Below, in pieces: positions 1-64,000 of a stretch of 64,000 nt of DNA (its first letter is position 1; each line of letters opens with the position of its first letter). Below the pieces are notes generated by a model. The model had not been told where the DNA came from and did no database searches. It saw only the letters and a list, made by a program, of their open reading frames with translations. A program made the position numbers and the translations under genes. The stretch spans positions 434,001-498,000 of the forward strand of contig NZ_AQQR01000002.1 in the NCBI RefSeq assembly GCF_002210095.1, read 5' to 3'. The DNA comes from Marinibacterium profundimaris (GTDB lineage Bacteria; Pseudomonadota; Alphaproteobacteria; Rhodobacterales; Rhodobacteraceae).

Positions 1-1
1 G

Positions 2-1135
2 ATCTCGGTCGCCATTCTTGCCGCCGATCACCAGAGCGGCGAAATCCTTGCCTCGGTCGGGTCGCCCGGCTATTCGGACATGGACGACCGGCAGGGCTAT
101 GTCGACATGGTGACGGCGCTGCGCTCGCCCGGCTCGACGCTCAAGCCGCTGATCTACGCGCTGGCCTTCGACCGGGGGCTGGGCCATCCCGAGACGGTGA
201 TCCGCGATGCGCCGGCCACCTTCCGGGGCTACGCGCCGCAGAATTTCGACGGCACCTTCCAGGGTGACGTGCGGATGCGCGAGGCGCTGCAATTGTCGCT
301 GAACGTGCCGGTGGTGAAGCTGACCGAGGCGCTGGGCCCGGCCCATGTGATGGCCGCCCTGGACCGTGCCGGAGCCGATCCGGTGCTGCCGGGCGGTGCC
401 CCGGGCCTGGCGCTGGCGCTGGGTGGTGTCGGGCTGACTCTGCGGGACCTGGTGCAGCTCTACGCGGGGCTCGCCGGCGGCGGACTGGCCCCGCCGCTGC
501 ACGCGGAGGCCGCGGCCGCGCCGGCGCCGGACCGGCTGGTGTCGGAGGTCGCGGCCTGGCAGGTCAGCGACATTCTTGCCGATCTTGCCCCGCCGCCCGG
601 CGCGCCGCCCCGGCGGATCGCCTACAAGACCGGCACATCCTACGGGTACCGCGACGCCTGGGCGATCGGGTTCGACGGGCGGCACGTGATCGGTGTCTGG
701 ATCGGGCGGGCCGACGGTACCCCGGTGCCGGGCCTGTCCGGGGCGGCCTCGGCCGCGCCGGTGCTGTTCACCGCCTTCGGGCGGCTTGGTGCCCGGGCCA
801 CGCCGTTGCGGCCGCCGCCGCCCGCGACGCTGATCCTTGCCAATGCCGACCTGCCGCGCCCCTTGCAGCGCTTCGGTCCCGACCGGATCGTGGCCGCCGC
901 CCCGGCGCCGCGGCTGGCCTTCCCGCCCGACGGCGCAACCTTTCCGGACGTGCCGCTGGTGGTGAAGCTGGACGGGGGCACGGCGCCCTTCACGCTGCTG
1001 GCGAACGGGGCGCCGGTAGTGACGGAGCTGCATCGCCGCGTGGTCGAACTGGCGCGGCCCGGGCCGGGCTATTCGACGCTGACGGTGATCGACGCGGACG
1101 GCCGGTCGGACCGCGTGCGCATCCGGGTGAGATGA
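2..1135 (+). CDS. pbpC: Penicillin-binding protein 1C, C-terminal part (cut by window start)
   Basis: The reading frame is open to the left edge, so only the last ~377 residues are present. They hold the transpeptidase domain: the SxxK catalytic motif in SPGSTLKPL, an SLN triad in LQLSLNVPV, and the KTGTS box. A proline-rich linker and a C-terminal beta-type domain of the PBP1C kind (biPBP_C) follow. The family makes periplasmic peptidoglycan; the N-terminal glycosyltransferase domain would lie upstream. The gene converges on the DUF1285 gene across a spacer carrying two intergenic repeats. PBP1C rather than PBP1A is inferred from the C-terminal domain. Confidence 0.9.
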   Translation: MSVAILAADHQSGEILASVGSPGYSDMDDRQGYVDMVTALRSPGSTLKPLIYALAFDRGLGHPETVIRDAPATFRGYAPQNFDGTFQGDVRMREALQLSLNVPVVKLTEALGPAHVMAALDRAGADPVLPGGAPGLALALGGVGLTLRDLVQLYAGLAGGGLAPPLHAEAAAAPAPDRLVSEVAAWQVSDILADLAPPPGAPPRRIAYKTGTSYGYRDAWAIGFDGRHVIGVWIGRADGTPVPGLSGAASAAPVLFTAFGRLGARATPLRPPPPATLILANADLPRPLQRFGPDRIVAAAPAPRLAFPPDGATFPDVPLVVKLDGGTAPFTLLANGAPVVTELHRRVVELARPGPGYSTLTVIDADGRSDRVRIRVR

Positions 1136-1151
1136 ACCGCGCAGGCGCGGT

Positions 1152-1187
1152 GCCTCCGGCGGGAGGTATTTGGGCCAAGAAGAAGGA
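1152..1187 (+). repeat. Intergenic repeat copy A (subtype 1)
   Basis: Reads CCTCCGGCGGGAGG, then TATTTGG, GC, CCAAGAAGAAG. The left part is a small GC hairpin (CCTCC/GGAGG). TTGG-N-CCAA forms a second short dyad. It lies between the convergent pbpC and DUF1285 genes, 119 bp before copy B. Confidence 0.75.
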
Positions 1188-1270
1188 CGGACGCACGCGC
1201 CGGGTGACCGATGGTCGGCTGCAAGGCATGGCGCGCCTGATCGGGCCGGGCGCGGGCGGAAGCGACGGGA

Positions 1271-1306
1271 GCCTCCGGCGGGAGGTATTTCGCAAAGGTG
1301 AAGACA
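1271..1306 (+). repeat. Intergenic repeat copy B (subtype 2)
   Basis: Same GC hairpin (CCTCCGGCGGGAGG) and TATTT core as copy A, but continuing CGCAAAGGTGAAGACATG. It is the subtype-2 partner of copy A, in the same orientation. Confidence 0.75.
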
Positions 1307-1358
1307 TGGGGAGGCGCGCAGCCCGTGTGTGGGCCGCGGCGGAAAGGGGCGCCGTGCG

Positions 1359-1952
1359 TCAGGCGGCGTCGAGTTCGCGGGAGGGGATGACCGGGAAGAA
1401 TTCCCCGCCGGACCAGAGGCCGAACCAGCCGTCGTGGTGGGCGCCGATCTCGACCAGGCGGTAGAAGCTCTTGCGGTCGATCAGCGCCTCGAGGTTGCGC
1501 CGGACGAGGACGTAGGGCGAGGGTTCGCCGGTTTCGGGGTCGCGTTCGACCCGGATCGGGTGCTCGGGCCCGGCCTCGGCCACGTCGCCGACATGGGTTT
1601 CGAACACCAGAACCTGGTCTGCGCCTTCGCCTCGGACCTCGAAATCGACGGCGACGAAGGGCGCGTCTTCGACCGTGATGCCGACCTTCTCGACCGGGGT
1701 GACGAGGAAATAGTCGTCGCCGTCCTTGCGGATGATCGACGAGAAGAGCTTTACCAGCTCCGGCCGGCCGATCGGGGTGCCCAGGTAGAACCAGGTGCCG
1801 TCGCGCGCGATGCGCATGTCGAGGTCGCCGCAGAACGGCGGATCCCATTTTTCCACCGGCGGCAGACCCCGGCCCTTGCCCCCGGACCGGGCTGCCCTCG
1901 CTGAGGCAGCGATGCCATCTGCCGAGGGGGTCACGGGTTTTTGTCCACTCAT
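1359..1952 (-). CDS. DUF1285 domain-containing protein
   Basis: About 197 residues with the features of DUF1285: a PPFCGDLDMRIARDGTW segment near the start and an FEVRGEG...LVFETHVGD core. No signal peptide, so cytoplasmic. Function unknown. Two in-frame ATGs lie 12 nt apart (1964 and 1952); I chose 1952 because the protein then begins MSGQKP, which fits my memory of homologues. The gene is divergent from moxR with about 70 bp between starts, so the two probably share a promoter region. Confidence 0.85.
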   Translation of the reverse strand: MSGQKPVTPSADGIAASARAARSGGKGRGLPPVEKWDPPFCGDLDMRIARDGTWFYLGTPIGRPELVKLFSSIIRKDGDDYFLVTPVEKVGITVEDAPFVAVDFEVRGEGADQVLVFETHVGDVAEAGPEHPIRVERDPETGEPSPYVLVRRNLEALIDRKSFYRLVEIGAHHDGWFGLWSGGEFFPVIPSRELDAA

Positions 1953-2023
1953 AGCTTTTGCCATTCCAGATTGCCGCGATACACTTTTTCCCAACAGCAT
2001 ATAGAAGCCGCGAAAGGATTGTC

Positions 2024-3042
<1,019 letters not shown>

Positions 3043-3046
<4 letters not shown>

Positions 3047-3930
3047 TCCCGGCGCGCGATCTTCGACAGCGATCCGAGACCGAGGCCTCGGCCCTGCCGC
3101 CGCTGCTGGCGCGGGCCGAGCAGCTGGCCGGCACCGTGCTGCTGGGCGATCACGGCCGGCGGCGCGCCGGCATGGGCGACGATTTCTGGCAGTATCGCCC
3201 GGCCCAGGTCGGCGACAGCCGGCGGATGATCGACCACCGGCGCTCGGCCCGGGGCGATCAGCAATATGTGCGCGAGCGCGAGTGGCAGATCGCGCAATCG
3301 GTGATGATGTGGGTAGATCAGGGCGCGTCGATGCGCTTCACCTCGGCACCGGGCGGAAAGGCGGCGCTGCCCGAGAAGATCGACCGCGCGCGGCTGCTGG
3401 GGCTGGCGACCGCCGTACTGCTGATCCGGGGTGGGGAACGCGTGGGCCTGACCGGCACCACCCTGCCGCCCCGGCGCGGCAACATGCAGGTGATGCGGCT
3501 GGCCGAATTCTTTACGCGGGACGATGCCGCCGACTATGCTCCGCCGGAACACCGGGCGATGATCCCGCATGCGCGGGCGCTGTTCCTGTCGGATTTCCTC
3601 GGCGACATGGCCGAGGTCCGGCTGGCGCTGACCAAGGCGGCGGACCGGGGCGTGCGCGGCGTGCTGATGCAGGTGCTGGACCCGTCCGAAGAGATGTTCC
3701 CGTTCCACGGGCGGACGATCTTTGAAAGCGTCGGCGGCTCGATCCGGCACGAGACGCTGAAGGCGGGCGACCTGCGGGACAGGTACAAGGACCGGCTGGC
3801 AGAGCGGAAGGACGAGCTGTCGCGGCTGTGCCGGGCGACGGGCTGGCGGTTCGGCACGCATCACACCGGCGACAGCGCGCAATCGGCGCTGCTGTGGCTG
3901 TACCGGGCGCTGGACGGGGGGACATCGTGA
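3043..3930 (+). CDS. DUF58 domain-containing protein
   Basis: A 295-residue protein with a DUF58 core ([22 protein letters not shown] near residues 50-70). DUF58 proteins have a VWA-like fold and are encoded with MoxR ATPases. The GTG at 3043 overlaps the moxR stop (GTGA), and translation from it gives the expected N-terminus. No membrane segment is evident, unlike many DUF58 proteins that carry two N-terminal helices. A 165-bp spacer separates it from the next gene. Confidence 0.9.
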
Positions 3931-4095
3931 TCCGCCGGGCCGTCGCATCAGGACGACACGGCGGCCCGGACGATCCTGTTTGCAAACCGGCGGCCCGGGC
4001 CCGAGACGTCCAGGCCGCATCCTGCGCGCGCATCGGGCGCGACGTGACAATCCGGCGGCGGGGATGGACCCCGAAACGCCGGGGAAAGGCATGAC

Positions 4096-6873
4096 ATGAC
4101 CGTGATTGCGGGCATCGGATTTTCCGCGCCGTGGCTGTTGCTGGCGCTTCTGGCACTGCCGGTGCTGTGGATCATCCTGCGCGCGGTGCCGCCGGCGCCG
4201 ATCCGCCGGAGGTTCCCGGGCGTGGCGCTTCTGCTGGGGCTGTCGGACGAGGACACGGTGACCGACCGTACGCCGTGGTGGCTGCTGTTGCTGCGGGTGC
4301 TTGCCGTGGCCGCGGTGATTGTCGGGCTGGCCGGGCCGGTCCTGAACCCGCAGCGCGATGCGGGCGGGCGCGGGCCGCTTCTGATCCTGCTGGATGGCAC
4401 CTGGGCCGGGGCGACCCGCTGGTCCGAGAAGCAGGACCTTGTCGCCGCGCAACTGGCCGAGGCCGGGCGCGCCAACCGCCCCGTCGCGGTGCTGCGTCTG
4501 ACCGATCCCGAGGCGCCCAGCTTTCAGGCCGCCGATGCCTGGCGCAGTCGCATCGCGGGGCTGACGCCCGCGCCCTACGCCCCCACGCAGCGCCAGATCG
4601 ACACCATGCTGACCGCGCTGGACGAGGCCGGCACCTTTGACACGCACTGGATTTCCGACGGGCTGGATTACGACGGCCGCGCGCGTGTGACCGAGGCGCT
4701 GCAGGCGCGGGGCGATCTGCGGGTCTATCAGACCGGCAGCGCGGTGATGGGACTGGCCCCGCCAGTCTTCGACGACGGCGCCATCGTGCTGACCGCTCGC
4801 CGCTCCGTGGCCGGACCGTCTCGCGACGTGGTGATCCTGGCCCAGGGGCGCGACCCGGCCGGCACGGCGCGGGTTCTCTCCACCGCGACCGCCACCTTCG
4901 AGGATGGCGCGCTGGAGGCCGAGACCGCCCTGTCCCTGCCCGCAGAGCTGCGCGCGCGGATCACCCGGTTCGAGATCCAGGCCCAGCAGTCCGCCGGCGC
5001 CACCACGCTGACCGACGACAGCCTGCGCCGCCGCGAGGTCGCGCTGATCTCGGGCCGCGAGGACCGCGAGGGGCTGCAGCTGCTTTCGCCGTTGCACTAT
5101 CTGCACCAGGCGCTGCTGCCCTCGGCCGAGCTGCTGGAAGGCGCATTGCTCGACCTGCTGCCCGCAAATCCCGACGTGGTCGTGCTGGCCGATATCGCCA
5201 CCCTGTCGCAGGCCGAATCCGAGGCGCTGGCCGCCTGGGTCGAAGATGGCGGAATGTTGCTGCGCTTTGCCGGGCCGCGGCTCGCCGCCAGCGATGTCAG
5301 CCGCGAGGACGAAGATCCGCTGATGCCCGTGCGCCTGCGCGCCGGGGGCCGGTCGGTCGGTGGCGCCATGAGCTGGGGCGAACCCAAGGGCCTGGCGCCC
5401 TTCGCGGCCGAGAGCCCCTTCTTCGGCCTGTCGATCCCCGAGGACGTCACGGTCAACGCCCAGGTCATGGCCCAGCCGGACCCGACCCTGGCCGACCGCG
5501 TCATCGCCTCGCTCGCCGACGGCACGCCGCTGGTCACCCGGAAGGAGCTGGGCCAGGGCCAGGTGGTGCTGTTCCATGTCACCGCCAATGCCGAATGGTC
5601 GACCCTGCCGCTCTCGGGTCTCTTCGTCGAGATGCTGGAACGGCTGGCGGTTTCCACCGCGACACAGGCGCCCTCGGCCATGGATCTGGAGGGCACGACA
5701 TGGGAGCCGGTCCAGGTCATGGATGGCTACGGCGCCCTGTCCGAGGCTGGCACACGCCCCGGCGTGGACGGCCCCGACCTGGCCGAGGCGCCGCTGGGCC
5801 CCGAGCTGTTGCCCGGGATCTATGAGTCCGGCGACCGCAGGCTGGCCCGCAACGTGCTGACCGCCGAGACTGAGCTGATGCCCGCGACATGGCCGGCCGA
5901 CGTCCCAGTCGAGGGGCTGGGCCTGGGCGCCGAACGCCCGCTGGGCGGACTGCTGCTGACGCTGGCGCTGGGGCTGCTGGCGGCCGATATCCTGGCCTCG
6001 CTGGCGCTGTCGGGCCGGCTGCGCGGGCAGCGGGCAGCCGCGGCGGCGCTGGCCATGCTGGCGCTGGGGCTGTCCCTGTCGATGGCGCACCAGGGCCAGG
6101 CGCAGGTCGTGGCGGACGAGGACGCCGCCCTGCGCGCGACCGAAGAGCTGGTGCTGGCCCATGTGATCACGGGCGATCCGCAGGTCGACGAGCTGGCCCA
6201 TGCGGGGCTGCGGGGGCTGGGCGACACGCTGCGCTACCGCACCTCGGTCGAACCGGGCGATCCCGCCGGCGTGAACCTTGAGACCGATGAACTCGCCTTC
6301 TACCCGATGCTCTACTGGCCGGTCACGGCGGATCAGCCGATCCCCTCGGCCGAGGCCTATGCCCGGCTCAACGCCTACCTGCGTTCCGGCGGGCTGATCG
6401 TGTTCGACACCCGCGATGCCGACGTGGCCGGCTTCGGTGCCTCGAGCCCGAACGGCCGCCGCCTGCAACGGTTGGCCGCGCCGCTGGACATCCCGCCGCT
6501 GGAGCCGATCCCGCATGACCACGTGCTGACCCGCACCTTCTACCTGCTGCAGGATTTCCCCGGCCGCTATGCCAACCGCGATGTCTGGGTCGAATCCGCG
6601 CCGCCCGATGCCGAGCAGGTCGAAGGCATGCCGTTCCGCAACCTCAACGACGGGGTGACGCCGGTGATCATCGGCGGCAACGACTGGGCCGGCGCCTGGG
6701 CGGTGGATCAGAGCGGGCGGCCGGTGCTGCCGGTGGGGCGCGGCTTTGCCGGCGAACGGCAGCGTGAACTGGCCAACCGGTTCGGCGTGAACCTCGTGAT
6801 GCACGTGCTCACGGGCAACTACAAATCGGACCAGGTGCACGTGCCTGCGCTCCTCGACAGGCTTGGCCAATGA
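4096..6873 (+). CDS. BatA N-terminal / DUF4159 membrane protein
   Basis: A 925-residue protein. Residues 1-80 are an Aerotolerance/BatA-type N-terminus with two hydrophobic helices (near 10-27 and 60-80). A long extracytoplasmic-type middle follows, then a further hydrophobic stretch near 620-665, then a C-terminal DUF4159 domain (about 685-920, containing FYPMLYWPVT and LRSGGLIVFDTRDAD). The family is always seen with MoxR and DUF58 genes and is thought to form an envelope-stress or surface-assembly complex; the real role is unknown. Its stop overlaps the next start as ATGA. Confidence 0.9.
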   Translation: MTVIAGIGFSAPWLLLALLALPVLWIILRAVPPAPIRRRFPGVALLLGLSDEDTVTDRTPWWLLLLRVLAVAAVIVGLAGPVLNPQRDAGGRGPLLILLDGTWAGATRWSEKQDLVAAQLAEAGRANRPVAVLRLTDPEAPSFQAADAWRSRIAGLTPAPYAPTQRQIDTMLTALDEAGTFDTHWISDGLDYDGRARVTEALQARGDLRVYQTGSAVMGLAPPVFDDGAIVLTARRSVAGPSRDVVILAQGRDPAGTARVLSTATATFEDGALEAETALSLPAELRARITRFEIQAQQSAGATTLTDDSLRRREVALISGREDREGLQLLSPLHYLHQALLPSAELLEGALLDLLPANPDVVVLADIATLSQAESEALAAWVEDGGMLLRFAGPRLAASDVSREDEDPLMPVRLRAGGRSVGGAMSWGEPKGLAPFAAESPFFGLSIPEDVTVNAQVMAQPDPTLADRVIASLADGTPLVTRKELGQGQVVLFHVTANAEWSTLPLSGLFVEMLERLAVSTATQAPSAMDLEGTTWEPVQVMDGYGALSEAGTRPGVDGPDLAEAPLGPELLPGIYESGDRRLARNVLTAETELMPATWPADVPVEGLGLGAERPLGGLLLTLALGLLAADILASLALSGRLRGQRAAAAALAMLALGLSLSMAHQGQAQVVADEDAALRATEELVLAHVITGDPQVDELAHAGLRGLGDTLRYRTSVEPGDPAGVNLETDELAFYPMLYWPVTADQPIPSAEAYARLNAYLRSGGLIVFDTRDADVAGFGASSPNGRRLQRLAAPLDIPPLEPIPHDHVLTRTFYLLQDFPGRYANRDVWVESAPPDAEQVEGMPFRNLNDGVTPVIIGGNDWAGAWAVDQSGRPVLPVGRGFAGERQRELANRFGVNLVMHVLTGNYKSDQVHVPALLDRLGQ

Positions 6874-8912
6874 CTGGAACACTCGTTTTCGATCCGCTGA
6901 TCCCATGGCAATTGCTGGCCGTGGTGGCGGTGCTGTCGCTGGCCGCGGTGATCTTTGCCGCCTGGCGCGGGCTGACCGGCTGGGCGCTGCGCGGGCTGGC
7001 CGCGCTGGTCGTGGTCGGCGCGCTGTCGGGCCCGGCCTACCAGGTCGAGGACCGCGCGCCCCTGTCGGACATCGTGGTGATGCTGGAGGACGAAAGTTCG
7101 TCGCAGAGCCTGTCGGACCGCCCGACCCAGACCGCCGAGGCCGCCGAGGCGCTGGCCGCCGAGATCGCCGAACGCCCCAACACGGAACTGCGCCGCGTGA
7201 CCATCCCCGACGGGCCGGGCGATGCCGGCACCCAGGCGATGACCGCCCTGTCCGAGGCGCTGGCCGAAGAACCGCGCGCCCGCGTGGCGGGGATCATCCT
7301 GCTGTCGGACGGCCGGGTCCACGACCTGGAATTCGCCCCCGACCTGCCGGCGCCCACGCACCTTCTTCTTACGGGGCGCGAAGACGACTGGGACCGCCGC
7401 CTGACCGTGCGCAACGCCCCCGCCTTCGCCATCATCGGCGAGCCGGTGACCCTGACCCTGCGCATCGAGGATACCGGAGACGCCCCGGAAGGGGCGGCGA
7501 CGGCCCCGCTCGACATCTCGGTCGATGGCGGAGAACCGGCGCGCTACGACGTGCCGATCGGACAGGACATCGACCTGCCCGTGACCCTGCCCCATGGCGG
7601 GCGCAACGTGATCCAGTTCTCCGTCCCCGAGGCGGAGGGCGAGCTGACCGACCGCAACAACACCGCGCTGATCCAGATGAACGGCGTCCGCGACCGCCTG
7701 CGTGTTCTGCTGGTCTCGGGCGAGCCCCACCCTGGTGGCCGCACCTGGCGCAACCTGCTGAAATCCGACAGCTCCGTCGATCTCGTGCATTTCACCATCC
7801 TGCGTCCGCCCGAGAAACAGGATGGCGTGCCGGTGGATGAGCTGTCGCTGATCGCCTTCCCCACGCGTGAGCTGTTCCTGGAAAAGGTCGACGATTTCGA
7901 CCTGATCATCTTCGACCGCTACAAGCGGCGCGGCATCCTGCCCTCGCTCTACCTCGACAACGTGGCGCAATATGTCCGCAACGGCGGCGCCGTGCTGGTG
8001 GCGGCTGGCCCCGACTTCGCCAATGCCTCCTCCATCTACCGCTCGCCCCTGGGCGCGGTGCTGCCGGCCGAACCCACGGCGCGGGTGATCCAGGACCAGT
8101 ACCGCCCCACGGTGACCGAGATCGGCGAACGCCACCCGGTGACCTCTGACCTGTCGGGCCAGGAGACCTGGGGCCCCTGGCTGCGCCAGATCGACGTGAC
8201 GCCCTCGGAGGGCGAGGTGGTGATGACCGGCATCGACGACCGCCCGCTGCTGATTCTCGACCGGGTCGACGAGGGGCGCGTGGCGCTTCTGGCCTCCGAT
8301 CACGCCTGGCTGTGGAACCGCGGCTACCAGGGCGGCGGCCCGCAGCTGGAACTGCTGCGCCGACTTGCCCACTGGATGATGAAGGAACCCGAGCTGGAGG
8401 AAGAGGCGCTCTGGGCCGAGGCCACCGGCCAGACCATGCGCATCATCCGCCGCACCCTGGGCGAAAGCGTGGGCACGGTCACCGTTACCCGCCCCGACGG
8501 CACCGAGGAGACGATCACGCTCCAGGAGGTCTCGCCGGGCCGCCATGAGGCGATGTACGACGGCCCGGAAATCGGGCTTTACCGGCTGTCCGAAGGCGAT
8601 CAGGAGGCGGTCATCGGCCTCGGGCCCGCCGCCCCGCGCGAATTCGAACAGACCATCGCCACCGGTGACATCCTCGACCCGATCCTCGCCCCCCTGCGCG
8701 GCGGCATCCTGCGGCTCGAAGAGGGGCTGCCCACCCTCCGCAACGTCCGCGAAGGCCGCCCGGCCGCGGGCCGCGGCTGGATCGGCCTGACCCCCCGCGA
8801 CGCCTACGAGACCCGCGATGTCCGCCAGACCCCGCTCCTGCCGCCCTGGCTGGTGCTGCTGCTGGCCTCGGGCTTCATCCTCGCCGGCTGGCTGCGCGAG
8901 GGCCGGCGCTGA
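6870..8912 (+). CDS. Large membrane protein, last gene of the MoxR operon
   Basis: A 680-residue protein with two N-terminal hydrophobic helices (within residues 10-55), a VWA-like region (VVMLEDESSS, ILLSDGRVHD), a class I glutamine amidotransferase-like segment (about 340-480, with IIFDRYKRR and YVRNGGAVLVAAG) and a C-terminal helix (LPPWLVLLLASGFILAGW). It has no obvious catalytic triad. The four-base ATGA overlap with the DUF4159 gene indicates coupled translation. The family is found in alphaproteobacterial MoxR clusters; its molecular function is unknown. Confidence 0.85.
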   Translation: MTGTLVFDPLIPWQLLAVVAVLSLAAVIFAAWRGLTGWALRGLAALVVVGALSGPAYQVEDRAPLSDIVVMLEDESSSQSLSDRPTQTAEAAEALAAEIAERPNTELRRVTIPDGPGDAGTQAMTALSEALAEEPRARVAGIILLSDGRVHDLEFAPDLPAPTHLLLTGREDDWDRRLTVRNAPAFAIIGEPVTLTLRIEDTGDAPEGAATAPLDISVDGGEPARYDVPIGQDIDLPVTLPHGGRNVIQFSVPEAEGELTDRNNTALIQMNGVRDRLRVLLVSGEPHPGGRTWRNLLKSDSSVDLVHFTILRPPEKQDGVPVDELSLIAFPTRELFLEKVDDFDLIIFDRYKRRGILPSLYLDNVAQYVRNGGAVLVAAGPDFANASSIYRSPLGAVLPAEPTARVIQDQYRPTVTEIGERHPVTSDLSGQETWGPWLRQIDVTPSEGEVVMTGIDDRPLLILDRVDEGRVALLASDHAWLWNRGYQGGGPQLELLRRLAHWMMKEPELEEEALWAEATGQTMRIIRRTLGESVGTVTVTRPDGTEETITLQEVSPGRHEAMYDGPEIGLYRLSEGDQEAVIGLGPAAPREFEQTIATGDILDPILAPLRGGILRLEEGLPTLRNVREGRPAAGRGWIGLTPRDAYETRDVRQTPLLPPWLVLLLASGFILAGWLREGRR

Positions 8913-8972
8913 TCCCCCGGCGCCGTCCGGGCTCAGAGACTGCCGCAGAGGTACTCGTACAAAGGTAAACCC

Positions 8973-9012
8973 AGGGCCCGCTCTCCCGCTCCCGGCGGAA
9001 CGCGCGGGCCCT
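8973..9012 (+). terminator. Possible terminator after the MoxR operon
   Basis: AGGGCCCGC (8973-8981) and GCGGGCCCT (9004-9012) form a 9-bp stem with a 22-nt loop, followed only by CTTTC. The U tract is poor, so this is a weak call. Confidence 0.4.
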
Positions 9013-9028
9013 TTCGCACGCCCCCCTC

Positions 9029-9062
9029 GTTCTTCTTGGCCCAAATACCTCCCGCCGGAGGC
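9029..9062 (-). repeat. Intergenic repeat copy C (subtype 1)
   Basis: On the minus strand it reads CCTCCGGCGGGAGG, TATTTGGGCC, AAGAAGAACG, nearly identical to copy A. It lies between the convergent MoxR operon and paaI. Confidence 0.75.
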
Positions 9063-9126
9063 ATCGCGCGGCATGCGCGATTTCAACGGTCGGTAAAATG
9101 CAGCCGCTTGAGGAGCAAGACCGGCC

Positions 9127-9567
9127 TCAGCCGTCCTCTTCCGCAAAGATCACGCCCCGGACCGTGCGGCTGAGCCCCCGCATCAGGGCCACGCGGCGCC
9201 CGTCCGGGCCGGTCACCGTCACGTCGTAGACACCGGACCGGCCGATGCGCGACACCTCCACGCAGGTGGCGCTCAGGCGCTCGCCGGGCTGACCCGGAGA
9301 GAGGTAGGTGATCGTGTTCTCCTGCGCCACCGTGACCTGGTTGTAGCTGTTGCAGGCACAGGCAAAGGCGCTGTCGGCCAGGGTGAAGATGCAGCCGCCG
9401 TGACAGATGCCGTGGCCGTTCAGGTGCTGGGCCTGCACCTCGAAGGACAGGGTCGCCGTGCCGGGGCCGATGGCGTCGAGCCGCGCGCCCAGCTGCCGCG
9501 CGGCGGCATCCCCCTCCCAGAGCGCGGCCGCGCTGCGATCTGCCCGCTCCTGCGGCGTCATCGGCAT
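9127..9567 (-). CDS. paaI: Hydroxyphenylacetyl-CoA thioesterase-type hotdog protein
   Basis: A 146-residue hotdog-fold thioesterase. The active-site segment HLNGHGICHGGCIFTLADSAF and the downstream TYLSPGQPGERLSA are those of PaaI, which hydrolyses CoA esters that accumulate during phenylacetate breakdown. Other paa genes are not in the window, so a housekeeping acyl-CoA thioesterase role is possible. Cytoplasmic. An internal ATG two codons in is an alternative start. Confidence 0.85.
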   Translation of the reverse strand: MPMTPQERADRSAAALWEGDAAARQLGARLDAIGPGTATLSFEVQAQHLNGHGICHGGCIFTLADSAFACACNSYNQVTVAQENTITYLSPGQPGERLSATCVEVSRIGRSGVYDVTVTGPDGRRVALMRGLSRTVRGVIFAEEDG

Positions 9568-9719
9568 GATCCTCCCTGCCCCCGGGACAGGACCACGCCG
9601 CAGTCCCGCCGGTCAAGCCGGCGCAGGGAGTGCAAGGTTGAGCGGCAGCGGCGGCAGGGGCGTTGTCCATTTTGATGCAAGAGGCTTGAATCGCCGGCCA
9701 TTCAGCGCAACTCTGGGAC

Positions 9720-10073
9720 ATGACCATGCAGCCGCCCACGCCGATACCCGCCGGCCCCTCCCGCGGGATCCCGAGCCAGGTCGCATTCGACCGGCGCGAG
9801 CTTTCCGAAATCCTGTCGATCTATGGCCGCATGGTGGCGGCCGGGGAATGGCGCGATTACGGGATATCCTGCCTTGGGGACATGGCCGTCTTCTCGGTGT
9901 TCCGGCGGACGGCGGAAAACCCGCTTTATCGGATCGAGAAACGGCCAAAGCTTCGCAACCGGCAGGGGATGTATTCCGTCGTCGGCATGGACGGGCAGGT
10001 CCTGAAACGCGGCCATGACCTGAAATCGGTGCTGCGCGTGCTGGAACGCAAGCTGATCCGCGCGGTGGACTAG
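9720..10073 (+). CDS. DUF2794 domain-containing protein
   Basis: A 117-residue protein matching the DUF2794 family: FDRRELSEILSIYGRMVAAGEWRDYGI, then YRIEKRPKLRNRQG and a basic C-terminal helix. The family is widespread in alphaproteobacteria and of unknown function. Monocistronic, divergent from paaI. Confidence 0.85.
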   Translation: MTMQPPTPIPAGPSRGIPSQVAFDRRELSEILSIYGRMVAAGEWRDYGISCLGDMAVFSVFRRTAENPLYRIEKRPKLRNRQGMYSVVGMDGQVLKRGHDLKSVLRVLERKLIRAVD

Positions 10074-10310
10074 GCCGGCCCCGCCTGCCGTGGCGTCCCG
10101 GGCCGGACGCCTGCGATGAACTCCCGGGGTCAGGACGCCTGTCCGGTGCCCGGCGATTGACGTCGCGTTCATCCGAAACCCCGCTCACTCTCGCGTGTTT
10201 CCCCGGGGGCGCCGGCCTATAGTCGCCGCGCCTCCTGCCGGCCAGGCGGCGCTGGAACGCGGCAGTCCCGGGCCGCAATTGCCGGGACGCACCGTCAAGG
10301 GCATCCATTC

Positions 10311-11537
10311 ATGAAGTGCATTCTCCATATCGGCACGGCGAAGACCGGCACCACGCTGATCCAGCAATGGCTCTACAGCAACCGCGAGGCGCTGAGTGCG
10401 CGGGGCGTCTATCTCTCCGACATGCTGGAGAAACCGAACAACCGCCTTCTGCCGGCCTTTTTCATGGCCCGCCTGGAAAGCTGGGCGAAGGCCCGGCGGA
10501 TCACCACGCCCGAACAGAAGGCGGCCCATTTCAAAGGCTTCCCGGACCGCTTCCGGGCCGAGATCGCCGAGGCGTCCAGGACCCATTCCCATTTCGTGAT
10601 CACCAGCGAATACATGCACGCCCGGATGGACGATCCCGACGAGATCCGGGCGCTGCGGGCGTTTCTGGTCGAGGTCTTCGACAACGTCACGGTCGTCTGC
10701 TACTTCCGCAACCAGTTCGACCTGATCGTGTCCCGCTACAGCACCGCGCTGAAAAAGAACGCTCGATCCGACCTTCAAAGCTTCCTGAACGCGGCCAGCC
10801 CCGAGGATGGCTTCTACAATTACCTGGCCGTCGCCGACCTCTGGGCGGCGGCCTTCGGGCGCGAGAATTGCGATTTCCGGATCTACGACCGGGCGGAGTT
10901 TCCGGGCGGCGACATCCGGCTGGATTTCCTGAACCGGATCGACCCGGCGCTGGACGCGGGTGCGCTCGATTTCTCGGTCGAGAGCGCGAATGAATCGCTT
11001 TATGCGCTGCAGGTCAGCGCCTTCCGCGCGCTGAACGCCCGGATCCCCTACTGGAAGGGGGAGAGTGGCGGGCAGAACCTGCTGAACCGCCGGATCAAGG
11101 CGGCCCTGTCTAAGGTCGAGACGCTGAAGGTCGGGCGCGTGCAATCCGACGCGCGGGCCGAGATCGAGCAGAGGTTCGATGCCTCCAACCGGGCCTTCTT
11201 CCAGAAATATTTCGGGTGCGGGAACCGGTTCCACGCGGGCGGTCCGCAGGCGGATCCGGGGCCGGACCTTTCGATGGGGCAGGTGCAGCAGATCGTGGGC
11301 GATGTCGTCTCGGCGCTGCTGCCCTTCGCCGAACAAGGGCTGGAGGCCGAAGATGCCCGGGCGCTGACCGGGATGGCGGACAAGATCGAGAGCGGCGGCA
11401 CCCTGTCCACGCAGGAGGCGCAGATCCTGCGCGCCCTGGCGCGGAAGGCAAAGCCGGGCGGCCCCGCCGCCGACCGCAAGAGGCCGAAGGCGCCCCGGAC
11501 CCGGCGCGAGGCCCGGCAAGGGAAAGTCGAAAGCTGA
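10311..11537 (+). CDS. Sulfotransferase-like P-loop protein
   Basis: A 408-residue protein starting MKCILHIGTAKTGTT. The GTAKTGTT loop (8-15) is the 5'-phosphosulfate-binding P-loop of sulfotransferases (PAPS-dependent). A second family-like segment, VICYFRNQFDLIVSRYST near residue 140, corresponds to the 3'-phosphate-binding loop. The C-terminus (about 375-408) is very basic. Roseobacters often carry such genes in surface-polysaccharide loci, but no glycan genes are nearby, so the acceptor is unknown. Confidence 0.75.
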   Translation: MKCILHIGTAKTGTTLIQQWLYSNREALSARGVYLSDMLEKPNNRLLPAFFMARLESWAKARRITTPEQKAAHFKGFPDRFRAEIAEASRTHSHFVITSEYMHARMDDPDEIRALRAFLVEVFDNVTVVCYFRNQFDLIVSRYSTALKKNARSDLQSFLNAASPEDGFYNYLAVADLWAAAFGRENCDFRIYDRAEFPGGDIRLDFLNRIDPALDAGALDFSVESANESLYALQVSAFRALNARIPYWKGESGGQNLLNRRIKAALSKVETLKVGRVQSDARAEIEQRFDASNRAFFQKYFGCGNRFHAGGPQADPGPDLSMGQVQQIVGDVVSALLPFAEQGLEAEDARALTGMADKIESGGTLSTQEAQILRALARKAKPGGPAADRKRPKAPRTRREARQGKVES

Positions 11538-11648
11538 CCGTCTCCCGCGCCGACCGGGGTCGGGGCGCGTTCCGGCCATGATGCGCAAGCGCCCGGGGTA
11601 TGGAACGGCAAGGTCCGGGCGGCCAGGGCCGGTGACGGCCCGGGCGGC

Positions 11649-12463
11649 TCAGGGCCGGGCGATCCTCAGGATCTCGCCGAATTCCTTCTTCGCGATCCGG
11701 GTGCGGGCCTCTTCGAAAGGCTCCACCGCGACGGCCATGTGATGGGCATTGGCGTGGATCATCTGCGTTGCGTTCAGCATGAGCGCAACGTGGCCCTTCC
11801 AGAACACCAGGTCCCCGCGCCGCAGATCATCCCCGGCATCGTCCCAGAGTTTGGCCTGCAGATCGCTGTCACGTGGACAGCTGCGCCCGGCGGCGTGGAA
11901 GGCGAATTGCACCAGCCCCGAACAATCGATCCCCAGCGTGCTGTTGCCCCCCCAAAGATAGGGCGTTCCGAGAAAGGCCTCGGCGACGGCCACCGGATCC
12001 TCTGCCTGCCAGGACAGCCGCGCCAAGTGCTGCGCGGGGACGAATCCGCCGGTCGTCAGCTCGGCGAACTCCTCGGTCTCGTCCACCACCGCCAGCTCGG
12101 AGAAACAGCTTAGCTGCAGCCGGTCGGGCGACTTGATGTCGTCCAGCGTGTAGATGTGGGTCGACCTTGCGGTGACGCGATGGGTCGGCTCGGGCGCATC
12201 GTGCAGCACGTCGCCACGCAGGTAGCCGACATAGCCGTCGGCGGGGTCGAAGCCGAAGGCCCAGCCGTTGCGCTCTTCGAGCAGGACAAAGGCCTGCCCG
12301 AACAGAAGCTGCTTGTCGCGTTTGCCCCCGGGCGAGGCGCAGAGATCGGCCACTGGCACGCGGATCCTCCGGGTCACTCCGGGGACCAGCGGGCGGTCGG
12401 TGAGCTGGCCTTCGAGGCTGTCGTGCCCGATGCGCGCGTTGGCGCGCCAGAACCGGCGGTCGG

Positions 12464-12467
<4 letters not shown>
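11649..12467 (-). CDS. NlpC/P60 family peptidase with SH3-like N-terminus
   Basis: A 272-residue protein. Residues 30-150 look like two bacterial SH3-type segments. Residues 155-265 are an NlpC/P60 domain with catalytic Cys182 (in DCSGL), His226 (in KGHVAL) and His238. Enzymes of this family cleave gamma-D-Glu-diamino acid bonds in peptidoglycan peptides. No signal peptide is seen, so it may act on recycled cytoplasmic muropeptides. Its ATG overlaps the stop of the upstream aminopeptidase gene by four bases, suggesting a shared peptide-processing task. Confidence 0.9.
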
Positions 12468-13846
<1,379 letters not shown>

Positions 13847-14017
13847 GGATCTGCGGTCTCCGGCAAGTGTCGCGCACAGACTATGCCTGCCAGCGGTGGC
13901 TGCAAGGGGCTGTCGGGCCGGAGGCCGTCGGGGAAGGCAGGCCAGGGCGGCGGGTGACGCGGTCCCGGCCGCCTGCCGGAGGGCGGGATCGCAGCACGGG
14001 CCGGCCCCAGACACACG

Positions 14018-14036
14018 AAAACCCGGCAGAGCCGGG
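14018..14036 (-). terminator. Rho-independent terminator of the 14064-14447 gene
   Basis: On the minus strand: stem CCCGGC/GCCGGG around a 3-nt loop, then TTTT. Compact but canonical. Confidence 0.6.
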
Positions 14037-14063
14037 CGGTCAGGTCAGGGCATTGAGGGACGT

Positions 14064-14447
14064 TCAGACCGAGAGATCCTGCAGATCCCAGACCGCGGTC
14101 AGAGAGCGCGCGCCGATCCGGATCAGCCGGGTCAGCGTGGCCGAGGTGGCCACCCCGTCGCAGGCGTCGATCGCCTGGGTGACATCGCCGGCCACCCGGG
14201 CGAGCGAGTTCATCCCCACCTGTTCGGCAATGGCGATCAGCGACCGGGCACATTTGCGCAACCCGTCCAGGTCGTCGCGCCGCCAGAGCCGTTCGCAATG
14301 CGACAGGCGCACGGCGAGCTCCTCGATCGCGCGGCAGACCACGTCCTCCGCGCCAGCCTCTCCGAGTTGAAGGTAAAGATCTCCCAGACGGGAAGGATCA
14401 AGCCGCACGGTTTCGTCCGGCGTCAGTTCTACAACGTCCACCACCAT
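14064..14447 (-). CDS. Conserved hypothetical, helical, Hpt-like protein
   Basis: A 127-residue, predicted all-alpha protein. Residues 60-90 (CARSLIAIAEQVGMNSLARVAGDVTQ) resemble the phosphotransfer helix pair of an Hpt domain, but the phosphoacceptor His expected around CARSL is absent. I do not recognise a named family. Followed by its own terminator; divergent from the carbonic anhydrase gene. It could be a degenerate Hpt or an unrelated four-helix protein. Confidence 0.7.
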   Translation of the reverse strand: MVVDVVELTPDETVRLDPSRLGDLYLQLGEAGAEDVVCRAIEELAVRLSHCERLWRRDDLDGLRKCARSLIAIAEQVGMNSLARVAGDVTQAIDACDGVATSATLTRLIRIGARSLTAVWDLQDLSV

Positions 14448-14613
14448 ATTGTCCCCACATCATTGCCCCCACGGCAACGCTCAGTCTTGGCGCAGGAATG
14501 TTTGCAAAAGGTTGCCCTCGGGATCTGTTATCTCTCGAATTTTCCCCGAAACGCGCTTATCTGCGGCGGGACGACCGCATTTGATCACGTCATCTAACCA
14601 GGGATTACGGACC

Positions 14614-15264
14614 ATGAAACATGCTCGGCCTCTGCCAAACTACCTTCTCCAGCGGTATCACGGCTGGAAGGCGACCTCTTTCGCCGAGAACAGGTCATGG
14701 TACCGAAAACTGGCCGACGAGGGGCAGCGCCCCAGGGCCATGGTGATTTCCTGCTGCGACAGCCGGGTGCACGTGACCTCGATCTTCGGTGCGGATTCGG
14801 GAGAGTTCTTCATCCACCGCAACATCGCCAACCTGGTGCCGCCCTACGAGCCCGACGGCGACCACCACGGCACCTCGGCCGCGGTGGAATACGCGGTCAC
14901 GGTTCTGAAGGTCTCGCACCTGCTGGTGCTGGGGCATTCGCAATGCGGCGGCGTGAAGGGCTGCCTGGACATGTGCAAGGGCGACGCGCCCGAGCTGGAG
15001 GTCAAGGAAAGCTTCGTCGGCCGCTGGATGGATATCCTGAAGCCCAAGTACGACAAGGTGGCAGACCTGCCGGACAATGTCGCGCAGGAACGCGCGCTCG
15101 AGAAGGAGGCGGTGCTGACCTCGCTCGACAACCTGATGAGCTTCCCCTTCGTGGAAGAGCGCGTGGCCTCCGGAGAGCTGGGCCTGCACGGGCTGTGGAC
15201 CGATATCGGTGAAGGCGGGCTGCAGGTCTATGACCCGGCACGCGGGGAATTCCTGGCGGTCTGA
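14614..15264 (+). CDS. Beta-class carbonic anhydrase
   Basis: A 216-residue enzyme interconverting CO2 and bicarbonate in the cytoplasm. Zinc ligands are Cys47 (CxDSR motif CCDSR), His108 and Cys111 (GHSQCGGV). Asp49 and Arg51 complete the catalytic dyad. The ATG at 14614 gives the usual N-terminus; the frame is open further upstream but the extension is not conserved. Monocistronic. Confidence 0.95.
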   Translation: MKHARPLPNYLLQRYHGWKATSFAENRSWYRKLADEGQRPRAMVISCCDSRVHVTSIFGADSGEFFIHRNIANLVPPYEPDGDHHGTSAAVEYAVTVLKVSHLLVLGHSQCGGVKGCLDMCKGDAPELEVKESFVGRWMDILKPKYDKVADLPDNVAQERALEKEAVLTSLDNLMSFPFVEERVASGELGLHGLWTDIGEGGLQVYDPARGEFLAV

Positions 15265-15412
15265 TCCGGCGGGACGAGCAAAGGCGCGGCGGTCCGTTTC
15301 CGGGGACGCCGCGCAACGCGCCCCGTGCGGGTGCCGCGTCGGGTCCTGATTTTGCCCGGGCGATCCATAAAATTTTAGGGGTTTGTTAAGCCTTCTCCGG
15401 TCTGATCCGGGC

Positions 15413-15898
15413 ATGGCTATGGAAGAAGAACCCCTGCGGCTGCCGCGCGACATGCGGCTGATCCTGCACGAAATGGCCCGGGACGAGGATATCACCCCCG
15501 GCCAGCTGGTGCGGCGTCTGATTTCGAAGGAGATCTCGCGCCGTCTCAACGCGAGACCGCCTGACAGGGCGGATGAGCAGCTCGTCGCTCCCTTGCGGGC
15601 GCGCCTCGCCCCCGACCTGTCCGAGGCCCCGACGTGGCAGGACCTGCACGTGCGGCTGCGTGACAAGGGGTTCGAATTGCGGGAAGCGGGCGGCGGGCTG
15701 GCGCTGCATGCCTTTCCCGACGGACGCCGGATCTGCAAGGCATCCGACCTGGGCTTCGGCTACAGCCGGCTGATGCGCCGCATCGGGGCGCCATTTCCCG
15801 GTCATCGCCACCGCTCGCTGACGGACCGGGTGTTGCCCACCCCCGAACAGGATCCGGAGATGGACGATCATGTCTTCGAGGTCATGAAGACGCCGTGA
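15413..15898 (+). CDS. Small protein with RHH-like N-terminus and relaxase-tail-like C-terminus
   Basis: 161 residues. Residues 5-45 (LRLPRDMRLILHEMARDEDITPGQLVRRLISKEI) have the pattern of a ribbon-helix-helix DNA-binding domain. Residues 75-125 (WQDLHVRLRDKGFELREAGGGL...SDLGFGYSRLMRRIG) resemble the small domain found near the C-terminus of MobA-type relaxases. No relaxase or other mobilization gene is nearby. ATGs at 15413 and 15419 are both possible. Function unknown; a DNA-binding regulator is the simplest guess. Confidence 0.7.
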   Translation: MAMEEEPLRLPRDMRLILHEMARDEDITPGQLVRRLISKEISRRLNARPPDRADEQLVAPLRARLAPDLSEAPTWQDLHVRLRDKGFELREAGGGLALHAFPDGRRICKASDLGFGYSRLMRRIGAPFPGHRHRSLTDRVLPTPEQDPEMDDHVFEVMKTP

Positions 15899-15919
15899 CC
15901 GGCGCCCGATGACCCGGCA

Positions 15920-16942
15920 TCAGGCCTTCTTCAGCACCCGGTTGCCCAGAACCTCGGCGATCTGCACCGCGTTCAGCGCCGCGCCCTTGCGCAGGTTGTC
16001 GCTGACGCACCACAGGTTCAGCCCGTTCTCGATCGTTCCGTCCTGGCGGATCCGGCTGATGAAGGTGGCGAAGTCACCCACGCATTCGACCGGCGTGACG
16101 TAGCCGCCGTCCTCGCGCTTGTCGATCACCATGATCCCCGGCGCCTCGCGCAGGATGTCGCGGGCCTCGTCCTCGTCGAGGAAATCCTCGAACTCGATGT
16201 TGATCGCCTCGGCATGGCCGACAAAGACCGGCACCCGCACGCAGGTCGCCGTGACCTTGATCTTGGGGTCGACGATCTTCTTCGTCTCCGCGGCCATCTT
16301 CCACTCTTCCTTGGTGGAGCCGTCTTCCATGAAGACGTCGATATGAGGGATCACGTTGAAGGCGATCTGCTTGGTGAACTTCTTCGCCGGCTTGTCGTCG
16401 GTCGGGTTGTAGACGGCCTTGGTCTGGTCCCAGAGCTCGTCCATCCCGTCCTTGCCGGCGCCCGACACGGACTGGTAGGTCGACACGACCACCCGCTTGA
16501 TCCGCGCCCGGTCATGCAGCGGCTTCAGCGCCACGACCATCTGCGCGGTCGAGCAGTTCGGGTTGGCGATGATGTTCTTCTTGGAATATCCCTCGATCGC
16601 GTCGGCATTCACCTCGGGCACGATCAGCGGCACGTCCGGGTCGTAGCGGTAGAGCGACGAGTTGTCGATCACCACGCAGCCGGCGGCCGCGGCCTTGGGC
16701 GCGTACTTCTTCGTGGCGTCCGAGCCGATGGCGAACAGCGCGATGTCCCAACCGGTGAAGTCGAACGTGTCCAGGTCCTTGGTCTTGAGTGTGGTGTCGC
16801 CGAAGCTCACCTCGGTGCCCAGCGATTTTCGGCTGGCCAGCACGGCGATCTCATCCACCGGAAACGCGCGCTCGGCCAGGATGTTGAGCATTTCGCGGCC
16901 CACGTTGCCCGTGGCGCCTGCGACGACGACTTTGTAACCCAT
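15920..16942 (-). CDS. asd: Aspartate-semialdehyde dehydrogenase
   Basis: 340 residues. NADP-binding GATGNVG at 9-15; catalytic Cys130 in NPNCSTAQ. It reduces aspartyl phosphate to aspartate semialdehyde, the branch point to lysine/diaminopimelate, threonine and methionine. The start at 16942 is preceded by a good Shine-Dalgarno (GGAGAACGAAGAG). Monocistronic. Full family length, nothing unusual. Confidence 0.97.
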   Translation of the reverse strand: MGYKVVVAGATGNVGREMLNILAERAFPVDEIAVLASRKSLGTEVSFGDTTLKTKDLDTFDFTGWDIALFAIGSDATKKYAPKAAAAGCVVIDNSSLYRYDPDVPLIVPEVNADAIEGYSKKNIIANPNCSTAQMVVALKPLHDRARIKRVVVSTYQSVSGAGKDGMDELWDQTKAVYNPTDDKPAKKFTKQIAFNVIPHIDVFMEDGSTKEEWKMAAETKKIVDPKIKVTATCVRVPVFVGHAEAINIEFEDFLDEDEARDILREAPGIMVIDKREDGGYVTPVECVGDFATFISRIRQDGTIENGLNLWCVSDNLRKGAALNAVQIAEVLGNRVLKKA

Positions 16943-17100
16943 CTCTTCGTTCTCCTTTGACGGGCGCGACATAATGGATCGGCCCGCAGAATGAAATAGG
17001 CCCCGCCATGAATACCGGTTGCCGGGGCCATGATGCATCGTGATTTCGCGGCGAAAGCGGCCGTTCCGGGGCAGATCCGCCCGCAACCGGCGCCTTTCCC

Positions 17101-17868
17101 TCAGCGCATCCAGGCCGACATCTTCGCTCGCGCGGCCGAGACCAGAAGCTGCACATCGATTCCCACCGCCAGGAACCGCGTGCCATGCGACAGGTACAGC
17201 TCTGCCGTCTCGTCATCCAGGGCCAGGCAGCCCGGCGGCTTGCCCGAGGCGGCGATGCGGTCCAGCGCGTCGCAGATCAGCTTTTGCGCCTCGGGGTGCT
17301 TGGAATTGCCCAGATGGCCCATGTCGGCCGACAGGTCCGCCGGGCCGATGAACACCCCGTCGATCCCCTCGACGGCGAGGATCTCGTCCAGGTTCTCGAC
17401 CCCCTTGACGGTTTCGACCTGCACCAGCACGCAGATCTGGTCGTTCGCGGTGGTCACGTAATCCGGCAGCCCGCCGAACCGCCCCGCCCGCGCCGCCGCC
17501 GCGCCCACGCCCCGGATGCCCGAGGTCGGATAGCGGCAGGCCCGCACCAGCGCCCGGGCCTGGTCGGCGGTTTCCACCAGCGGCACCAGGATCGTCTGCG
17601 CGCCCACGTCCAGCGTCTGTTTCAGCACCCAGTCAAGCCCGGTCGGCACCCGCACGATCGGCGTGGACACGCTGGCCTCAAGCGCGATCAGCTGGTCGCG
17701 GATCGAGCGGATGTCGTTCGCCCCGTGCTCGCCGTCGATCAGCAGCCAGTCGAACCCGATGGAGCCCATGATCTCGGCCGGGGCCGCCTCGGCGAAGCTC
17801 AGCCAGCAGCCGATCAGCGTCTCTCCGGCCAGCAGCCGTTGCTTGAACTGGTTCGTGGGGGCGGGCAT
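17101..17868 (-). CDS. hpaI: HpcH/HpaI family aldolase
   Basis: A 255-residue class II pyruvate aldolase. The segments FDWLLIDGEHG, VRVPTGLDWVLKQTLDVGAQTILVPLVETADQA and GVFIGPADLSADMG are those of HpaI (4-hydroxy-2-oxoheptanedioate aldolase) and its relatives. It would cleave a 2-oxo-4-hydroxy acid to pyruvate plus an aldehyde. It follows the PLP decarboxylase gene by 15 bp on the same strand, and a divergent HpaR-type regulator lies beyond. The rest of the homoprotocatechuate pathway is absent here, so the natural substrate is uncertain. Confidence 0.88.
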   Translation of the reverse strand: MPAPTNQFKQRLLAGETLIGCWLSFAEAAPAEIMGSIGFDWLLIDGEHGANDIRSIRDQLIALEASVSTPIVRVPTGLDWVLKQTLDVGAQTILVPLVETADQARALVRACRYPTSGIRGVGAAAARAGRFGGLPDYVTTANDQICVLVQVETVKGVENLDEILAVEGIDGVFIGPADLSADMGHLGNSKHPEAQKLICDALDRIAASGKPPGCLALDDETAELYLSHGTRFLAVGIDVQLLVSAARAKMSAWMR

Positions 17869-17883
17869 GGGCGGATCCTCCTG

Positions 17884-19302
17884 TTAACCTGTCTCCAATC
17901 CCTGCGCGATCTCCCGGATCACGTCCAGCGCCATCATCACGTCGGCCTCTGTCGTCTCGAAGGAACCGGCCTGGAACCGGATCACCAGGGCGCCGTCGAC
18001 GCGCGTCTGGGTCAGGTAGATCCGGCCGTCGTCGTTGATCGCATCCACCAGCCGCTGGTTCAGCGCGTCGAGGTCGGAGGCCCCATCGGGCACGTAGCGG
18101 AAGGAGAACAGCGACCACATCGGCGGGGTGACGATCTCGAACCCCGGCTCTTCGGCCAGCCGGTCATGCAGCGCGCGGGCCCAGCGGACATGGTTGCGCA
18201 GCACGGTCCGCAGCCCGTCCAGCCCGTAGCTGCGGATCAGGAACCACAGTTTCAGCGCGCGGAACCGGCGGCCCAGCGGCACGGACCATTCGGAATAGTT
18301 GATGATCCCGTCCTTGCCGTGGGTCTTGAGGTACTCCGGCCGGATCGCCAGCGTCCGCACAAGGTCCTCGGGCGCGCGCACGAAATGCGCAGAACAGTCG
18401 AAATTCGCGCCAAGCCACTTGTGCGGATTGAACACGATGCTGTCGGCGCGCTCGACCCCCGCCCACATCTCGCGGAACTCGGGGCAGATCATGGCCGAGC
18501 CGGACCAGGCGGCGTCGACATGTGTATATAGTCCTTCGGACTCGGCGACCTCCATGACCTGCGCGACCGGGTCGGTGGCGCCGACCCCGGTGGCGCCCAC
18601 GCAAAGGATCACGCCCGCGGGCTGCAGCCCCGCCGCGCGGTCCGCCGCGATCAGCGCGCGCAGGGCGTCGGGGTCCATGCCCCGGTTCTCTCCCTTGATC
18701 GGCACGCGCACCAGGTTCTCGGCCCCGATGCCGGCGATCCAGATCGCCCGGTCGATCGAGGTATGCACCTCGGCCGAACAATAGACCCGCAGCGGCGCGC
18801 GCGCGAACAGCCCCTTGGTATTGCCGGTGAAATCCAGCGCCCTTTCCCGCATTGTCAGCACGGCGGCAAGTGTCGCGGTCGAGGCACTGTCCTGGATCAC
18901 CCCGGCAAAGCCCTCGGGCAGGCCGATGGCCTGGCGCAGCCAGTCCATGACGCGGGTCTCCATCTCGGTTCCCGCCGGAGAGGTCTGCCAGATGAGGCAG
19001 TTCGGCGCGATCGCAGAGACCAGGAATTCAGCAAGGACCGAGGGCGCGGCTGCGTTCGCGTTGAAATAGGCGAAAAACCGCGGGTGTTGCCAATGGGTGA
19101 TCCCGGGCATCACGACCCGCTCGAAATCGGCAAAGATGTCCTCCATCGGTTCGCCGGCCTCGGGGGGCGCGGGGGGCAGGGCCTCCAGTACCTCGCCCGG
19201 GCGGGACTGCGCGCGCACGGGCAAATCCCCGACGTTTTCTCGATAATCCTGCGTCCAGTCGGCGATCCGATGTGCCCAGCTGCCGAAATCCGTCCAGTCC
19301 AT
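17884..19302 (-). CDS. Group II PLP-dependent decarboxylase (aromatic-amino-acid type)
   Basis: 472 residues. The PLP lysine is in FNPHKWLG and the cofactor-binding Asp is in THVDAAWSG. The opening part (HWQHPRFFAYFNANAAAPSVLAEFL) is typical of the aromatic-L-amino-acid decarboxylase/tyrosine decarboxylase family. I chose ATG 19302 because GAGGAG lies 7 nt upstream; ATG 19308 is too close to it. Cotranscribed with the HpaI aldolase. The two may form a short aromatic amine/acid breakdown unit, but substrate specificity cannot be read from the sequence. Confidence 0.88.
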   Translation of the reverse strand: MDWTDFGSWAHRIADWTQDYRENVGDLPVRAQSRPGEVLEALPPAPPEAGEPMEDIFADFERVVMPGITHWQHPRFFAYFNANAAAPSVLAEFLVSAIAPNCLIWQTSPAGTEMETRVMDWLRQAIGLPEGFAGVIQDSASTATLAAVLTMRERALDFTGNTKGLFARAPLRVYCSAEVHTSIDRAIWIAGIGAENLVRVPIKGENRGMDPDALRALIAADRAAGLQPAGVILCVGATGVGATDPVAQVMEVAESEGLYTHVDAAWSGSAMICPEFREMWAGVERADSIVFNPHKWLGANFDCSAHFVRAPEDLVRTLAIRPEYLKTHGKDGIINYSEWSVPLGRRFRALKLWFLIRSYGLDGLRTVLRNHVRWARALHDRLAEEPGFEIVTPPMWSLFSFRYVPDGASDLDALNQRLVDAINDDGRIYLTQTRVDGALVIRFQAGSFETTEADVMMALDVIREIAQGLETG

Positions 19303-19463
19303 TCCCATGCTCCTCTTCTCTGGTCCGAGGCCTAGCCGTGCCGCGCTGGCCGGGCAAGGCGGCAGGCGCCTCGGCAAATTCCTGCCGTCATTCCTCAGTA
19401 CCCGCTAGGGTGGAAAGACGATCCGCCATTGCACCTTTCGTTGCACGGCGGCAAGAAAGGCCC

Positions 19464-19910
19464 ATGCCAGCCAAGATCACCCCAACGTCCCGTTCCCTGC
19501 CGATCGTGCTTTTGCGCGCGCGGGAACAGGTCATGGGTCCGATCCGGACGATGCTGGCCGACGTGGGGATAACCGAGCAGCAATGGCGTGTCCTGCGGGT
19601 TCTGGACGAATTCGGCCCGTCGGATCCGACGCGGATCGCCGACGCCGCCTCGCTGCTGCTGCCCAGCCTCACGCGGATCCTGCAGAAGCTGGACGCCAAG
19701 CGGCTGATCGAGCGCAGTACCGATCCGGTCGACCGCCGCCGCCAGATCGTTCAGATCACGCCGGCCGGGTCCCGGCTGATCGCCGACAACCTCGCGTCCT
19801 CCGTCAGGTTGACGCGCAGTGTCGAGGATCGGCTTGGCACCGAGAAGTACAATCAGCTGCTGGACCTGCTGAGCGAACTCAGCGCACTGGATCTCAACGA
19901 TAAATCCTGA
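19464..19910 (+). CDS. hpaR: MarR family regulator, HpaR type
   Basis: 148 residues with a winged helix-turn-helix: TRIADAASLLLPSLTRILQKLDAKRLIER and wing DPVDRRRQIVQITPAG. The N-terminus (SRSLPIVLLRAREQVMGPIRTML) matches HpaR, the repressor of homoprotocatechuate degradation. Divergent from the decarboxylase-aldolase pair with a 161-bp gap, so it most likely controls them and itself. Confidence 0.87.
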   Translation: MPAKITPTSRSLPIVLLRAREQVMGPIRTMLADVGITEQQWRVLRVLDEFGPSDPTRIADAASLLLPSLTRILQKLDAKRLIERSTDPVDRRRQIVQITPAGSRLIADNLASSVRLTRSVEDRLGTEKYNQLLDLLSELSALDLNDKS

Positions 19911-20079
19911 CCCGGGGCGCGCGGTTTTCGCCCGTCGCGCCCCCCTGTGGCAGTCGCGAAGTGCTGCAGGCGTCATCACGACCCCCCAACCGTCGCCCAA
20001 TTGCTGCGCAGTTGCAGGTTCCGCTACGCTATGCGTTTCCTGCTTTTGAAATTGATCTGCTTACTGCTACGTTCGCCTC

Positions 20080-21507
20080 ATGACAGAAAGATCGCCCTTT
20101 TTCGACGAAATGTACGGCTTCGGAGAGCAGGCTCGACAGCCGTACAGCGACTATAATTCCTGGTTCTCCCAGGAAGACGTGGGCCGGCTCAGGAAGAAAA
20201 GCGAACAGGCGGAAGCTTTCTTTCGCCTGACCGGGATCACCTTTAACGTGTATGGTGTCGAAGAGGCGACCGAGCGTCTGATCCCCTTCGACCTGGTGCC
20301 CAGGATCCTGACCAGCCGCGAATGGGCGACGCTGGAAAAGGGCATCGAACAGAGGGTGCGGGCGATCAATTCGTTCCTGCACGACATCTATCACCGGCAG
20401 GAGATCCTGCGCGCCGGCCGCATCCCGGTCGAGATGGTGGCCCAGAACGACGCGTTCTTGCCGCAGATGATCGGCGTGGCGCCTCCGGGCAACATCTATA
20501 CCCACATCACCGGCACCGACCTTGTCCGCACGGGCGAGGATGAATTCTACGTCCTCGAAGACAATGCCCGCACGCCCTCCGGCGTCTCCTACATGCTGGA
20601 GAACCGCGAGACGATGCTGCACATGTTCCCCGAGCTTTTCAGCCGGATCAACGTCCGCGCGGTCAGCCACTACCCGCGCAGCCTGCGCCGCTCGTTGTCG
20701 TCTTGTCGGCCGACGATCTGCGACGGGCCGCCGACCCTGGCGGTGCTGACGCCGGGGATTCACAACTCGGCCTATTTCGAACATGCGTTCCTGGCCGACC
20801 AGATGGGTGTCGAACTGGTCGAGGGCCACGATCTGCGCGTGGTCGACGGCCGCGTGGCGATGCGCACGACCCGGGGCTACAAGCCGATCGACGTGATCTA
20901 TCGCCGGGTCGATGACGAATTCCTCGACCCGATGACCTTCAATCCCGACTCTGTCCTGGGCGTGCCGGGGATCATGGATGTCTACCGCGCGGGCGGGATC
21001 ACCATCGCCAACGCGCCGGGCACCGGCATCGCCGACGACAAGGCGATCTACAGCTACATGCCCGACATCGTCGAATTCTACACCGGCGAACAGCCCATCC
21101 TGAAGAACGTGCCGACCTGGCGCTGTTCCGAACCGGATGCGTTCAAATACGTGAAGGAAAATCTCGAAGAGCTGGTGGTCAAGGAGGTCCACGGCTCGGG
21201 CGGCTACGGCATGCTGGTGGGCCCGGCGGCCTCGAAGAAGGAAATCGCCGAGTTCCGCACCAAGCTGGAGGCCAAGCCGGGCAATTATATCGCCCAGCCG
21301 ACCCTGTCGCTGTCGACGGTGCCGATCCTGACCAAGGCGGGCCTGGCCCCGCGCCACGTGGACCTGCGGCCCTTCGCACTGGCGTCCCCCGGCGGGGTGG
21401 AGATCATCCCCGGCGGGCTGACCCGGGTGGCGCTGAAGAAAGGATCGCTGGTCGTGAATTCCAGCCAGGGAGGCGGCACCAAGGACACCTGGGTGCTGGA
21501 GGACTAA
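20080..21507 (+). CDS. Circularly permuted ATP-grasp type 2 protein
   Basis: 475 residues, DUF404/DUF407 family. Recognisable segments include the N-terminal FFDEMYGFGEQARQPY, VLEDNARTPSGVSYMLENR (ATP-grasp loop), KEVHGSGGYGML and GGLTRVALKKGSLVVNSSQGGG. Such proteins are expected to ligate an amino acid or amine to a carboxylate with ATP. It starts a tight four-gene unit (next gene after 4 bp) with alpha-E, transglutaminase-like and Anbu protease genes, a gene set known from comparative genomics but of unknown product. Confidence 0.93.
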   Translation: MTERSPFFDEMYGFGEQARQPYSDYNSWFSQEDVGRLRKKSEQAEAFFRLTGITFNVYGVEEATERLIPFDLVPRILTSREWATLEKGIEQRVRAINSFLHDIYHRQEILRAGRIPVEMVAQNDAFLPQMIGVAPPGNIYTHITGTDLVRTGEDEFYVLEDNARTPSGVSYMLENRETMLHMFPELFSRINVRAVSHYPRSLRRSLSSCRPTICDGPPTLAVLTPGIHNSAYFEHAFLADQMGVELVEGHDLRVVDGRVAMRTTRGYKPIDVIYRRVDDEFLDPMTFNPDSVLGVPGIMDVYRAGGITIANAPGTGIADDKAIYSYMPDIVEFYTGEQPILKNVPTWRCSEPDAFKYVKENLEELVVKEVHGSGGYGMLVGPAASKKEIAEFRTKLEAKPGNYIAQPTLSLSTVPILTKAGLAPRHVDLRPFALASPGGVEIIPGGLTRVALKKGSLVVNSSQGGGTKDTWVLED

Positions 21508-21511
21508 GGCA

Positions 21512-22453
21512 ATGCTCGGCAAGACCGCAGGCGGTATATTCTGGATGCTGCGCTACATGGAGCGCAGCGAGAACACGGCACGCATGATCGAGGCGGGGTT
21601 GCGCATCTCGCTGACCCGGTCCAGCGCGGCCGACAGCGAATGGTCCTCGATCCTGCAGGCGACCGGGGTCGCGGCGCAGTATTTCTCGCAGCACGATGCG
21701 ATCGACGGGCAGAAGGTCATCAACTTTCTCCTGCGCGAGAAGGGCAACGACGGATCTGTCATGGCCAATGTCGAACTGGCCCGGACCAATGCGCGGATGG
21801 TGCGCACCGCCCTGACCAAGGAGGTCTGGGAGGCGGTCAACGAATGCTGGATGACGCTGAAAAGCCAGCTTTCGCGACCCATCAAGCAGCAGGACCTGCC
21901 AGAGATCCTGACCTCGATCCGGCAGCGCACCGCCTTCGTGCGCGGCTCGCTGCACGGGACGATGGTGCGCAACGACATCTACGACTTCGCGCGCATGGGG
22001 ACGTTCTTTGAACGGGCCGACAATGCCGCGCGGGTGCTGGACGTGAAATACTACATCCTGCTGCCCTCGATCATGCATGTCGGCACCGTCAGCGACAACG
22101 TGCAGTGGGAAACCATCCTGCGCGCGACCTCGTCGGTGCGGGCCTACCAGTCGCTGCATGACGGGGAATTCGACCCGCGCAAGATCGCGCGGTTCCTGAT
22201 CCTCGACAGGCGGCTGCCACGATCGCTGGCATTCTGCTATCACAAGATGCAGGCCAATCTCAGCTACCTTGCCGACGATTACGGGGAGCGAAAGGAGAGC
22301 CACAAGATGGTGGACCAGATCTGCCACAAGTTCGACCATTCGACCATCGACCAGATCTTCGAATACGGCCTGCACGAATTCGTCACCGAATTCCTGGCCG
22401 AAAGCCATGCGCTCGGTCGTCAGATCGAACGCGATTATCGGTTCTACGAATAG
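21512..22453 (+). CDS. Alpha-E (DUF403) domain protein
   Basis: 313 residues, entirely alpha-helical, DUF403. The opening LGKTAGGIFWMLRYMERSENTARMIEAGLRI is the family signature. No catalytic motif is known. It is almost always coded next to circularly permuted ATP-grasp and transglutaminase-like genes, as here (4-bp gaps on both sides), so it is probably a structural or carrier component of the same modification pathway. Confidence 0.93.
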   Translation: MLGKTAGGIFWMLRYMERSENTARMIEAGLRISLTRSSAADSEWSSILQATGVAAQYFSQHDAIDGQKVINFLLREKGNDGSVMANVELARTNARMVRTALTKEVWEAVNECWMTLKSQLSRPIKQQDLPEILTSIRQRTAFVRGSLHGTMVRNDIYDFARMGTFFERADNAARVLDVKYYILLPSIMHVGTVSDNVQWETILRATSSVRAYQSLHDGEFDPRKIARFLILDRRLPRSLAFCYHKMQANLSYLADDYGERKESHKMVDQICHKFDHSTIDQIFEYGLHEFVTEFLAESHALGRQIERDYRFYE

Positions 22454-22456
22454 GCC

Positions 22457-23260
22457 ATGCATCTGAAAATCTCGCACACCACATCGTATCACTACGATAA
22501 CCCGGTTCCCTACGCGCTGCAGCAGTTGCGGCTGCGACCGAAGTCGCGGGCCGAGCAGAACGTCATCTCGTGGGACGTCACCGTCGATGGCGGGCGGCTG
22601 GAAGCGTCGTTCGAGGACGAGCACGCCAATCGCGTCGACCTGATCAGCTTCGAACCGGGGGCGCAGGACATCGTGATCACCTGCGAAGGTGAGGTGGAGG
22701 TCACCGACAACAACGGCGTCGTCGGCAAGCACACCGGCTTCACGCCGCTGTGGCTGTTCGACCGGACCACGAAGCTGACGAAGCCCGGCCCGGGGCTGCG
22801 GGCGCTGATGTCGGATTTCACCCGGCCCGAAAGCGACCTGGCCACGTTGCACGGTCTGTCGGACCATATCCTGTCCAAGGTGCCCTATTCGAAGGAGCAG
22901 ACCTCGGCGATGCTGACCGCCGAACAGGCTTTGGCCGAAGGGCACGGCGTATGCCAGGATCACGCGCATATCTTCATCGCCGCCGCGCGGCAGCTGGGCC
23001 ATCCGGCGCGCTACGTCAGCGGCTACCTGATGATGGACGAGCAGGTCGAGCAAAGCGCCAGCCACGCCTGGGCCGAGGCCTATGTCGACGGGCTGGGCTG
23101 GGTCGGGTTCGACGTGTCGAACGGGCAAAGCCCGGATGCGCGTTATGTCCGCGTGGCCACGGGGCTGGACTATTCGCAGGCCGCGCCGACGTCGGGGATG
23201 CGCTTTGGCGAGGGGCCGGAATCGATGCGCGTGACGCTGGTGGTCGAACAGCAGCAGTGA
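22457..23260 (+). CDS. Transglutaminase-like cysteine peptidase
   Basis: 267 residues. N-terminal beta domain (LKISHTTSYHYDNPVPYALQ) followed by a transglutaminase core: Cys in GHGVCQDHAHIF, His in SASHAWAEAYVDGLGWVGFDVSN, and the Asp that follows. No signal peptide, so cytoplasmic. It probably hydrolyses or forms an isopeptide-like bond in the pathway of its neighbours. Confidence 0.93.
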   Translation: MHLKISHTTSYHYDNPVPYALQQLRLRPKSRAEQNVISWDVTVDGGRLEASFEDEHANRVDLISFEPGAQDIVITCEGEVEVTDNNGVVGKHTGFTPLWLFDRTTKLTKPGPGLRALMSDFTRPESDLATLHGLSDHILSKVPYSKEQTSAMLTAEQALAEGHGVCQDHAHIFIAAARQLGHPARYVSGYLMMDEQVEQSASHAWAEAYVDGLGWVGFDVSNGQSPDARYVRVATGLDYSQAAPTSGMRFGEGPESMRVTLVVEQQQ

Positions 23261-23343
23261 CGCCGGGTTCGCAAGCCGCTAGTAACCGATTCTGAATGGG
23301 GTTCCGCTATACGCGGAGACAGGCGAATCGGGTTGGCGGGGCT

Positions 23344-24078
23344 ATGACCTATTGTGTTGGAATGCGACTGGATCGCGGGTTGGTCTTCATGTCCGACACG
23401 CGGACCAATGCGGGCCTGGACAACATTGCCACGGCCCGGAAGATGCACACCTGGGAGGTGCCGGGCGATCGCGTGATCACGCTGATGACCGCCGGCAACC
23501 TGGCAACGACGCAATCGGTGGTCGGCATCCTCGACGAACGCACCAAGGCGCCGGTCGATCGCGCGCCGTCGATCCTGCAGAGCCCGTCGATGTTCCAGAT
23601 CGCGCGCGAGGTCGGCACGACCCTGAAAGAGGTCATCCACTCCAACGACGACAGCGGTGCCGAGGCGGCGGCCTTCGGCGCGACGATGATCCTGGGCGGT
23701 CAGATCAAGGGCAGCCCGCCGCGCCTGTTCCTGATCTATCCCGAGGGCAATTTCATCGAGGCCTCCGACGACAACCCGTTCTTCCAGATCGGCGAGACCA
23801 AGTACGGCAAGCCGATCCTGGTGCGGGCCTATGACAAGACGGCGAGCTTCGAGAATTCGATCAAGCTGCTGCTGGTCAGCTTCGATTCGACGATCAAGTC
23901 GAACCTCTCGGTCGGGCTGCCGATCGACTATGTCACCTACACCGCCGATACCCTGCGTTTCGGCGTGCAGGGGCGGATCCTGGACAGCGACCCTTATTAC
24001 CAGGAAGTCTCCAACGGCTGGAGCGAGGCGCTGAAATCGGCCTTTGCCCAGCTGCCGGATTTCACCTTTCCGGAGTGA
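23344..24078 (+). CDS. Anbu-type bacterial proteasome-related protease
   Basis: 244 residues beginning MTYCVGMRLDRGLVFMSDTRTNAG. Removal of Met exposes Thr1 directly, without a propeptide. Asp17 and Lys32 (counted from Thr1) are in place for an N-terminal-nucleophile protease. This matches Anbu, the ancestral beta-subunit homologue, known structurally as helical or ring-like assemblies with weak or no measured activity. The frame extends 16 codons upstream, but the start at 23344 is the one that places Thr at the N-terminus. The 83-bp gap after the transglutaminase gene is larger than the others in the unit. Confidence 0.9.
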   Translation: MTYCVGMRLDRGLVFMSDTRTNAGLDNIATARKMHTWEVPGDRVITLMTAGNLATTQSVVGILDERTKAPVDRAPSILQSPSMFQIAREVGTTLKEVIHSNDDSGAEAAAFGATMILGGQIKGSPPRLFLIYPEGNFIEASDDNPFFQIGETKYGKPILVRAYDKTASFENSIKLLLVSFDSTIKSNLSVGLPIDYVTYTADTLRFGVQGRILDSDPYYQEVSNGWSEALKSAFAQLPDFTFPE

Positions 24079-24338
24079 TCGCCCGGCATCGGGGGTAAAA
24101 GCGCCCGGCCCCCCATCGAGGGGGGCAGGGCGCTGCCCGGCGCGGCCGGGCGGGCGCCCAGCGGGGGCGGAGGGCCCCGTGCCATCGCAAAGCAAGGGGC
24201 GGCAACGTCGCGCGGCCCCGGCACAAAGCGGCGGGCCCGGCGACTTCTGCGGCCGATCCCGCGCCGCATCGACCCGGGTCTGCACCGGCGCCCATCCGCC
24301 GCCGGACGGGCCATCGCGCCGCACCCTGCTGCTGCCCC

Positions 24339-24369
24339 TTGACCTTCCAGTAACTGGAAGCCCTATCTG
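24339..24369 (+). promoter_or_regulatory. CueR-type copA promoter and operator
   Basis: TTGACC (-35, 24339-24344) and TATCTG (-10, 24364-24369) are separated by 19 bp, the over-long spacer of MerR-activated promoters. Inside the spacer lies a perfect dyad, CTTCCAG-TAA-CTGGAAG (24344-24360), which fits the known CueR box. Expected +1 falls at about 24375-24377, at the copA start codon. Confidence 0.85.
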
Positions 24370-24375
24370 GGGTGC

Positions 24376-26871
24376 ATGAGCATGACATCCGACACCCCGC
24401 TGCGCCTTGAAGTCGAGAACCTCAGCTGCGCCAGCTGCGTCCGCCGCGCCGAAGCCGCCCTGGCCGACGTGCCCGGCATCGGCGGCGCGAGCGTCAACCT
24501 GGCCAACCGCACGGCCACCGTCGAGCCCGGCACCGCCACGGGCGCGGCGCTGGCCGAAGCGCTGTCCGCCGCAGGCTACCCCGCGCGCGAGGCCGAGGCG
24601 CGGCTGGATATCGAGGGCATGACCTGCGCAGGCTGTGCCGGCCGCGCCGAACGGGCGCTGGCCGCGGTGCCCGGGGTGATCTCGGCCCAGGTGAACCTGG
24701 CCGACCGCACCGCCCGGATCCGCTATTTCGAGGGCGCCACCACGCCCGAGGCCCTGGGCGCGGCCTCGGCCGAGGCCGGTTACCCGGGCACCCCGCACGA
24801 GACCGGGCAGGGCGCCGACGCCGGCCAGCGGGCGGAGGAGGAGATCACCAGGACCCGCCGCGCCACGCTGACCGCGCTTGCGCTGACCCTGCCGATCTTC
24901 GTGCTCGAGATGACGGGCCACGTGATCCCCGCCTTCCACCACTGGATCGCCGCGACCATCGGCATGACGACCTCCTGGACGATCCAGGCGGTGCTGGCCA
25001 CGCTGGTGCTGATCGGGCCGGGCCGCGATTTCTTCCGCCACGGGATCCCGCGCCTGCTGAAGGGCGACCCGGACATGAACGCTCTGGTCGCGCTCGGCTC
25101 CGGCGCGGCCTGGATCTTTTCCACCGTCGCGTTGCTGGCGCCCGCCCTGCTGCCCGAAGGCACGCGCGCGGTCTATTACGAGGCCGCCGCCGTCATCGTC
25201 ACGCTGATCCTTGCCGGCCGCTGGCTGGAGGCCCGCGCCCGCGGCCGCACCGGTGTCGCGATCCGCAAGCTGATCGCCCTACGTCCCGAAACCGCCCTGG
25301 TCGAGACCGAAAACGGTCCCGAGGAACGCCCCACCGACAGCCTGAGCCCCGGCGATGTGCTGGTGGTGCCGCCGGGCCGCAGCCTCGCCGCGGACGGCGA
25401 GGTCGTGTCGGGTGACAGTTACATCGACGAATCCATGATCACCGGCGAACCCGTCCCGGTGGCACGCGGCGCGGGCGACCGGGTCGTGGGCGGGACGGTC
25501 AACGGGTCGGGCACGCTGCGGGTCCGGGTGACCTCGACCGGGGCCGACACCCTGCTGTCGCGCATCGTCGCCATGGTCGAAGAGGCGCAGGGCGCGCGGC
25601 TGCCGATCCAGGCGCTGGCCGACCGCGTGGTGCGGATCTTCGTGCCCGTGGTGCTGGTCATCGCTACGCTGACCTTCGTCACCTGGATGGTCTTCGGCCC
25701 GGTGCCGGCGCTGTCCCACGCGCTGGTGGCCGCGATTTCCGTATTGATCATCGCCTGCCCCTGCGCCATGGGGCTTGCCACGCCGACCTCGATCATGGTC
25801 GGCACCGGCCGCGCGGCCGAGCTGGGCGTGCTGTTCCGCCGGGGCACGGCGCTTGAGGGGCTGGCCGGCATCCGGGTCATAGCCTTCGACAAGACCGGCA
25901 CCCTGACCGAAGGCCGGCCCAGCTTGACCACGATCCGACCCGCCGGGGACTGGACCGAGGACGCGGCCCTGCGCATCGCGGCGGCGGTCGAACGCGGATC
26001 GGACCACCCGATCGCGAAGGCCATCGTCGAAGGCGCCGCGCAACGCGGGCTCGACCTGCCACAGACCTCGGACGAGCAGGCGCTGCCGGGCTACGGCCTG
26101 CAGGCCATGGTCGAGGGCCGCCGCATCCTGCTGGGCGCCCCCCGCCTGATGACGCGCGAAGGCATTGCCCTGCCCGAGATCCCGGGCGACACCGGCGCCG
26201 ACACCCCGGTCTGGCTGGCGGTGGACGGGCAGGCGGCGGCCTATCTCGCGGTTGCCGACGCGATCAAACCCGATGCGAGCCGCGCCGTCGCCGCGCTGCA
26301 GGCCGAGGGGCTGGAGGTCGCCATGATCACAGGTGACGCCCGCGCCCCGGCCGAGGCGATCGCCCGCAAGCTTGGCATCACCCATGTCGAGGCCGAGGTG
26401 CTGCCGGGCGACAAGCAGGAGGCCGTCAAACGCCTGCGCGACCGGCTTGGCCCGGTGGCCTTTGCCGGCGACGGGATCAACGACGCCCCGGCCCTGGCCG
26501 AGGCCGACGTGGGCCTTGCCATGGGCACCGGCACCGACATCGCCGTCGAAGCGGCGGATGTCGTCATGGTCTCGGGCGCCGTGGCGGGGGCGGTCAACGC
26601 ACATCACGTGTCGAAGGCGACCCTGTCCAACATCCGGCAGAACCTGTTCTGGGCCTTCGCCTACAATTCCGCGCTGATCCCCGTTGCGGCCGGCGTGCTT
26701 TATCCGCTGACCGGCACGCTGCTGTCGCCGATGCTGGCGGCCGGGGCGATGGCGCTGTCCTCGGTCTTTGTGGTGTCCAACGCGCTGCGCCTGCGCCGGA
26801 TCGCCCCGGCCCTGGCCGAGACGCCCGCGCGCCCGGCCAACAGCGCCGCGCCGAAGACGGTGACGCCATGA
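24376..26871 (+). CDS. copA: Copper-exporting P1B-type ATPase
   Basis: 831 residues. Two N-terminal heavy-metal-binding domains with CASC and CAGC copper sites, membrane segments, the CPC motif near residue 461 (CPCAMGL), the phosphorylation motif DKTGT at about 505 and GDGINDAPAL at about 698. Exports Cu(I) from the cytoplasm. ATGs at 24376 and 24382 are both possible. With the CueR promoter immediately upstream, the mRNA would begin at or within a couple of bases of the first ATG, so it may be leaderless. Its stop overlaps cueR as ATGA. Confidence 0.96.
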   Translation: MSMTSDTPLRLEVENLSCASCVRRAEAALADVPGIGGASVNLANRTATVEPGTATGAALAEALSAAGYPAREAEARLDIEGMTCAGCAGRAERALAAVPGVISAQVNLADRTARIRYFEGATTPEALGAASAEAGYPGTPHETGQGADAGQRAEEEITRTRRATLTALALTLPIFVLEMTGHVIPAFHHWIAATIGMTTSWTIQAVLATLVLIGPGRDFFRHGIPRLLKGDPDMNALVALGSGAAWIFSTVALLAPALLPEGTRAVYYEAAAVIVTLILAGRWLEARARGRTGVAIRKLIALRPETALVETENGPEERPTDSLSPGDVLVVPPGRSLAADGEVVSGDSYIDESMITGEPVPVARGAGDRVVGGTVNGSGTLRVRVTSTGADTLLSRIVAMVEEAQGARLPIQALADRVVRIFVPVVLVIATLTFVTWMVFGPVPALSHALVAAISVLIIACPCAMGLATPTSIMVGTGRAAELGVLFRRGTALEGLAGIRVIAFDKTGTLTEGRPSLTTIRPAGDWTEDAALRIAAAVERGSDHPIAKAIVEGAAQRGLDLPQTSDEQALPGYGLQAMVEGRRILLGAPRLMTREGIALPEIPGDTGADTPVWLAVDGQAAAYLAVADAIKPDASRAVAALQAEGLEVAMITGDARAPAEAIARKLGITHVEAEVLPGDKQEAVKRLRDRLGPVAFAGDGINDAPALAEADVGLAMGTGTDIAVEAADVVMVSGAVAGAVNAHHVSKATLSNIRQNLFWAFAYNSALIPVAAGVLYPLTGTLLSPMLAAGAMALSSVFVVSNALRLRRIAPALAETPARPANSAAPKTVTP

Positions 26872-27269
26872 ACATCGGCGCGGCGGCGAAACGCACCGGC
26901 CTGCCGGCCAAGACGATCCGCTATTACGAGGAAATCGGGCTGATCCGCCCGGCGCGCGATCCGAACGGCTACCGCGATTTCTCGGAAACCGATGTGCACA
27001 AGCTGGCCTTCCTTGGACGCGCCCGGTCCTTCGATTTCTCGATCGAGGATTGCCGTTCGCTTCTGGCCCTGTACGAAGACAGCACGCGCGCTTCGGGCGA
27101 CGTGAAGCGCATCGCCGAGGGGCATCTGGAGAGAATCGACGCCAAGCTGGCCGAGCTGCACGAGATGCGGCGCACCCTGTCTTCGCTGGTCGACAGCTGC
27201 GCGGGAGACAACCGGCCGGATTGCCCGATTCTCCGCGACCTGGCCTCGGACCCTGCCGGGCACGGCTGA
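26868..27269 (+). CDS. cueR: MerR family copper-responsive regulator
   Basis: 133 residues. MerR helix-turn-helix (IGAAAKRTGLPAKTIRYYEEIGLI), dimerization helix, and a metal loop with Cys111 and Cys119. Ser76 at the position of E. coli CueR Ser77 points to monovalent ions (Cu+, Ag+, Au+). Unlike E. coli, the gene is cotranscribed with its target copA (ATGA overlap), giving positive feedback on its own expression. Confidence 0.94.
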   Translation: MNIGAAAKRTGLPAKTIRYYEEIGLIRPARDPNGYRDFSETDVHKLAFLGRARSFDFSIEDCRSLLALYEDSTRASGDVKRIAEGHLERIDAKLAELHEMRRTLSSLVDSCAGDNRPDCPILRDLASDPAGHG

Positions 27270-27518
27270 CCTTGCTGCAATGCAGCGTCAAGTCTCTGGC
27301 AGGGATGGGAAAATCTGTCAGATCGTGGGTAGCGGTATGGCACCGTATACCAGCGTCATGATTTTATGGCATTTTGGCTGGAACGCCAACTCATGACAGC
27401 TATGCGCAAAGCGCGATTGTGGCCGGGGCGCGGCGCCCCATATTCTGCACTGCAGCAAGATATTGAACACATCGCCGCGCCAAGGGTGGCGCGGCACAGC
27501 CGAAACAGGACGCCACAG

Positions 27519-27860
27519 ATGAAAACCGCCGCCATCACCGCTTTCGCCATCGCCCTCGCGGGCGCCGCTTCCGCCGACCAGATCACCCTGACCGAGCCGC
27601 TCTCGGGCGCCAGCCTGCATGACGGCGGTGTCGACATGAATGTCTACATGACCGAGGTCGACGCCGGGCTCGAAGTCGTCGCCACCTACACGCCGTCCGA
27701 AACCTATGCGCCGGCCCGCGTGGCCATGGTGCTCGCCGATGGCGACGCGGTCAGCTTCGCGCTGCCGGGCGCGCCTTCGGCTCATTACGCCTTTGCCCGC
27801 ACCGGCGGCGACGTCACCGTGACGGCCAGCCCGGTCGGCGTCCAATACGCCAGCAAGTAA
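27519..27860 (+). CDS. Small secreted hypothetical protein
   Basis: 113 residues with a Sec signal peptide (MKTAAITAFAIALAGAASA, cleavage about residue 19). The mature ~94 residues are acidic and probably beta-rich (DMNVYMTEVDAGLEVVATYTP). I do not recognise a family. The start is preceded by CGCCACAG with only a weak Shine-Dalgarno. A strong terminator follows. It sits after cueR but is separated by 249 bp, so a copper link is not implied. Confidence 0.75.
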   Translation: MKTAAITAFAIALAGAASADQITLTEPLSGASLHDGGVDMNVYMTEVDAGLEVVATYTPSETYAPARVAMVLADGDAVSFALPGAPSAHYAFARTGGDVTVTASPVGVQYASK

Positions 27861-27907
27861 GTCACCGACCTATTCCCGGCCTCCCGGCTTCGGGGGTCCG
27901 GTCACGC

Positions 27908-27949
27908 AAAGGCCGCCGCGCGTCTCCTCCTCCGCGCGGCGGCCTTTTT
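27908..27949 (+). terminator. Rho-independent terminator
   Basis: Perfect long stem AAAGGCCGCCGCGCG / CGCGCGGCGGCCTTT around a 10-nt pyrimidine loop, ending in five T. Ends the 27519-27860 gene. Confidence 0.9.
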
Positions 27950-28204
27950 GCGTCTGGGGGGCGGGTGACGCCCGTGCCACAGGGGCAGCGCGCTGGCCGG
28001 GACCCTCGCGCGGCGCGGTTGCGCGGCGCGGCGGGGATCCCATATAGAGGACGAAGCAATCATACCCTCAAGGGAATTGTAGATGTTGGAGATTGTCCGG
28101 AGCTGATCCGGATCTCGACAGACCGGGATCCGCGCTAACGCCCGCCCGCGCAGCCTGCGCCGGGCCGTGGCTTGACGTGCCTATCCAATTCCGGACATCC
28201 GACA
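27950..28204. other. Intergenic region before yjhX
   Basis: 255 bp without a convincing gene. It contains an AT-richer patch (28055-28095) likely to hold the yjhX promoter, then closely spaced GGATC/GATCC repeats (28105-28135) able to form small hairpins. No clear operator. Confidence 0.5.
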
Positions 28205-28462
28205 ATGAACATCTCGAAAAACGAACAGCGCGTGCTGCACGCGTTGGCGCAGGGCGGTCGCATCCTGTACGAACGCGGGCCCAACGGCCGCGTTACGGAG
28301 GTGCAATGCTACACGCGTGAGGGCTACATGCTGGAAAACTGCACCCTCGACGTCTTCGCGAAGCTGCGCCGCAAGCGGTTCATCGAATCGCTGAATTCCA
28401 GCCCCTACCGGATCTCGGAGAAGGGCCGCCGCAACGTGCGCGCCCAGCTCGACAACCGTTAG
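28205..28462 (+). CDS. yjhX: YjhX family (UPF0386) toxin-like protein
   Basis: 85 residues matching UPF0386/YjhX along the whole length: MNISKNEQRVLHALAQGG at the start, CYTREGYMLENCTLDVFAKLRRK, and YRISEKGRRNVRAQLDNR at the end. In E. coli YjhX is the toxin of the YjhX-YjhQ pair (YjhQ is a GNAT acetyltransferase). No GNAT gene lies beside it here, so it is an orphan. The DNA-binding-like winged-helix pattern also allows a regulatory role. Confidence 0.88.
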   Translation: MNISKNEQRVLHALAQGGRILYERGPNGRVTEVQCYTREGYMLENCTLDVFAKLRRKRFIESLNSSPYRISEKGRRNVRAQLDNR

Positions 28463-28508
28463 ATCCCTGCGGACGGCCGTTCCCGCGGCCGTCCGACCCC
28501 GTGCCGGG

Positions 28509-30290
28509 TCAGGCCACGTAATGCCGCCAGTCGCCCAGGTCCGAGATATCGGTGGCGCCCCTGGCCGCCGCCGCCTCGCACAGGAACCCCTGCACGGTCG
28601 ATCCATCGTCCAGCCGGATCGTCCCGATGCCCAGCGGCGCGGGGATCGTCTTCATGAACGACCCGAATTCCGCCTCCGGCATCCGCCAGATTTCCAGGGC
28701 GACCGAGGCGCCGGTCCCGTCGGCCACGCGCACCAGACCGGGCCGCGCCACGTCGCCGCCCGCCAGCGCATAAAAGGCATAATCCGGCGCGGTCTTCGCG
28801 CGGCGCAGCAGCTTCGCGCCGCGCGAGGTCAGCGTGTGGTTCAGCGGCAGCCCCTCCATGTGGGCGCCGCAGACGGCAATGTCGATCGTGCCGCTCTCGC
28901 CGGCGGGGGCCAGCGCGGGCTTCGTGCGCGCCCAGCCGGTGGCGCCAAGTGTGCGGTTGCCCGCCGCCTCGATCACCGTGGCCAGCCCCGCGACCATCGC
29001 ATCCTGCCCGGCGGGTGCCAGGAAGGTCAGGCTGCCGGGCCGTCCGTCGTCGCGCGCGGGCGCCGGCACGGCGATGCCGCACATGTCCATCAGGTTCACG
29101 AAATTGGTGTAGGTGCCGAAGTTGGAATTCGGCGTCACCGGGTCGGCCTCCAGGTCGGCGACGGTGTAGAAGGTCGGGATCGTCGGCACGCACAGCGCGT
29201 CGATCCCCGCCAGCAGCGGTTCCGCCTGTCGGATCAGGTCCTTCAACCGGTAGATCCCCTTGAACGCATCCGCCGCCGACAGCTTTTCGGCCGCGCCGAT
29301 GATCTGGCGGGTGACGGGAAAGACCGCGTCGGGCGTCTTCGTCATCATCTCCTCGATCGCGGCATAGCGTTCCGCGACCCAGGCGCCCTGGTAAAGCATC
29401 TCGGCCACCGCGTAGAACGGCGTGAAATCCAGCTCCACGATCTCGCAGCCCCAGCCCTGCATGACCTCCAGCGCGGTGTAAAACGCCTCTTCCTGCACCG
29501 AGTCGCCGAAGAACCGGATCGACGCCGGATCGGGGATACCGAGACGCGCCGGCACCGGAGCGGCGAGGGGGCCGACCGGAATGTCGCGCGAATAGCTGTC
29601 CGCCGCGTCGTATCCGGCAGCGGCGGTATAGGCGGCAAAGGCATCCTCCACGCTCAGCGCGAAGACCGAGATCGTGTCGAGCGTCCGGCAGGCCGGCACC
29701 AGCCCGCTGGCCGACAGCGTGCCCAGCGTCGGCTTCAGCCCCACGATGTTGTTCAGCGCCGCCGGCACCCGCCCCGACCCGGCGGTGTCGGTCCCCAGCG
29801 CAAAGGTCACGATCCCATGTCCCACCGCCACGCCCGACCCGCCCGAGGACCCGCCCGGCACGATCTCGGGGTCGATGGAATTCAGCGGCGCGCCATAGGG
29901 CGTGCGCACGCCGACCAGCCCGGTGGCGAACTGGTCCAGGTTGGTCTTGCCCACCAGCAGCGCGCCGGCGGCCTGCAACTGCTTGACGACAAGGGCGTCT
30001 TCTTCGGCAATGTATTCATAGGCCGGGCAGGCGGCCGTGGTCGGCTTGCCTGCGGCGTCGATGTTGTCCTTGATCGCGTAAGGCGCGCCCCACAATGGTT
30101 TTGACGGATCGAAAGGCCCCAGCGCCTCGGCCGCGGCCAGCACCTCGGCCTTGTCGTAGAGGCAGAGGAAGATATGCGGATCGCCCACCGCCGCGATCCG
30201 GGCATAGACCTGTTCGATCACCTCGGCGGGCGAGGTGCCGGCGGCATAAGCGGCACGGAGCGAGGGCAGGGTCAGGGGCAGATCGGCCAT
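28509..30290 (-). CDS. atzF: Allophanate hydrolase
   Basis: 593 residues. N-terminal amidase-signature domain with the Lys74 - Ser148 - Ser172 triad (YAIKDNID, PGGSSGGSG, DTAGSGR); the spacing equals that of AtzF (Lys91/Ser165/Ser189). A C-terminal ~130-residue domain is also present, as in true AtzF. It hydrolyses allophanate to ammonia and CO2, the last step of cyanurate/biuret breakdown. The ATG at 30290 starts MADLPLTLPSLRAAY; upstream in-frame codons are not conserved. Divergent from the LysR gene and the rest of the island. Confidence 0.93.
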   Translation of the reverse strand: MADLPLTLPSLRAAYAAGTSPAEVIEQVYARIAAVGDPHIFLCLYDKAEVLAAAEALGPFDPSKPLWGAPYAIKDNIDAAGKPTTAACPAYEYIAEEDALVVKQLQAAGALLVGKTNLDQFATGLVGVRTPYGAPLNSIDPEIVPGGSSGGSGVAVGHGIVTFALGTDTAGSGRVPAALNNIVGLKPTLGTLSASGLVPACRTLDTISVFALSVEDAFAAYTAAAGYDAADSYSRDIPVGPLAAPVPARLGIPDPASIRFFGDSVQEEAFYTALEVMQGWGCEIVELDFTPFYAVAEMLYQGAWVAERYAAIEEMMTKTPDAVFPVTRQIIGAAEKLSAADAFKGIYRLKDLIRQAEPLLAGIDALCVPTIPTFYTVADLEADPVTPNSNFGTYTNFVNLMDMCGIAVPAPARDDGRPGSLTFLAPAGQDAMVAGLATVIEAAGNRTLGATGWARTKPALAPAGESGTIDIAVCGAHMEGLPLNHTLTSRGAKLLRRAKTAPDYAFYALAGGDVARPGLVRVADGTGASVALEIWRMPEAEFGSFMKTIPAPLGIGTIRLDDGSTVQGFLCEAAAARGATDISDLGDWRHYVA

Positions 30291-30412
30291 GGGATGAATC
30301 CTTGGAGCGCTTCGGGGTCGTGTCACGGCAAACGGCGCCCGGATCCCGGACGCGGGCCTGGGACGAGCTTCGGCCTTACCGAGCGTTTCCACAAATGCTA
30401 AGTTTTCACAAA

Positions 30413-30435
30413 AGCGGTGCAGGAAACGCACCGCT
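30413..30435. promoter_or_regulatory. Candidate LysR operator 1 (atzF / lysR intergenic)
   Basis: AGCGGTGC (30413-30420), spacer AGGAAAC, GCACCGCT (30428-30435): a perfect 8-bp inverted repeat. It sits in the 188 bp between atzF and lysR, 44 bp before the lysR start. Its reverse complement differs at only two positions from the site at 31389-31411. Confidence 0.75.
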
Positions 30436-30478
30436 CATTGTTTCACGTGGCACATTCACCAGGCAGGCAAGGGGCGTC

Positions 30479-31381
30479 ATGCGGCATCTGCAGGATTTCG
30501 ACATGGTGGAGGCGATCATCCGCGCCGGCTCCATCCGCAAGGCGGCGGAAGACATGAACATCACCGCCTCGGCGCTGAACCGCCGCATCAACCGGTTCGA
30601 GGAGGAGCTGGGCTACGAGATCTTCGAGCGCCTGCCGCGCGGTGTCCGCCTGAACCCGGCCGGAGAACTGGTGCTGCACCATATCCGCGCCCAACGCTCC
30701 GATTTCGCGCGGCTGCAAAGCCAGGTCGCCGATCTGTCGGGCGTGCGGCGGGGCCATGTCTCCATCGCCTGTTCGCAGGCCCTGCTGCCCTATTTCATGC
30801 CCGACCAGATCGCCAGATACCGGGCCGAGCATCGCGGCGTGACCTTTTCGGTCAAGACCCGCGACCGGGTCGAGGCCGAGCACGACCTGTCCACCTTCGC
30901 CTCGGACATCGCGCTGGTGTTCGAACCGCAGCACATGGTGGATTTCGAGGTCGTCGTGCAGATCCAGCAGCCGGTTCACGTGGTGATGCGCGCCGACAAT
31001 CCCCTGGCCTCGCAGACCGAGATCCGCCTGCGCGACTGCCTGGAGCAGGCCTATGTCGCGCCCAGCCCCCGTTATGGCGCGCGGGTGCTGCTGGATGCCG
31101 CTGCGCGCAAGACCACCTACCGCACGATCGAGCCGGTCGTGGAATCCGAAAGCTTCGACTTCATGCGCCATTACGTGCTGCACGAGAACGCCATCGCCTT
31201 CCAGTTTCCCATCGGCCTGAAGATGGTCGGGGCGCGCGGCTACGTCGCCCGGCCCCTGTCGACCCGCGATGTGGCGCCGGGCAACCTGTTTCTCGGCCAG
31301 CTGCGCGGGCGGATCCTGCCTGTCGCCTCCGGCCGCTTCCTGCAGCAGCTGGCCACCGCGCTGCAGGCCCACGCGCTTTGA
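30479..31381 (+). CDS. LysR family regulator of the cyanurate/biuret island
   Basis: 300 residues. N-terminal winged helix-turn-helix (FDMVEAIIRAGSIRKAAEDMNITASALNRRINRFEEELGYEIFERLPRG) and a C-terminal substrate-binding domain (from about residue 90). It lies between the divergent atzF and the transporter-hydrolase operon, with matching inverted repeats on both sides, so it very likely controls both. The inducer should be a pathway compound such as cyanurate or biuret. The ATG at 30479 gives a canonical LysR N-terminus. Confidence 0.9.
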   Translation: MRHLQDFDMVEAIIRAGSIRKAAEDMNITASALNRRINRFEEELGYEIFERLPRGVRLNPAGELVLHHIRAQRSDFARLQSQVADLSGVRRGHVSIACSQALLPYFMPDQIARYRAEHRGVTFSVKTRDRVEAEHDLSTFASDIALVFEPQHMVDFEVVVQIQQPVHVVMRADNPLASQTEIRLRDCLEQAYVAPSPRYGARVLLDAAARKTTYRTIEPVVESESFDFMRHYVLHENAIAFQFPIGLKMVGARGYVARPLSTRDVAPGNLFLGQLRGRILPVASGRFLQQLATALQAHAL

Positions 31382-31388
31382 TCCATCA

Positions 31389-31411
31389 AGCGGTGCGTTT
31401 CATGCACCACT
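31389..31411. promoter_or_regulatory. Candidate LysR operator 2 (upstream of the ABC operon)
   Basis: AGCGGTGC (31389-31396), spacer GTTTCAT, GCACCACT (31404-31411). The right arm has one mismatch to a perfect repeat. Positioned 8 bp after the lysR stop and 114 bp before the binding-protein start. Confidence 0.72.
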
Positions 31412-31524
31412 CTTGCAAAAAACAAGCATAAGACAACACCACAAATCGGTCCTACGCTGCCTCCTGTCACTCACTCCGCTCTGGTCAGCACCCGGGGCGG
31501 GCCCGCCACAGGAGCATACCCGCC

Positions 31525-32643
31525 TTGACCAGATCCACCTTTTCCCGCCGCCATTTCCTGGCCACCACGGCCGCCATGGGCGGTGTCGCCGCCACCGGAT
31601 CGCTGATCCCCACGCGCGCCCGCGCCGCCAACCTGACCGTCGGATTCATCTATGTCGGGCCGAAGGACGATTTCGGCTACAACCAGGCCCATGCCGAGGG
31701 CGCCGCCGCCGTGAAGGAGATGGAAGGCGTCACCGTCGTCGAGGAAGAGAACGTCCCCGAGACCAACGATGTCCAGAACACCATGGAATCGATGATCAAT
31801 TTCGATGGCGCCGGGCTGCTCTTCCCGACCTCCTTCGGCTATTTCGATCCGCACGTTCTGGAAGTGGCGCCGAAATACCCCGAGGTGCGCTTTGAACATG
31901 CCGCCGGGCTCTGGACCGAAGGCATGCCCACCAATGTCGGGTCCTACTTCGGCTATATCGGCATGGGCCAGTACCTGAACGGCATCGTTGCCGGCCACAT
32001 GACCCAGTCGAAGAAGATCGGCTTCGTCGCGGCCAAGCCGATCCCGCAGGTGCTGCTGAACATCAACTCCTTCCTGCTGGGCGCCCGCGCGGTGGATCCC
32101 GAGATCACCTGCCAGGTCATCTTCACCGGGGAATGGTCGCTTGCCGTGAAGGAGGCCGAGGCCACCAACGCGCTGTGCGACCAGGGCTGTGACGTGATCA
32201 CCTGCCACGTGGACGGGCCCAAGGTGGTGATGGAAACCGCCGCCGGGCGCGGGTCCTACATCTGCGGCTATCATGCCAACCAGTCGCCCCTGGCGCCCGA
32301 GATGTACCTGACCGGGGCCGAATGGAACTGGGCCGGGGTCTATCCGCAGATGGTGCAGACCATGCTGGATGGCGGCACGATCGACAACTTCATCCGCGGC
32401 GGCCTGGCCGACGGCTTCATCAAGATGTCGCCGCTGGGCCCCGCCGTCACCGACGCCGCCCGCGCCCAGTTCGAAGAGACCAAGGCCGAGATCGAGAAGG
32501 GCGGTTTCTCGGTCATCAAGGGCCCGCTGAAGGACAACAAGGGCAACGTGATCGCCGCTGAGGGCGAGGAATTCCTGGAAACCGACATCGCGCTTGAAAG
32601 CATGGACTACCTCGTCGAGGGCGTCATCGGTTCGACGAACTGA
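31525..32643 (+). CDS. BMP family ABC transporter substrate-binding protein
   Basis: 372 residues. Twin-arginine signal (SRRHFLATTAA, cleavage after about residue 34 at ARA), then a BMP/PnrA-like fold: LTVGFIYVGPKDDFGYNQAHAEGA, and QGCDVITCHVDGPKVVMETAAGRGSYICGYHANQSPLAP. Relatives bind purine nucleosides and other ring compounds. The start is a TTG, with AGGAG 11 nt upstream; no ATG precedes the signal peptide. First gene of a ten-gene operon. Inferred ligand: cyanuric acid, biuret or a related ureide. Confidence 0.9.
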   Translation: MTRSTFSRRHFLATTAAMGGVAATGSLIPTRARAANLTVGFIYVGPKDDFGYNQAHAEGAAAVKEMEGVTVVEEENVPETNDVQNTMESMINFDGAGLLFPTSFGYFDPHVLEVAPKYPEVRFEHAAGLWTEGMPTNVGSYFGYIGMGQYLNGIVAGHMTQSKKIGFVAAKPIPQVLLNINSFLLGARAVDPEITCQVIFTGEWSLAVKEAEATNALCDQGCDVITCHVDGPKVVMETAAGRGSYICGYHANQSPLAPEMYLTGAEWNWAGVYPQMVQTMLDGGTIDNFIRGGLADGFIKMSPLGPAVTDAARAQFEETKAEIEKGGFSVIKGPLKDNKGNVIAAEGEEFLETDIALESMDYLVEGVIGSTN

Positions 32644-32647
32644 TCCA

Positions 32648-33754
32648 ATGGCGGATGTGACGACGGCCCAACCGACGCGGCACGGCGTGGCGCTGGCCAA
32701 GTGGCTGCCACGGCTGGAGGCCGTCGTCATTCCGCTGGGCGCCCTGATCGCGGGCCTGGCGGTGTTCTCGGTCTTTCTTGCCGTTCTCGGCAAGTCGCCC
32801 GTGGATTTCTATGCGCTGATCTACAAGGCCGGGTTCAGCTCGGCCTTTTCCTGGCAGAACACGCTGTCGCGGGTTTCGCCACTGCTCTTTGCGGGTCTCT
32901 GCGTTGCCCTGCCCGCGCGGCTGGGCCTCGTGGTGATCGGCGGCGAAGGGGCCATCGCGCTTGGTGGTCTTGCCGCTGCCGTTGCGGGGCTGGCCTTCGC
33001 CTGGGCGCCCTCCTTCCTCGGCTTTATCGCCATGGGGGTGGCCGCGATGATCATCGGCGGTGCGTGGATCGGCGCCGTCGGCTGGCTCCGCATCCGGCGC
33101 GGCGTGAACGAGACCATCGCCTCGCTGCTGATGGCCTATATCGCCATCGCCCTGATGAACCACTGGGTCGAGGGGCTGTTCCGCGATCCCGCCTCGCTCA
33201 ACAAGCCCTCGACCGCGCCCCTGCCCGAACATCTGCGCATCGGCGACATGCCGGTGGGGATCGACGTGCACTGGGGGTTCTTCTTTGGCCTGCTGGCTTG
33301 TCTCCTCGCCTGGATCCTGACGGACCGCACGACGACGGGCTTCGCCGCCCGCATCGCCGGCGACAACATCCGCGCGGCCGAGGTGCAGGGCCTTCCGGTG
33401 GGGCGGCTGGTGATCGGCTTCACCGCTCTGGGCGGGGCGGCGGCCGGGCTTGCCGGGTTCTTCGAGGTCGCGGCGATCCACGGCTCGGCCAATGGCTCGC
33501 TTATCGTGGGCTATGGCTACACCGGCATCCTGGTTGCCTTCCTCGCACGCCACAATCCGCTGGCAATCATCCCCGTCGCCATCCTTCTCGCCGGGTTCGA
33601 GGCGTCATCCGGCCTGGTCCAGCGCCGCATGGACCTGCCCGACGCCACCATCCTGGTGATGGAGGGGATCGTCTTCGTCACCATCCTGCTGTCGGAAACG
33701 CTGTACGGCCGGATCGCGATCTTCAAACCGGGCTTCTGGAGGGCTGACGCATGA
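32648..33754 (+). CDS. ABC transporter permease 1 (BMP/nucleoside type)
   Basis: 368 residues with about nine or ten hydrophobic helices. GVNETIASLLMAYIAIALMNHWVEG and GFAARIAGDNIRAAEVQGLPVGR (coupling loop) are those of the BPD_transp_2 permeases that accompany BMP-type binding proteins. Starts 4 bp after the binding-protein gene; overlaps the next permease by ATGA. Confidence 0.92.
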   Translation: MADVTTAQPTRHGVALAKWLPRLEAVVIPLGALIAGLAVFSVFLAVLGKSPVDFYALIYKAGFSSAFSWQNTLSRVSPLLFAGLCVALPARLGLVVIGGEGAIALGGLAAAVAGLAFAWAPSFLGFIAMGVAAMIIGGAWIGAVGWLRIRRGVNETIASLLMAYIAIALMNHWVEGLFRDPASLNKPSTAPLPEHLRIGDMPVGIDVHWGFFFGLLACLLAWILTDRTTTGFAARIAGDNIRAAEVQGLPVGRLVIGFTALGGAAAGLAGFFEVAAIHGSANGSLIVGYGYTGILVAFLARHNPLAIIPVAILLAGFEASSGLVQRRMDLPDATILVMEGIVFVTILLSETLYGRIAIFKPGFWRADA

Positions 33755-34674
33755 GCACCGACATCGGCATGTGGGGCGTTCCGCTCGCCATCCTCGGCGG
33801 CGCGATCCGGGTCTCGACGCCGTTCCTGTTCGTCTCCATCGGCGAATGCCTGACCGAACGCTCGGGCCGCATCAACCTCGGGCTCGAAGGCACGCTCGTC
33901 TTCGGTGCCATGTCCGGCTACGCGATTGCCTTCGAGACCGGCTCGCCCTGGGCGGGGGTTCTGGCGGCGGCGCTGGCGGGGGCGGTTTTCGGCCTGTTCC
34001 ACGGCTGGATCTGCAAGTTCAAGGGCGTGAACGACGTGGCCATCGGCATCGCGCTGATGCTCTTGGGCATGGGCCTCGCCTTCTTCTTCGGCAAGCCCTA
34101 CATCCAGCCGGTCGCGCCCGACCTGCCGGCGATCCCGCTGGGCTGGTGGTCCGACATCCCGCAGGTGCAGGCGGCACTGCAGGTCAACGCGCTGTTCATC
34201 ATCGGCGCGGCTCTGGCGGTGGCCATGGCCTGGATGTTCCGATCCACGAAGATCGGCCTGACCATCCGCGTCGTGGGCGACAGCACCGATGCCGCCCGCG
34301 CCATCGGGCTGAACCCCAACACCGTGCGCCTGCTGTCCACCGCCGCTGGCGGCGCGCTGGCGGGCGTGGGGGGCGCATACCTCTCGCTCTATTATCCCGG
34401 CAGCTGGAACGAAGGCGTCTCGTCCGGGCAGGGCCTGATGGCCGTCGCGCTGGTGATCTTTGCCCGCTGGAACCCGATCTATTGCTTCTGGGCTGCCCTT
34501 CTCTTCGGCGGCGCAGGCGCGCTGGGCCCCGCGTTGCAATCCGTGGGCGTCACCTCGGGCTATTACCTCTTCTTCGCAGCGCCTTACGTGCTCACGCTGG
34601 CGCTGCTCATCTTCACCTCCTCCCCGGACAAGGCCATGGACGGCGCGCCCGGAGAGCTGAGCCTCAACAAGTAG
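33751..34674 (+). CDS. ABC transporter permease 2 (BMP/nucleoside type)
   Basis: 307 residues, about eight hydrophobic helices. The opening GGAIRVSTPFLFVSIGECLTERSGRINLGLEG is the signature of the second permease of such systems. Forms the membrane heterodimer with permease 1. Ten bp separate it from the amidohydrolase gene. Confidence 0.92.
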   Translation: MSTDIGMWGVPLAILGGAIRVSTPFLFVSIGECLTERSGRINLGLEGTLVFGAMSGYAIAFETGSPWAGVLAAALAGAVFGLFHGWICKFKGVNDVAIGIALMLLGMGLAFFFGKPYIQPVAPDLPAIPLGWWSDIPQVQAALQVNALFIIGAALAVAMAWMFRSTKIGLTIRVVGDSTDAARAIGLNPNTVRLLSTAAGGALAGVGGAYLSLYYPGSWNEGVSSGQGLMAVALVIFARWNPIYCFWAALLFGGAGALGPALQSVGVTSGYYLFFAAPYVLTLALLIFTSSPDKAMDGAPGELSLNK

Positions 34675-34684
34675 GGAGACCGGC

Positions 34685-35701
34685 ATGAACGGACTTGGCG
34701 GCCTGAACAAATCCGAAAACGGCGTGGTCCTGGGCCTCGTGCAGCTGAAACTGCCCAATGTGGTGACGAAGGACGACCTTGCCGCCCAGACCGCGCGCAT
34801 CGTGGAGCTGGTCGGCAAGGCGCGGCGCAACATGGGCACGATGGACCTTGTCGTCTTCCCCGAATACGCGCTGCACGGCCTGTCGATGGACATCAACCCC
34901 GAGATCATGTGCACCATGGACGGCCCCGAGGTCGCGGCCTTCAAGCAGGCCTGTATCGACAACGCGATCTGGGGCTGCTTCTCGATCATGGAGCTGAACC
35001 CGGGTGGCATGCCCTACAATTCCGGCCTGATCATCGACGACGAGGGCGAGGTCCGGCTCTATTACCGCAAGATGCACCCCTGGGTCCCGGTGGAGCCGTG
35101 GGAGCCGGGCGATCAGGGCATCCCGGTCTGCGACGGGCCGAACGGGTCGAAGATCGCGCTGATCATCTGCCACGACGGCATGTTCCCGGAAATGGCCCGC
35201 GAATGCGCCTACAAGGGGGCGGAGATCATGATCCGCACCGCCGGCTACACCGCGCCGATCCGGGATTCGTGGAAATTCACCAACCAGTCCAACGCCTTCT
35301 GCAACCTCATGGCCACCGCCAACGTCTGCATGTGCGGCAGCGACGGGACCTTCGATTCGATGGGTGAGGGCATGATCTGCAACTTCGACGGCGCGGTCAT
35401 CGCGCATGGCACCTCCGGCCGCGCGGATGAGATCATCACCGCCGAGATCCGCCCCGACCTGATCCGCGAGGCCCGCACCGGTTGGGGGGTGGAGAACAAC
35501 CCCTACCAGTTCGGCCATCGCGGCTATGTCGCCGTGAAGGGCGGTGCGCAGGATTGCCCCTATACCTACATGACCGACCTCGCCGCCGGGCAGTACCGCC
35601 TGCCCTGGGAGGACGAGGTCAAGGTGACGGACGGGACCGATTTCGGCTTCCCCGCGCCGACCCGCCTTTACGGTGAAACCAAGAAGGACGCCGCCGAATG
35701 A
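34685..35701 (+). CDS. Formamidase / aliphatic amidase family (nitrilase superfamily)
   Basis: 338 residues. Nitrilase-fold catalytic residues are Glu60 ([10 protein letters not shown]), Lys129 (YYRKMHPW), Glu137 and Cys162 ([10 protein letters not shown]). Length and the segments [31 protein letters not shown] and [16 protein letters not shown] fit AmiF formamidase. It would release ammonia from a small amide. It is the fourth gene of the operon, overlapping biuH by ATGA. Its role in a cyanurate pathway is not obvious; the true substrate may be a ureide-derived amide rather than formamide. Confidence 0.82.
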
Positions 35702-36372
35702 CCTATGTCGACGCCAATCCGTACCAATGGCCCTACAACGGCGATCTGCGCCCCGAGAACACGGCGCTGATCATCATCGACATGCAGACCGATTTTTGCG
35801 GCAAGGGTGGCTACGTGGATGCCATGGGCTATGACCTTTCGCTGACACAGGCCCCGATCAAGCCGATCAAGGCGGTGCTGACGAAGATGCGCGAGAAGGG
35901 TTACCATATCTTTCACACGCGCGAAGGCCACCGGCCCGACCTCAGCGACCTGCCCGCGAACAAGCGCTGGCGCTCGCAGCAGATCGGCGCGGGCATCGGC
36001 GATCCCGGCCCCTGCGGCAAGATCCTCGTGCGGGGCGAGCCGGGATGGGACATCATCGACGAGCTTTACCCCGCCTCCGGCGAGATCATCATCGACAAGC
36101 CCGGCAAGGGGTCGTTCTGCGCCACGGACCTGGAACTGATCCTGCGCACGCGCGGCATCGAGAACCTGATCCTTTGCGGCATCACCACAGATGTCTGCGT
36201 CTCGACCACCATGCGCGAGGGCAACGACCGGGGTTTCGAATGCCTCGTGTTGTCAGACTGTTGCGGGGCCACCGATCCGGGCAACCACGAGGCGGCGCTG
36301 AAGATGGTGACGATGCAGGGCGGCGTCTTTGGCGCGGTGTCCGACAGCGAGAAACTGATCGAGGCGCTCTGA
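35698..36372 (+). CDS. biuH: Biuret amidohydrolase (isochorismatase-like)
   Basis: 224 residues. The catalytic triad Asp28, Lys134 and Cys167 has exactly the spacing of the triad reported for Rhizobium BiuH (Asp36, Lys142, Cys175). The N-terminus ([29 protein letters not shown]) and [20 protein letters not shown]-type region are also as I recall that enzyme. It converts biuret to allophanate and ammonia. Overlaps the formamidase gene (ATGA); the ring-opening enzyme gene starts 3 bp later. Confidence 0.9.
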
Positions 36373-36375
36373 CCC

Positions 36376-37434
36376 ATGCCCCGCGCCCGCCTGCACCTGA
36401 TCCGCACCTCCGCCCCCGATGATGTCAGCGGCCTGATGGCCCATATCGACGCCGGAGAGATCGACCCGTCGAAGCTCGTCGCGATCCTCGGCAAGACCGA
36501 GGGCAACGGCTGCGTCAACGATTTCACCCGCGCCTTCTCGGTCCAGGCGCTGACCGCCGCGCTGGGGGCCGAAACGCAAGGCGTGGCCATGGTCATGTCC
36601 GGGGGCACAGAGGGCGGCCTTTGCCCCCATATCCTCACCTTCGAGGTGCTGGAGGACGACACGCCCCTCGATGCCCCCGCGCTAGCCATCGGCTCCGTCA
36701 TCACCCGCGACCTGAAACCGGAAGAGATCGGCACCGTCAGCCAGATCGAGATCGTGGCCGAGGGTGTCGCGCAGGCAATGGCGAAGGCCGGCATCCCCGA
36801 TCCGGCCGACGTGCATTTCGTCCAGATCAAATGCCCCCTTCTGACCGCCGCCCGCGTGGCTGAGGCCGCCGCCCGGGACGCGGCGACCGTGACCACCGAC
36901 ACGCTGAAATCCATGGGCTTTTCCCGCGGCGCCTCGGCGCTCGGCGTGGCCGTGGCATTGGGCGAGGCCAGCCCGGACGACGCCATCCCCGCCATCTGCA
37001 CCGACCCTTCGGTCTGGTCCTCCCGCGCCTCCACCTCTGCGGGGATCGAGCTGATGGGCCACGAGATCATCGTCATGGGCATGAGCGAAACGTGGTCCGG
37101 CCCGCTGGTCATCGACCACGCCGTGATGTCCGACCAGATCGACATCGCCCCGGTGATCGACGCCATGACCCGCCTGAACATCGGCGTCTCCGCCACGCTG
37201 AAGGCGCTGCTGGCCAAGGCCGAACCGGGCACCACCGGCACGATTCGGGGCAACCGCCATATCATGCTGGACGACAGCGACATCGCCGCCACCCGCCACG
37301 CCCGCGCCTTTGTCGGCGGCGCACTGGCCGGGATCGCCGGGCGCACCGACATCTATGTCTCGGGCGGCGCCGAACATCAGGGCCCCGACGGCGGCGGCCC
37401 GGTGGCCCTCATCGCCGAAAGGACCGATCCATGA
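36376..37434 (+). CDS. atzD: Cyanuric acid amidohydrolase / barbiturase family
   Basis: 352 residues, the ring-opening amidohydrolase family with three internal repeats. Candidate Lys/Ser pairs are Lys40/Ser75 (LGKTEGNG, VMSGGTEGG), Lys152/Ser221 (QIKCPLL, STSAGIELMG) and Lys281/Ser329 (YVSGGAEHQGPDGGG). The family opens cyanuric acid to carboxybiuret, which loses CO2 to give biuret, or opens barbiturate. The adjacent biuH and the divergent atzF favour cyanuric acid, but specificity is inferred from context. The ATPase gene overlaps its stop. Confidence 0.88.
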   Translation: MPRARLHLIRTSAPDDVSGLMAHIDAGEIDPSKLVAILGKTEGNGCVNDFTRAFSVQALTAALGAETQGVAMVMSGGTEGGLCPHILTFEVLEDDTPLDAPALAIGSVITRDLKPEEIGTVSQIEIVAEGVAQAMAKAGIPDPADVHFVQIKCPLLTAARVAEAAARDAATVTTDTLKSMGFSRGASALGVAVALGEASPDDAIPAICTDPSVWSSRASTSAGIELMGHEIIVMGMSETWSGPLVIDHAVMSDQIDIAPVIDAMTRLNIGVSATLKALLAKAEPGTTGTIRGNRHIMLDDSDIAATRHARAFVGGALAGIAGRTDIYVSGGAEHQGPDGGGPVALIAERTDP

Positions 37435-38951
37435 CCGCAGCCAGGGGGGGCATCGAGGTCGAGGCCGTCGCCATGACCATGCGCTTCGGCGCCTTTACGG
37501 CGCTCGACAACGTGACGCTGAAGGTCCGCAAGGGCACGTTCCACGCGCTGCTGGGCGAAAACGGCGCGGGCAAGTCGACGCTGGTGAAATGCATGATGGG
37601 CTTCTACCACGCGACCGAGGGCAACGTGCTGGTCGACGGCCGCGACGCCGTGATCGGCGACCCGGTCGATGCGCAGATGCTGGGCCTGGGCATGGTCTAC
37701 CAGCATTTCACGCTGGTCCCCTCGCTGACCGGGGCGGAAAACCTGGTGATCTCGCGCGCCGATGCGCCGTCGGTCATCCAGTGGCGGGCCGAACGCGCCC
37801 GGCTGGATGATTTCCTGTCGTCGATGCCCTTCAAGGTGCCGCTGGACCGCCCGGTCTCGCGCCTCTCTGCCGGCGAAAAGCAGAAGCTGGAGATCCTCAA
37901 GCAGCTCTACCTCGGCTCGCGTTTCCTGATCCTGGACGAGCCGACCTCGGTCCTGACCCCTGCGGAGGCCGACGAGGTGCTGGGCCATGTCCGCGCGTTG
38001 TGCGAGGCGGGGCAGATCTCGGTCCTCATGATCACCCACAAGTTCCGCGAAGTGACCGCCTTTGCCGACGATGTCTCGGTTCTCAGACGCGGCCAGCTGG
38101 CCGGCCATGGCGCGGTGAAGGACCTGAGCCACGACGACATGGCCCGCATGATGATGGGCGCCCAGCCCGAGCGCGCCGAGGTCACGCGCTCTGCCACCGT
38201 CGGGGCGCCGGTTCTGACGCTGAGCGATGCGAAGGCCGCCGACCGGTCGGGGCTGAAGTCCATCGACATCGCCGCGCTGGAGGTGCGGGCCGGCGAGATC
38301 CTTGGCATCGCCGGGGTTTCCGGCAACGGGCAGACCGAGCTGATGGAGATGCTGACCGGCCAGCGCCGCCTGACCGGGGGCGAGATCCGGATCCATGGCG
38401 AACCGTACCATGCCACCCGCCGCGAGCAGAAGGCGCTCAAGGTCCGCTACCTGCCCGAAGAGCCGCTGCACAATGCCTGCGCCCCGCGCATGTCGGTAGC
38501 AGAAAACATCGCCTTCCGCATCTTTGACGAGGATGACACCGGCGGCCCGCGCCTGTGGAAGAACACGCGCCAGATCCTTGCCAATGCCGAGGCCCGCATC
38601 GCCGAGTTCAACGTGAAGACCGCCTCGCCCCATTCCCCCATCGCAGCCCTCTCGGGCGGCAACGTGCAGCGCGCGGTGCTGTCGCGCGAGCTGACCGGGG
38701 ATGTCGATCTGCTGATCGTCGCCAACCCCTGCTTCGGCCTCGATTTCGCGGCCGTCGCCGCGATCCGCGAGCGCATTGTCGAGTCCCGCAACCGGGGCGT
38801 CGCCGTGCTGCTGATCTCGGAAGACCTGGACGAGATCCTGGAACTGTCCGACCGCATCCTGGTGATGTCCGAAGGGCAGATCGCATTTGAGACAACGTCC
38901 CAGAACGCGGACACAGCTGAAATCGGCTCTTACATGGCGGGGCATGCGTGA
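37431..38951 (+). CDS. ABC transporter ATPase with two nucleotide-binding domains
   Basis: 506 residues. First domain: Walker A GENGAGKS, LSAGEKQKLE signature, Walker B FLILDEPTS. Second domain: degenerate Walker A (GVSGNGQTE), LSGGNVQRA signature and a Walker B with Asn-Pro in place of Asp-Glu (LLIVANPCFGLD), typical of this class. It powers the BMP-type importer, although it is separated from the permeases by three enzyme genes. Start ATG 37431 overlaps atzD. Confidence 0.93.
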   Translation: MTAARGGIEVEAVAMTMRFGAFTALDNVTLKVRKGTFHALLGENGAGKSTLVKCMMGFYHATEGNVLVDGRDAVIGDPVDAQMLGLGMVYQHFTLVPSLTGAENLVISRADAPSVIQWRAERARLDDFLSSMPFKVPLDRPVSRLSAGEKQKLEILKQLYLGSRFLILDEPTSVLTPAEADEVLGHVRALCEAGQISVLMITHKFREVTAFADDVSVLRRGQLAGHGAVKDLSHDDMARMMMGAQPERAEVTRSATVGAPVLTLSDAKAADRSGLKSIDIAALEVRAGEILGIAGVSGNGQTELMEMLTGQRRLTGGEIRIHGEPYHATRREQKALKVRYLPEEPLHNACAPRMSVAENIAFRIFDEDDTGGPRLWKNTRQILANAEARIAEFNVKTASPHSPIAALSGGNVQRAVLSRELTGDVDLLIVANPCFGLDFAAVAAIRERIVESRNRGVAVLLISEDLDEILELSDRILVMSEGQIAFETTSQNADTAEIGSYMAGHA

Positions 38952-39616
38952 TGGCCGTGATCAAGGCGGATCCCTTCGACTTTCCCTTCGATCCGGCAAC
39001 GCTGGGCCTGGTCGTGATCGACATGCAGCGCGACTTTTGCGAGCCCGGCGGCTTTGGCGAAACCCTGGGCAACGATGTCTCACTTCTGAGACAGATCATC
39101 CCCACCACCGCCCGCCTGATCGCCGGCTTCCGCGCCGTCGGCCTGCCTGTCATCCACACCCGCGAATGCCACCGTCCCGATCTGTCGGATCTGCCGCCCG
39201 CCAAGCGCGACCGGGGCAGCCCCAGCCTGCGGATCGGCGATCCGGGACCGATGGGCCGCATCCTGATCGCGGGCGAGGACGGCGCCGACATCATCCCCGA
39301 GCTTTATCCGATCGACGGCGAGACGGTGATCGACAAACCCGGCAAGGGCGCCTTTTACGGCACCGGCTTCGGCGATGTGCTGAAGGAAAATGGGCTGAAA
39401 CAGCTGATCTTCGCGGGCGTGACCACCGAGGTCTGCGTGCAGACCACCATGCGCGAGGCCAATGACCGGGGCTACGAATGCCTTCTGGCGACCGATGCCA
39501 CCGAAAGCTATTTCCCGGTCTTCAAACAGGCCGCCATCGCGATGATCACGGCGCAGGGCGGTATCGTCGGCTGGGCCGCGCCCACGGATGCCGTGCTGGA
39601 GGGGCTTCATGCGTGA
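38951..39616 (+). CDS. Second isochorismatase-like cysteine hydrolase
   Basis: 221 residues. Triad Asp24 (VVIDMQRDF), Lys129 (VIDKPGKGAF) and Cys162 (TTEVCVQTT). It is clearly a paralogue of the BiuH-type protein three kb upstream, but differs at the N-terminus, lacks the NKRWRSQ segment and has a different C-terminal third. It probably hydrolyses a related ureide or amide. The ATG overlaps the ATPase stop; a GTG one codon earlier is an alternative start. It overlaps the cupin gene by 8 bp. Confidence 0.88.
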   Translation: MAVIKADPFDFPFDPATLGLVVIDMQRDFCEPGGFGETLGNDVSLLRQIIPTTARLIAGFRAVGLPVIHTRECHRPDLSDLPPAKRDRGSPSLRIGDPGPMGRILIAGEDGADIIPELYPIDGETVIDKPGKGAFYGTGFGDVLKENGLKQLIFAGVTTEVCVQTTMREANDRGYECLLATDATESYFPVFKQAAIAMITAQGGIVGWAAPTDAVLEGLHA

Positions 39617-39941
39617 GCCCGCGATCACCCGCGACCTGCTGAACGGCGGCTGGAAAGACCTGGAGTACGAACCGTTCAAGCCCGGCATCACGGCGCATTG
39701 GCTGCTGAAGGGCGAACCGGGGATCGCGATCCTGTGCTACGAACCGGGCGCCTGCGCGCCGCTGCACCTGCACGTGGATGTCGAGACGATCCTGGTGCTG
39801 GACGGCGCCCAGTCGGATGAGCACGGGACCTATTGCCGGGGCGATTTCGTCATCAACCCCAAGGGTAGCCGGCACAGCGTCTCCAGCGCCGATGGCTGTG
39901 TCGTGCTGCTGACCTACACGCGCCCGGTCCGCTTCCTGTGA
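39609..39941 (+). CDS. Small cupin-domain protein
   Basis: 110 residues, one cupin barrel. Motif 1 PLHLHVDVETILVLDGAQSDE has two His and a Glu suited to bind a metal; motif 2 is GDFVINPKGSRHSV with the third His. Last gene of the operon (8-bp overlap). Function unknown; similar cupins act as metal-dependent hydrolases, decarboxylases or sensors. A carboxybiuret-handling role is possible but purely inferred. Confidence 0.82.
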   Translation: MREPAITRDLLNGGWKDLEYEPFKPGITAHWLLKGEPGIAILCYEPGACAPLHLHVDVETILVLDGAQSDEHGTYCRGDFVINPKGSRHSVSSADGCVVLLTYTRPVRFL

Positions 39942-40508
39942 CCCGTCGCGCTTTGGCCGGGCAGGGGGGGCCGGAGGGCCTGTTTGCCGGGCCCCGCAAT
40001 TTTCTTCGGTTTTTTCTGAACCGTTCGAACCTGTCGTCCGACCTATCACCGAGCCGTGCGGGACAGTCACGCCAGCGCGGTGCATTTCAACAAAGGAATA
40101 AGTGAACCCAAAGCACTTTCTACCATGCCGGTCGGCGGGCTCGTGCCCCTGCAATTACGCGGCTGACAGACTGGTCCCTTCCCTGTTGGCAGGGGGGGCG
40201 GATCCGCCCCGGCACATTTTCTCCCGCGACCTTTTTCAACGTCGCGGGTCATGTTGATTTGAGTACCCAAGGCCTGTTGCGGGCCGTCATCCCACGCGGG
40301 TCGCTTGCCGGTCCGCACCGGCACGGTCAGGCGGAACGCCCCCGACGCCCCGCTGTCCATGTCGGCTGGTCCGCAACAGGTCATTTTTCCACATGTCCCC
40401 CAGGACGGAGCACCGCGCGCGGCATCCCCACCGGGAAGATCCGCCCTGCGACCGCCGACACTTTCATGACATCCGTGAAACGACCGGGCCACCACCCCCC
40501 GGACACGC
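39942..40508. other. 567-bp intergenic region after the island
   Basis: No convincing gene. It begins with a GC-rich inverted repeat (GGCCGGGCA near 39956 and TGCCGGGCC near 39985) followed by T-rich sequence, a plausible operon terminator. At 40077-40089 it carries GCGGTGCATTTCA, close to one half of the proposed LysR operator. The remainder is GC-rich without good codon structure on either strand. Confidence 0.5.
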
Positions 40509-40535
40509 AAAAGGCGCCCGCAAGGGGCGCCCTTC
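40509..40535 (-). terminator. Terminator of tRNA-Pro
   Basis: Minus strand: stem GGCGCCC / GGGCGCC, 5-nt loop CTTGC, flanking A/T pairs, then TTTT. Begins 7 bp after the tRNA 3' end. Confidence 0.75.
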
Positions 40536-40541
40536 ACAATT

Positions 40542-40618
40542 TGGTCGGAGTAGCAGGATTCGAACCTACGACCCCTGCCTCCCGAAGACAGTGCTCTACC
40601 AGGCTGAGCTATACTCCG
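40542..40618 (-). tRNA. tRNA-Pro (anticodon CGG)
   Basis: 77 nt, minus strand. Acceptor arms CGGAGTA / TACTCCG then ACCA with an encoded CCA end. D-arm GCTC...GAGC, anticodon stem CTGTC/GGCAG with loop TTCGGGA (anticodon CGG, reads CCG), and T-loop TTCGAAT. A frequent integration target for mobile elements, but no integrase is nearby. Confidence 0.97.
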
Positions 40619-40664
40619 ACCGTGTCGGACCCCGTAAAGGGTCCGCAGGGGATTTGCAAGAGCC

Positions 40665-41642
40665 TCACGCAGCTCTTTTCTGCGGACGGCGCACGATGGA
40701 TTGCAGCATCTGCACCCGGGGGCTTGTCGGCATGCCGATCCGCGACTTCGTGTTGACCACCGGACGGTTCGTCGAGGTGCCGCCGAAGTTCTCGCGGAGC
40801 ACGATGTAAAGCCCCGAGGCGATGATGATTCCCGCCCCGATCCAGGTCACCGTGTCCGGCACCTCGTCGAAGAACAGCCCGCCGTAGATCGCGGCCCAGA
40901 CCATCTGGGAATACTGCATCGGCGCCACGATCGTGGCATCGCCGGACTTGTAGGCCTGGATCAGGCACAGCCCGCCGGCAAAGGCGAAGAAGGCCATGAC
41001 GGCCTGCAGGCCCAGCCCCTCGACATGGATCGGTTCGTAGACGAAGGGCATAACGGCCGCCATCACGAGGAAGTTGGCCATCATCGGGTACAGCAGCAGC
41101 ACGGCGTTGCGCTCCTCGTTGCCGATCTTGCGCACGATGATCGCGGCCAGCGCACCGAAGAAGGCGCCGAAGAGCGCCGACAGGTGCCCCAGCCCCAGCT
41201 CGGCCCCACCGGGCCGCAGCACCACGACAACGCCGACAAGACCCACGGCGACGGCGCCCCAGCGGTGGCGGCCGACGGTTTCGCCGAGGATCGGGATCGA
41301 CAGGACGGTGATCAGCAGCGGCATGGTGAAGATGATGGAATAGACCTGCGCCAGCGGCAGGGTCGAGAAGGCGTAGAACACGCAGAACCCCGAAATCACC
41401 GCGGACACGGTTCGCAGCGCCGTCCACCACGGATGGCGCGGAAGCAGGTTGCCCTGGGTCGTGTCCTTCATCAGCATCAGCATCACCAGAGGGAAGCTGA
41501 AGAGAACGCCGAAGAAGATGATCTGGAAGGTGGAATAACTGATCCCCAGGACCTTCACGATGACATCGTGGGTGGAGAAGATGGCGAATGCGGCAAGCGC
41601 AAAGGCTACGCCGCGAAGATTGGACTTGGCGGTATCGGGCAT
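40665..41642 (-). CDS. EamA/DMT family transporter
   Basis: 325 residues with ten hydrophobic helices in two EamA repeats. Recognisable segments: ALAAFAIFSTHDVIVKVL and, in the second repeat, PMQYSQMVWAAIYGGLFFDEVPD. Members export small metabolites; the substrate cannot be read. ATG 41642 (MPDTAKSNLRG) gives a normal N-terminus; an upstream start adds 13 residues. The tRNA gene is 46 bp downstream. Confidence 0.9.
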   Translation of the reverse strand: MPDTAKSNLRGVAFALAAFAIFSTHDVIVKVLGISYSTFQIIFFGVLFSFPLVMLMLMKDTTQGNLLPRHPWWTALRTVSAVISGFCVFYAFSTLPLAQVYSIIFTMPLLITVLSIPILGETVGRHRWGAVAVGLVGVVVVLRPGGAELGLGHLSALFGAFFGALAAIIVRKIGNEERNAVLLLYPMMANFLVMAAVMPFVYEPIHVEGLGLQAVMAFFAFAGGLCLIQAYKSGDATIVAPMQYSQMVWAAIYGGLFFDEVPDTVTWIGAGIIIASGLYIVLRENFGGTSTNRPVVNTKSRIGMPTSPRVQMLQSIVRRPQKRAA

Positions 41643-41845
41643 ATTCGGATTCCTGGCTGTTAAGCGTGACCAAATCGTCAAGATTTCCGAAGGTCAAGCG
41701 GTCGGCCGCGAATGTCCGCGGGGTCAACTCCCCGATGCTTGAGGGATAAGCGCAATGGCGCCACCGGACCGCTTCAGCGGTGCCGCAGCGCCGGGACCTG
41801 CGGCGCGAAAAACCCGGCAACGCCCCCTGCACCGGCGCGGTCACG

Positions 41846-41879
41846 AAAAAGGCCCGGCCGCCATGGGGCGCCGGGCCTT
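41846..41879 (-). terminator. Terminator of leuB
   Basis: Minus strand: AAGGCCCGGC / GCCGGGCCTT, 11-nt loop, then five T. It lies 28 bp after the leuB stop. Confidence 0.85.
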
Positions 41880-41906
41880 ATGTCAGGGTGCTAGGGTGTC
41901 AGCCGC

Positions 41907-43010
41907 TCAGAGAGAGGCCTCCAGCGCCGCGAGGATCGCGTCGCCCATGCCTTCGGTGGTGACCGGCGCCACGCCTTCCTCGCCCAGCAGGTCGGGCGTG
42001 CGCAAGCCCTCGGCCAGCACCGTCTCGATCGAGGCTTCGAGGCGGTCGGCCTCTTCGCCGGCGTCGAAGGAATAGCGCAGCGCCATGGCAAAGCTCAGGA
42101 TGCAGGCGATCGGGTTCGCCTTCCCCTGGCCCGCGATGTCGGGGGCCGATCCGTGCACGGGTTCATACAGCGCCTTGGGCCGGCCGTTGGCCATCGGCGC
42201 GCCAAGCGAGGCCGAGGGCAGCATGCCCAGCGAGCCGGTCAGCATCGCGGCCAGGTCCGACAGCATGTCGCCGAACAGGTTGTCGGTGACGATCACGTCG
42301 AACTGCTTGGGCCAGCGGGTCAGCTGCATGGCGCCGGCATCGGCATACATGTGCGTCAGCTCGACCTCGGGGTAATCCTTGCCGACCTCGGTGACCACCT
42401 GGCGCCACAGCACGCCCGATTCCATCACGTTGGCCTTTTCCATCGAACACAGCTTCTTGTCGCGCCGCATCGCCAGTTCAAAGGCCGACCGCGCCACGCG
42501 GTCGATTTCGCTTTCTGTGTAGCGCTGGGTGTTGATGCCGACGCGCTCGTTGCCTTCCTCGATGATGCCGCGCGGCTCACCGAAATAGATGCCCGAGGTC
42601 AGCTCGCGCACGATGACGATGTCCAGCCCCGAAACCACCTCGGTCTTGAGCGAGGAGAAATCGGCCAGCGCGTCGAAACACTGCGCCGGGCGCAGGTTGG
42701 CATAAAGGTCCATTTCCTTGCGCAGGCGCAGCAGGCCGCGTTCGGGCTTCACGCTGAAATCCAGCACGTCGTACTTGGGGCCGCCCACGGCGCCCAGCAG
42801 GACGGCATCGACCGCCTGCGCCTTGGCCATGGTCTCGTCGGTCAGGGGCGTGCCATGGGCGTCATAGGCCGCGCCGCCCACCAGGTCCTCGCTCACGTCG
42901 AAGACAAGGCCGCGCTTTTCGCCGAACCAGTCGATGATGCGGCGCACCTGCGTCATGACTTCGGGGCCGATGCCGTCGCCGGGCAGGATAAGGATGGACG
43001 GGTTGGACAT
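41907..43010 (-). CDS. leuB: 3-isopropylmalate dehydrogenase
   Basis: 367 residues, full length. Family signature [27 protein letters not shown] and the NAD-binding [18 protein letters not shown] are present. It catalyses oxidative decarboxylation of 3-isopropylmalate in leucine synthesis. leuD and leuC are on the same strand 4.6 and 8.8 kb away, not in an operon with it. Confidence 0.98.
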
Positions 43011-43171
43011 GAAAGGGGGCCTCCCAGAGAAATATCCCGCCTCAGCTACCGCCCCGCGCCCCGAGCGTCAACTCGCTGCCGCCCTCACCGTGCGCCGATG
43101 GCCCTGTTCCAGCCCTCTCAAACCCCGCGCTGCCAGCCCAAACCCCGGCCCGCCCCTCCGCGCCAACGCCC

Positions 43172-43204
43172 ATGTCTTCACCTTTGCCCAAATACCTCGA
43201 CACA
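43172..43204 (-). repeat. Intergenic repeat copy D (subtype 2)
   Basis: Minus strand: GTGTCGAGGTATTTGGGCAAAGGTGAAGACATG. Pairs with copy E 57 bp away. Located between the leuB start and the end of a LysR gene. Confidence 0.72.
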
Positions 43205-43260
43205 GCTTCGGCCATCCTGAACTGCCCTCAGGTCAGCGCGCCCCTGGCGCCACTCCTCAT

Positions 43261-43290
43261 GCTTCTTCTTGGTCCCAAATACTCCGACAC
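43261..43290 (-). repeat. Intergenic repeat copy E (subtype 1)
   Basis: Minus strand: GTGTCGGAGTATTTGGGA then CCAAGAAGAAGC. TTGG-GA-CCAA keeps the central dyad. Together with copy D it fills most of the 323-bp gene-free interval 43011-43333; nothing else was recognised there. Confidence 0.72.
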
Positions 43291-43333
43291 AACGCCAATC
43301 ATCCCGCGCGTCCCCCGGGTCAGCGCACCCCGC

Positions 43334-44230
43334 CTACCGACACCGCGGCGGCAGCTCCCGCACCAGCAGATCCCAGACCATCCGGATCCGCGGCGTCTGC
43401 CGCATCTTCTCATGCGCCGCCAGCCAGACCCGCAGCGGTGGCACGCCCAGCTGGGGTGCCAGCTGTTCCAGCTCCGGCTCCGCCCGGCCGACCGGCACCT
43501 GGGCGAACCCGATGCCGCAGCCGGCGCGGACCAGCGCCAGGTAGGTCGCCTGGTTGTCGCAGCGCATGACGAAATCCTCGCGCCCGATGTCGATGCCAAG
43601 CGCGCGCATCGTCTCCACAATCAGCGGGTTGCGGTCGAACCCCACCAGGTCATGCGCCAGCAGGTCCTCGACCCGCTCCGGCCGCCCGGCCCGGTCCAGG
43701 TAGGCCGTCGCCGCGAACGCCCCCACCTCGATATCCGCGAGATGCCGTGTCACAAGCTCCTGCTGCACCGGTCGGTACATGCGCAAAGCGATGTCGGCCT
43801 CGCGGAAATGCAGGCTCTCGCTCTCGTCCGAGGCGACCAGCTCGATCCGGATCTCCGGCTGCCGGCGCCGGATCTCGGCCAGCACCGGGGGCAGCACGTA
43901 ATGCGACAGGACCACGCTGGCCGTGATCCGCACGGTCCCGGCCAGCGCGCCGGCCTGCTCTGCCGCCGCCAGTGTCAGCCCGTTCAGCGCCGCCCGCATC
44001 GCCTGCGCATGGGGCACAAGAGCCAGCCCCGCAGCGCTCGGCGCCAGCCCGCGCGCATGGCGGTCGAACAGCTGCGCGCCCAGGGCCGCCTCAAGCGCCT
44101 GCACCTGCCGCCCCAGGGTCGGCTGGCTCCGTCCCAGCGCCTGGGCCGCGGCCGACAGCGATCCGGTCTCCGCCACCGCCAGGAAGCTTTGCACCAGGGT
44201 CCAGTCGCGCAGGATGTCCGTCTTTGCCAT
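43334..44230 (-). CDS. LysR family transcriptional regulator
   Basis: 298 residues. Winged helix-turn-helix (LVQSFLAVAETGSLSAAAQALGRSQPTLGRQVQALEAALGAQLFDRHARG) and a type 2 substrate-binding domain. Divergent from the epimerase-like gene with a 105-bp gap, so it probably controls that gene. Confidence 0.92.
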   Translation of the reverse strand: MAKTDILRDWTLVQSFLAVAETGSLSAAAQALGRSQPTLGRQVQALEAALGAQLFDRHARGLAPSAAGLALVPHAQAMRAALNGLTLAAAEQAGALAGTVRITASVVLSHYVLPPVLAEIRRRQPEIRIELVASDESESLHFREADIALRMYRPVQQELVTRHLADIEVGAFAATAYLDRAGRPERVEDLLAHDLVGFDRNPLIVETMRALGIDIGREDFVMRCDNQATYLALVRAGCGIGFAQVPVGRAEPELEQLAPQLGVPPLRVWLAAHEKMRQTPRIRMVWDLLVRELPPRCR

Positions 44231-44335
44231 TCACCGATGAATAACAGATCTGCGGATTCAGGCAATTACCCCAATACATCAGAATGGCTATCACACGATC
44301 AGCACGATATCATTCCGCAAAACGGAGCTTCGACC

Positions 44336-45196
44336 ATGTCCCGCACCGCCCTCATCCTCGGCCCTACCGGCCGCATGGGCCGCCATGCCGCACAGGCGTT
44401 TTCCGCCGCCGGCTGGCAGGTCAGGCCCTTCGACCGCGCCACTGGCGACCTCAAGGCCCAGGCGAAGGGCGCCGAGGTCATCGTCAACGCCTGGAACCCG
44501 CCCTACACCGACTGGGCGGCCCAGCTGCCCGACCTGCACGCCCGCGTGCAGCAGGCCGCGCTGGCCGCCGATGCCACCGTGATCCTGCCCGGCAATGTCT
44601 ATGTCTTCGGCCCCGACACACCCCCGCCCTGGTCCACTGACACGCCTCACCGCGCCACCAACCCGCTGGGCCGGGCCCGCATCGCGATGGAGGACAGCTA
44701 TCGCCGCTCTGGCACCCGCACCATCCTCCTGCGCGCCGGCGATTTCCTCGACACCGAAGCCTCGGGCAACTGGTTCGACCGCATTATCGCGCCGAAAGTC
44801 CACCAGGGCCGCCTGATCTACCCCGGCGACCCGCAGGTCCCCCACGTCTGGGCCTTCCTGCCGGATCTCGCCCGCGCCATGGTGCGCCTCGCCGATCTCG
44901 CCCCGACGCTGCCCGCCTTCGCCGACATTCCCTTCCCCGGCTACACGCTCTCCGGCACCGATCTCGCCACCCGGCTCTCCGCCATCACCGGCCACACCGT
45001 CCGCCTGCGCCCCTTCCCCTGGTGGCAGATCCAGCTTGCCCGCCCGGTCTGGCCGCTGGCCAAACACCTGATCGAGATGCGCTACCTCTGGTCCACGCCG
45101 CACTGGCTGGACCCCGCGCCGTTTCAGGCGCTTTGCCCCGATCATCACGACACCCCGATCGACGAGGCCCTCGGCCAGTCCATCCGTCCGCTCTGA
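44336..45196 (+). CDS. NAD(P)-binding SDR/epimerase-like protein
   Basis: 286 residues. N-terminal nucleotide-binding GPTGRMGRHAA (GxxGxxG) and NVYVFGPDTPPPW typical of atypical extended SDRs. The catalytic Tyr-Lys pair is not clear, so it may be a sugar/ketone reductase or a non-enzymatic NAD(P) sensor. ATG 44336 follows GGAG by 8 nt. Divergent from the LysR gene. Confidence 0.85.
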   Translation: MSRTALILGPTGRMGRHAAQAFSAAGWQVRPFDRATGDLKAQAKGAEVIVNAWNPPYTDWAAQLPDLHARVQQAALAADATVILPGNVYVFGPDTPPPWSTDTPHRATNPLGRARIAMEDSYRRSGTRTILLRAGDFLDTEASGNWFDRIIAPKVHQGRLIYPGDPQVPHVWAFLPDLARAMVRLADLAPTLPAFADIPFPGYTLSGTDLATRLSAITGHTVRLRPFPWWQIQLARPVWPLAKHLIEMRYLWSTPHWLDPAPFQALCPDHHDTPIDEALGQSIRPL

Positions 45197-45214
45197 TCCC
45201 GCGCGGCCCGCCCC

Positions 45215-45247
45215 TGTCTTCTTCTTGGATCCAAATACTCCGACACA
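45215..45247 (-). repeat. Intergenic repeat copy F (subtype 1)
   Basis: Minus strand: GTGTCGGAGTATTTGGAT then CCAAGAAGAAGACAGGG. TTGGATCCAA is a perfect palindrome, and the copy is flanked by CCCTGT / ACAGGG. Confidence 0.75.
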
Positions 45248-45293
45248 GGGCCAGCCGCCCCGCGATCCGCCAGCCGCTCTCGCGCACCGCCCC

Positions 45294-45324
45294 TGTCTTC
45301 ATCTTTGCCCAAATACCTCAACAC
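45294..45324 (-). repeat. Intergenic repeat copy G (subtype 2)
   Basis: Minus strand: GTGTTGAGGTATTTGGGC then AAAGATGAAGACAGGG. Partner of copy F, between the convergent epimerase-like and phosphatase-family genes. Confidence 0.73.
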
Positions 45325-45363
45325 TCCGCCGGCCACCCCGCGCGCCATCTGGCGAAAGGCGCC

Positions 45364-46404
45364 TCACCGCAAGGCCAGATCCACCCAGACCAGCCTGTGC
45401 CGGCTCGCCGCCTCGACCCGGTCCAGCGCCGCGCCGCCCTCGGGCCAGACCACGCCGCTGTCCAGCACCTCCCAGTCCGAGGAGGGCAGCAGGTAATCCA
45501 CGCGCATCCGGGCAAAGTCCCATTCCACCGTCTCCTGCCCGGGCAGCGGATCCACCAGCCGCGGATCCTGCAGCAGGGCCCGGATCGCGTCGCTCCGGCC
45601 GTCGCCGCGCCCGGGATCCAGGTTGGCGTCCCCCGCCAGCACGAACCGCCGCCCGGGCGCGGGGCCAAAGGCGCCGTCCAGGAAATGCCGCCAGAAGATC
45701 ACCTCGTCGTGGTTGCGCCGGCCGTTTCGGTCCTCCGGCCCGTCGAAGACCGGCGGCGTGGCATGAAAGGCCAGCAGAACCATCTCCGCCCCGCCGGGCA
45801 GGATCACCGGCACGGCCCAATGCCCGGTGCTCGACAGCCGCTGTACCGCCTGCGCCTCCTCCGACGGAAAGGGCCGGCCGTCGGGATGCTCCGGCAGCAG
45901 CGCGCCGGGCAGGTCGCGCCACAACAGGTCCGAGAAATCGCGGACGCGGTCCTTGGCCATCGGCAGGACCGACAGCACCGCCATTCCGCCCTGGCCGGTG
46001 AAGGCGCCGTAGCCCTGGGCATCCCGCGCCTCGCCGCGCCGGCCGTTGCCGTCCATGTCAAGCCCGGTGGCCATCCCGCTGTTGGGCCGGGCCGCGAACC
46101 GGTGGGGATAGGGCGCGCCGGCCGCCTGCAGCCGGTCTGCCAGCGCCGCCAGCGCCTCGCCCTTGTAATCCCAGTCAAATCCAAGCAGCAGCAGCACGTC
46201 GGGCCGCACCCCGGCGATCACCTCGACCACGGCACCGACCTGCGCGTCGCCCTTCCGGATGTCGCGCAGCAGCAGCCCGGGGCCGTCGCGGCTCAGCTCG
46301 GTGTTGTAGACGGCCACCCGAAGGCGCTCCTGCGCCGTGGCGGGCCGCGCAGCCAGAGAGGCTAGCACAAGCAGAAGGACCGTCGCTGCGACGGCCCGGA
46401 GCAT
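45364..46404 (-). CDS. Endonuclease/exonuclease/phosphatase family protein
   Basis: 346 residues. Sec signal (AVAATVLLLVLASLAARPATA, cleavage near 25). Fold motifs: VYNTELSRD with the metal-binding Glu, RPDVLLLLGFDWD, FVLAGDANLDPGRGDG and the final RMRVDYLLPSSD. The last motif ends in Asp-Tyr rather than the usual catalytic Asp-His. Periplasmic or secreted nuclease/phosphatase. ATG overlaps the stop of the upstream membrane protein gene (ATGA). Confidence 0.85.
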   Translation of the reverse strand: MLRAVAATVLLLVLASLAARPATAQERLRVAVYNTELSRDGPGLLLRDIRKGDAQVGAVVEVIAGVRPDVLLLLGFDWDYKGEALAALADRLQAAGAPYPHRFAARPNSGMATGLDMDGNGRRGEARDAQGYGAFTGQGGMAVLSVLPMAKDRVRDFSDLLWRDLPGALLPEHPDGRPFPSEEAQAVQRLSSTGHWAVPVILPGGAEMVLLAFHATPPVFDGPEDRNGRRNHDEVIFWRHFLDGAFGPAPGRRFVLAGDANLDPGRGDGRSDAIRALLQDPRLVDPLPGQETVEWDFARMRVDYLLPSSDWEVLDSGVVWPEGGAALDRVEAASRHRLVWVDLALR

Positions 46405-47309
46405 CACGCGGTCTGCATCGCCTTGGCCGAGGCATAGGCCCTGCGGCGCTTGTCCTCGATCAGTTCGGCGACGCGCAGCGTGGCGATGCCCCGGATGATC
46501 ATCGAGGCGGGCAGGAAGCCCCAGGCGCTCAGCATCCAGATCAGCACGTTCGGGCTGCTGGACATCACCGGCCCGGTGATCGCCGACACGATGGTCACAA
46601 GCGCCGGGAACAGGAAGGGCAGCAGCGCGCCAAGCGCGATGTTCAGCTGACCGTCGCGCTGCAGGCGGCGGATCACGTCGCCGCCGGCGGTCGGATCGAA
46701 AAGCGGCAGGTTGATCCACACGTTGAACACGCCGGCATTGGCCGGCCAGCCCGTGATCCGCACCAGCACGATGAAGACCGCGATGGTGATCAGCTGGATC
46801 ACATAGGCCAGCCCCGCGCAGCGCCGCACCATGTCCACCACGGCCGGCGATTCCTCCGCCGGCAGCATCAGGATCGCCAGGTGCACCGGCGAGTAGGGGA
46901 AATCCAGCGCCTGTCCCGCGATCTCGCCCAGCCGGTCGACCATGGCCGACAGCGGCGTCGGCGCGATCACGTGGTTCACGATCACCGTCAGGAAGAACAG
47001 CATCAGGAACAGCGAGGCAAAGCGCAGCCGGTTGATCGGCGGCGCATCGCGGAACTCGACAAGGCTGGGATAGCGGGTGGTATATTCGATGAAGGTCAGC
47101 GTCGCGGCCAGGATCGCCAGCATCAGCACGATTTCGGTCGTCGCGGTCGCCTGCGACGGCAGCAGAAGTGCCGGCGTCGCCACAAGCAGGGCGACCAGTA
47201 TTGCGCGCATCAAAGCGCCCATGACACGTGCGACCACGTTTCGAACCCCTTGCAACGGGCCGGAACGATACGATGCCGCCCCGAGTGTTTTACCCGTCGT
47301 TTCCGCCAT
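46404..47309 (-). CDS. Conserved polytopic membrane protein
   Basis: 301 residues, about six hydrophobic helices (for example VALLVATPALLL, FASLFLMLFFLTVIVNHVIA, YVIQLITIAVFIVLV). No family name recognised; common in Rhodobacteraceae beside the phosphatase-family gene. I chose ATG 47309 (MAETTGKTLGAASYRSG); ATGs up to 47366 are in frame. Confidence 0.75.
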   Translation of the reverse strand: MAETTGKTLGAASYRSGPLQGVRNVVARVMGALMRAILVALLVATPALLLPSQATATTEIVLMLAILAATLTFIEYTTRYPSLVEFRDAPPINRLRFASLFLMLFFLTVIVNHVIAPTPLSAMVDRLGEIAGQALDFPYSPVHLAILMLPAEESPAVVDMVRRCAGLAYVIQLITIAVFIVLVRITGWPANAGVFNVWINLPLFDPTAGGDVIRRLQRDGQLNIALGALLPFLFPALVTIVSAITGPVMSSSPNVLIWMLSAWGFLPASMIIRGIATLRVAELIEDKRRRAYASAKAMQTA

Positions 47310-47627
47310 TCTGGCGGTCTGCCCCATTGTTGCCATATTTGTGGCGGTCTTCCGCCGACCGCTCAAGGCGCCACCCTATAAGAGGCAGGGTTTGGGGCAA
47401 ATACGTGGTGAAACTGGTGCGACTTTGCATCAAAGTCGCTGCGAAACAAGGCAAAATTCGCCGCGTTCGCTAGATATGGTATGTTGCCGGCCCCGACCCC
47501 CAAGGCGGGGCCGGACACGGGATTTCCGAAGAACAGGCGAATTGCCGCCAGTGGGTGCAGCACTATCTGAAGGGCGGGCAGGGGATTCGCCGGTCGCATC
47601 CGCCGTCCCTTGCCCCTGTCCCCGGTC
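47310..47627. other. Intergenic region between leuD and membrane protein gene
   Basis: 318 bp. It holds a perfect 21-bp palindrome (entry at 47419) and a GC hairpin CCGGCCCC/GGGGCCGG (47487-47514) without a T tract. No ORF with good codon use. Confidence 0.5.
47419..47439. promoter_or_regulatory. 21-bp palindrome
   Basis: GCGACTTTG - CAT - CAAAGTCGC. Nine-base arms without mismatch, AT-containing, in a region that probably contains the promoter of the 46404-47309 gene. Could be an operator or an RNA hairpin. Confidence 0.5.
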
Positions 47628-48233
47628 TCAGACCCAGGGGCGCGCGATGTCGGCCTGGGCCTCGAAGGCGTCGATCGAGGCCACCTTTTCCAGCGAGAGC
47701 CCGATATCGTCGAGCCCTTCCATCAGGCAATGCTTGCGGAACGAGTCGATCTCGAAGGTGAAGACCTCGCCGTCCGAGGTGGTCACGGTCTGCGCGTCGA
47801 GGTCCACGGTCATCCGCGCGTTGGCGCCCTTTTCGGCGTCCTTCATCAGCACGTCGACGACCTCTTGCGGCATCGCGATCGGCAGGATGCCGTTCTTGAA
47901 GCAGTTGTTGTAGAAGATGTCGGCGAAACTGGGCGCGATCACGCACTTGATGCCGAAATCCTTGATCGCCCAGGGCGCGTGTTCGCGCGACGATCCGCAG
48001 CCGAAATTGTCACCGGCGACGAGGATCTCGGTCTCGCGGTAGGCGGGCTGGTTCAGGACGAAATCGGGGTTCTCCGAGCCGTCCTGGTTGAACCGCATCT
48101 CGTCGAACAGGTTCTTGCCCAGGCCCGAACGCTTGATCGTCTTCAGGAACTGCTTGGGAATGATCATGTCGGTGTCGATGTTGATCAGCGGCAGCGGTGC
48201 AGCGATTCCGGTGAGCGTGGTGAACTTGTCCAT
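47628..48233 (-). CDS. leuD: 3-isopropylmalate dehydratase small subunit
   Basis: 201 residues. [15 protein letters not shown]-type start, [17 protein letters not shown] signature and [10 protein letters not shown]. Works with LeuC to isomerise 2- to 3-isopropylmalate. The frame is open 158 codons further upstream, but that part is not conserved; ATG 48233 gives the family N-terminus. Confidence 0.97.
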
Positions 48234-48374
48234 GTCGGGCCTCCGTAGAAGATGCGCCTCTAAACCACGTCGGCGGGGGTCAGGCAAGGCCGCGCCTGTC
48301 GCAAAGCCGTCAGACAGCGCGTCTATGCTCCGCCGAAGCCGCCGCAGGGGCGGTACGGACAGGGGATGACGCAG

Positions 48375-48650
48375 ATGGCCAGATACGGCGCCACGATCAT
48401 GCACGGCAAGCGCGACGCGGAACGCACGATCGAATTCGACGGGGCGGAGGACCTGATGTCCCGCTCGCCGATCAGCGTGATGCGGGCCTTCATGGCGTAT
48501 ATCGATGCGCACGCGAACATCGGCCATGTCGATTACGAGGTGAACGCCGCGATGAAGAGCGCCTCGGCCGAGGTTGTGACCGTGCTGGGCGAGCTGAAGT
48601 TCGCCTCGGGCGATCACCAGCCCTTCATGTGCATGATCGCGCCGCTCTGA
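48375..48650 (+). CDS. Small conserved hypothetical protein
   Basis: 91 residues ([48 protein letters not shown]). No signal or membrane segment. I do not recognise the family. ATG 48375 has AGGGG at a suitable distance; the earlier in-frame ATG at 48366 does not. Divergent from leuD. Confidence 0.75.
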
Positions 48651-48722
48651 CCGGCATACCGATCCCGGGCGCGCGGGGGATACGGGCCGGCGCGGGCGTT
48701 CCCGCACCGGCCTTGGGTCATC

Positions 48723-49250
48723 TTACTTCAGGTGCTTGCCGATGGTGCGGACGAAGAACGCCAGCACGACCAGCCCGGCCCCGTTGAAGATCAGCTCGAT
48801 CCCCAGCAGCAGGCCCAGCAGTTCGGGCGCGGCCACGGCGAAATTCGCCAGGATATAGGCCGCCAGCAGCACCGACAGCACGCCCGAGATCAGCATCGGC
48901 CAGAAGAACGGCGTTTCCTTCATGCGCCAGGCGAACATGATCCGCACCACGCCGCTTGCGGCCAGCAGGATCAGCACCAGCAGCGCAAGAGAGATCGTGC
49001 CCTCCAGCGGATTGGCGATGAAGGAGATCCCCAGGATCGCCATCAGCGCGCCAAGCGCGATGGCAAAGATCTTCTGCCCGGTGCCCTCGGCGGTGAAGCC
49101 GGCCACCACCTGGAACCCGCCCGAGATCAGGAACAAGACCCCGGTGATCGTCGTCAGCGCCAGCGACGCGGCCACCGCGTTGCCCAGCACGATCACCCCG
49201 AACACCACCGACAGGATGCCCAGGATCAACCATTTAACCCATTCTTTCAT
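48723..49250 (-). CDS. HdeD/DUF308 family membrane protein
   Basis: 175 residues with six hydrophobic helices in three repeated pairs (for example WLILGILSVVFGVIVL, IFAIALGALMAILGI). DUF308/HdeD family; E. coli HdeD is linked to acid resistance, other functions unknown. Good Shine-Dalgarno (GGAAGGAAG) before ATG 49250. Confidence 0.88.
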   Translation of the reverse strand: MKEWVKWLILGILSVVFGVIVLGNAVAASLALTTITGVLFLISGGFQVVAGFTAEGTGQKIFAIALGALMAILGISFIANPLEGTISLALLVLILLAASGVVRIMFAWRMKETPFFWPMLISGVLSVLLAAYILANFAVAAPELLGLLLGIELIFNGAGLVVLAFFVRTIGKHLK

Positions 49251-49370
49251 CAGGAACTTCCTTCCACCGAATTTCACCCGACCCACCTATACCACGGCTA
49301 TACCGCAGGGCGAGCCGAAATACCGGCCGGCCGGTGACCGTTGTATCCCTGTCCGCGGCGCAGCCGTCGC

Positions 49371-50531
49371 TCAGGCTGCGACCTGCCCGCCACGCCTCCG
49401 GTGCAGCGCCAGCAGCACCACGCAGGCGCAGATGTAGATCCCCGTGACCACCCAGATCAGCGCCGGCTCGCCCCCGCGGCCCATCACCGCCAGCAGCAGC
49501 GGCGTGCCCGCCAGGTTGCCGATGTTGCCGGTCTGCGCCATCAGCCCATAGCCCATCGCCCGCCCCTCGTCCGACAGGTTCAGCTCGGGCACGGCGGCAA
49601 AGCCCGCGCCCTGCACCAGCCCCAGCACCGGGTAAAGCGTCAGGCACAGCACCGCGACAGACACCCCGCCCATCACCGGCACCAGCGCCGCCGCCGCCGC
49701 AAAGCCCGCGATGGTCAGCCAGCTGGCCGCCACGTGGCGCAGCAGCACCGGCACCAGCAGCAACGCCACCCCCGTCCCCAAGAGCGGCATCGCCGCGACG
49801 ATGGGCGCGCGGCTTTCCGGGGGCAGGCGGTCCGGCAGCACGGCCAGCAGCGCAAGGAAGGTCAGCGTGTAGAACAGCCAGGCCACGCCCGGGGCCGCCA
49901 CAAAGGGAGAGCGCAGGGCCCGGCCGAGGTTGCCCATCACGTCGCCGAAACGCGGCATGGCCCCGCCACGGGCGTCCCGCGGCAGCACCCATGCCAGAAC
50001 CGCGCCGATCGACAGCATCGCCACCCCGTGCGCGGCCAACAGCGCGCCGACCCCGCGCGTCTCCACCAGCGGAAGGCCCGCCCAGGCGAACAGCGCAAAG
50101 CCCGCCCCGAAAAACGTGCTCCACAGCGCCATCGCGGCCCCGCGCCAGGGCGTGGGGCTGGCCTGGGCGATCAGCGTCGGCGCCGCCACCACGATGGCCA
50201 GGTGGGTCACCCCCTCAAGCACCCGGCTGACCAGCATCACGCCGAACCCCGGCAGCAGCGCCTGCCAGAGCGAGACGAGCCCGCCCCCGACCACGCCCGC
50301 GATCAGCACGCGCCGCAGACCCAGCGCACCGACCAGCGCGCCGGCGAAGGCGCCGAAGACCGCGCCGATCAGGCTGATGATCGACAGAAGCCATCCGATA
50401 TGGGCGGCATTGCCGGGATAGACCTGCGCGAAGACCCCGAAGGGCACGGCGATCTTGGCGAATTGCCCTGCCGCGCCAAGCCCGGCGATCCAGAGCAGCA
50501 CGACAAGGAGAAGGGCGCGGCGATTGTCCAT
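49371..50531 (-). CDS. Major facilitator superfamily transporter
   Basis: 386 residues, twelve hydrophobic helices. The helix 2-3 loop GALVGALGLRRVLIAGVVGGG and the second-half helices are typical of MFS. Drug:H+ antiporter-like, substrate unknown. Monocistronic. Confidence 0.92.
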   Translation of the reverse strand: MDNRRALLLVVLLWIAGLGAAGQFAKIAVPFGVFAQVYPGNAAHIGWLLSIISLIGAVFGAFAGALVGALGLRRVLIAGVVGGGLVSLWQALLPGFGVMLVSRVLEGVTHLAIVVAAPTLIAQASPTPWRGAAMALWSTFFGAGFALFAWAGLPLVETRGVGALLAAHGVAMLSIGAVLAWVLPRDARGGAMPRFGDVMGNLGRALRSPFVAAPGVAWLFYTLTFLALLAVLPDRLPPESRAPIVAAMPLLGTGVALLLVPVLLRHVAASWLTIAGFAAAAALVPVMGGVSVAVLCLTLYPVLGLVQGAGFAAVPELNLSDEGRAMGYGLMAQTGNIGNLAGTPLLLAVMGRGGEPALIWVVTGIYICACVVLLALHRRRGGQVAA

Positions 50532-50756
50532 GGATATCGCCTAGCCAAAGCACGAGGTCAGGGCCACGCATAAATCACGCGCGCAACCGTCCCGCGCCTT
50601 CGGCCGCATCCCGCAGGTGCCGTGTTGCGCTCCGGACAGCCTGCCCTTCGACGGTTCCGCCCCGGGAGATAGTCATTGAAATACATCCCAATACGGCCGA
50701 GCTTTCGTCTCCGGGCCGTTTCGGCCCGTTTCAGGACCGAGGGAAGGAACCAGACC

Positions 50757-51239
50757 ATGACGACAGAGACCAAACGCATCGTACCCGCCCTGCGCCTGGG
50801 CTGCGCGGCGATCGCGCTGGCCCTGGTCGCCGCCTGCGATGACATCGACACGATCGACATCGGGCCCACCTCCACCACCGCGCAGGTGCCCGTGACACAG
50901 GCCGCCACCGCAGAGCCCGATTCCATCGTCGGCAAGTGGCAGATGCTCCCGGCCGTCGGCACCGGCACCAGGGGCTGCTCGATCGAATTCTTCTCCAGCT
51001 CGCTCAGCTCGACGAAGGGCCGCGTCAGCCCGTTTGCCTGCCACCAGGTCGAAGGTCTGGGCGGGCTGCACGGTGTCGCCGATATCAACGGCTGGGAGCG
51101 CAAGGGCCGCACGATCGTCCTGTCGGGCATCGCCCAGCCGAACATCGGCACGATCGAGCTGCCGCGCGACAGCTACAGCGACCGCGTGTCCGGCGTCACC
51201 CGCGAAGAGGGCATCCGCTTCGTGATGGTCCGGCAGTAA
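50757..51239 (+). CDS. Lipoprotein with AprI/Inh-like domain
   Basis: 160 residues. Lipobox ALVAACDD gives a lipidated Cys near residue 27. The mature part (IVGKWQMLP...RGCSIEFFSS...ACHQVEG...INGWERKGRTIVLSG) has the spacing of Trp, Cys and Trp typical of Inh/AprI metalloprotease inhibitors. Probably periplasmic, protecting against a secreted metalloprotease; no such protease is nearby. Start 50757 follows GGGAAGG. Confidence 0.7.
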   Translation: MTTETKRIVPALRLGCAAIALALVAACDDIDTIDIGPTSTTAQVPVTQAATAEPDSIVGKWQMLPAVGTGTRGCSIEFFSSSLSSTKGRVSPFACHQVEGLGGLHGVADINGWERKGRTIVLSGIAQPNIGTIELPRDSYSDRVSGVTREEGIRFVMVRQ

Positions 51240-51319
51240 TGCAGCGGGGACGGTCGGCTTTTTCGTGAAAGCCCGGGCGGATCCGGTTAGACTGGGCCCG
51301 CAACTTTGGGAGGAGTGGC

Positions 51320-51607
51320 ATGACAAATCGCGACGAATACATCGAAAAGTCCAAGGCGCAGATCGACAAGTGGAACGCGGAGATCGACAAGATGTCCGCC
51401 AGGATGCGCGACGCGCAGGCCGATGCGGCGGCGCAGTACCAGAAAAGCCTTGAGGAGATGCGCAAGAACCGCGACGAGGCCGAGGCGCAGCTGAAGAAGA
51501 TGCAGCAATCCGGAGACCAGGCCTGGAAAGACATGAAGGCCGGGTTCGACAAGTCCTGGGATGCGCTTCAGGAGTCGTTTCAGGAGGCAATGAACCGGTT
51601 CCGCTAG
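51320..51607 (+). CDS. Small coiled-coil protein
   Basis: 95 residues, highly charged, predicted coiled coil over residues 5-90 (YIEKSKAQIDKWNAEIDKMSARMRDA; NRDEAEAQLKKMQQSGDQAW). No family name recognised. Located 80 bp after the lipoprotein gene and probably transcribed separately or with it. Confidence 0.8.
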   Translation: MTNRDEYIEKSKAQIDKWNAEIDKMSARMRDAQADAAAQYQKSLEEMRKNRDEAEAQLKKMQQSGDQAWKDMKAGFDKSWDALQESFQEAMNRFR

Positions 51608-51783
51608 GCCGTTCGTGCCGGGACGGCGGCGTGGCGCATGGCGGCGTCTTCTCCGTCAGGAAAGGCGCCTCCGGCAGGGCGGTGAGGCGGCGCAAGGCGC
51701 TGTTTCATCGTCGCCCGGACTACGGGCAAATCCTGACGAAAGGTAAACGCGCCTCTGTAACCCCTTGATGCCATTGGGGTGGC

Positions 51784-51809
51784 CCCCTGTCCCACGCGTG
51801 GGACAGGGG
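51784..51809. promoter_or_regulatory. Perfect 26-bp palindrome beside leuC
   Basis: CCCCTGTCCCACG followed directly by its exact complement; no spacer. Nine bp from the leuC stop. No T tract follows on either strand, so it is not a standard terminator. It may work as a Rho-dependent or processing hairpin, or be a protein site. Confidence 0.6.
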
Positions 51810-51818
51810 TGCGTGTCG

Positions 51819-53225
51819 TCACATCAGGTCGCGCACGTCCGTCAGCTTGCCGGTGACGGCGGCGGCGGCGGCCATGGCCGGCGACATCAGGTGCGTGCGC
51901 CCCTTGAAGCCCTGGCGGCCCTCGAAATTCCGGTTCGAGGTCGAGGCACAGCGCTCGCCCGGGGCCAGCTGGTCCGGGTTCATGGCAAGGCACATGGAAC
52001 AGCCCGCAAGCCGCCATTCGAAGCCCGCGTCGCGGAAGATATCGGCCAGCCCCTCTTCCTCGGCCTGGGCGCGGACAAGGCCCGAGCCCGGCACGACCAT
52101 GGCGCGCATGCCGTCCTTGATCTTCTTGCCCTTCAGGATCTCGGCCGCGGCGCGCAGGTCCTCGATCCGGCCATTGGTGCAGGAGCCGATGAAGACGGTG
52201 TCGATGTCGATATCCGACAGCGCCATGCCCGGGGTGAGACCCATGTAATCCAGCGCGCGCCGTGCCGCGTCGGACTTGCCGCCCTGGAAATCTTCCGGCG
52301 CGGGCACCTTGGCGGTGATCGGCAGCACGTCCTCGGGCGAGGTGCCCCAGGTCACGACCGGCGCGATCTCTTCGCCCTTGATGGTGATGACCTTGTCCCA
52401 ATGGGCGTCATCGTCGGAATAGAGCGTCTTCCACCACGCGAGCGCGGCTTCCCACTGGGCGCCCTTCGGTGCGTGGGGGCGGCCCTTGACATACTCGAAG
52501 GTCGTCTCGTCCGGCGCGATCAGGCCGGCGCGGGCGCCGCCCTCGATCGCCATGTTGCAGACGGTCATGCGGCCTTCCATCGACAGCGAGCGGATCGCCT
52601 CGCCGCAATATTCGATGACATAGCCCGTGCCGCCGGCGGTGCCGGTCCGGCCGATCACCGACAGCGTGATGTCCTTGGCGGTGACGCCCGGCGCAAGCTT
52701 GCCGGTGATCTCCACCTTCATGTTCTTCGATTTCTTCTGGATCAGCGTCTGGGTGGCCAGCACGTGTTCGACTTCGGACGTGCCGATGCCGTGGGCCAGC
52801 GCGCCAAAGGCGCCATGGGTCGCGGTGTGGCTGTCACCGCAGACCACGGTCATGCCCGGCAGGGTCCAGCCCTGTTCGGGGCCGACGATGTGCACGATGC
52901 CCTGGCGGATGTCCTCGACCGGGTAATAGTGGATCCCGAATTCCTTGGCGTTGGTGTCCAGCGCCGCGACCTGGATCGCGGAATCCTCGGTCATGTTCTT
53001 CGGATCCTCGCGCCCCTCGGTGGTGGGCACGTTGTGATCCGGCACCGCGATGGTCCGGTCGGGCGCGCGCACCTTGCGGCCGGCCATGCGCAGACCCTCG
53101 AAGGCCTGCGGGCTGGTCACCTCGTGAACGAGGTGGCGGTCGATATAAAGAAGGCTGGTGCCGTCCTCGGCCTCGTGGGCCACATGGGCGTCCCAGATCT
53201 TGTCATAGAGTGTCTTGGGGGACAT
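51819..53225 (-). CDS. leuC: 3-isopropylmalate dehydratase large subunit
   Basis: 468 residues, full length. [4Fe-4S] ligands in FIGSCTNGR and [25 protein letters not shown] is the aconitase-family signature. Partner of LeuD. ATG 53225 has GGGAGAGG upstream and gives the family start [15 protein letters not shown]. Confidence 0.98.
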
Positions 53226-53512
53226 CGGTCCTCTCCCGTCATGCTTGGAATTTATCTGGCGTAGGGGGCGGAGCGCCTCATAGGCGGGCCAGGACCGACC
53301 GGGCCGCGCCGAAGAACCGTTCGCGCAGGCGCGCCCGGTCCTGAAGGTCGATCCTGGTGCCGATCGTGAAATCCATGCAGCGTGAGATACGCCCCTGCGG
53401 TGTTGCATTCAAGCCGCGAAACGTGGCGAGATGGTCGAACCGCGATGCTGGGCTACATGTGCCCGACCGCAGGACCCGGGCCGAGGAACCCCTGAGTGAC
53501 AGCCACGCCGCG

Positions 53513-55054
53513 ATGAGCCAGCAGACGACCGACACAGACATCCCTTCGGGCTTCCGCATGGCCCAGGCCGATATCCCGCCCCAGACGGGCGCCCCGCCCA
53601 CAGGCCCCTCGCCGGAGCCGCCCGCGGGTCCGGGGCCTGGCGGGCAAGCTGGCGCGGGATCGGGCACCACGCCGGAGCCGCCGCCCCTGGTGGCGACGGA
53701 CCTGCCGCTGGACCTGGATCCCCGGGCAGCGGCGGACTCGGTGCTGGACTGGCTGGAGGGGCTCTATCTGATCGTCGTCACCCCGGGCTGGCGGCAGTAT
53801 CAGATCGCGATCCTGCTGGGCCTGGTCGTGCTGTCCTATCTGCTGCGTCTGCTGACCTACGGGCGGTTCGACACCTGGCTGCGCGCGCAGGCGGGCTGGG
53901 CCAAGTGGCAGTTGCGGCTGATGGTGCAGCTGCGCGACCGGCTGGCGCTGATCTACTTCACGGCGATGGCCTGGACGGTCTACGCGATCATGCAGGAGGT
54001 GACCTGGCCCTCGCGCAGCCGGATCATCGAAATCTTCGCCACCATGGCGCTGGCCTGGTTGGTGATCGGGCTGGGCGCGCGGCTGGTGTCGAACCGGACG
54101 CTGCGGCGGCTCGTGGAATGGTCGCTCTGGGCCTATGCGAGCCTCGTGGCGCTGGGGCTGCTGGACGAAGCGGTGGTGTTCCTCGAAAGCGTGGCGATCA
54201 GCATCGGCAACTTCCGGCTGTCGGCCCTGGTGCTGATCAAGGCGCTGCTGCTGGTGGCCGCGCTGCTGACCGGGGCGCGGCTGCTGACGGCGGCGGCGGC
54301 CAGCGGGCTCAGCCGGAACGAGGATATCTCGCCCTCGATGCAGGTGCTGGGAATCAAGATCATCCAGATGGCTCTTTACGGCATCGTCGTGCTTGTCGGG
54401 ATCCAGGCCCTGGGCTTCGATCTGACCGGGCTGGCGATCCTGTCGGGGGCGATCGGGGTGGGGATCGGCTTTGGCCTGCAGAAGGTGGTGTCGAACCTGA
54501 TCTCGGGGCTGATCATCCTGCTCGACCGGTCGATCAAGCCGGGCGACGTGATCTCGCTGGGCGAGACCTTTGGCTGGATCGATTCGCTGGGCGCGCGGTA
54601 CGTCAGCGTGGTGACGCGGGACGGGCGGGAATACCTGATCCCGAACGAGGACCTGATCACCGGGCAGGTCGTCAACTGGACCCATTCGAACGAGAGGGTG
54701 CGGCTGGATATCCACTTCGGCACCTCCTACGGCGACGATCCGCACCTTGTGCGGCGCGTGGCGATCGAGGCGGCCAAGGGCGTGCCGCGGGTGCTGTCCA
54801 CGCCGACCGCGCCGGTCTGTCATATCGTGGGGTTCGGCGACAGCAGCGTGGATTACATCCTGCGGTTCTGGATCGCGGATACCACGGCGGGGCTGACCAA
54901 CGTGCGGGGGAACGTCTATCTGGCGCTGTGGGATGCGTTCCAGGCCAACGGGATCTCGATCCCCTTCCCGCAGCGCGAGGTGCGGGTTCTGAAGGACAGG
55001 CCCGCGGACAAGGATCAGGGCGGCGGCGAGCCGGACAAGGCGAAAACCCCGTGA
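53513..55054 (+). CDS. MscS family mechanosensitive channel
   Basis: 513 residues from ATG 53513. A proline/glycine-rich N-terminus (to about 60), five or six hydrophobic helices, then the MscS core: pore helix AIGVGIGFGLQKVVSNLISGLIILLDRSIKPGD and beta domain VVTRDGREYLIPNEDLITGQVVNW. Releases solutes on hypo-osmotic shock; larger than MscS because of the additional N-terminal helices. Other in-frame starts exist up to 53357 and at 53558. Confidence 0.92.
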   Translation: MSQQTTDTDIPSGFRMAQADIPPQTGAPPTGPSPEPPAGPGPGGQAGAGSGTTPEPPPLVATDLPLDLDPRAAADSVLDWLEGLYLIVVTPGWRQYQIAILLGLVVLSYLLRLLTYGRFDTWLRAQAGWAKWQLRLMVQLRDRLALIYFTAMAWTVYAIMQEVTWPSRSRIIEIFATMALAWLVIGLGARLVSNRTLRRLVEWSLWAYASLVALGLLDEAVVFLESVAISIGNFRLSALVLIKALLLVAALLTGARLLTAAAASGLSRNEDISPSMQVLGIKIIQMALYGIVVLVGIQALGFDLTGLAILSGAIGVGIGFGLQKVVSNLISGLIILLDRSIKPGDVISLGETFGWIDSLGARYVSVVTRDGREYLIPNEDLITGQVVNWTHSNERVRLDIHFGTSYGDDPHLVRRVAIEAAKGVPRVLSTPTAPVCHIVGFGDSSVDYILRFWIADTTAGLTNVRGNVYLALWDAFQANGISIPFPQREVRVLKDRPADKDQGGGEPDKAKTP

Positions 55055-55278
55055 TCCGGCCCCGGCCGGGGCGGAGGGACGCGCGGCAGGATGGTCACGT
55101 TATCGGCAAAAACCGACTGCAGGTGCCTTGTGATCCGGGCCAACATTGAAACAACACGATGAGGTTGCTACTTTAGACGTATCCGAGCGCCGCGGACCGA
55201 CGGCGTGCTTCATAGGAGGACGATGTCCTGTCACCCCATGCTGACGCGGTTCCGGCCGCTGATGACCGGGCGGGTCTG

Positions 55279-55641
55279 ATGGCCGCCCAACTGGATTTTT
55301 CCAGCGAGGATCTGCTGGAACGTATCCTTACCTCTCTCTCCGATGACAAGGCCGAGGATATCGTGCAGATCGATCTGCGCGGCAAAACCTCTATTGGCGA
55401 TTACATGGTGATCGCCTCTGGCCGGTCGACGCGTCAGGTGTCGGCCATGTCGGAAAAACTCGTCGAGAAGCTGAAGGCCGAATTCGGATTGACTGCCCGC
55501 GTCGAGGGCAAGGAGACCGGAGACTGGGTGCTGATCGACACGGGCGACGTGGTCGTCCACCTGTTCCGCCCGGAAGTGCGCGAGTTCTACCAGCTCGAGA
55601 AGATGTGGCTGCCGGCGGGCAGTGCAGCGCTGAGCAACTGA
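55279..55641 (+). CDS. rsfS: Ribosomal silencing factor
   Basis: 120 residues. DUF143 family; AEDIVQIDLRGKTSIGDYMVIASGRSTRQVSAMSE and GDWVLIDTGDVVVHLFRPEVREFYQLEKMW are characteristic. Binds ribosomal protein L14 and blocks subunit joining in starvation. Followed by rlmH after 43 bp, a usual pair. nadD, often upstream, is absent here. Confidence 0.95.
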   Translation: MAAQLDFSSEDLLERILTSLSDDKAEDIVQIDLRGKTSIGDYMVIASGRSTRQVSAMSEKLVEKLKAEFGLTARVEGKETGDWVLIDTGDVVVHLFRPEVREFYQLEKMWLPAGSAALSN

Positions 55642-55684
55642 TCATGGCCTGCCCCGGTGACACGGGCCGGGGTGCCTGACGCTC

Positions 55685-56155
55685 ATGCGCGTACGGATCT
55701 GCGCGGTCGGCCGGATGCGGGCCGGACCGGAAAAGACACTTGTCGATGACTACCTGACACGGTTCTCGCGAACCGGCCGGGCCCTTGGGCTTGGCCCGGC
55801 GGAGCTGTCGGAGGTGGAGGACAAGAAGGGCGGCGGATCGCCTGCCGAGGCGCTGTTGCTGCGCAAGGCGCTGCCGCCGGGGGCGGCCGTGTGCTGCCTG
55901 GACGAGCGCGGCAAGGTGCTGGGCTCGCCGGTCTTTGCAGACCGTCTCGCGGAGTACCGGGACCAGGGACGCAGCGAGATCGCCTTTGTCATCGGCGGCG
56001 CCGACGGGATCGCGCCGGACCTGGTGGCCGAAGCGGACATGGTTCTGTCCTTCGGCAAGATGGTGTGGCCGCACATGCTGGCCCGGGTGATGCTGTCCGA
56101 GCAGCTGTACCGCGCGGCAACGATCCTGGCCGGATCGCCCTATCACCGCGTCTAG
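55685..56155 (+). CDS. rlmH: 23S rRNA pseudouridine-1915 N3-methyltransferase
   Basis: 156 residues. SPOUT fold with AdoMet knot segments IAFVIGGADGIAP and the C-terminal SEQLYRAATILAGSPYHR signature. Methylates pseudouridine 1915 in helix 69. Its stop overlaps by four bases the end of the convergent gene 56152-56502. Confidence 0.96.
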   Translation: MRVRICAVGRMRAGPEKTLVDDYLTRFSRTGRALGLGPAELSEVEDKKGGGSPAEALLLRKALPPGAAVCCLDERGKVLGSPVFADRLAEYRDQGRSEIAFVIGGADGIAPDLVAEADMVLSFGKMVWPHMLARVMLSEQLYRAATILAGSPYHRV

Positions 56156-56502
56156 TCCAGCTCGATCCTGTAGGTGTCATCCGCCCAGCCGTCGATGAGG
56201 CAGCGGGCCTGGATGGTCACATGGGTCACGCCTTCGGGAATCGCGATGCCGGAGAGGCTGCGGGTAAAGGGCTGTTCCTCGACATGCGGGTGAAACAGCG
56301 TGCGCAGGCCCAGCTCTGCGCCGTCTGGTGTCAGGACGCGCCATCCATCGGCGTAGTGGTCCCAGCCGGTGTCGGGATGCGACAGGGTCACGTCGACGCG
56401 CCAGCTGTCGCCATCGCGCTGAGCCGTGGCGCTCTCGATCACCGGATCGTCGGCGAGGGCCGGGGTGGCCAGCAGCATCAGCAGGGGCATAAGGCGTCGC
56501 AT
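56152..56502 (-). CDS. Small periplasmic hypothetical protein
   Basis: 116 residues with a signal peptide (MRRLMPLLMLLATPALA). The mature part (WRVDVTLSHPDTGWDHYADGWRV, RTLFHPHVEEQPFTRSLSG) is beta-type; no family name recognised. 9 bp after the DUF599 gene on the same strand, so probably cotranscribed with it. Confidence 0.8.
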   Translation of the reverse strand: MRRLMPLLMLLATPALADDPVIESATAQRDGDSWRVDVTLSHPDTGWDHYADGWRVLTPDGAELGLRTLFHPHVEEQPFTRSLSGIAIPEGVTHVTIQARCLIDGWADDTYRIELD

Positions 56503-56511
56503 GGCCCCAGC

Positions 56512-57243
56512 CTAGACCGGTTTCGGCGGCCGCGCGCTCACATCCCCGTGCGGGACCTCCAGCAGCGCCTTGCGCGAGGAGGAGGCGAATTCGCGGCGCC
56601 ACAGCATCCCCACCGTCAGCACCGTCGCCACGATCAGCGGCACCGCCCCCAGCAGCCAGGCCGCCGAGGCAAGGCTGAAATAGGTCGCGCGCATCGCCTT
56701 GTTGAAGGCGCGCGCGGCGGTGATCGAGATTTCGGCCGCCTGGGCGGCGCGGGGATAGGCGGCCGGATCGTCCGGGTCATTGGGCACCGCCGCCATCAGG
56801 ATCGCGCAATAGCCGAACAGCCGGTGCGCCCAGACGAATTTCAGGAAGGCGTGCGACAGGACCACAAGCACCACGACCAGCTTGATTTCCCACACCACCT
56901 GGGGCGCGTTGATCAGGGACAGGTCGCCGGCGACATCCACCAGCGGCTCGGGGTTGCCGATCAGGGCCAGCCCGCCGCCGATGGCGATCATCGTGCCCGA
57001 GGCGAAGAAGGCCGTGCCCTGGCGCATCAGGCTCAGCACCTGGCTGTCGAAGAGGCGCGGCTGGCGGGTCACCATCTCGCGCATCCAGTCGCGGCGGAAA
57101 CGGTTCGTCAGGATCGAGACCGAAGGGTGCCGGGCGGGGGGATTCTCGATGATGTAGCTGATCGCGATCCACGACAGGATCATCAGCGCAAGCGCCGCCG
57201 CATCGAGGGGTGTGAAGAGGGCGAAACGCTCATTCCAGGTCAT
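56512..57243 (-). CDS. DUF599 domain membrane protein
   Basis: 243 residues, four or five hydrophobic helices. DUF599 features: RRDWMREMVTRQPRLFDSQVLSLMRQGTAFFASGTMIAIGGGLAL and KLVVVLVVLSHAFLKFVWAHRLFGYC. Function unknown. Divergent from glcD. Confidence 0.9.
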   Translation of the reverse strand: MTWNERFALFTPLDAAALALMILSWIAISYIIENPPARHPSVSILTNRFRRDWMREMVTRQPRLFDSQVLSLMRQGTAFFASGTMIAIGGGLALIGNPEPLVDVAGDLSLINAPQVVWEIKLVVVLVVLSHAFLKFVWAHRLFGYCAILMAAVPNDPDDPAAYPRAAQAAEISITAARAFNKAMRATYFSLASAAWLLGAVPLIVATVLTVGMLWRREFASSSRKALLEVPHGDVSARPPKPV

Positions 57244-57288
57244 GTCGGGACATTATGCCGGTGCCGCGCGCTTGTCAGGCGGAAGAAT

Positions 57289-57307
57289 TGGTAATATTAG
57301 TTTACCA
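57289..57307. promoter_or_regulatory. GntR-type operator candidate upstream of glcD
   Basis: TGGTAA - N7 (TATTAGT) - TTACCA, a perfect 6-bp inverted repeat, 53 bp before the glcD start. The TGGT...ACCA arms recall FadR/GlcC-subfamily GntR sites. No gntR gene is adjacent. Confidence 0.55.
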
Positions 57308-57359
57308 GATGCCGGGGCGGAGGATGGTCCCTGCGTCCCAACCGTCAGGGAGGCCAGCC

Positions 57360-58799
57360 ATGCAAATGCCAGAGCCGAATGCTACCGTCCTGTCCGCCCG
57401 CGACAGGCTGCTTGCGCGGCTGCGCGAGGTGCTGCCGGAGGAGGCGGTGATCTCGGACCCGGCCGAGACGCGCGCCTATGAATGCGACGCGCTGACCGCC
57501 TATCGCTGCCCGCCGCTGGCCGCCGTGCTGCCGGGCACGACCGAGGAGGTATCGGCCGTCTTGCGGATCTGCCACGAGGCCGGTGTGCCGGTGGTGCCGC
57601 GCGGGGCGGGGACGTCGCTGGCGGGCGGGTCGCTGCCGACGGCGGATTGCGTGGTGCTGGGCGTGTCGCGCATGACCGAGGTGCTGGAGACGAATTACGC
57701 CGACCGCTACATCCGGGTGCAGACCGGCAGGACGAACCTGTCCGTGACCGGCGCGGTGGAGGAGAACGATTTCTTCTACGCGCCCGACCCGTCGTCGCAA
57801 CTGGCCTGCGCCATTGCCGGCAACGTGGCGATGAATTCCGGCGGGGCGCATTGCCTGAAATACGGCGTGACCACCAACAACCTGCTTGGCGTGACCATGG
57901 TGCTGATGGACGGCACGGTGCTGGACTTGGGCGGCGCGCATCTGGATGCCGGCGGGCTGGACCTGCTCGGGCTGGTCTGCGGCTCCGAGGGGCAGCTTGG
58001 CGTGGTGACGGAAGCGACGTTGCGCATCCTGCGCAAGCCCGAGGGCGCGCGGCCCGTGCTGATCGGCTTTGACGCCAACGAGACGGCGGGCGCCTGCGTG
58101 TCGGACATCATCCGCTCGGGCATCCTGCCGGTGGCGATCGAGTTCATGGACCGGCCCTGCATAGAGGCCTGCGAGGCCTTTGCCCATGCCGGCTATCCGA
58201 TGTGCGAGGCGCTGCTGATCGTGGAGGTCGAGGGATCGGAGGGCGAGATCGCCGACCAGCTGCAGCGGATCGTGGCGATCGCCGAGACCCACAAGCCGGT
58301 GGCGCTGCGCGAGGCCGGGGATGCGGACGAGGCGGCGCGGATCTGGCTGGGCCGGAAATCGGCCTTCGGCGCCATGGGGCAGATCAACGATTACATGTGC
58401 CTCGACGGCACGATCCCGGTGTCGAGCTTGCCCGAGGTGCTGCGGCGGATGGGCGAGCTGTCAAGGCAATACGGGCTGGGCGTGGCCAATGTCTTCCATG
58501 CCGGCGACGGGAACATGCATCCGCTGATCCTGTACAATGCCAACGAGCCCGGGCAGCTGGAACTGTGTGAAGAGCTGGGTGCCGAGATCCTGAAGCTGTG
58601 TGTCGAGGTCGGCGGCTGCCTGACCGGGGAGCATGGCGTGGGCGTCGAGAAGCGCGAGCTGATGCTGCATCAATATGCGCCGGCGGACCTGGAGGCGCAG
58701 ATGGCGGTGAAGGACGTGTTCGATCCGGGCTGGCTGCTGAACCCGGCCAAGGTGTTTCCGCTGGCCTCGTCCGAAGCGCGCCGGATGGCGGCGGAATAG
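57360..58799 (+). CDS. glcD: Glycolate oxidase subunit GlcD
   Basis: 479 residues. FAD-binding PCMH domain (VPVVPRGAGTSLAGGSLP, NVAMNSGGAHCLKYGVTTNN) and a C-terminal FAD-linked oxidase domain ending GEHGVGVEKRELM. Oxidises glycolate to glyoxylate. ATG 57360 follows AGGGAGG. First of glcDEF; the operon carries no glcC, glcB or glcA. Confidence 0.95.
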   Translation: MQMPEPNATVLSARDRLLARLREVLPEEAVISDPAETRAYECDALTAYRCPPLAAVLPGTTEEVSAVLRICHEAGVPVVPRGAGTSLAGGSLPTADCVVLGVSRMTEVLETNYADRYIRVQTGRTNLSVTGAVEENDFFYAPDPSSQLACAIAGNVAMNSGGAHCLKYGVTTNNLLGVTMVLMDGTVLDLGGAHLDAGGLDLLGLVCGSEGQLGVVTEATLRILRKPEGARPVLIGFDANETAGACVSDIIRSGILPVAIEFMDRPCIEACEAFAHAGYPMCEALLIVEVEGSEGEIADQLQRIVAIAETHKPVALREAGDADEAARIWLGRKSAFGAMGQINDYMCLDGTIPVSSLPEVLRRMGELSRQYGLGVANVFHAGDGNMHPLILYNANEPGQLELCEELGAEILKLCVEVGGCLTGEHGVGVEKRELMLHQYAPADLEAQMAVKDVFDPGWLLNPAKVFPLASSEARRMAAE

Positions 58800-58836
58800 G
58801 GGGCGCTGCCCCCGTCCGGCCCTGCGGCCGGACTCC

Positions 58837-58866
58837 CCCGGAGGTATTTTTGCAAAGATGAAGACC
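58837..58866 (+). repeat. Intergenic repeat copy H (subtype 2) at the glcE start
   Basis: CCGGAGGTATTTTTGCAAAGATGAAGACC. It provides an ATG (58858) and a GGAGG upstream of glcE. It lies between tandem genes of one operon, unlike most copies. Confidence 0.72.
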
Positions 58867-59997
58867 ATGAGACCTGCGACTGAGGGAGAGCTGGCCGAGC
58901 TGGTGGCTGGCGCGAATGCACCGCTGCGGATCGTTGGCGGGGGGACCCGGATGATCGGCGAGGCCGAGGGAGAGGTTGTGTCGAGCACGGGTATGACCGG
59001 CGTGACGCTGCACGAGCCCGGGGCGCTGACGCTGGTGGTGAAGGCGGGAACGCCGGTGCGCGAGGTGGCGGAGGTGCTGAAGGGCGAGGGGCAGAGGCTG
59101 GCCTTCGAGCCGATGGATCATCGCCGCCTGCTGGGCACCGAGGGCGAGCCGACGATCGGTGGCGTCGTGGCGGCCAATGTGTCCGGCCCGCGCCGGGTGC
59201 AGGCGGGGGCCTGCCGGGATTTCCTGCTGGGCGTGCGCTTTGTCGATGGCACGGGGCAGGTGGTGAAGAATGGCGGGCGGGTGATGAAGAACGTCACCGG
59301 CTATGATCTGGTGAAGCTTATGGCCGGCTCGCACGGGACGCTGGGGATCCTGACCGAGCTGTCGTTCAAGGTGCTGGCGATCCCGGAGGCCGAGGTCACG
59401 CTGGTTGCGCATGGGCTGGACGCGGAGGCAGGGGTGAAGGCGCTGTCCGATGCGCTTGGCTCGCCCTTCGACGTGAGCGGGGCGGCGCATCTTGGCGATG
59501 GCACCGCCGGCGCGGCGCGGACGCAGGTGCGGATCGAGGGGCTTGAGAGCTCTGTCACCTACCGCAAGGGGCGGCTGGCAGAGTTGTTGCCGGGGTTCGA
59601 GGCCGTCGAGGGCGCGGAGAGTGCCGCCCTGTGGGACGAGGTGCGCGATGTCCTGCCCTTTGCCGGGGCCGAGGGCGCGGTCTGGCGCGTGTCGGTGAAA
59701 CCCTCGGACGGGCCAAGGCTGTGCCGCGCGCTGGAGGCCGAGGGCGTTGCCCACAAGGCGATGCTGGACTGGGGCGGCGGGCTTGTGTGGCTGCTGGTGG
59801 AGTCCGGCGGCGATGCCGGGGCGTTTCAGATCAGGGCGCAGGTGGCGCGGCTGGGCGGCCATGCGACGCTGGTGCGGGGCCGGCCCGAAGGCGTGCCGGT
59901 GTTCCAGCCGGAAACGCCGGCGCTGGCCGCGCTGGCCCGGGGGCTGCGGCAGAGATACGATCCGAGGGGCATCCTGAACCCCGGGCTGATGGGCTGA
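58867..59997 (+). CDS. glcE: Glycolate oxidase subunit GlcE
   Basis: 376 residues. FAD-binding domain with GGGTR, PMDHRRLLGTEGEPTIGGVVAANVSGP and NGGRVMKNVTGYDLVKLMAGSHGTLGI. Partner of GlcD. ATG 58867 starts MRPATEGELAEL; the ATG at 58858 would add MKT and lies inside repeat H. 67 bp after glcD. Confidence 0.93.
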   Translation: MRPATEGELAELVAGANAPLRIVGGGTRMIGEAEGEVVSSTGMTGVTLHEPGALTLVVKAGTPVREVAEVLKGEGQRLAFEPMDHRRLLGTEGEPTIGGVVAANVSGPRRVQAGACRDFLLGVRFVDGTGQVVKNGGRVMKNVTGYDLVKLMAGSHGTLGILTELSFKVLAIPEAEVTLVAHGLDAEAGVKALSDALGSPFDVSGAAHLGDGTAGAARTQVRIEGLESSVTYRKGRLAELLPGFEAVEGAESAALWDEVRDVLPFAGAEGAVWRVSVKPSDGPRLCRALEAEGVAHKAMLDWGGGLVWLLVESGGDAGAFQIRAQVARLGGHATLVRGRPEGVPVFQPETPALAALARGLRQRYDPRGILNPGLMG

Positions 59998-60006
59998 GGG
60001 GGCGAG

Positions 60007-61296
60007 ATGCAGACGAATTTCATCAAAGAACAGCTGAAGGATGCGGGTACCCAGCGGGCCAACCAGATCCTGCGCGCCTGCGTCCATTGCGGGTTCTGCA
60101 CGGCGACCTGCCCGACCTATCAGGTGCTGGGCGACGAGCTGGACAGCCCGCGCGGGCGCATCTACCTGATCAAGGACATGCTGGAGAACGAGCGTGTGCC
60201 GGACGCGACCACCGTAAAGCATATCGACCGCTGCCTGTCCTGCCTGGCCTGCATGACGACCTGCCCCTCGGGGGTGCATTACATGCACCTGGTCGATCAC
60301 GCGCGGGAATACATCGAGAAGAATTACGACCGGCCCTTCACCGACCGCGCCCTGCGCTGGGTGCTGGCGCGGATCCTGCCCTATCCGGGGCGCTTCCGCA
60401 TGGCGCTGCTGGCGGCGAAACTCGGGCGACCATTCCGGGGGCTGATGCCCGATGCGCGGCTGAAGGCGATGCTGGACATGGCGCCAAAGACGATCCCGCC
60501 GGTCAGCCGCAATGACGATCCGCAGGTGTTTCCGGCCATGGGGCAGAAGATCAAGCGCGTCGCACTGATGACCGGCTGCGCGCAGAAGGCGCTGAACACC
60601 GATATCAACGATGCCACCATCCGCCTGCTGACGCGGGTCGGGGTCGAGGTTGTCGTCGCCGAAGGCGCGGGCTGTTGCGGGGCGCTGACCCATCACATGG
60701 GACAGGTGGACCTGTCGCATGGATCGGCCGCCGCCAACATCCGGGCCTGGGTGGCAGAGATGGACGGCGCGGGCCTGGATGCCATCGTCATCAACACCTC
60801 GGGCTGCGGCACCACGGTGAAGGATTACGGCCACATGTTCCGGACCGAGGCGTTGGCCGAGGATGCCGCGCGGGTTTCGGGAATCGCCATGGACATCAGC
60901 GAGCTGCTCTCGAAGCTGGAACTGCCGAAGGGCGCGGCGAAGGACCTGCGCGTGGCTTACCACGCCGCCTGTTCGCTGCAGCATGGGCAGAAGGTGAAGG
61001 CCGCGCCGAAGGATCTGCTGAAGCGCGCGGGCTTCGAGGTGGTGGAGCCCGCCGACAGTCACCTGTGCTGCGGATCGGCCGGAACCTACAACCTGATGCA
61101 GCCCGAAATCTCGGGCAAGCTGAAGGCGCGCAAGGTGAAGACGCTGGAGGACAAGGCGCCGGACGTGATTGCCGCCGGCAATATCGGCTGCATGATGCAG
61201 ATCGGTTCGGGCACCGACGTGCCGGTCGTCCATACGGTCGAGCTGCTGGACTGGGCCACCGGCGGGCCGAAGCCGGCGGCGCTGGCGGCGGTCTGA
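60007..61296 (+). CDS. glcF: Glycolate oxidase iron-sulfur subunit GlcF
   Basis: 429 residues. Two [4Fe-4S] motifs (CVHCGFCTATCPTYQ near 35; CLSCLACMTTCPSGV near 90) and two CCG-type domains (GCCGALTHHMG; HLCCGSAGTYNLMQ). Passes electrons from GlcDE to the quinone pool. Starts 9 bp after glcE. Confidence 0.96.
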   Translation: MQTNFIKEQLKDAGTQRANQILRACVHCGFCTATCPTYQVLGDELDSPRGRIYLIKDMLENERVPDATTVKHIDRCLSCLACMTTCPSGVHYMHLVDHAREYIEKNYDRPFTDRALRWVLARILPYPGRFRMALLAAKLGRPFRGLMPDARLKAMLDMAPKTIPPVSRNDDPQVFPAMGQKIKRVALMTGCAQKALNTDINDATIRLLTRVGVEVVVAEGAGCCGALTHHMGQVDLSHGSAAANIRAWVAEMDGAGLDAIVINTSGCGTTVKDYGHMFRTEALAEDAARVSGIAMDISELLSKLELPKGAAKDLRVAYHAACSLQHGQKVKAAPKDLLKRAGFEVVEPADSHLCCGSAGTYNLMQPEISGKLKARKVKTLEDKAPDVIAAGNIGCMMQIGSGTDVPVVHTVELLDWATGGPKPAALAAV

Positions 61297-61455
61297 CGCA
61301 GGGCCCGCGCCCGCCGGCCGGATTTTGACTGCCACTGCGGGGTGTTGCCAAAACCGCGCGCCTTGTCTCAACCTGTCCCGAAGCGGGCCCGGTGTGGTCG
61401 CATTTATGCCGCACGTCCCGCCTAGACCCGCTAGGGTCGACGCCAGGAGACGGAC

Positions 61456-62304
61456 ATGCGCAATTTCCGAACGATCATCGCGGCCGGGTTTGGCCTGTGC
61501 CTGGGTCTGCCCGTGGCCCTTGGGCTGACCGCCGGCACCGCCGCCGCCGGAGAGGGCGACCTGCGCCGGCTTGACACGATGGAGGCCGCGCGCGGCTGGG
61601 AAGCGGTCGGTCGGCTGGACCTGGATGGCAGGGGGTTCTGCACCGGGGCGCTGATCGCGCCCGACCTGGTCCTGACCGCGGCGCATTGCGTGTTCGACAA
61701 GACCACGGGCGAGCGGATCGATCATACTCGGGTGCAATTCCTGGCCGGCTGGCGCAATGGCCGCGCCTCGGCCTACCGGCAGGTGCGCCGCGCCGTGGTG
61801 CCGCCGGATTACAATTTCCGGGACGAGCTGAGCGCCGAGCGGGTGCGCAACGACCTGGCGCTGCTGGAACTCGACCAGCCGATTCGCAACACCACCGTCA
61901 CGCCCTTTCTCACCGCCGCGCGGCCGCACAAGGGCGACGAGGTCGGCGTCGTGTCCTACGCGCGCGACCGGTCCGAGGCGCCGTCGCTGGAAGAGGTCTG
62001 CGGCGTCATGGCCCGGCAGGAGGGCGTGCTGATCATGTCCTGCGATGTCGATTTCGGATCCTCGGGCGCGCCCATCTTCTCGTTTGCCGGTGGCGCGCCG
62101 CGGATCGTGTCGGTGGTCTCGGCCAAGGCCGAGCTGGACGGGCAGAAGGTGGCCCTGGGCACCTCGCTGGACGAACCGCTGGGTATCCTGAAGGCGGAAC
62201 TGGCGGCCGGCAAGGGCTATGGGCTGGACCCGGCGCCGCTGACGAACCGGATCCGCGTCGGCGAAGGCCGCAACACCACCGGGGCCAAGTTCATCCGGCC
62301 TTGA
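61456..62304 (+). CDS. Secreted trypsin-like serine protease
   Basis: 282 residues. Signal peptide (to about residue 32, ending AAAG). Catalytic triad His77 (LTAAHC), Asp133 (RNDLALLEL) and Ser203 (FGSSGAPIF). S1 family, glutamyl-endopeptidase-like. Periplasmic or secreted. Monocistronic. Confidence 0.9.
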   Translation: MRNFRTIIAAGFGLCLGLPVALGLTAGTAAAGEGDLRRLDTMEAARGWEAVGRLDLDGRGFCTGALIAPDLVLTAAHCVFDKTTGERIDHTRVQFLAGWRNGRASAYRQVRRAVVPPDYNFRDELSAERVRNDLALLELDQPIRNTTVTPFLTAARPHKGDEVGVVSYARDRSEAPSLEEVCGVMARQEGVLIMSCDVDFGSSGAPIFSFAGGAPRIVSVVSAKAELDGQKVALGTSLDEPLGILKAELAAGKGYGLDPAPLTNRIRVGEGRNTTGAKFIRP

Positions 62305-62369
62305 CCCGCCGCGGCCACCGCATCGGCGTGAACAGGGGCGCGCGGTGTCATCCTCCTGCGGCGCCCCCT

Positions 62370-62398
62370 CTTGAAACGCCCCTTGCCTCATCCCATCT
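62370..62398 (+). promoter_or_regulatory. RpoH (sigma-32) heat-shock promoter of the Hsp20 gene
   Basis: CTTGAAA (62370-62376), 15-nt spacer, CCCATCT (62392-62398). Very close to the known sigma-32 consensus CTTGAAA-N14-CCCCATNT. Predicted +1 near 62405, giving a 5' leader of about 94 nt. Confidence 0.85.
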
Positions 62399-62404
62399 GA
62401 GGCT

Positions 62405-62498
62405 TATCGGGACGCCGCAAGCCGGGCCCCGCATGACCGCCCGTCCGAGATCGGAGGGCACCTATCGTGAATTGCTCTGAAACTGAGGATGACGACCC
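62405..62498 (+). ncRNA. Candidate ROSE-type RNA thermometer in the Hsp20 leader
   Basis: The leader ends TTGCT (62472-62476), 9 nt, AGGA (62486-62489), ATG at 62499. ROSE elements have UYGCU masking the AGGA Shine-Dalgarno with the G bulged. The upstream part can form GC hairpins (CGGGACGCC.., GGGCCCCGC). Sequence-based guess only. Confidence 0.55.
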
Positions 62499-62975
62499 AT
62501 GCGCAACAGCTTTGACCTTGCCCCGCTCTATCGTGCCACTGTCGGCTTCGACAGGATCGCCGACATGATGGACCGCGTTATGGCGAACGACGTAAGTTCG
62601 CAGACCTATCCGCCCTACAATATCGAGAAGACCGCCGACGATGCCTATCGCATCTCGGTCGCCGTGGCGGGCTTTGCCCCCGGTGACCTGTCGGTCGAGG
62701 TCAAGGACGGCGCCGTCGTGGTGTCTGGCCGCAAATCGGATGAGCAGGGCGAACGCACCTTCCTGCACCGTGGCATCGCCACCCGCGCCTTCGAACGCCG
62801 CTTCCAGCTGGCCGATCATGTGCGCGTGACCGGTGCCTCTCATGCCGACGGCATGCTGCATATCGACCTGCAGCGCGAAGTGCCCGAGGCCCTGAAACCC
62901 CGCCGGATCGAGATCGCGACCGATGCATCGGGCGCCGTCGAGACCGACGTGGTCGACGCCAAGGCCGTCAACTGA
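62499..62975 (+). CDS. ibpA: Hsp20/alpha-crystallin small heat-shock protein
   Basis: 158 residues. N-terminal arm (FDLAPLYRATVGFDRIADMMDRV), alpha-crystallin domain about 40-130 (YNIEKTADDAYRISVAVAGF, HRGIATRAFERRFQLADHV, ADGMLHIDLQREVPE). ATP-independent chaperone that holds unfolding proteins. Heat-shock promoter and possible thermometer upstream; terminator downstream; monocistronic. Confidence 0.94.
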   Translation: MRNSFDLAPLYRATVGFDRIADMMDRVMANDVSSQTYPPYNIEKTADDAYRISVAVAGFAPGDLSVEVKDGAVVVSGRKSDEQGERTFLHRGIATRAFERRFQLADHVRVTGASHADGMLHIDLQREVPEALKPRRIEIATDASGAVETDVVDAKAVN

Positions 62976-63007
62976 GCCTTACCTCGTAAAGACCCAAGAT
63001 GACGACG

Positions 63008-63033
63008 GGCCCGGGAGAGATCCCGGGCCTTTG
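63008..63033 (+). terminator. Terminator of the Hsp20 gene
   Basis: GGCCCGGGA / TCCCGGGCC, 4-nt loop GAGA, then TTTG. Strong stem, short U tract. Confidence 0.8.
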
Positions 63034-63113
63034 TTCGTCCACGCATGCGGATGGGACAGGCCGGCCGCCGGTATCCGCCCCGCTGCGGGCGGAGCGCAGA
63101 CGGAAAGACCAGC

Positions 63114-63144
63114 GCCGGAGTATTTGGATCCAAGAAGAAGACAG
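63114..63144 (+). repeat. Intergenic repeat copy I (subtype 1)
   Basis: GCCGGAGTATTTGGATCC then AAGAAGAAGACAGGG. Nearly the same as copy F. Between the convergent Hsp20 and esterase-like genes. Confidence 0.75.
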
Positions 63145-63183
63145 GGCCGGGCGCCCGGACCGCACCGGTGTCGCGGTCCGCAC

Positions 63184-63212
63184 GAAAAAGGGGCGCCCCG
63201 ACGGAGCGCCCC
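63184..63212 (-). terminator. Terminator of the esterase-like gene
   Basis: Minus strand: GGGGCGC / GCGCCCC with GC-rich loop, then TTTTT. It begins 24 bp after the stop codon. Confidence 0.8.
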
Positions 63213-63235
63213 GGTACTGGTTACCGTTCGGAGGG

Positions 63236-64000
63236 TCAGTTGGCCTGAACCGTCCAGAACATCGTCTCGCCCGAATGGTCGTCGACACCGTCGTTGTCGG
63301 TCGAGATATACAGCGTGCCGTCGGGGCCGATCGCCAGGCCTTCGACCTTGTCCAGCACGTAGCCGCCTGTCGAGGTCAGGTCGGGCAGCAGGTCGCGGAC
63401 CAGTTCCTTTTCGACCACCGGCAGGTCACCGCCCAGCTCGCCCGGCTCGACGCCGTCCAGCGAGACCCGGGTGATCCACTTGGTCTTTGCCAGGTCGCCC
63501 AGCTGGTTGTCGCGCTCGATCAGGTAGAAGGCGCCGTCGTGGAACACGATCTCCGACAGGCCGACCCAGCCGTAATCCGGCTTTTCGGTCGGGTAGTAGA
63601 CGCCCGTCCAGCCGCCGGTGCCCGGCGTGTAGGCCAGCAGCTTCACGTGCTGCGGCTGGTCGTCCTTCCATTCGCGCTGCACGGCGACCCAGATGGTGCC
63701 GTCGGCATCGACGGTCACGCCTTCGAGGCCCGAGTTCGTCGCGTTGGCGGTCAGGCTTTCGGGCACGACCACCTCTTCGAGGATGGCGCCGCTTGCGTCC
63801 ACGTGCACGATCTTGTTCACGCGGCTGCCGTCGGCGCGGCCTTCGTTGGCCAGCCAGAAGCCGCCCTCACCGTCCAGCGCGATGCCTTCGAGGTCGAGCG
63901 CCGGGGCCGGAGCGCCATCCATCGTGACCACCATCTTGTCGGTGATCCGGGCGGGCGTCTCGCTGGCGTCGATGGTCAGGATCGCAGGCTGGCCGAGGTA
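63236..64000 (-). CDS. Esterase-like activity of phytase family protein (cut by window end)
   Basis: The last ~254 residues of a minus-strand protein; the frame is open to the right edge. The repeated pattern (LDLEGIALDGEGGFWLANE; EGVTVDADGTIWVAVQREWK; GLAIGPDGTLYISTDNDGVDDHSGET) marks a beta-propeller of the phytase-like esterase family. Likely periplasmic; the N-terminus is outside. Substrate unknown. Confidence 0.87.
   Translation of the reverse strand, partial: YLGQPAILTIDASETPARITDKMVVTMDGAPAPALDLEGIALDGEGGFWLANEGRADGSRVNKIVHVDASGAILEEVVVPESLTANATNSGLEGVTVDADGTIWVAVQREWKDDQPQHVKLLAYTPGTGGWTGVYYPTEKPDYGWVGLSEIVFHDGAFYLIERDNQLGDLAKTKWITRVSLDGVEPGELGGDLPVVEKELVRDLLPDLTSTGGYVLDKVEGLAIGPDGTLYISTDNDGVDDHSGETMFWTVQAN

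Follow-up and report, generated by a model that had tools for sequence, protein, structure and literature searches.

Operons of this kind have been seen before in root-nodule bacteria. In Rhizobium leguminosarum bv. viciae 3841 (now R. johnstonii), plasmid pRL10, from which the characterised BiuH comes (PMC5806882), carries the genes bmp-perm-perm-fmdA-biuH-atzD-abc-trtA-cupin at RL_RS29145-29185, where the cysteine hydrolase gene is trtA by signature. BMP transporters beside biuH and trtA have also been published in ammonia-oxidising bacteria and comammox Nitrospira, where bmpA-nupABC, called a nucleoside transporter, occurs with biuH, trtA, trtB and atzF; in the available text, trtB is the decarboxylase gene, comammox has none, and no atzD was found (PMC12625717). 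TrtB is inferred to be AtzH-like. In plasmid pADP-1 of Pseudomonas sp. ADP, the atzRSTUVW and atzDGEHF genes combine a LysR regulator, a BMP-type importer, AtzD and AtzF with AtzE, AtzG and AtzH, and no BiuH or TrtA is annotated in the 26.8 kb read. Among the compounds assayed, guanine is the one that the pADP-1 binding protein AtzT binds most tightly (KD 110 nM; PMC6834077).

Here we describe a locus of Marinibacterium profundimaris, contained in a window of 64,000 nucleotides of contig NZ_AQQR01000002.1, whose nine operon genes correspond one to one, and in unchanged order, to those of pRL10. Protein identities between the two range from 54% (cupin) and 59% (AtzD) up to 83% (FmdA). A LysR regulator is found here, whereas a GntR regulator is divergent from bmp on pRL10, and atzF, which adjoins the operon here, is absent from the 18.7 kb of pRL10 that was read. 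The importer, TrtA, BiuH and AtzF are shared with the ammonia oxidisers, from which the locus differs by its atzD and formamidase genes and by a cupin gene in place of trtB. With pADP-1 it shares LysR, the importer, AtzD and AtzF, but it adds BiuH and TrtA.

Results

The genes named in the earlier note all lie where it placed them, with intact frames and matches over curated cut-offs (Table 1). The AtzD-type hydrolase, BiuH, AtzF and BMP-type ABC importer are present as claimed, and the gene set leading from cyanurate through biuret and allophanate to ammonia is complete. Three operon genes had been overlooked, however: fmdA, trtA and the cupin gene. Since TrtA is present, triuret would be a further entry point to a route read earlier as cyanurate to ammonia. 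Nor did we find support for a mobile element as the origin of the 'island', an idea we rejected: its GC content does not stand out from that of the remaining window sequence, and its flanks are kept in two close relatives, which have the same tRNA-Pro, eamA and leuB downstream.

Table 1. Features of the operon and its divergent neighbour, in window positions
Feature	Position	Strand	Remarks
atzF, predicted allophanate hydrolase (amidase + C-terminal AH_C domain)	28509..30290	-	divergent from the other genes; TIGR02713 753 bits (cut-off 511), AH_C 166 bits in profile search; closest PDB match 4gyr, E 1.6e-157
inverted repeat AGCGGTGC-N7-GCACCGCT, atzF/lysR gap, probable LysR operator	30413..30435	.	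predicted
lysR, AtzR-like regulator	30479..31381	+	41% identical (295 aa) to the pADP-1 LysR adjoining atzD
inverted repeat copy 2, AGCGGTGC-N7-GCACCACT, 5' of bmp	31389..31411	.	predicted
bmp, Tat-exported BMP/PnrA-type binding protein (predicted)	31525..32643	+	PF02608 127 bits (cut-off 24); best PDB 6pi5 AtzT, E 3.1e-62
permease 1	32648..33754	+	PF02653 93 bits
permease 2	33751..34674	+	PF02653 120 bits
fmdA, predicted formamidase	34685..35701	+	NF009803 577 bits (cut-off 406); PDB 5g3o, E 3.4e-111
biuH, predicted biuret hydrolase	35698..36372	+	NF050097 421 bits (equivalog cut-off 370); PDB 6azo, E 1.8e-127; signature DFYYKKSDCTQV
atzD, predicted cyanuric acid hydrolase	36376..37434	+	NF052395 501 bits (cut-off 360); PDB 4nq3, E 2e-129
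double-domain ABC ATPase of the importer	37431..38951	+	two ABC_tran stretches; NF047930 406 bits, below cut-off 670
trtA, predicted triuret hydrolase	38951..39616	+	PDB 6xix TrtA, E 3.5e-81; signature DFFNKKAECYQI; alternative possible start GTG at 38948
single-domain cupin, 3-His-1-Glu metal site complete; candidate carboxybiuret decarboxylase	39609..39941	+	Cupin_7 55 bits

AtzF joins an amidase domain to a C-terminal AH_C domain at an equivalog score, as in allophanate hydrolases, and has Lys74, Ser148 and Ser172 (counted from the ATG), which we take to be the amidase signature. BiuH also scores at equivalog level. Its catalytic D28, K134 and C167 keep the spacing of D36, K142 and C175 in the Rhizobium enzyme, as had been noted, and it carries the BiuH consensus at the positions differing from TrtA, a pattern that recurs in 107 of the 112 other biuH-group sequences. 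All three Ser-Lys dyads are present in AtzD (K40/S75, K152/S221 and K281/S329, with S221 from alignment), and Arg184 occupies the Arg188 position as Arg, not Gln. The formamidase has Glu60, Lys129 and Cys162, presumably the formamidase triad. Its gene is missing from half of the trtA+biuH loci surveyed below (56/112), and our literature search found no paper with both 'biuret hydrolase' and 'formamidase'. FmdA appears to be an accessory amidase, for which an N-formyl ureide was considered as substrate, with no evidence found; its presence counts somewhat against the reading preferred below.

The closest solved relative of the second cysteine hydrolase is TrtA of Herbaspirillum sp. BH-1, ahead of BiuH (PDB 6azo, E 3.5e-64), and the two proteins agree at 12/12 diagnostic positions. 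Catalytic D24, K129 and C162 and the discriminating F35, N41, A134, E160, Y187 and I205 are all present (diagnostic residues as given in PMC7948467). The 12-residue string is exact in 109 of 116 other trtA-group sequences; the peptide patterns used to search for trtA loci include D24, F29, Q202 and I205, and the other diagnostic positions are independent of them. Carrying every TrtA diagnostic residue, the protein is predicted to be a triuret hydrolase.

We surveyed 112 distinct trtA+biuH loci, with neighbourhoods searched within 9 kb for atzD and AtzH-like genes. The importer gene bmp is found in 105 of them and abc in 111, and the core order bmp-perm-perm...abc-trtA is kept in 104. By contrast, only 24 loci have atzD (88 have none within 9 kb); in 20 of the 24 it lies, as here, with biuH on one side and abc on the other. 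Because the importer follows biuH and trtA (105/112) and not atzD (24/112), it is part of the triuret/biuret core rather than of the cyanurate set, and a dedicated cyanurate importer is less likely.

The importer is made up of the Bmp binding protein, a pair of BPD_transp_2 permeases and one ATPase with two ABC domains. Tat export of the binding protein, proposed before, agrees with an N-terminal Tat motif (TIGR01409 20.1 bits, cut-off 16.7). A vitamin B6 ABC transporter was considered and rejected: NF047927, NF047929, NF047928 and NF047930 give 73, 159, 137 and 406 bits against cut-offs for the putative B6 transporter of 400, 400, 465 and 670. AtzT is 36% identical to the binding protein, whose pocket residues are Y52, S103, F104, Q175, N179, W204, H228 and D230. 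Gln175 stands at the position of AtzT Glu165, which contacts guanine, so that the purine-binding pattern of AtzT and PDB 3s99 is absent. This position holds 98 Gln, 3 Ser and 1 Thr among 102 operon BMP proteins (window left out) and Glu in 28 of 34 unlinked BMP proteins; many further conserved columns also differ between these groups. In a quick tree a single branch sets the operon proteins (102 rows including the window, 1 change) apart, whether or not their loci have atzD. A polyurea-type ligand is likely from this, and cyanurate may be another. Shared ancestry is a confounder of the pocket differences, however, because the linked proteins form one branch. AtzT, alone among BMP proteins of cyanurate regions in having been studied, also cautions against reading the ligand off the neighbouring genes. 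The BMP systems known to the earlier note take up nucleosides; other ligands and links to s-triazine and biuret operons are already in print (PMC6834077, PMC12625717).

The cupin gene is present in 92 of the 112 loci and lies directly 3' of trtA in 92/92. The metal site (H, H, E, H) is invariant in 96/96 sequences, and the structure model has a mean pLDDT of 97. The protein matches cupin families only, with no match to TrtB/AtzH-type decarboxylases. In Foldseek, ChrR is followed by several dioxygenases and DMSP lyases whose scores are close to its own, and we rejected assigning a function from the fold alone. An AtzH-like gene is found in 11 loci, never together with the cupin gene within 9 kb, and 9 loci have neither. 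The exclusion gives a Fisher p of 3e-10 with related loci treated as independent; a phylogeny-corrected test had 2 independent pairs on supported branches (over 200 pairings, 1-2 in the expected direction and 0 opposite) and hence no power. The reported absence of AtzH and AtzE is borne out: the AtzH-like family (PF11533) is absent from the whole genome, and no AtzE match exceeds the cut-off.

Both promoters contain the inverted repeat AGCGGTGC-N7-GCACCRCT, a probable LysR operator. The retrieved loci, 1.94 Mb in all, contain it 12 times, and 11 of these copies are at bmp, lysR or atzF promoters. Its distribution is limited: it is present in 8 of 15 loci whose LysR is at least 58% identical but in 1 of 27 whose LysR falls below that identity. 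The core of the dyad also occurs at 9423 and 60273 in the window, outside the operon; near-matches number 6 against 2.4 expected, a count reached in 3 of 100 shuffles. A sigma-54 promoter, as in Pseudomonas sp. ADP, was discarded: the window has 83 matches to the consensus with up to 3 mismatches against 104 expected, the sole match in the lysR-bmp gap having 3 mismatches.

Discussion

We consider it probable that the operon serves to scavenge nitrogen from urea-chain compounds. LysR would control it, and the Tat-exported BMP protein would catch a planar ligand rich in carbonyl and NH groups for import by the two permeases and the double ATPase; triuret and/or biuret are the likeliest ligands, and cyanurate is a possible one. 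TrtA would convert triuret, and AtzD would open the cyanurate ring, to carboxybiuret; this would yield biuret and CO2, spontaneously or perhaps through the cupin, after which BiuH would form allophanate and AtzF release ammonia and CO2. The sequence itself shows what the genes are, their diagnostic residues and conserved order, along with the shared dyad and the changed pocket; the substrates, the import, the regulation and the role of the cupin are inferred.

That the locus instead serves mainly cyanurate, with an importer for that compound and a carboxybiuret that decarboxylates unaided, seems rather unlikely. It would account for an AtzD with cyanurate-type residues in the operon, and the recurrent biuH/abc slot makes the link of atzD to these loci more than casual; moreover, biuret, triuret and cyanurate have similar carbonyl/NH edges, one pocket may take all three, and some loci lack both cupin and AtzH-like genes. 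Yet this reading leaves out TrtA, most loci lack a nearby atzD, the cupin offers a decarboxylation enzyme, and all eight pocket residues are identical in 79 of 84 binding proteins from loci without atzD, as in 18 of 19 with it. More improbable still is a purine or nucleobase importer, cotranscribed by chance, that supplies purine-oxidation products to the enzymes. Guanine binding by AtzT, the closest solved relative, the adenine modelled in 3s99 and the H228/D230 pair, as in most unlinked BMP proteins, speak for it; against it, the guanine-contacting Glu is replaced in 102/102 operon proteins, other conserved columns differ too, and no purine-degrading enzyme appears among the 10 proteins scanned. 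An operon for barbiturate or pyrimidine catabolism is hardly credible. AtzD and barbiturase do belong to one family, but the barbiturase group has Gln at the position of Arg184 (PMC4051656), the dyads are complete, and the match to cyanurate hydrolase 4nq3 far exceeds that to barbiturase 5hwe (E 3.2e-62), all of which predicts an AtzD of the cyanurate type, as originally proposed.

For the urea-chain operon, spontaneous decarboxylation need not hold as the earlier note had it: a conserved cupin gene holds the place that an AtzH-like gene has in other loci, so the step may be enzymatic and the cupin may substitute for the AtzH-like protein, while the 9 loci with neither indicate that an enzyme is not always needed. 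The published half-life of carboxybiuret is about 20 min (PMC7948467). A regulator or ligand sensor is a serious, if not the favoured, alternative for the cupin, whose best sequence and fold match is the cupin domain of the ChrR anti-sigma factor. This match covers only the C-terminal part (profile positions 127-202 of 216; 37 bits against a cut-off of 124.5) and lacks the anti-sigma part, however, and the invariant metal site, the fixed place behind trtA and the avoidance of AtzH-like genes also argue against it. We put forward only tentatively, at somewhat less than even confidence, that the operon has two undescribed parts. One would be a polyurea-specific BMP branch with a replacement of the purine-contacting Glu. 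The other would be the small metal-dependent cupin, as a carboxybiuret decarboxylase of a second and unrelated kind that replaces the AtzH-like enzyme in most sampled alphaproteobacterial triuret operons.

The analysis places the importer in the triuret/biuret core instead of with cyanurate, names one protein for a cheap test of a polyurea importer, identifies a probable regulator site and provides a candidate enzyme for a step earlier taken as spontaneous. Chemical oxidation of uric acid can yield triuret and cyanurate (PMC7948467), and such operons may therefore link purine oxidation to nitrogen supply in marine, soil and plant habitats.

Gene content and enzymes of the operon

The genes named in an earlier note, made from the sequence alone, are all present between 28509 and 39941 as open reading frames with profile matches; its list omitted a formamidase, a second cysteine hydrolase and a cupin. 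Because the genes from bmp (a BMP/PnrA-type binding protein) to the cupin overlap or lie at most 10 bases apart, they are likely to form one transcript. The atzF gene is divergent, and a LysR gene separates it from bmp. A tRNA-Pro(CGG) gene lies just downstream; since it is likewise placed in two close relatives, there is no sign of insertion at it. Elsewhere in the window, inspection of the frames by eye revealed a P-type metal ATPase (831 aa), its end overlapped by a MerR-type regulator gene, which together resemble a copper-resistance pair.

Features of the window and their coordinates
Feature	Window position	In the earlier note
P-type metal ATPase and MerR-type regulator	24376-27269	
Formamidase, fmdA	34685-35701	not named
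AtzD	36376-37434	
Second isochorismatase-type cysteine hydrolase, trtA	38951-39616	not named
Cupin, 110 residues	39609-39941	not named
tRNA-Pro(CGG)	40542-40618	

Judged by its residues and nearest relatives, AtzD is of the cyanurate type: its closest solved structure is 4nq3 (E 2e-129; barbiturase 5hwe, E 3.2e-62), three of three Ser-Lys dyads are kept, and Arg occupies the distinguishing position that is Gln in the barbiturase group (PMC4051656). For BiuH, the match to 6azo has E 1.8e-127. Scored with the BiuH model, the second hydrolase reaches 260 bits, below the cut-off of 370; among solved structures it matches TrtA (6xix) best. It carries, with identical numbering, all six residues described as separating TrtA from BiuH: F35, N41, A134, E160, Y187 and I205 (Tassoulas et al., PMC7948467); the adjoining BiuH has the BiuH set at these positions. 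Exact 12-residue strings recur in 109 of 116 trtA-group and 107 of 112 biuH-group sequences from the fetched loci, where four of the 12 positions fall inside the peptide patterns used to find the loci and only the remaining eight escape this bias. Because the second hydrolase carries the TrtA residue set, triuret very probably gives the pathway a third starting point, besides cyanurate and biuret. AtzD is the least conserved operon protein between two congeners (82%, window versus L032:9120-10214); the other identities are 84% for the cupin, 85% for atzF, 86% for lysR, 93% for abc (the double-domain ABC ATPase) and 94% for biuH and fmdA.

Known counterpart and distribution

Plasmid pRL10 of R. 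leguminosarum 3841 carries nine genes identical in kind and order to the window operon. The characterised BiuH comes from this strain, and its biuH and cyanurate hydrolase genes have been placed on pRL10 (PMC5806882); since pRL10 has just two BiuH-like places, the biuH and trtA of its operon, the biuH there should be the gene of the characterised enzyme. The operon type is common: BiuH relatives occur in 291 of 72,556 plasmid records (E 1e-40, all degrees of identity) and in 33 of the 295 genomes sampled from the window's family. Importer genes adjoin biuH in 28 of these 33, a count that includes loci cut by a contig end and one genome (G118) in which abc is broken and trtA was not seen; the importer was not found in four. 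Another genome, G242, has importer and biuH with no trtA beside them. AtzD is present in seven of the 295, inside the operon only in the window's genome and in that of a single congener (G239).

The importer and its binding pocket

The importer belongs to the trtA/biuH core. In a set of 112 distinct loci that have trtA and, close by, biuH (window excluded, neighbours within 9 kb), 111 have abc, 105 bmp, 104 the core order, 56 fmdA and 24 atzD. Of the seven loci without bmp, two (L149, L283) carry the gene slightly farther than 9 kb away, four (L051, L052, L140, L151) are cut by contig ends, and one (L141) shows no importer. Where atzD is present it lies between biuH and abc in 20 of 24 loci, and a quick TrtA tree, with 48 of 110 inner branches poorly supported, implies 14 gains or losses; atzD thus appears to be a variable part of the operon and the importer a persistent one. 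In a sample of the class, 37 of 142 genomes have a BMP match. The fetched relatives of 52-78% identity adjoin biuH in nine of nine stretches with enough contig, a tenth (L202) ending too early to show it; the fetched relatives of 43% identity or less (three of 47 matches were not fetched) are not beside biuH.

In AtzT, the BMP protein from the cyanurate region of Pseudomonas sp. ADP, guanine is sandwiched between Tyr45 and Trp194 and hydrogen-bonded by Ser97, Glu165, Asn218, Asn220 and the backbone of Phe98 (PMC6834077). Both sandwiching aromatics, the Ser and the Phe are retained in the window protein; Glu165, Asn218 and Asn220 are replaced by Gln, His and Asp, respectively. Most BMP proteins away from trtA/biuH operons, presumably of the purine type, likewise have His and Asp. 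Sequence comparison singles out Glu-to-Gln as the telling change: at this position the 103 linked proteins have Gln in 98, Ser in three, Thr in one and Glu in one, the last encoded by a distant second BMP gene near the L036 operon, and the 34 unlinked proteins (AtzT included) have Glu in 28 and Gln in one. With the L036 gene set aside, a quick tree places all linked proteins on one side of a branch (branch support not printed). A Gln side chain can both give and take a hydrogen bond, and would suit the alternating C=O/NH edge of biuret, triuret or cyanurate. The same eight pocket residues occur in 18 of 19 linked proteins with atzD and 79 of 84 without. The lone unlinked Gln (L203:7190-9081) adjoins, by eye and alignment, a different isochorismatase-type hydrolase, 28% identical to TrtA and carrying neither the TrtA nor the BiuH string; this system is perhaps an importer for another ureide.

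Regulation

The window LysR is 41% identical to the LysR beside atzD on pADP-1, named AtzR (PMC6834077). Both intergenic regions, atzF-lysR and lysR-bmp, contain the inverted repeat AGCGGTGC-N7-GCACCRCT. Taken from the window alone, the evidence is weak: the core GGTGC-N7-GCACC occurs four times, two at the operon promoters and two elsewhere, and six near-matches stand against 2.4 expected, a number reached in 3 of 100 shuffles. A count over 105 distinct loci (1.94 Mb) gave 12 occurrences of the core, and 11 of these lie upstream of bmp, lysR or atzF at a distance of at most 320 bases. Grouped by LysR, the core stands at those promoters in 8 of the 15 loci whose LysR is 58% or more identical, in 1 of the 27 whose LysR is less similar and in 0 of the 63 that lack one. 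The repeat probably serves LysR as its operator at both transcripts.

The cupin

The cupin directly follows trtA in 92 of the 112 loci; 11 have an AtzH-like gene instead, nine have neither and none has both, an exclusion that is phylogenetically non-independent, with two pairs on the tree. The AtzH-like gene can lie 22-71 bases from trtA in genomes of other classes of the phylum (L270, L271), and one genome of the window's own family (L056) lacks the cupin and has an AtzH-like gene after atzF. In the Pseudomonas pathway, AtzH has been proposed to have a carboxylated urea as its substrate (PMC6219798), and TrtB is stated to decarboxylate carboxybiuret (PMC7948467). The listing of 'trtA, biuH, and atzH' together in the abstract of PMC12625717 hints that TrtB may be AtzH-like. 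All four cupin metal ligands are invariant in 96 of 96 sequences, and the predicted fold has a mean pLDDT of 97. It is quite possible, if somewhat short of probable, that the cupin replaces the AtzH-like gene as a candidate carboxybiuret decarboxylase.

TrtA-type genes in other settings

The E. coli plasmid p135-3 from chicken faeces encodes a cysteine hydrolase that bears the complete TrtA signature (L285:3995-4663); its gene lies beside DUF2877, fdrA, DUF1116 and carbamate kinase genes, an allFGHK-type set. Such a set is also reported beside trtA/biuH in comammox (PMC12625717). Of 72,556 plasmid records, 82 (78 E. coli, four Klebsiella) contain near-identical DNA, all 82 typed conjugative, signature and neighbours having been taken from the single L285 record. 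The sources of 40 listed plasmids include birds in 17 cases and people in 10. Birds excrete uric acid. Oxidation of uric acid can give triuret (PMC7948467). A conjugative plasmid of Enterobacter kobei (L286:2017-11640) carries the whole atzF-bmp-perm-perm-fmdA-biuH-abc-trtA operon (perm, permease), with atzD and cupin absent from the annotation, between IS1-type transposase genes; its BMP pocket residues are those of the window operon. Within 9 kb of the TrtA-type genes of nine further loci (L060, L065, L066, L266, L267, L269, L279, L280, L282), neither biuH nor bmp, a cupin or an AtzH-like gene was found; the first three belong to one genome, which also carries a biuH-importer cluster.

Precedent and significance

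In searches of an open-access library we found nothing on the ligand of biuH/trtA-linked BMP transporters or the Glu/Gln change, nor on a cupin or formamidase in this setting. BMP transporters beside biuH, trtA, trtB and atzF have been described in nitrifiers, where they are named nucleoside transporters (PMC12625717). The window operon is of a kind already known; the parts of it that merit a bench test are the importer branch and the cupin.
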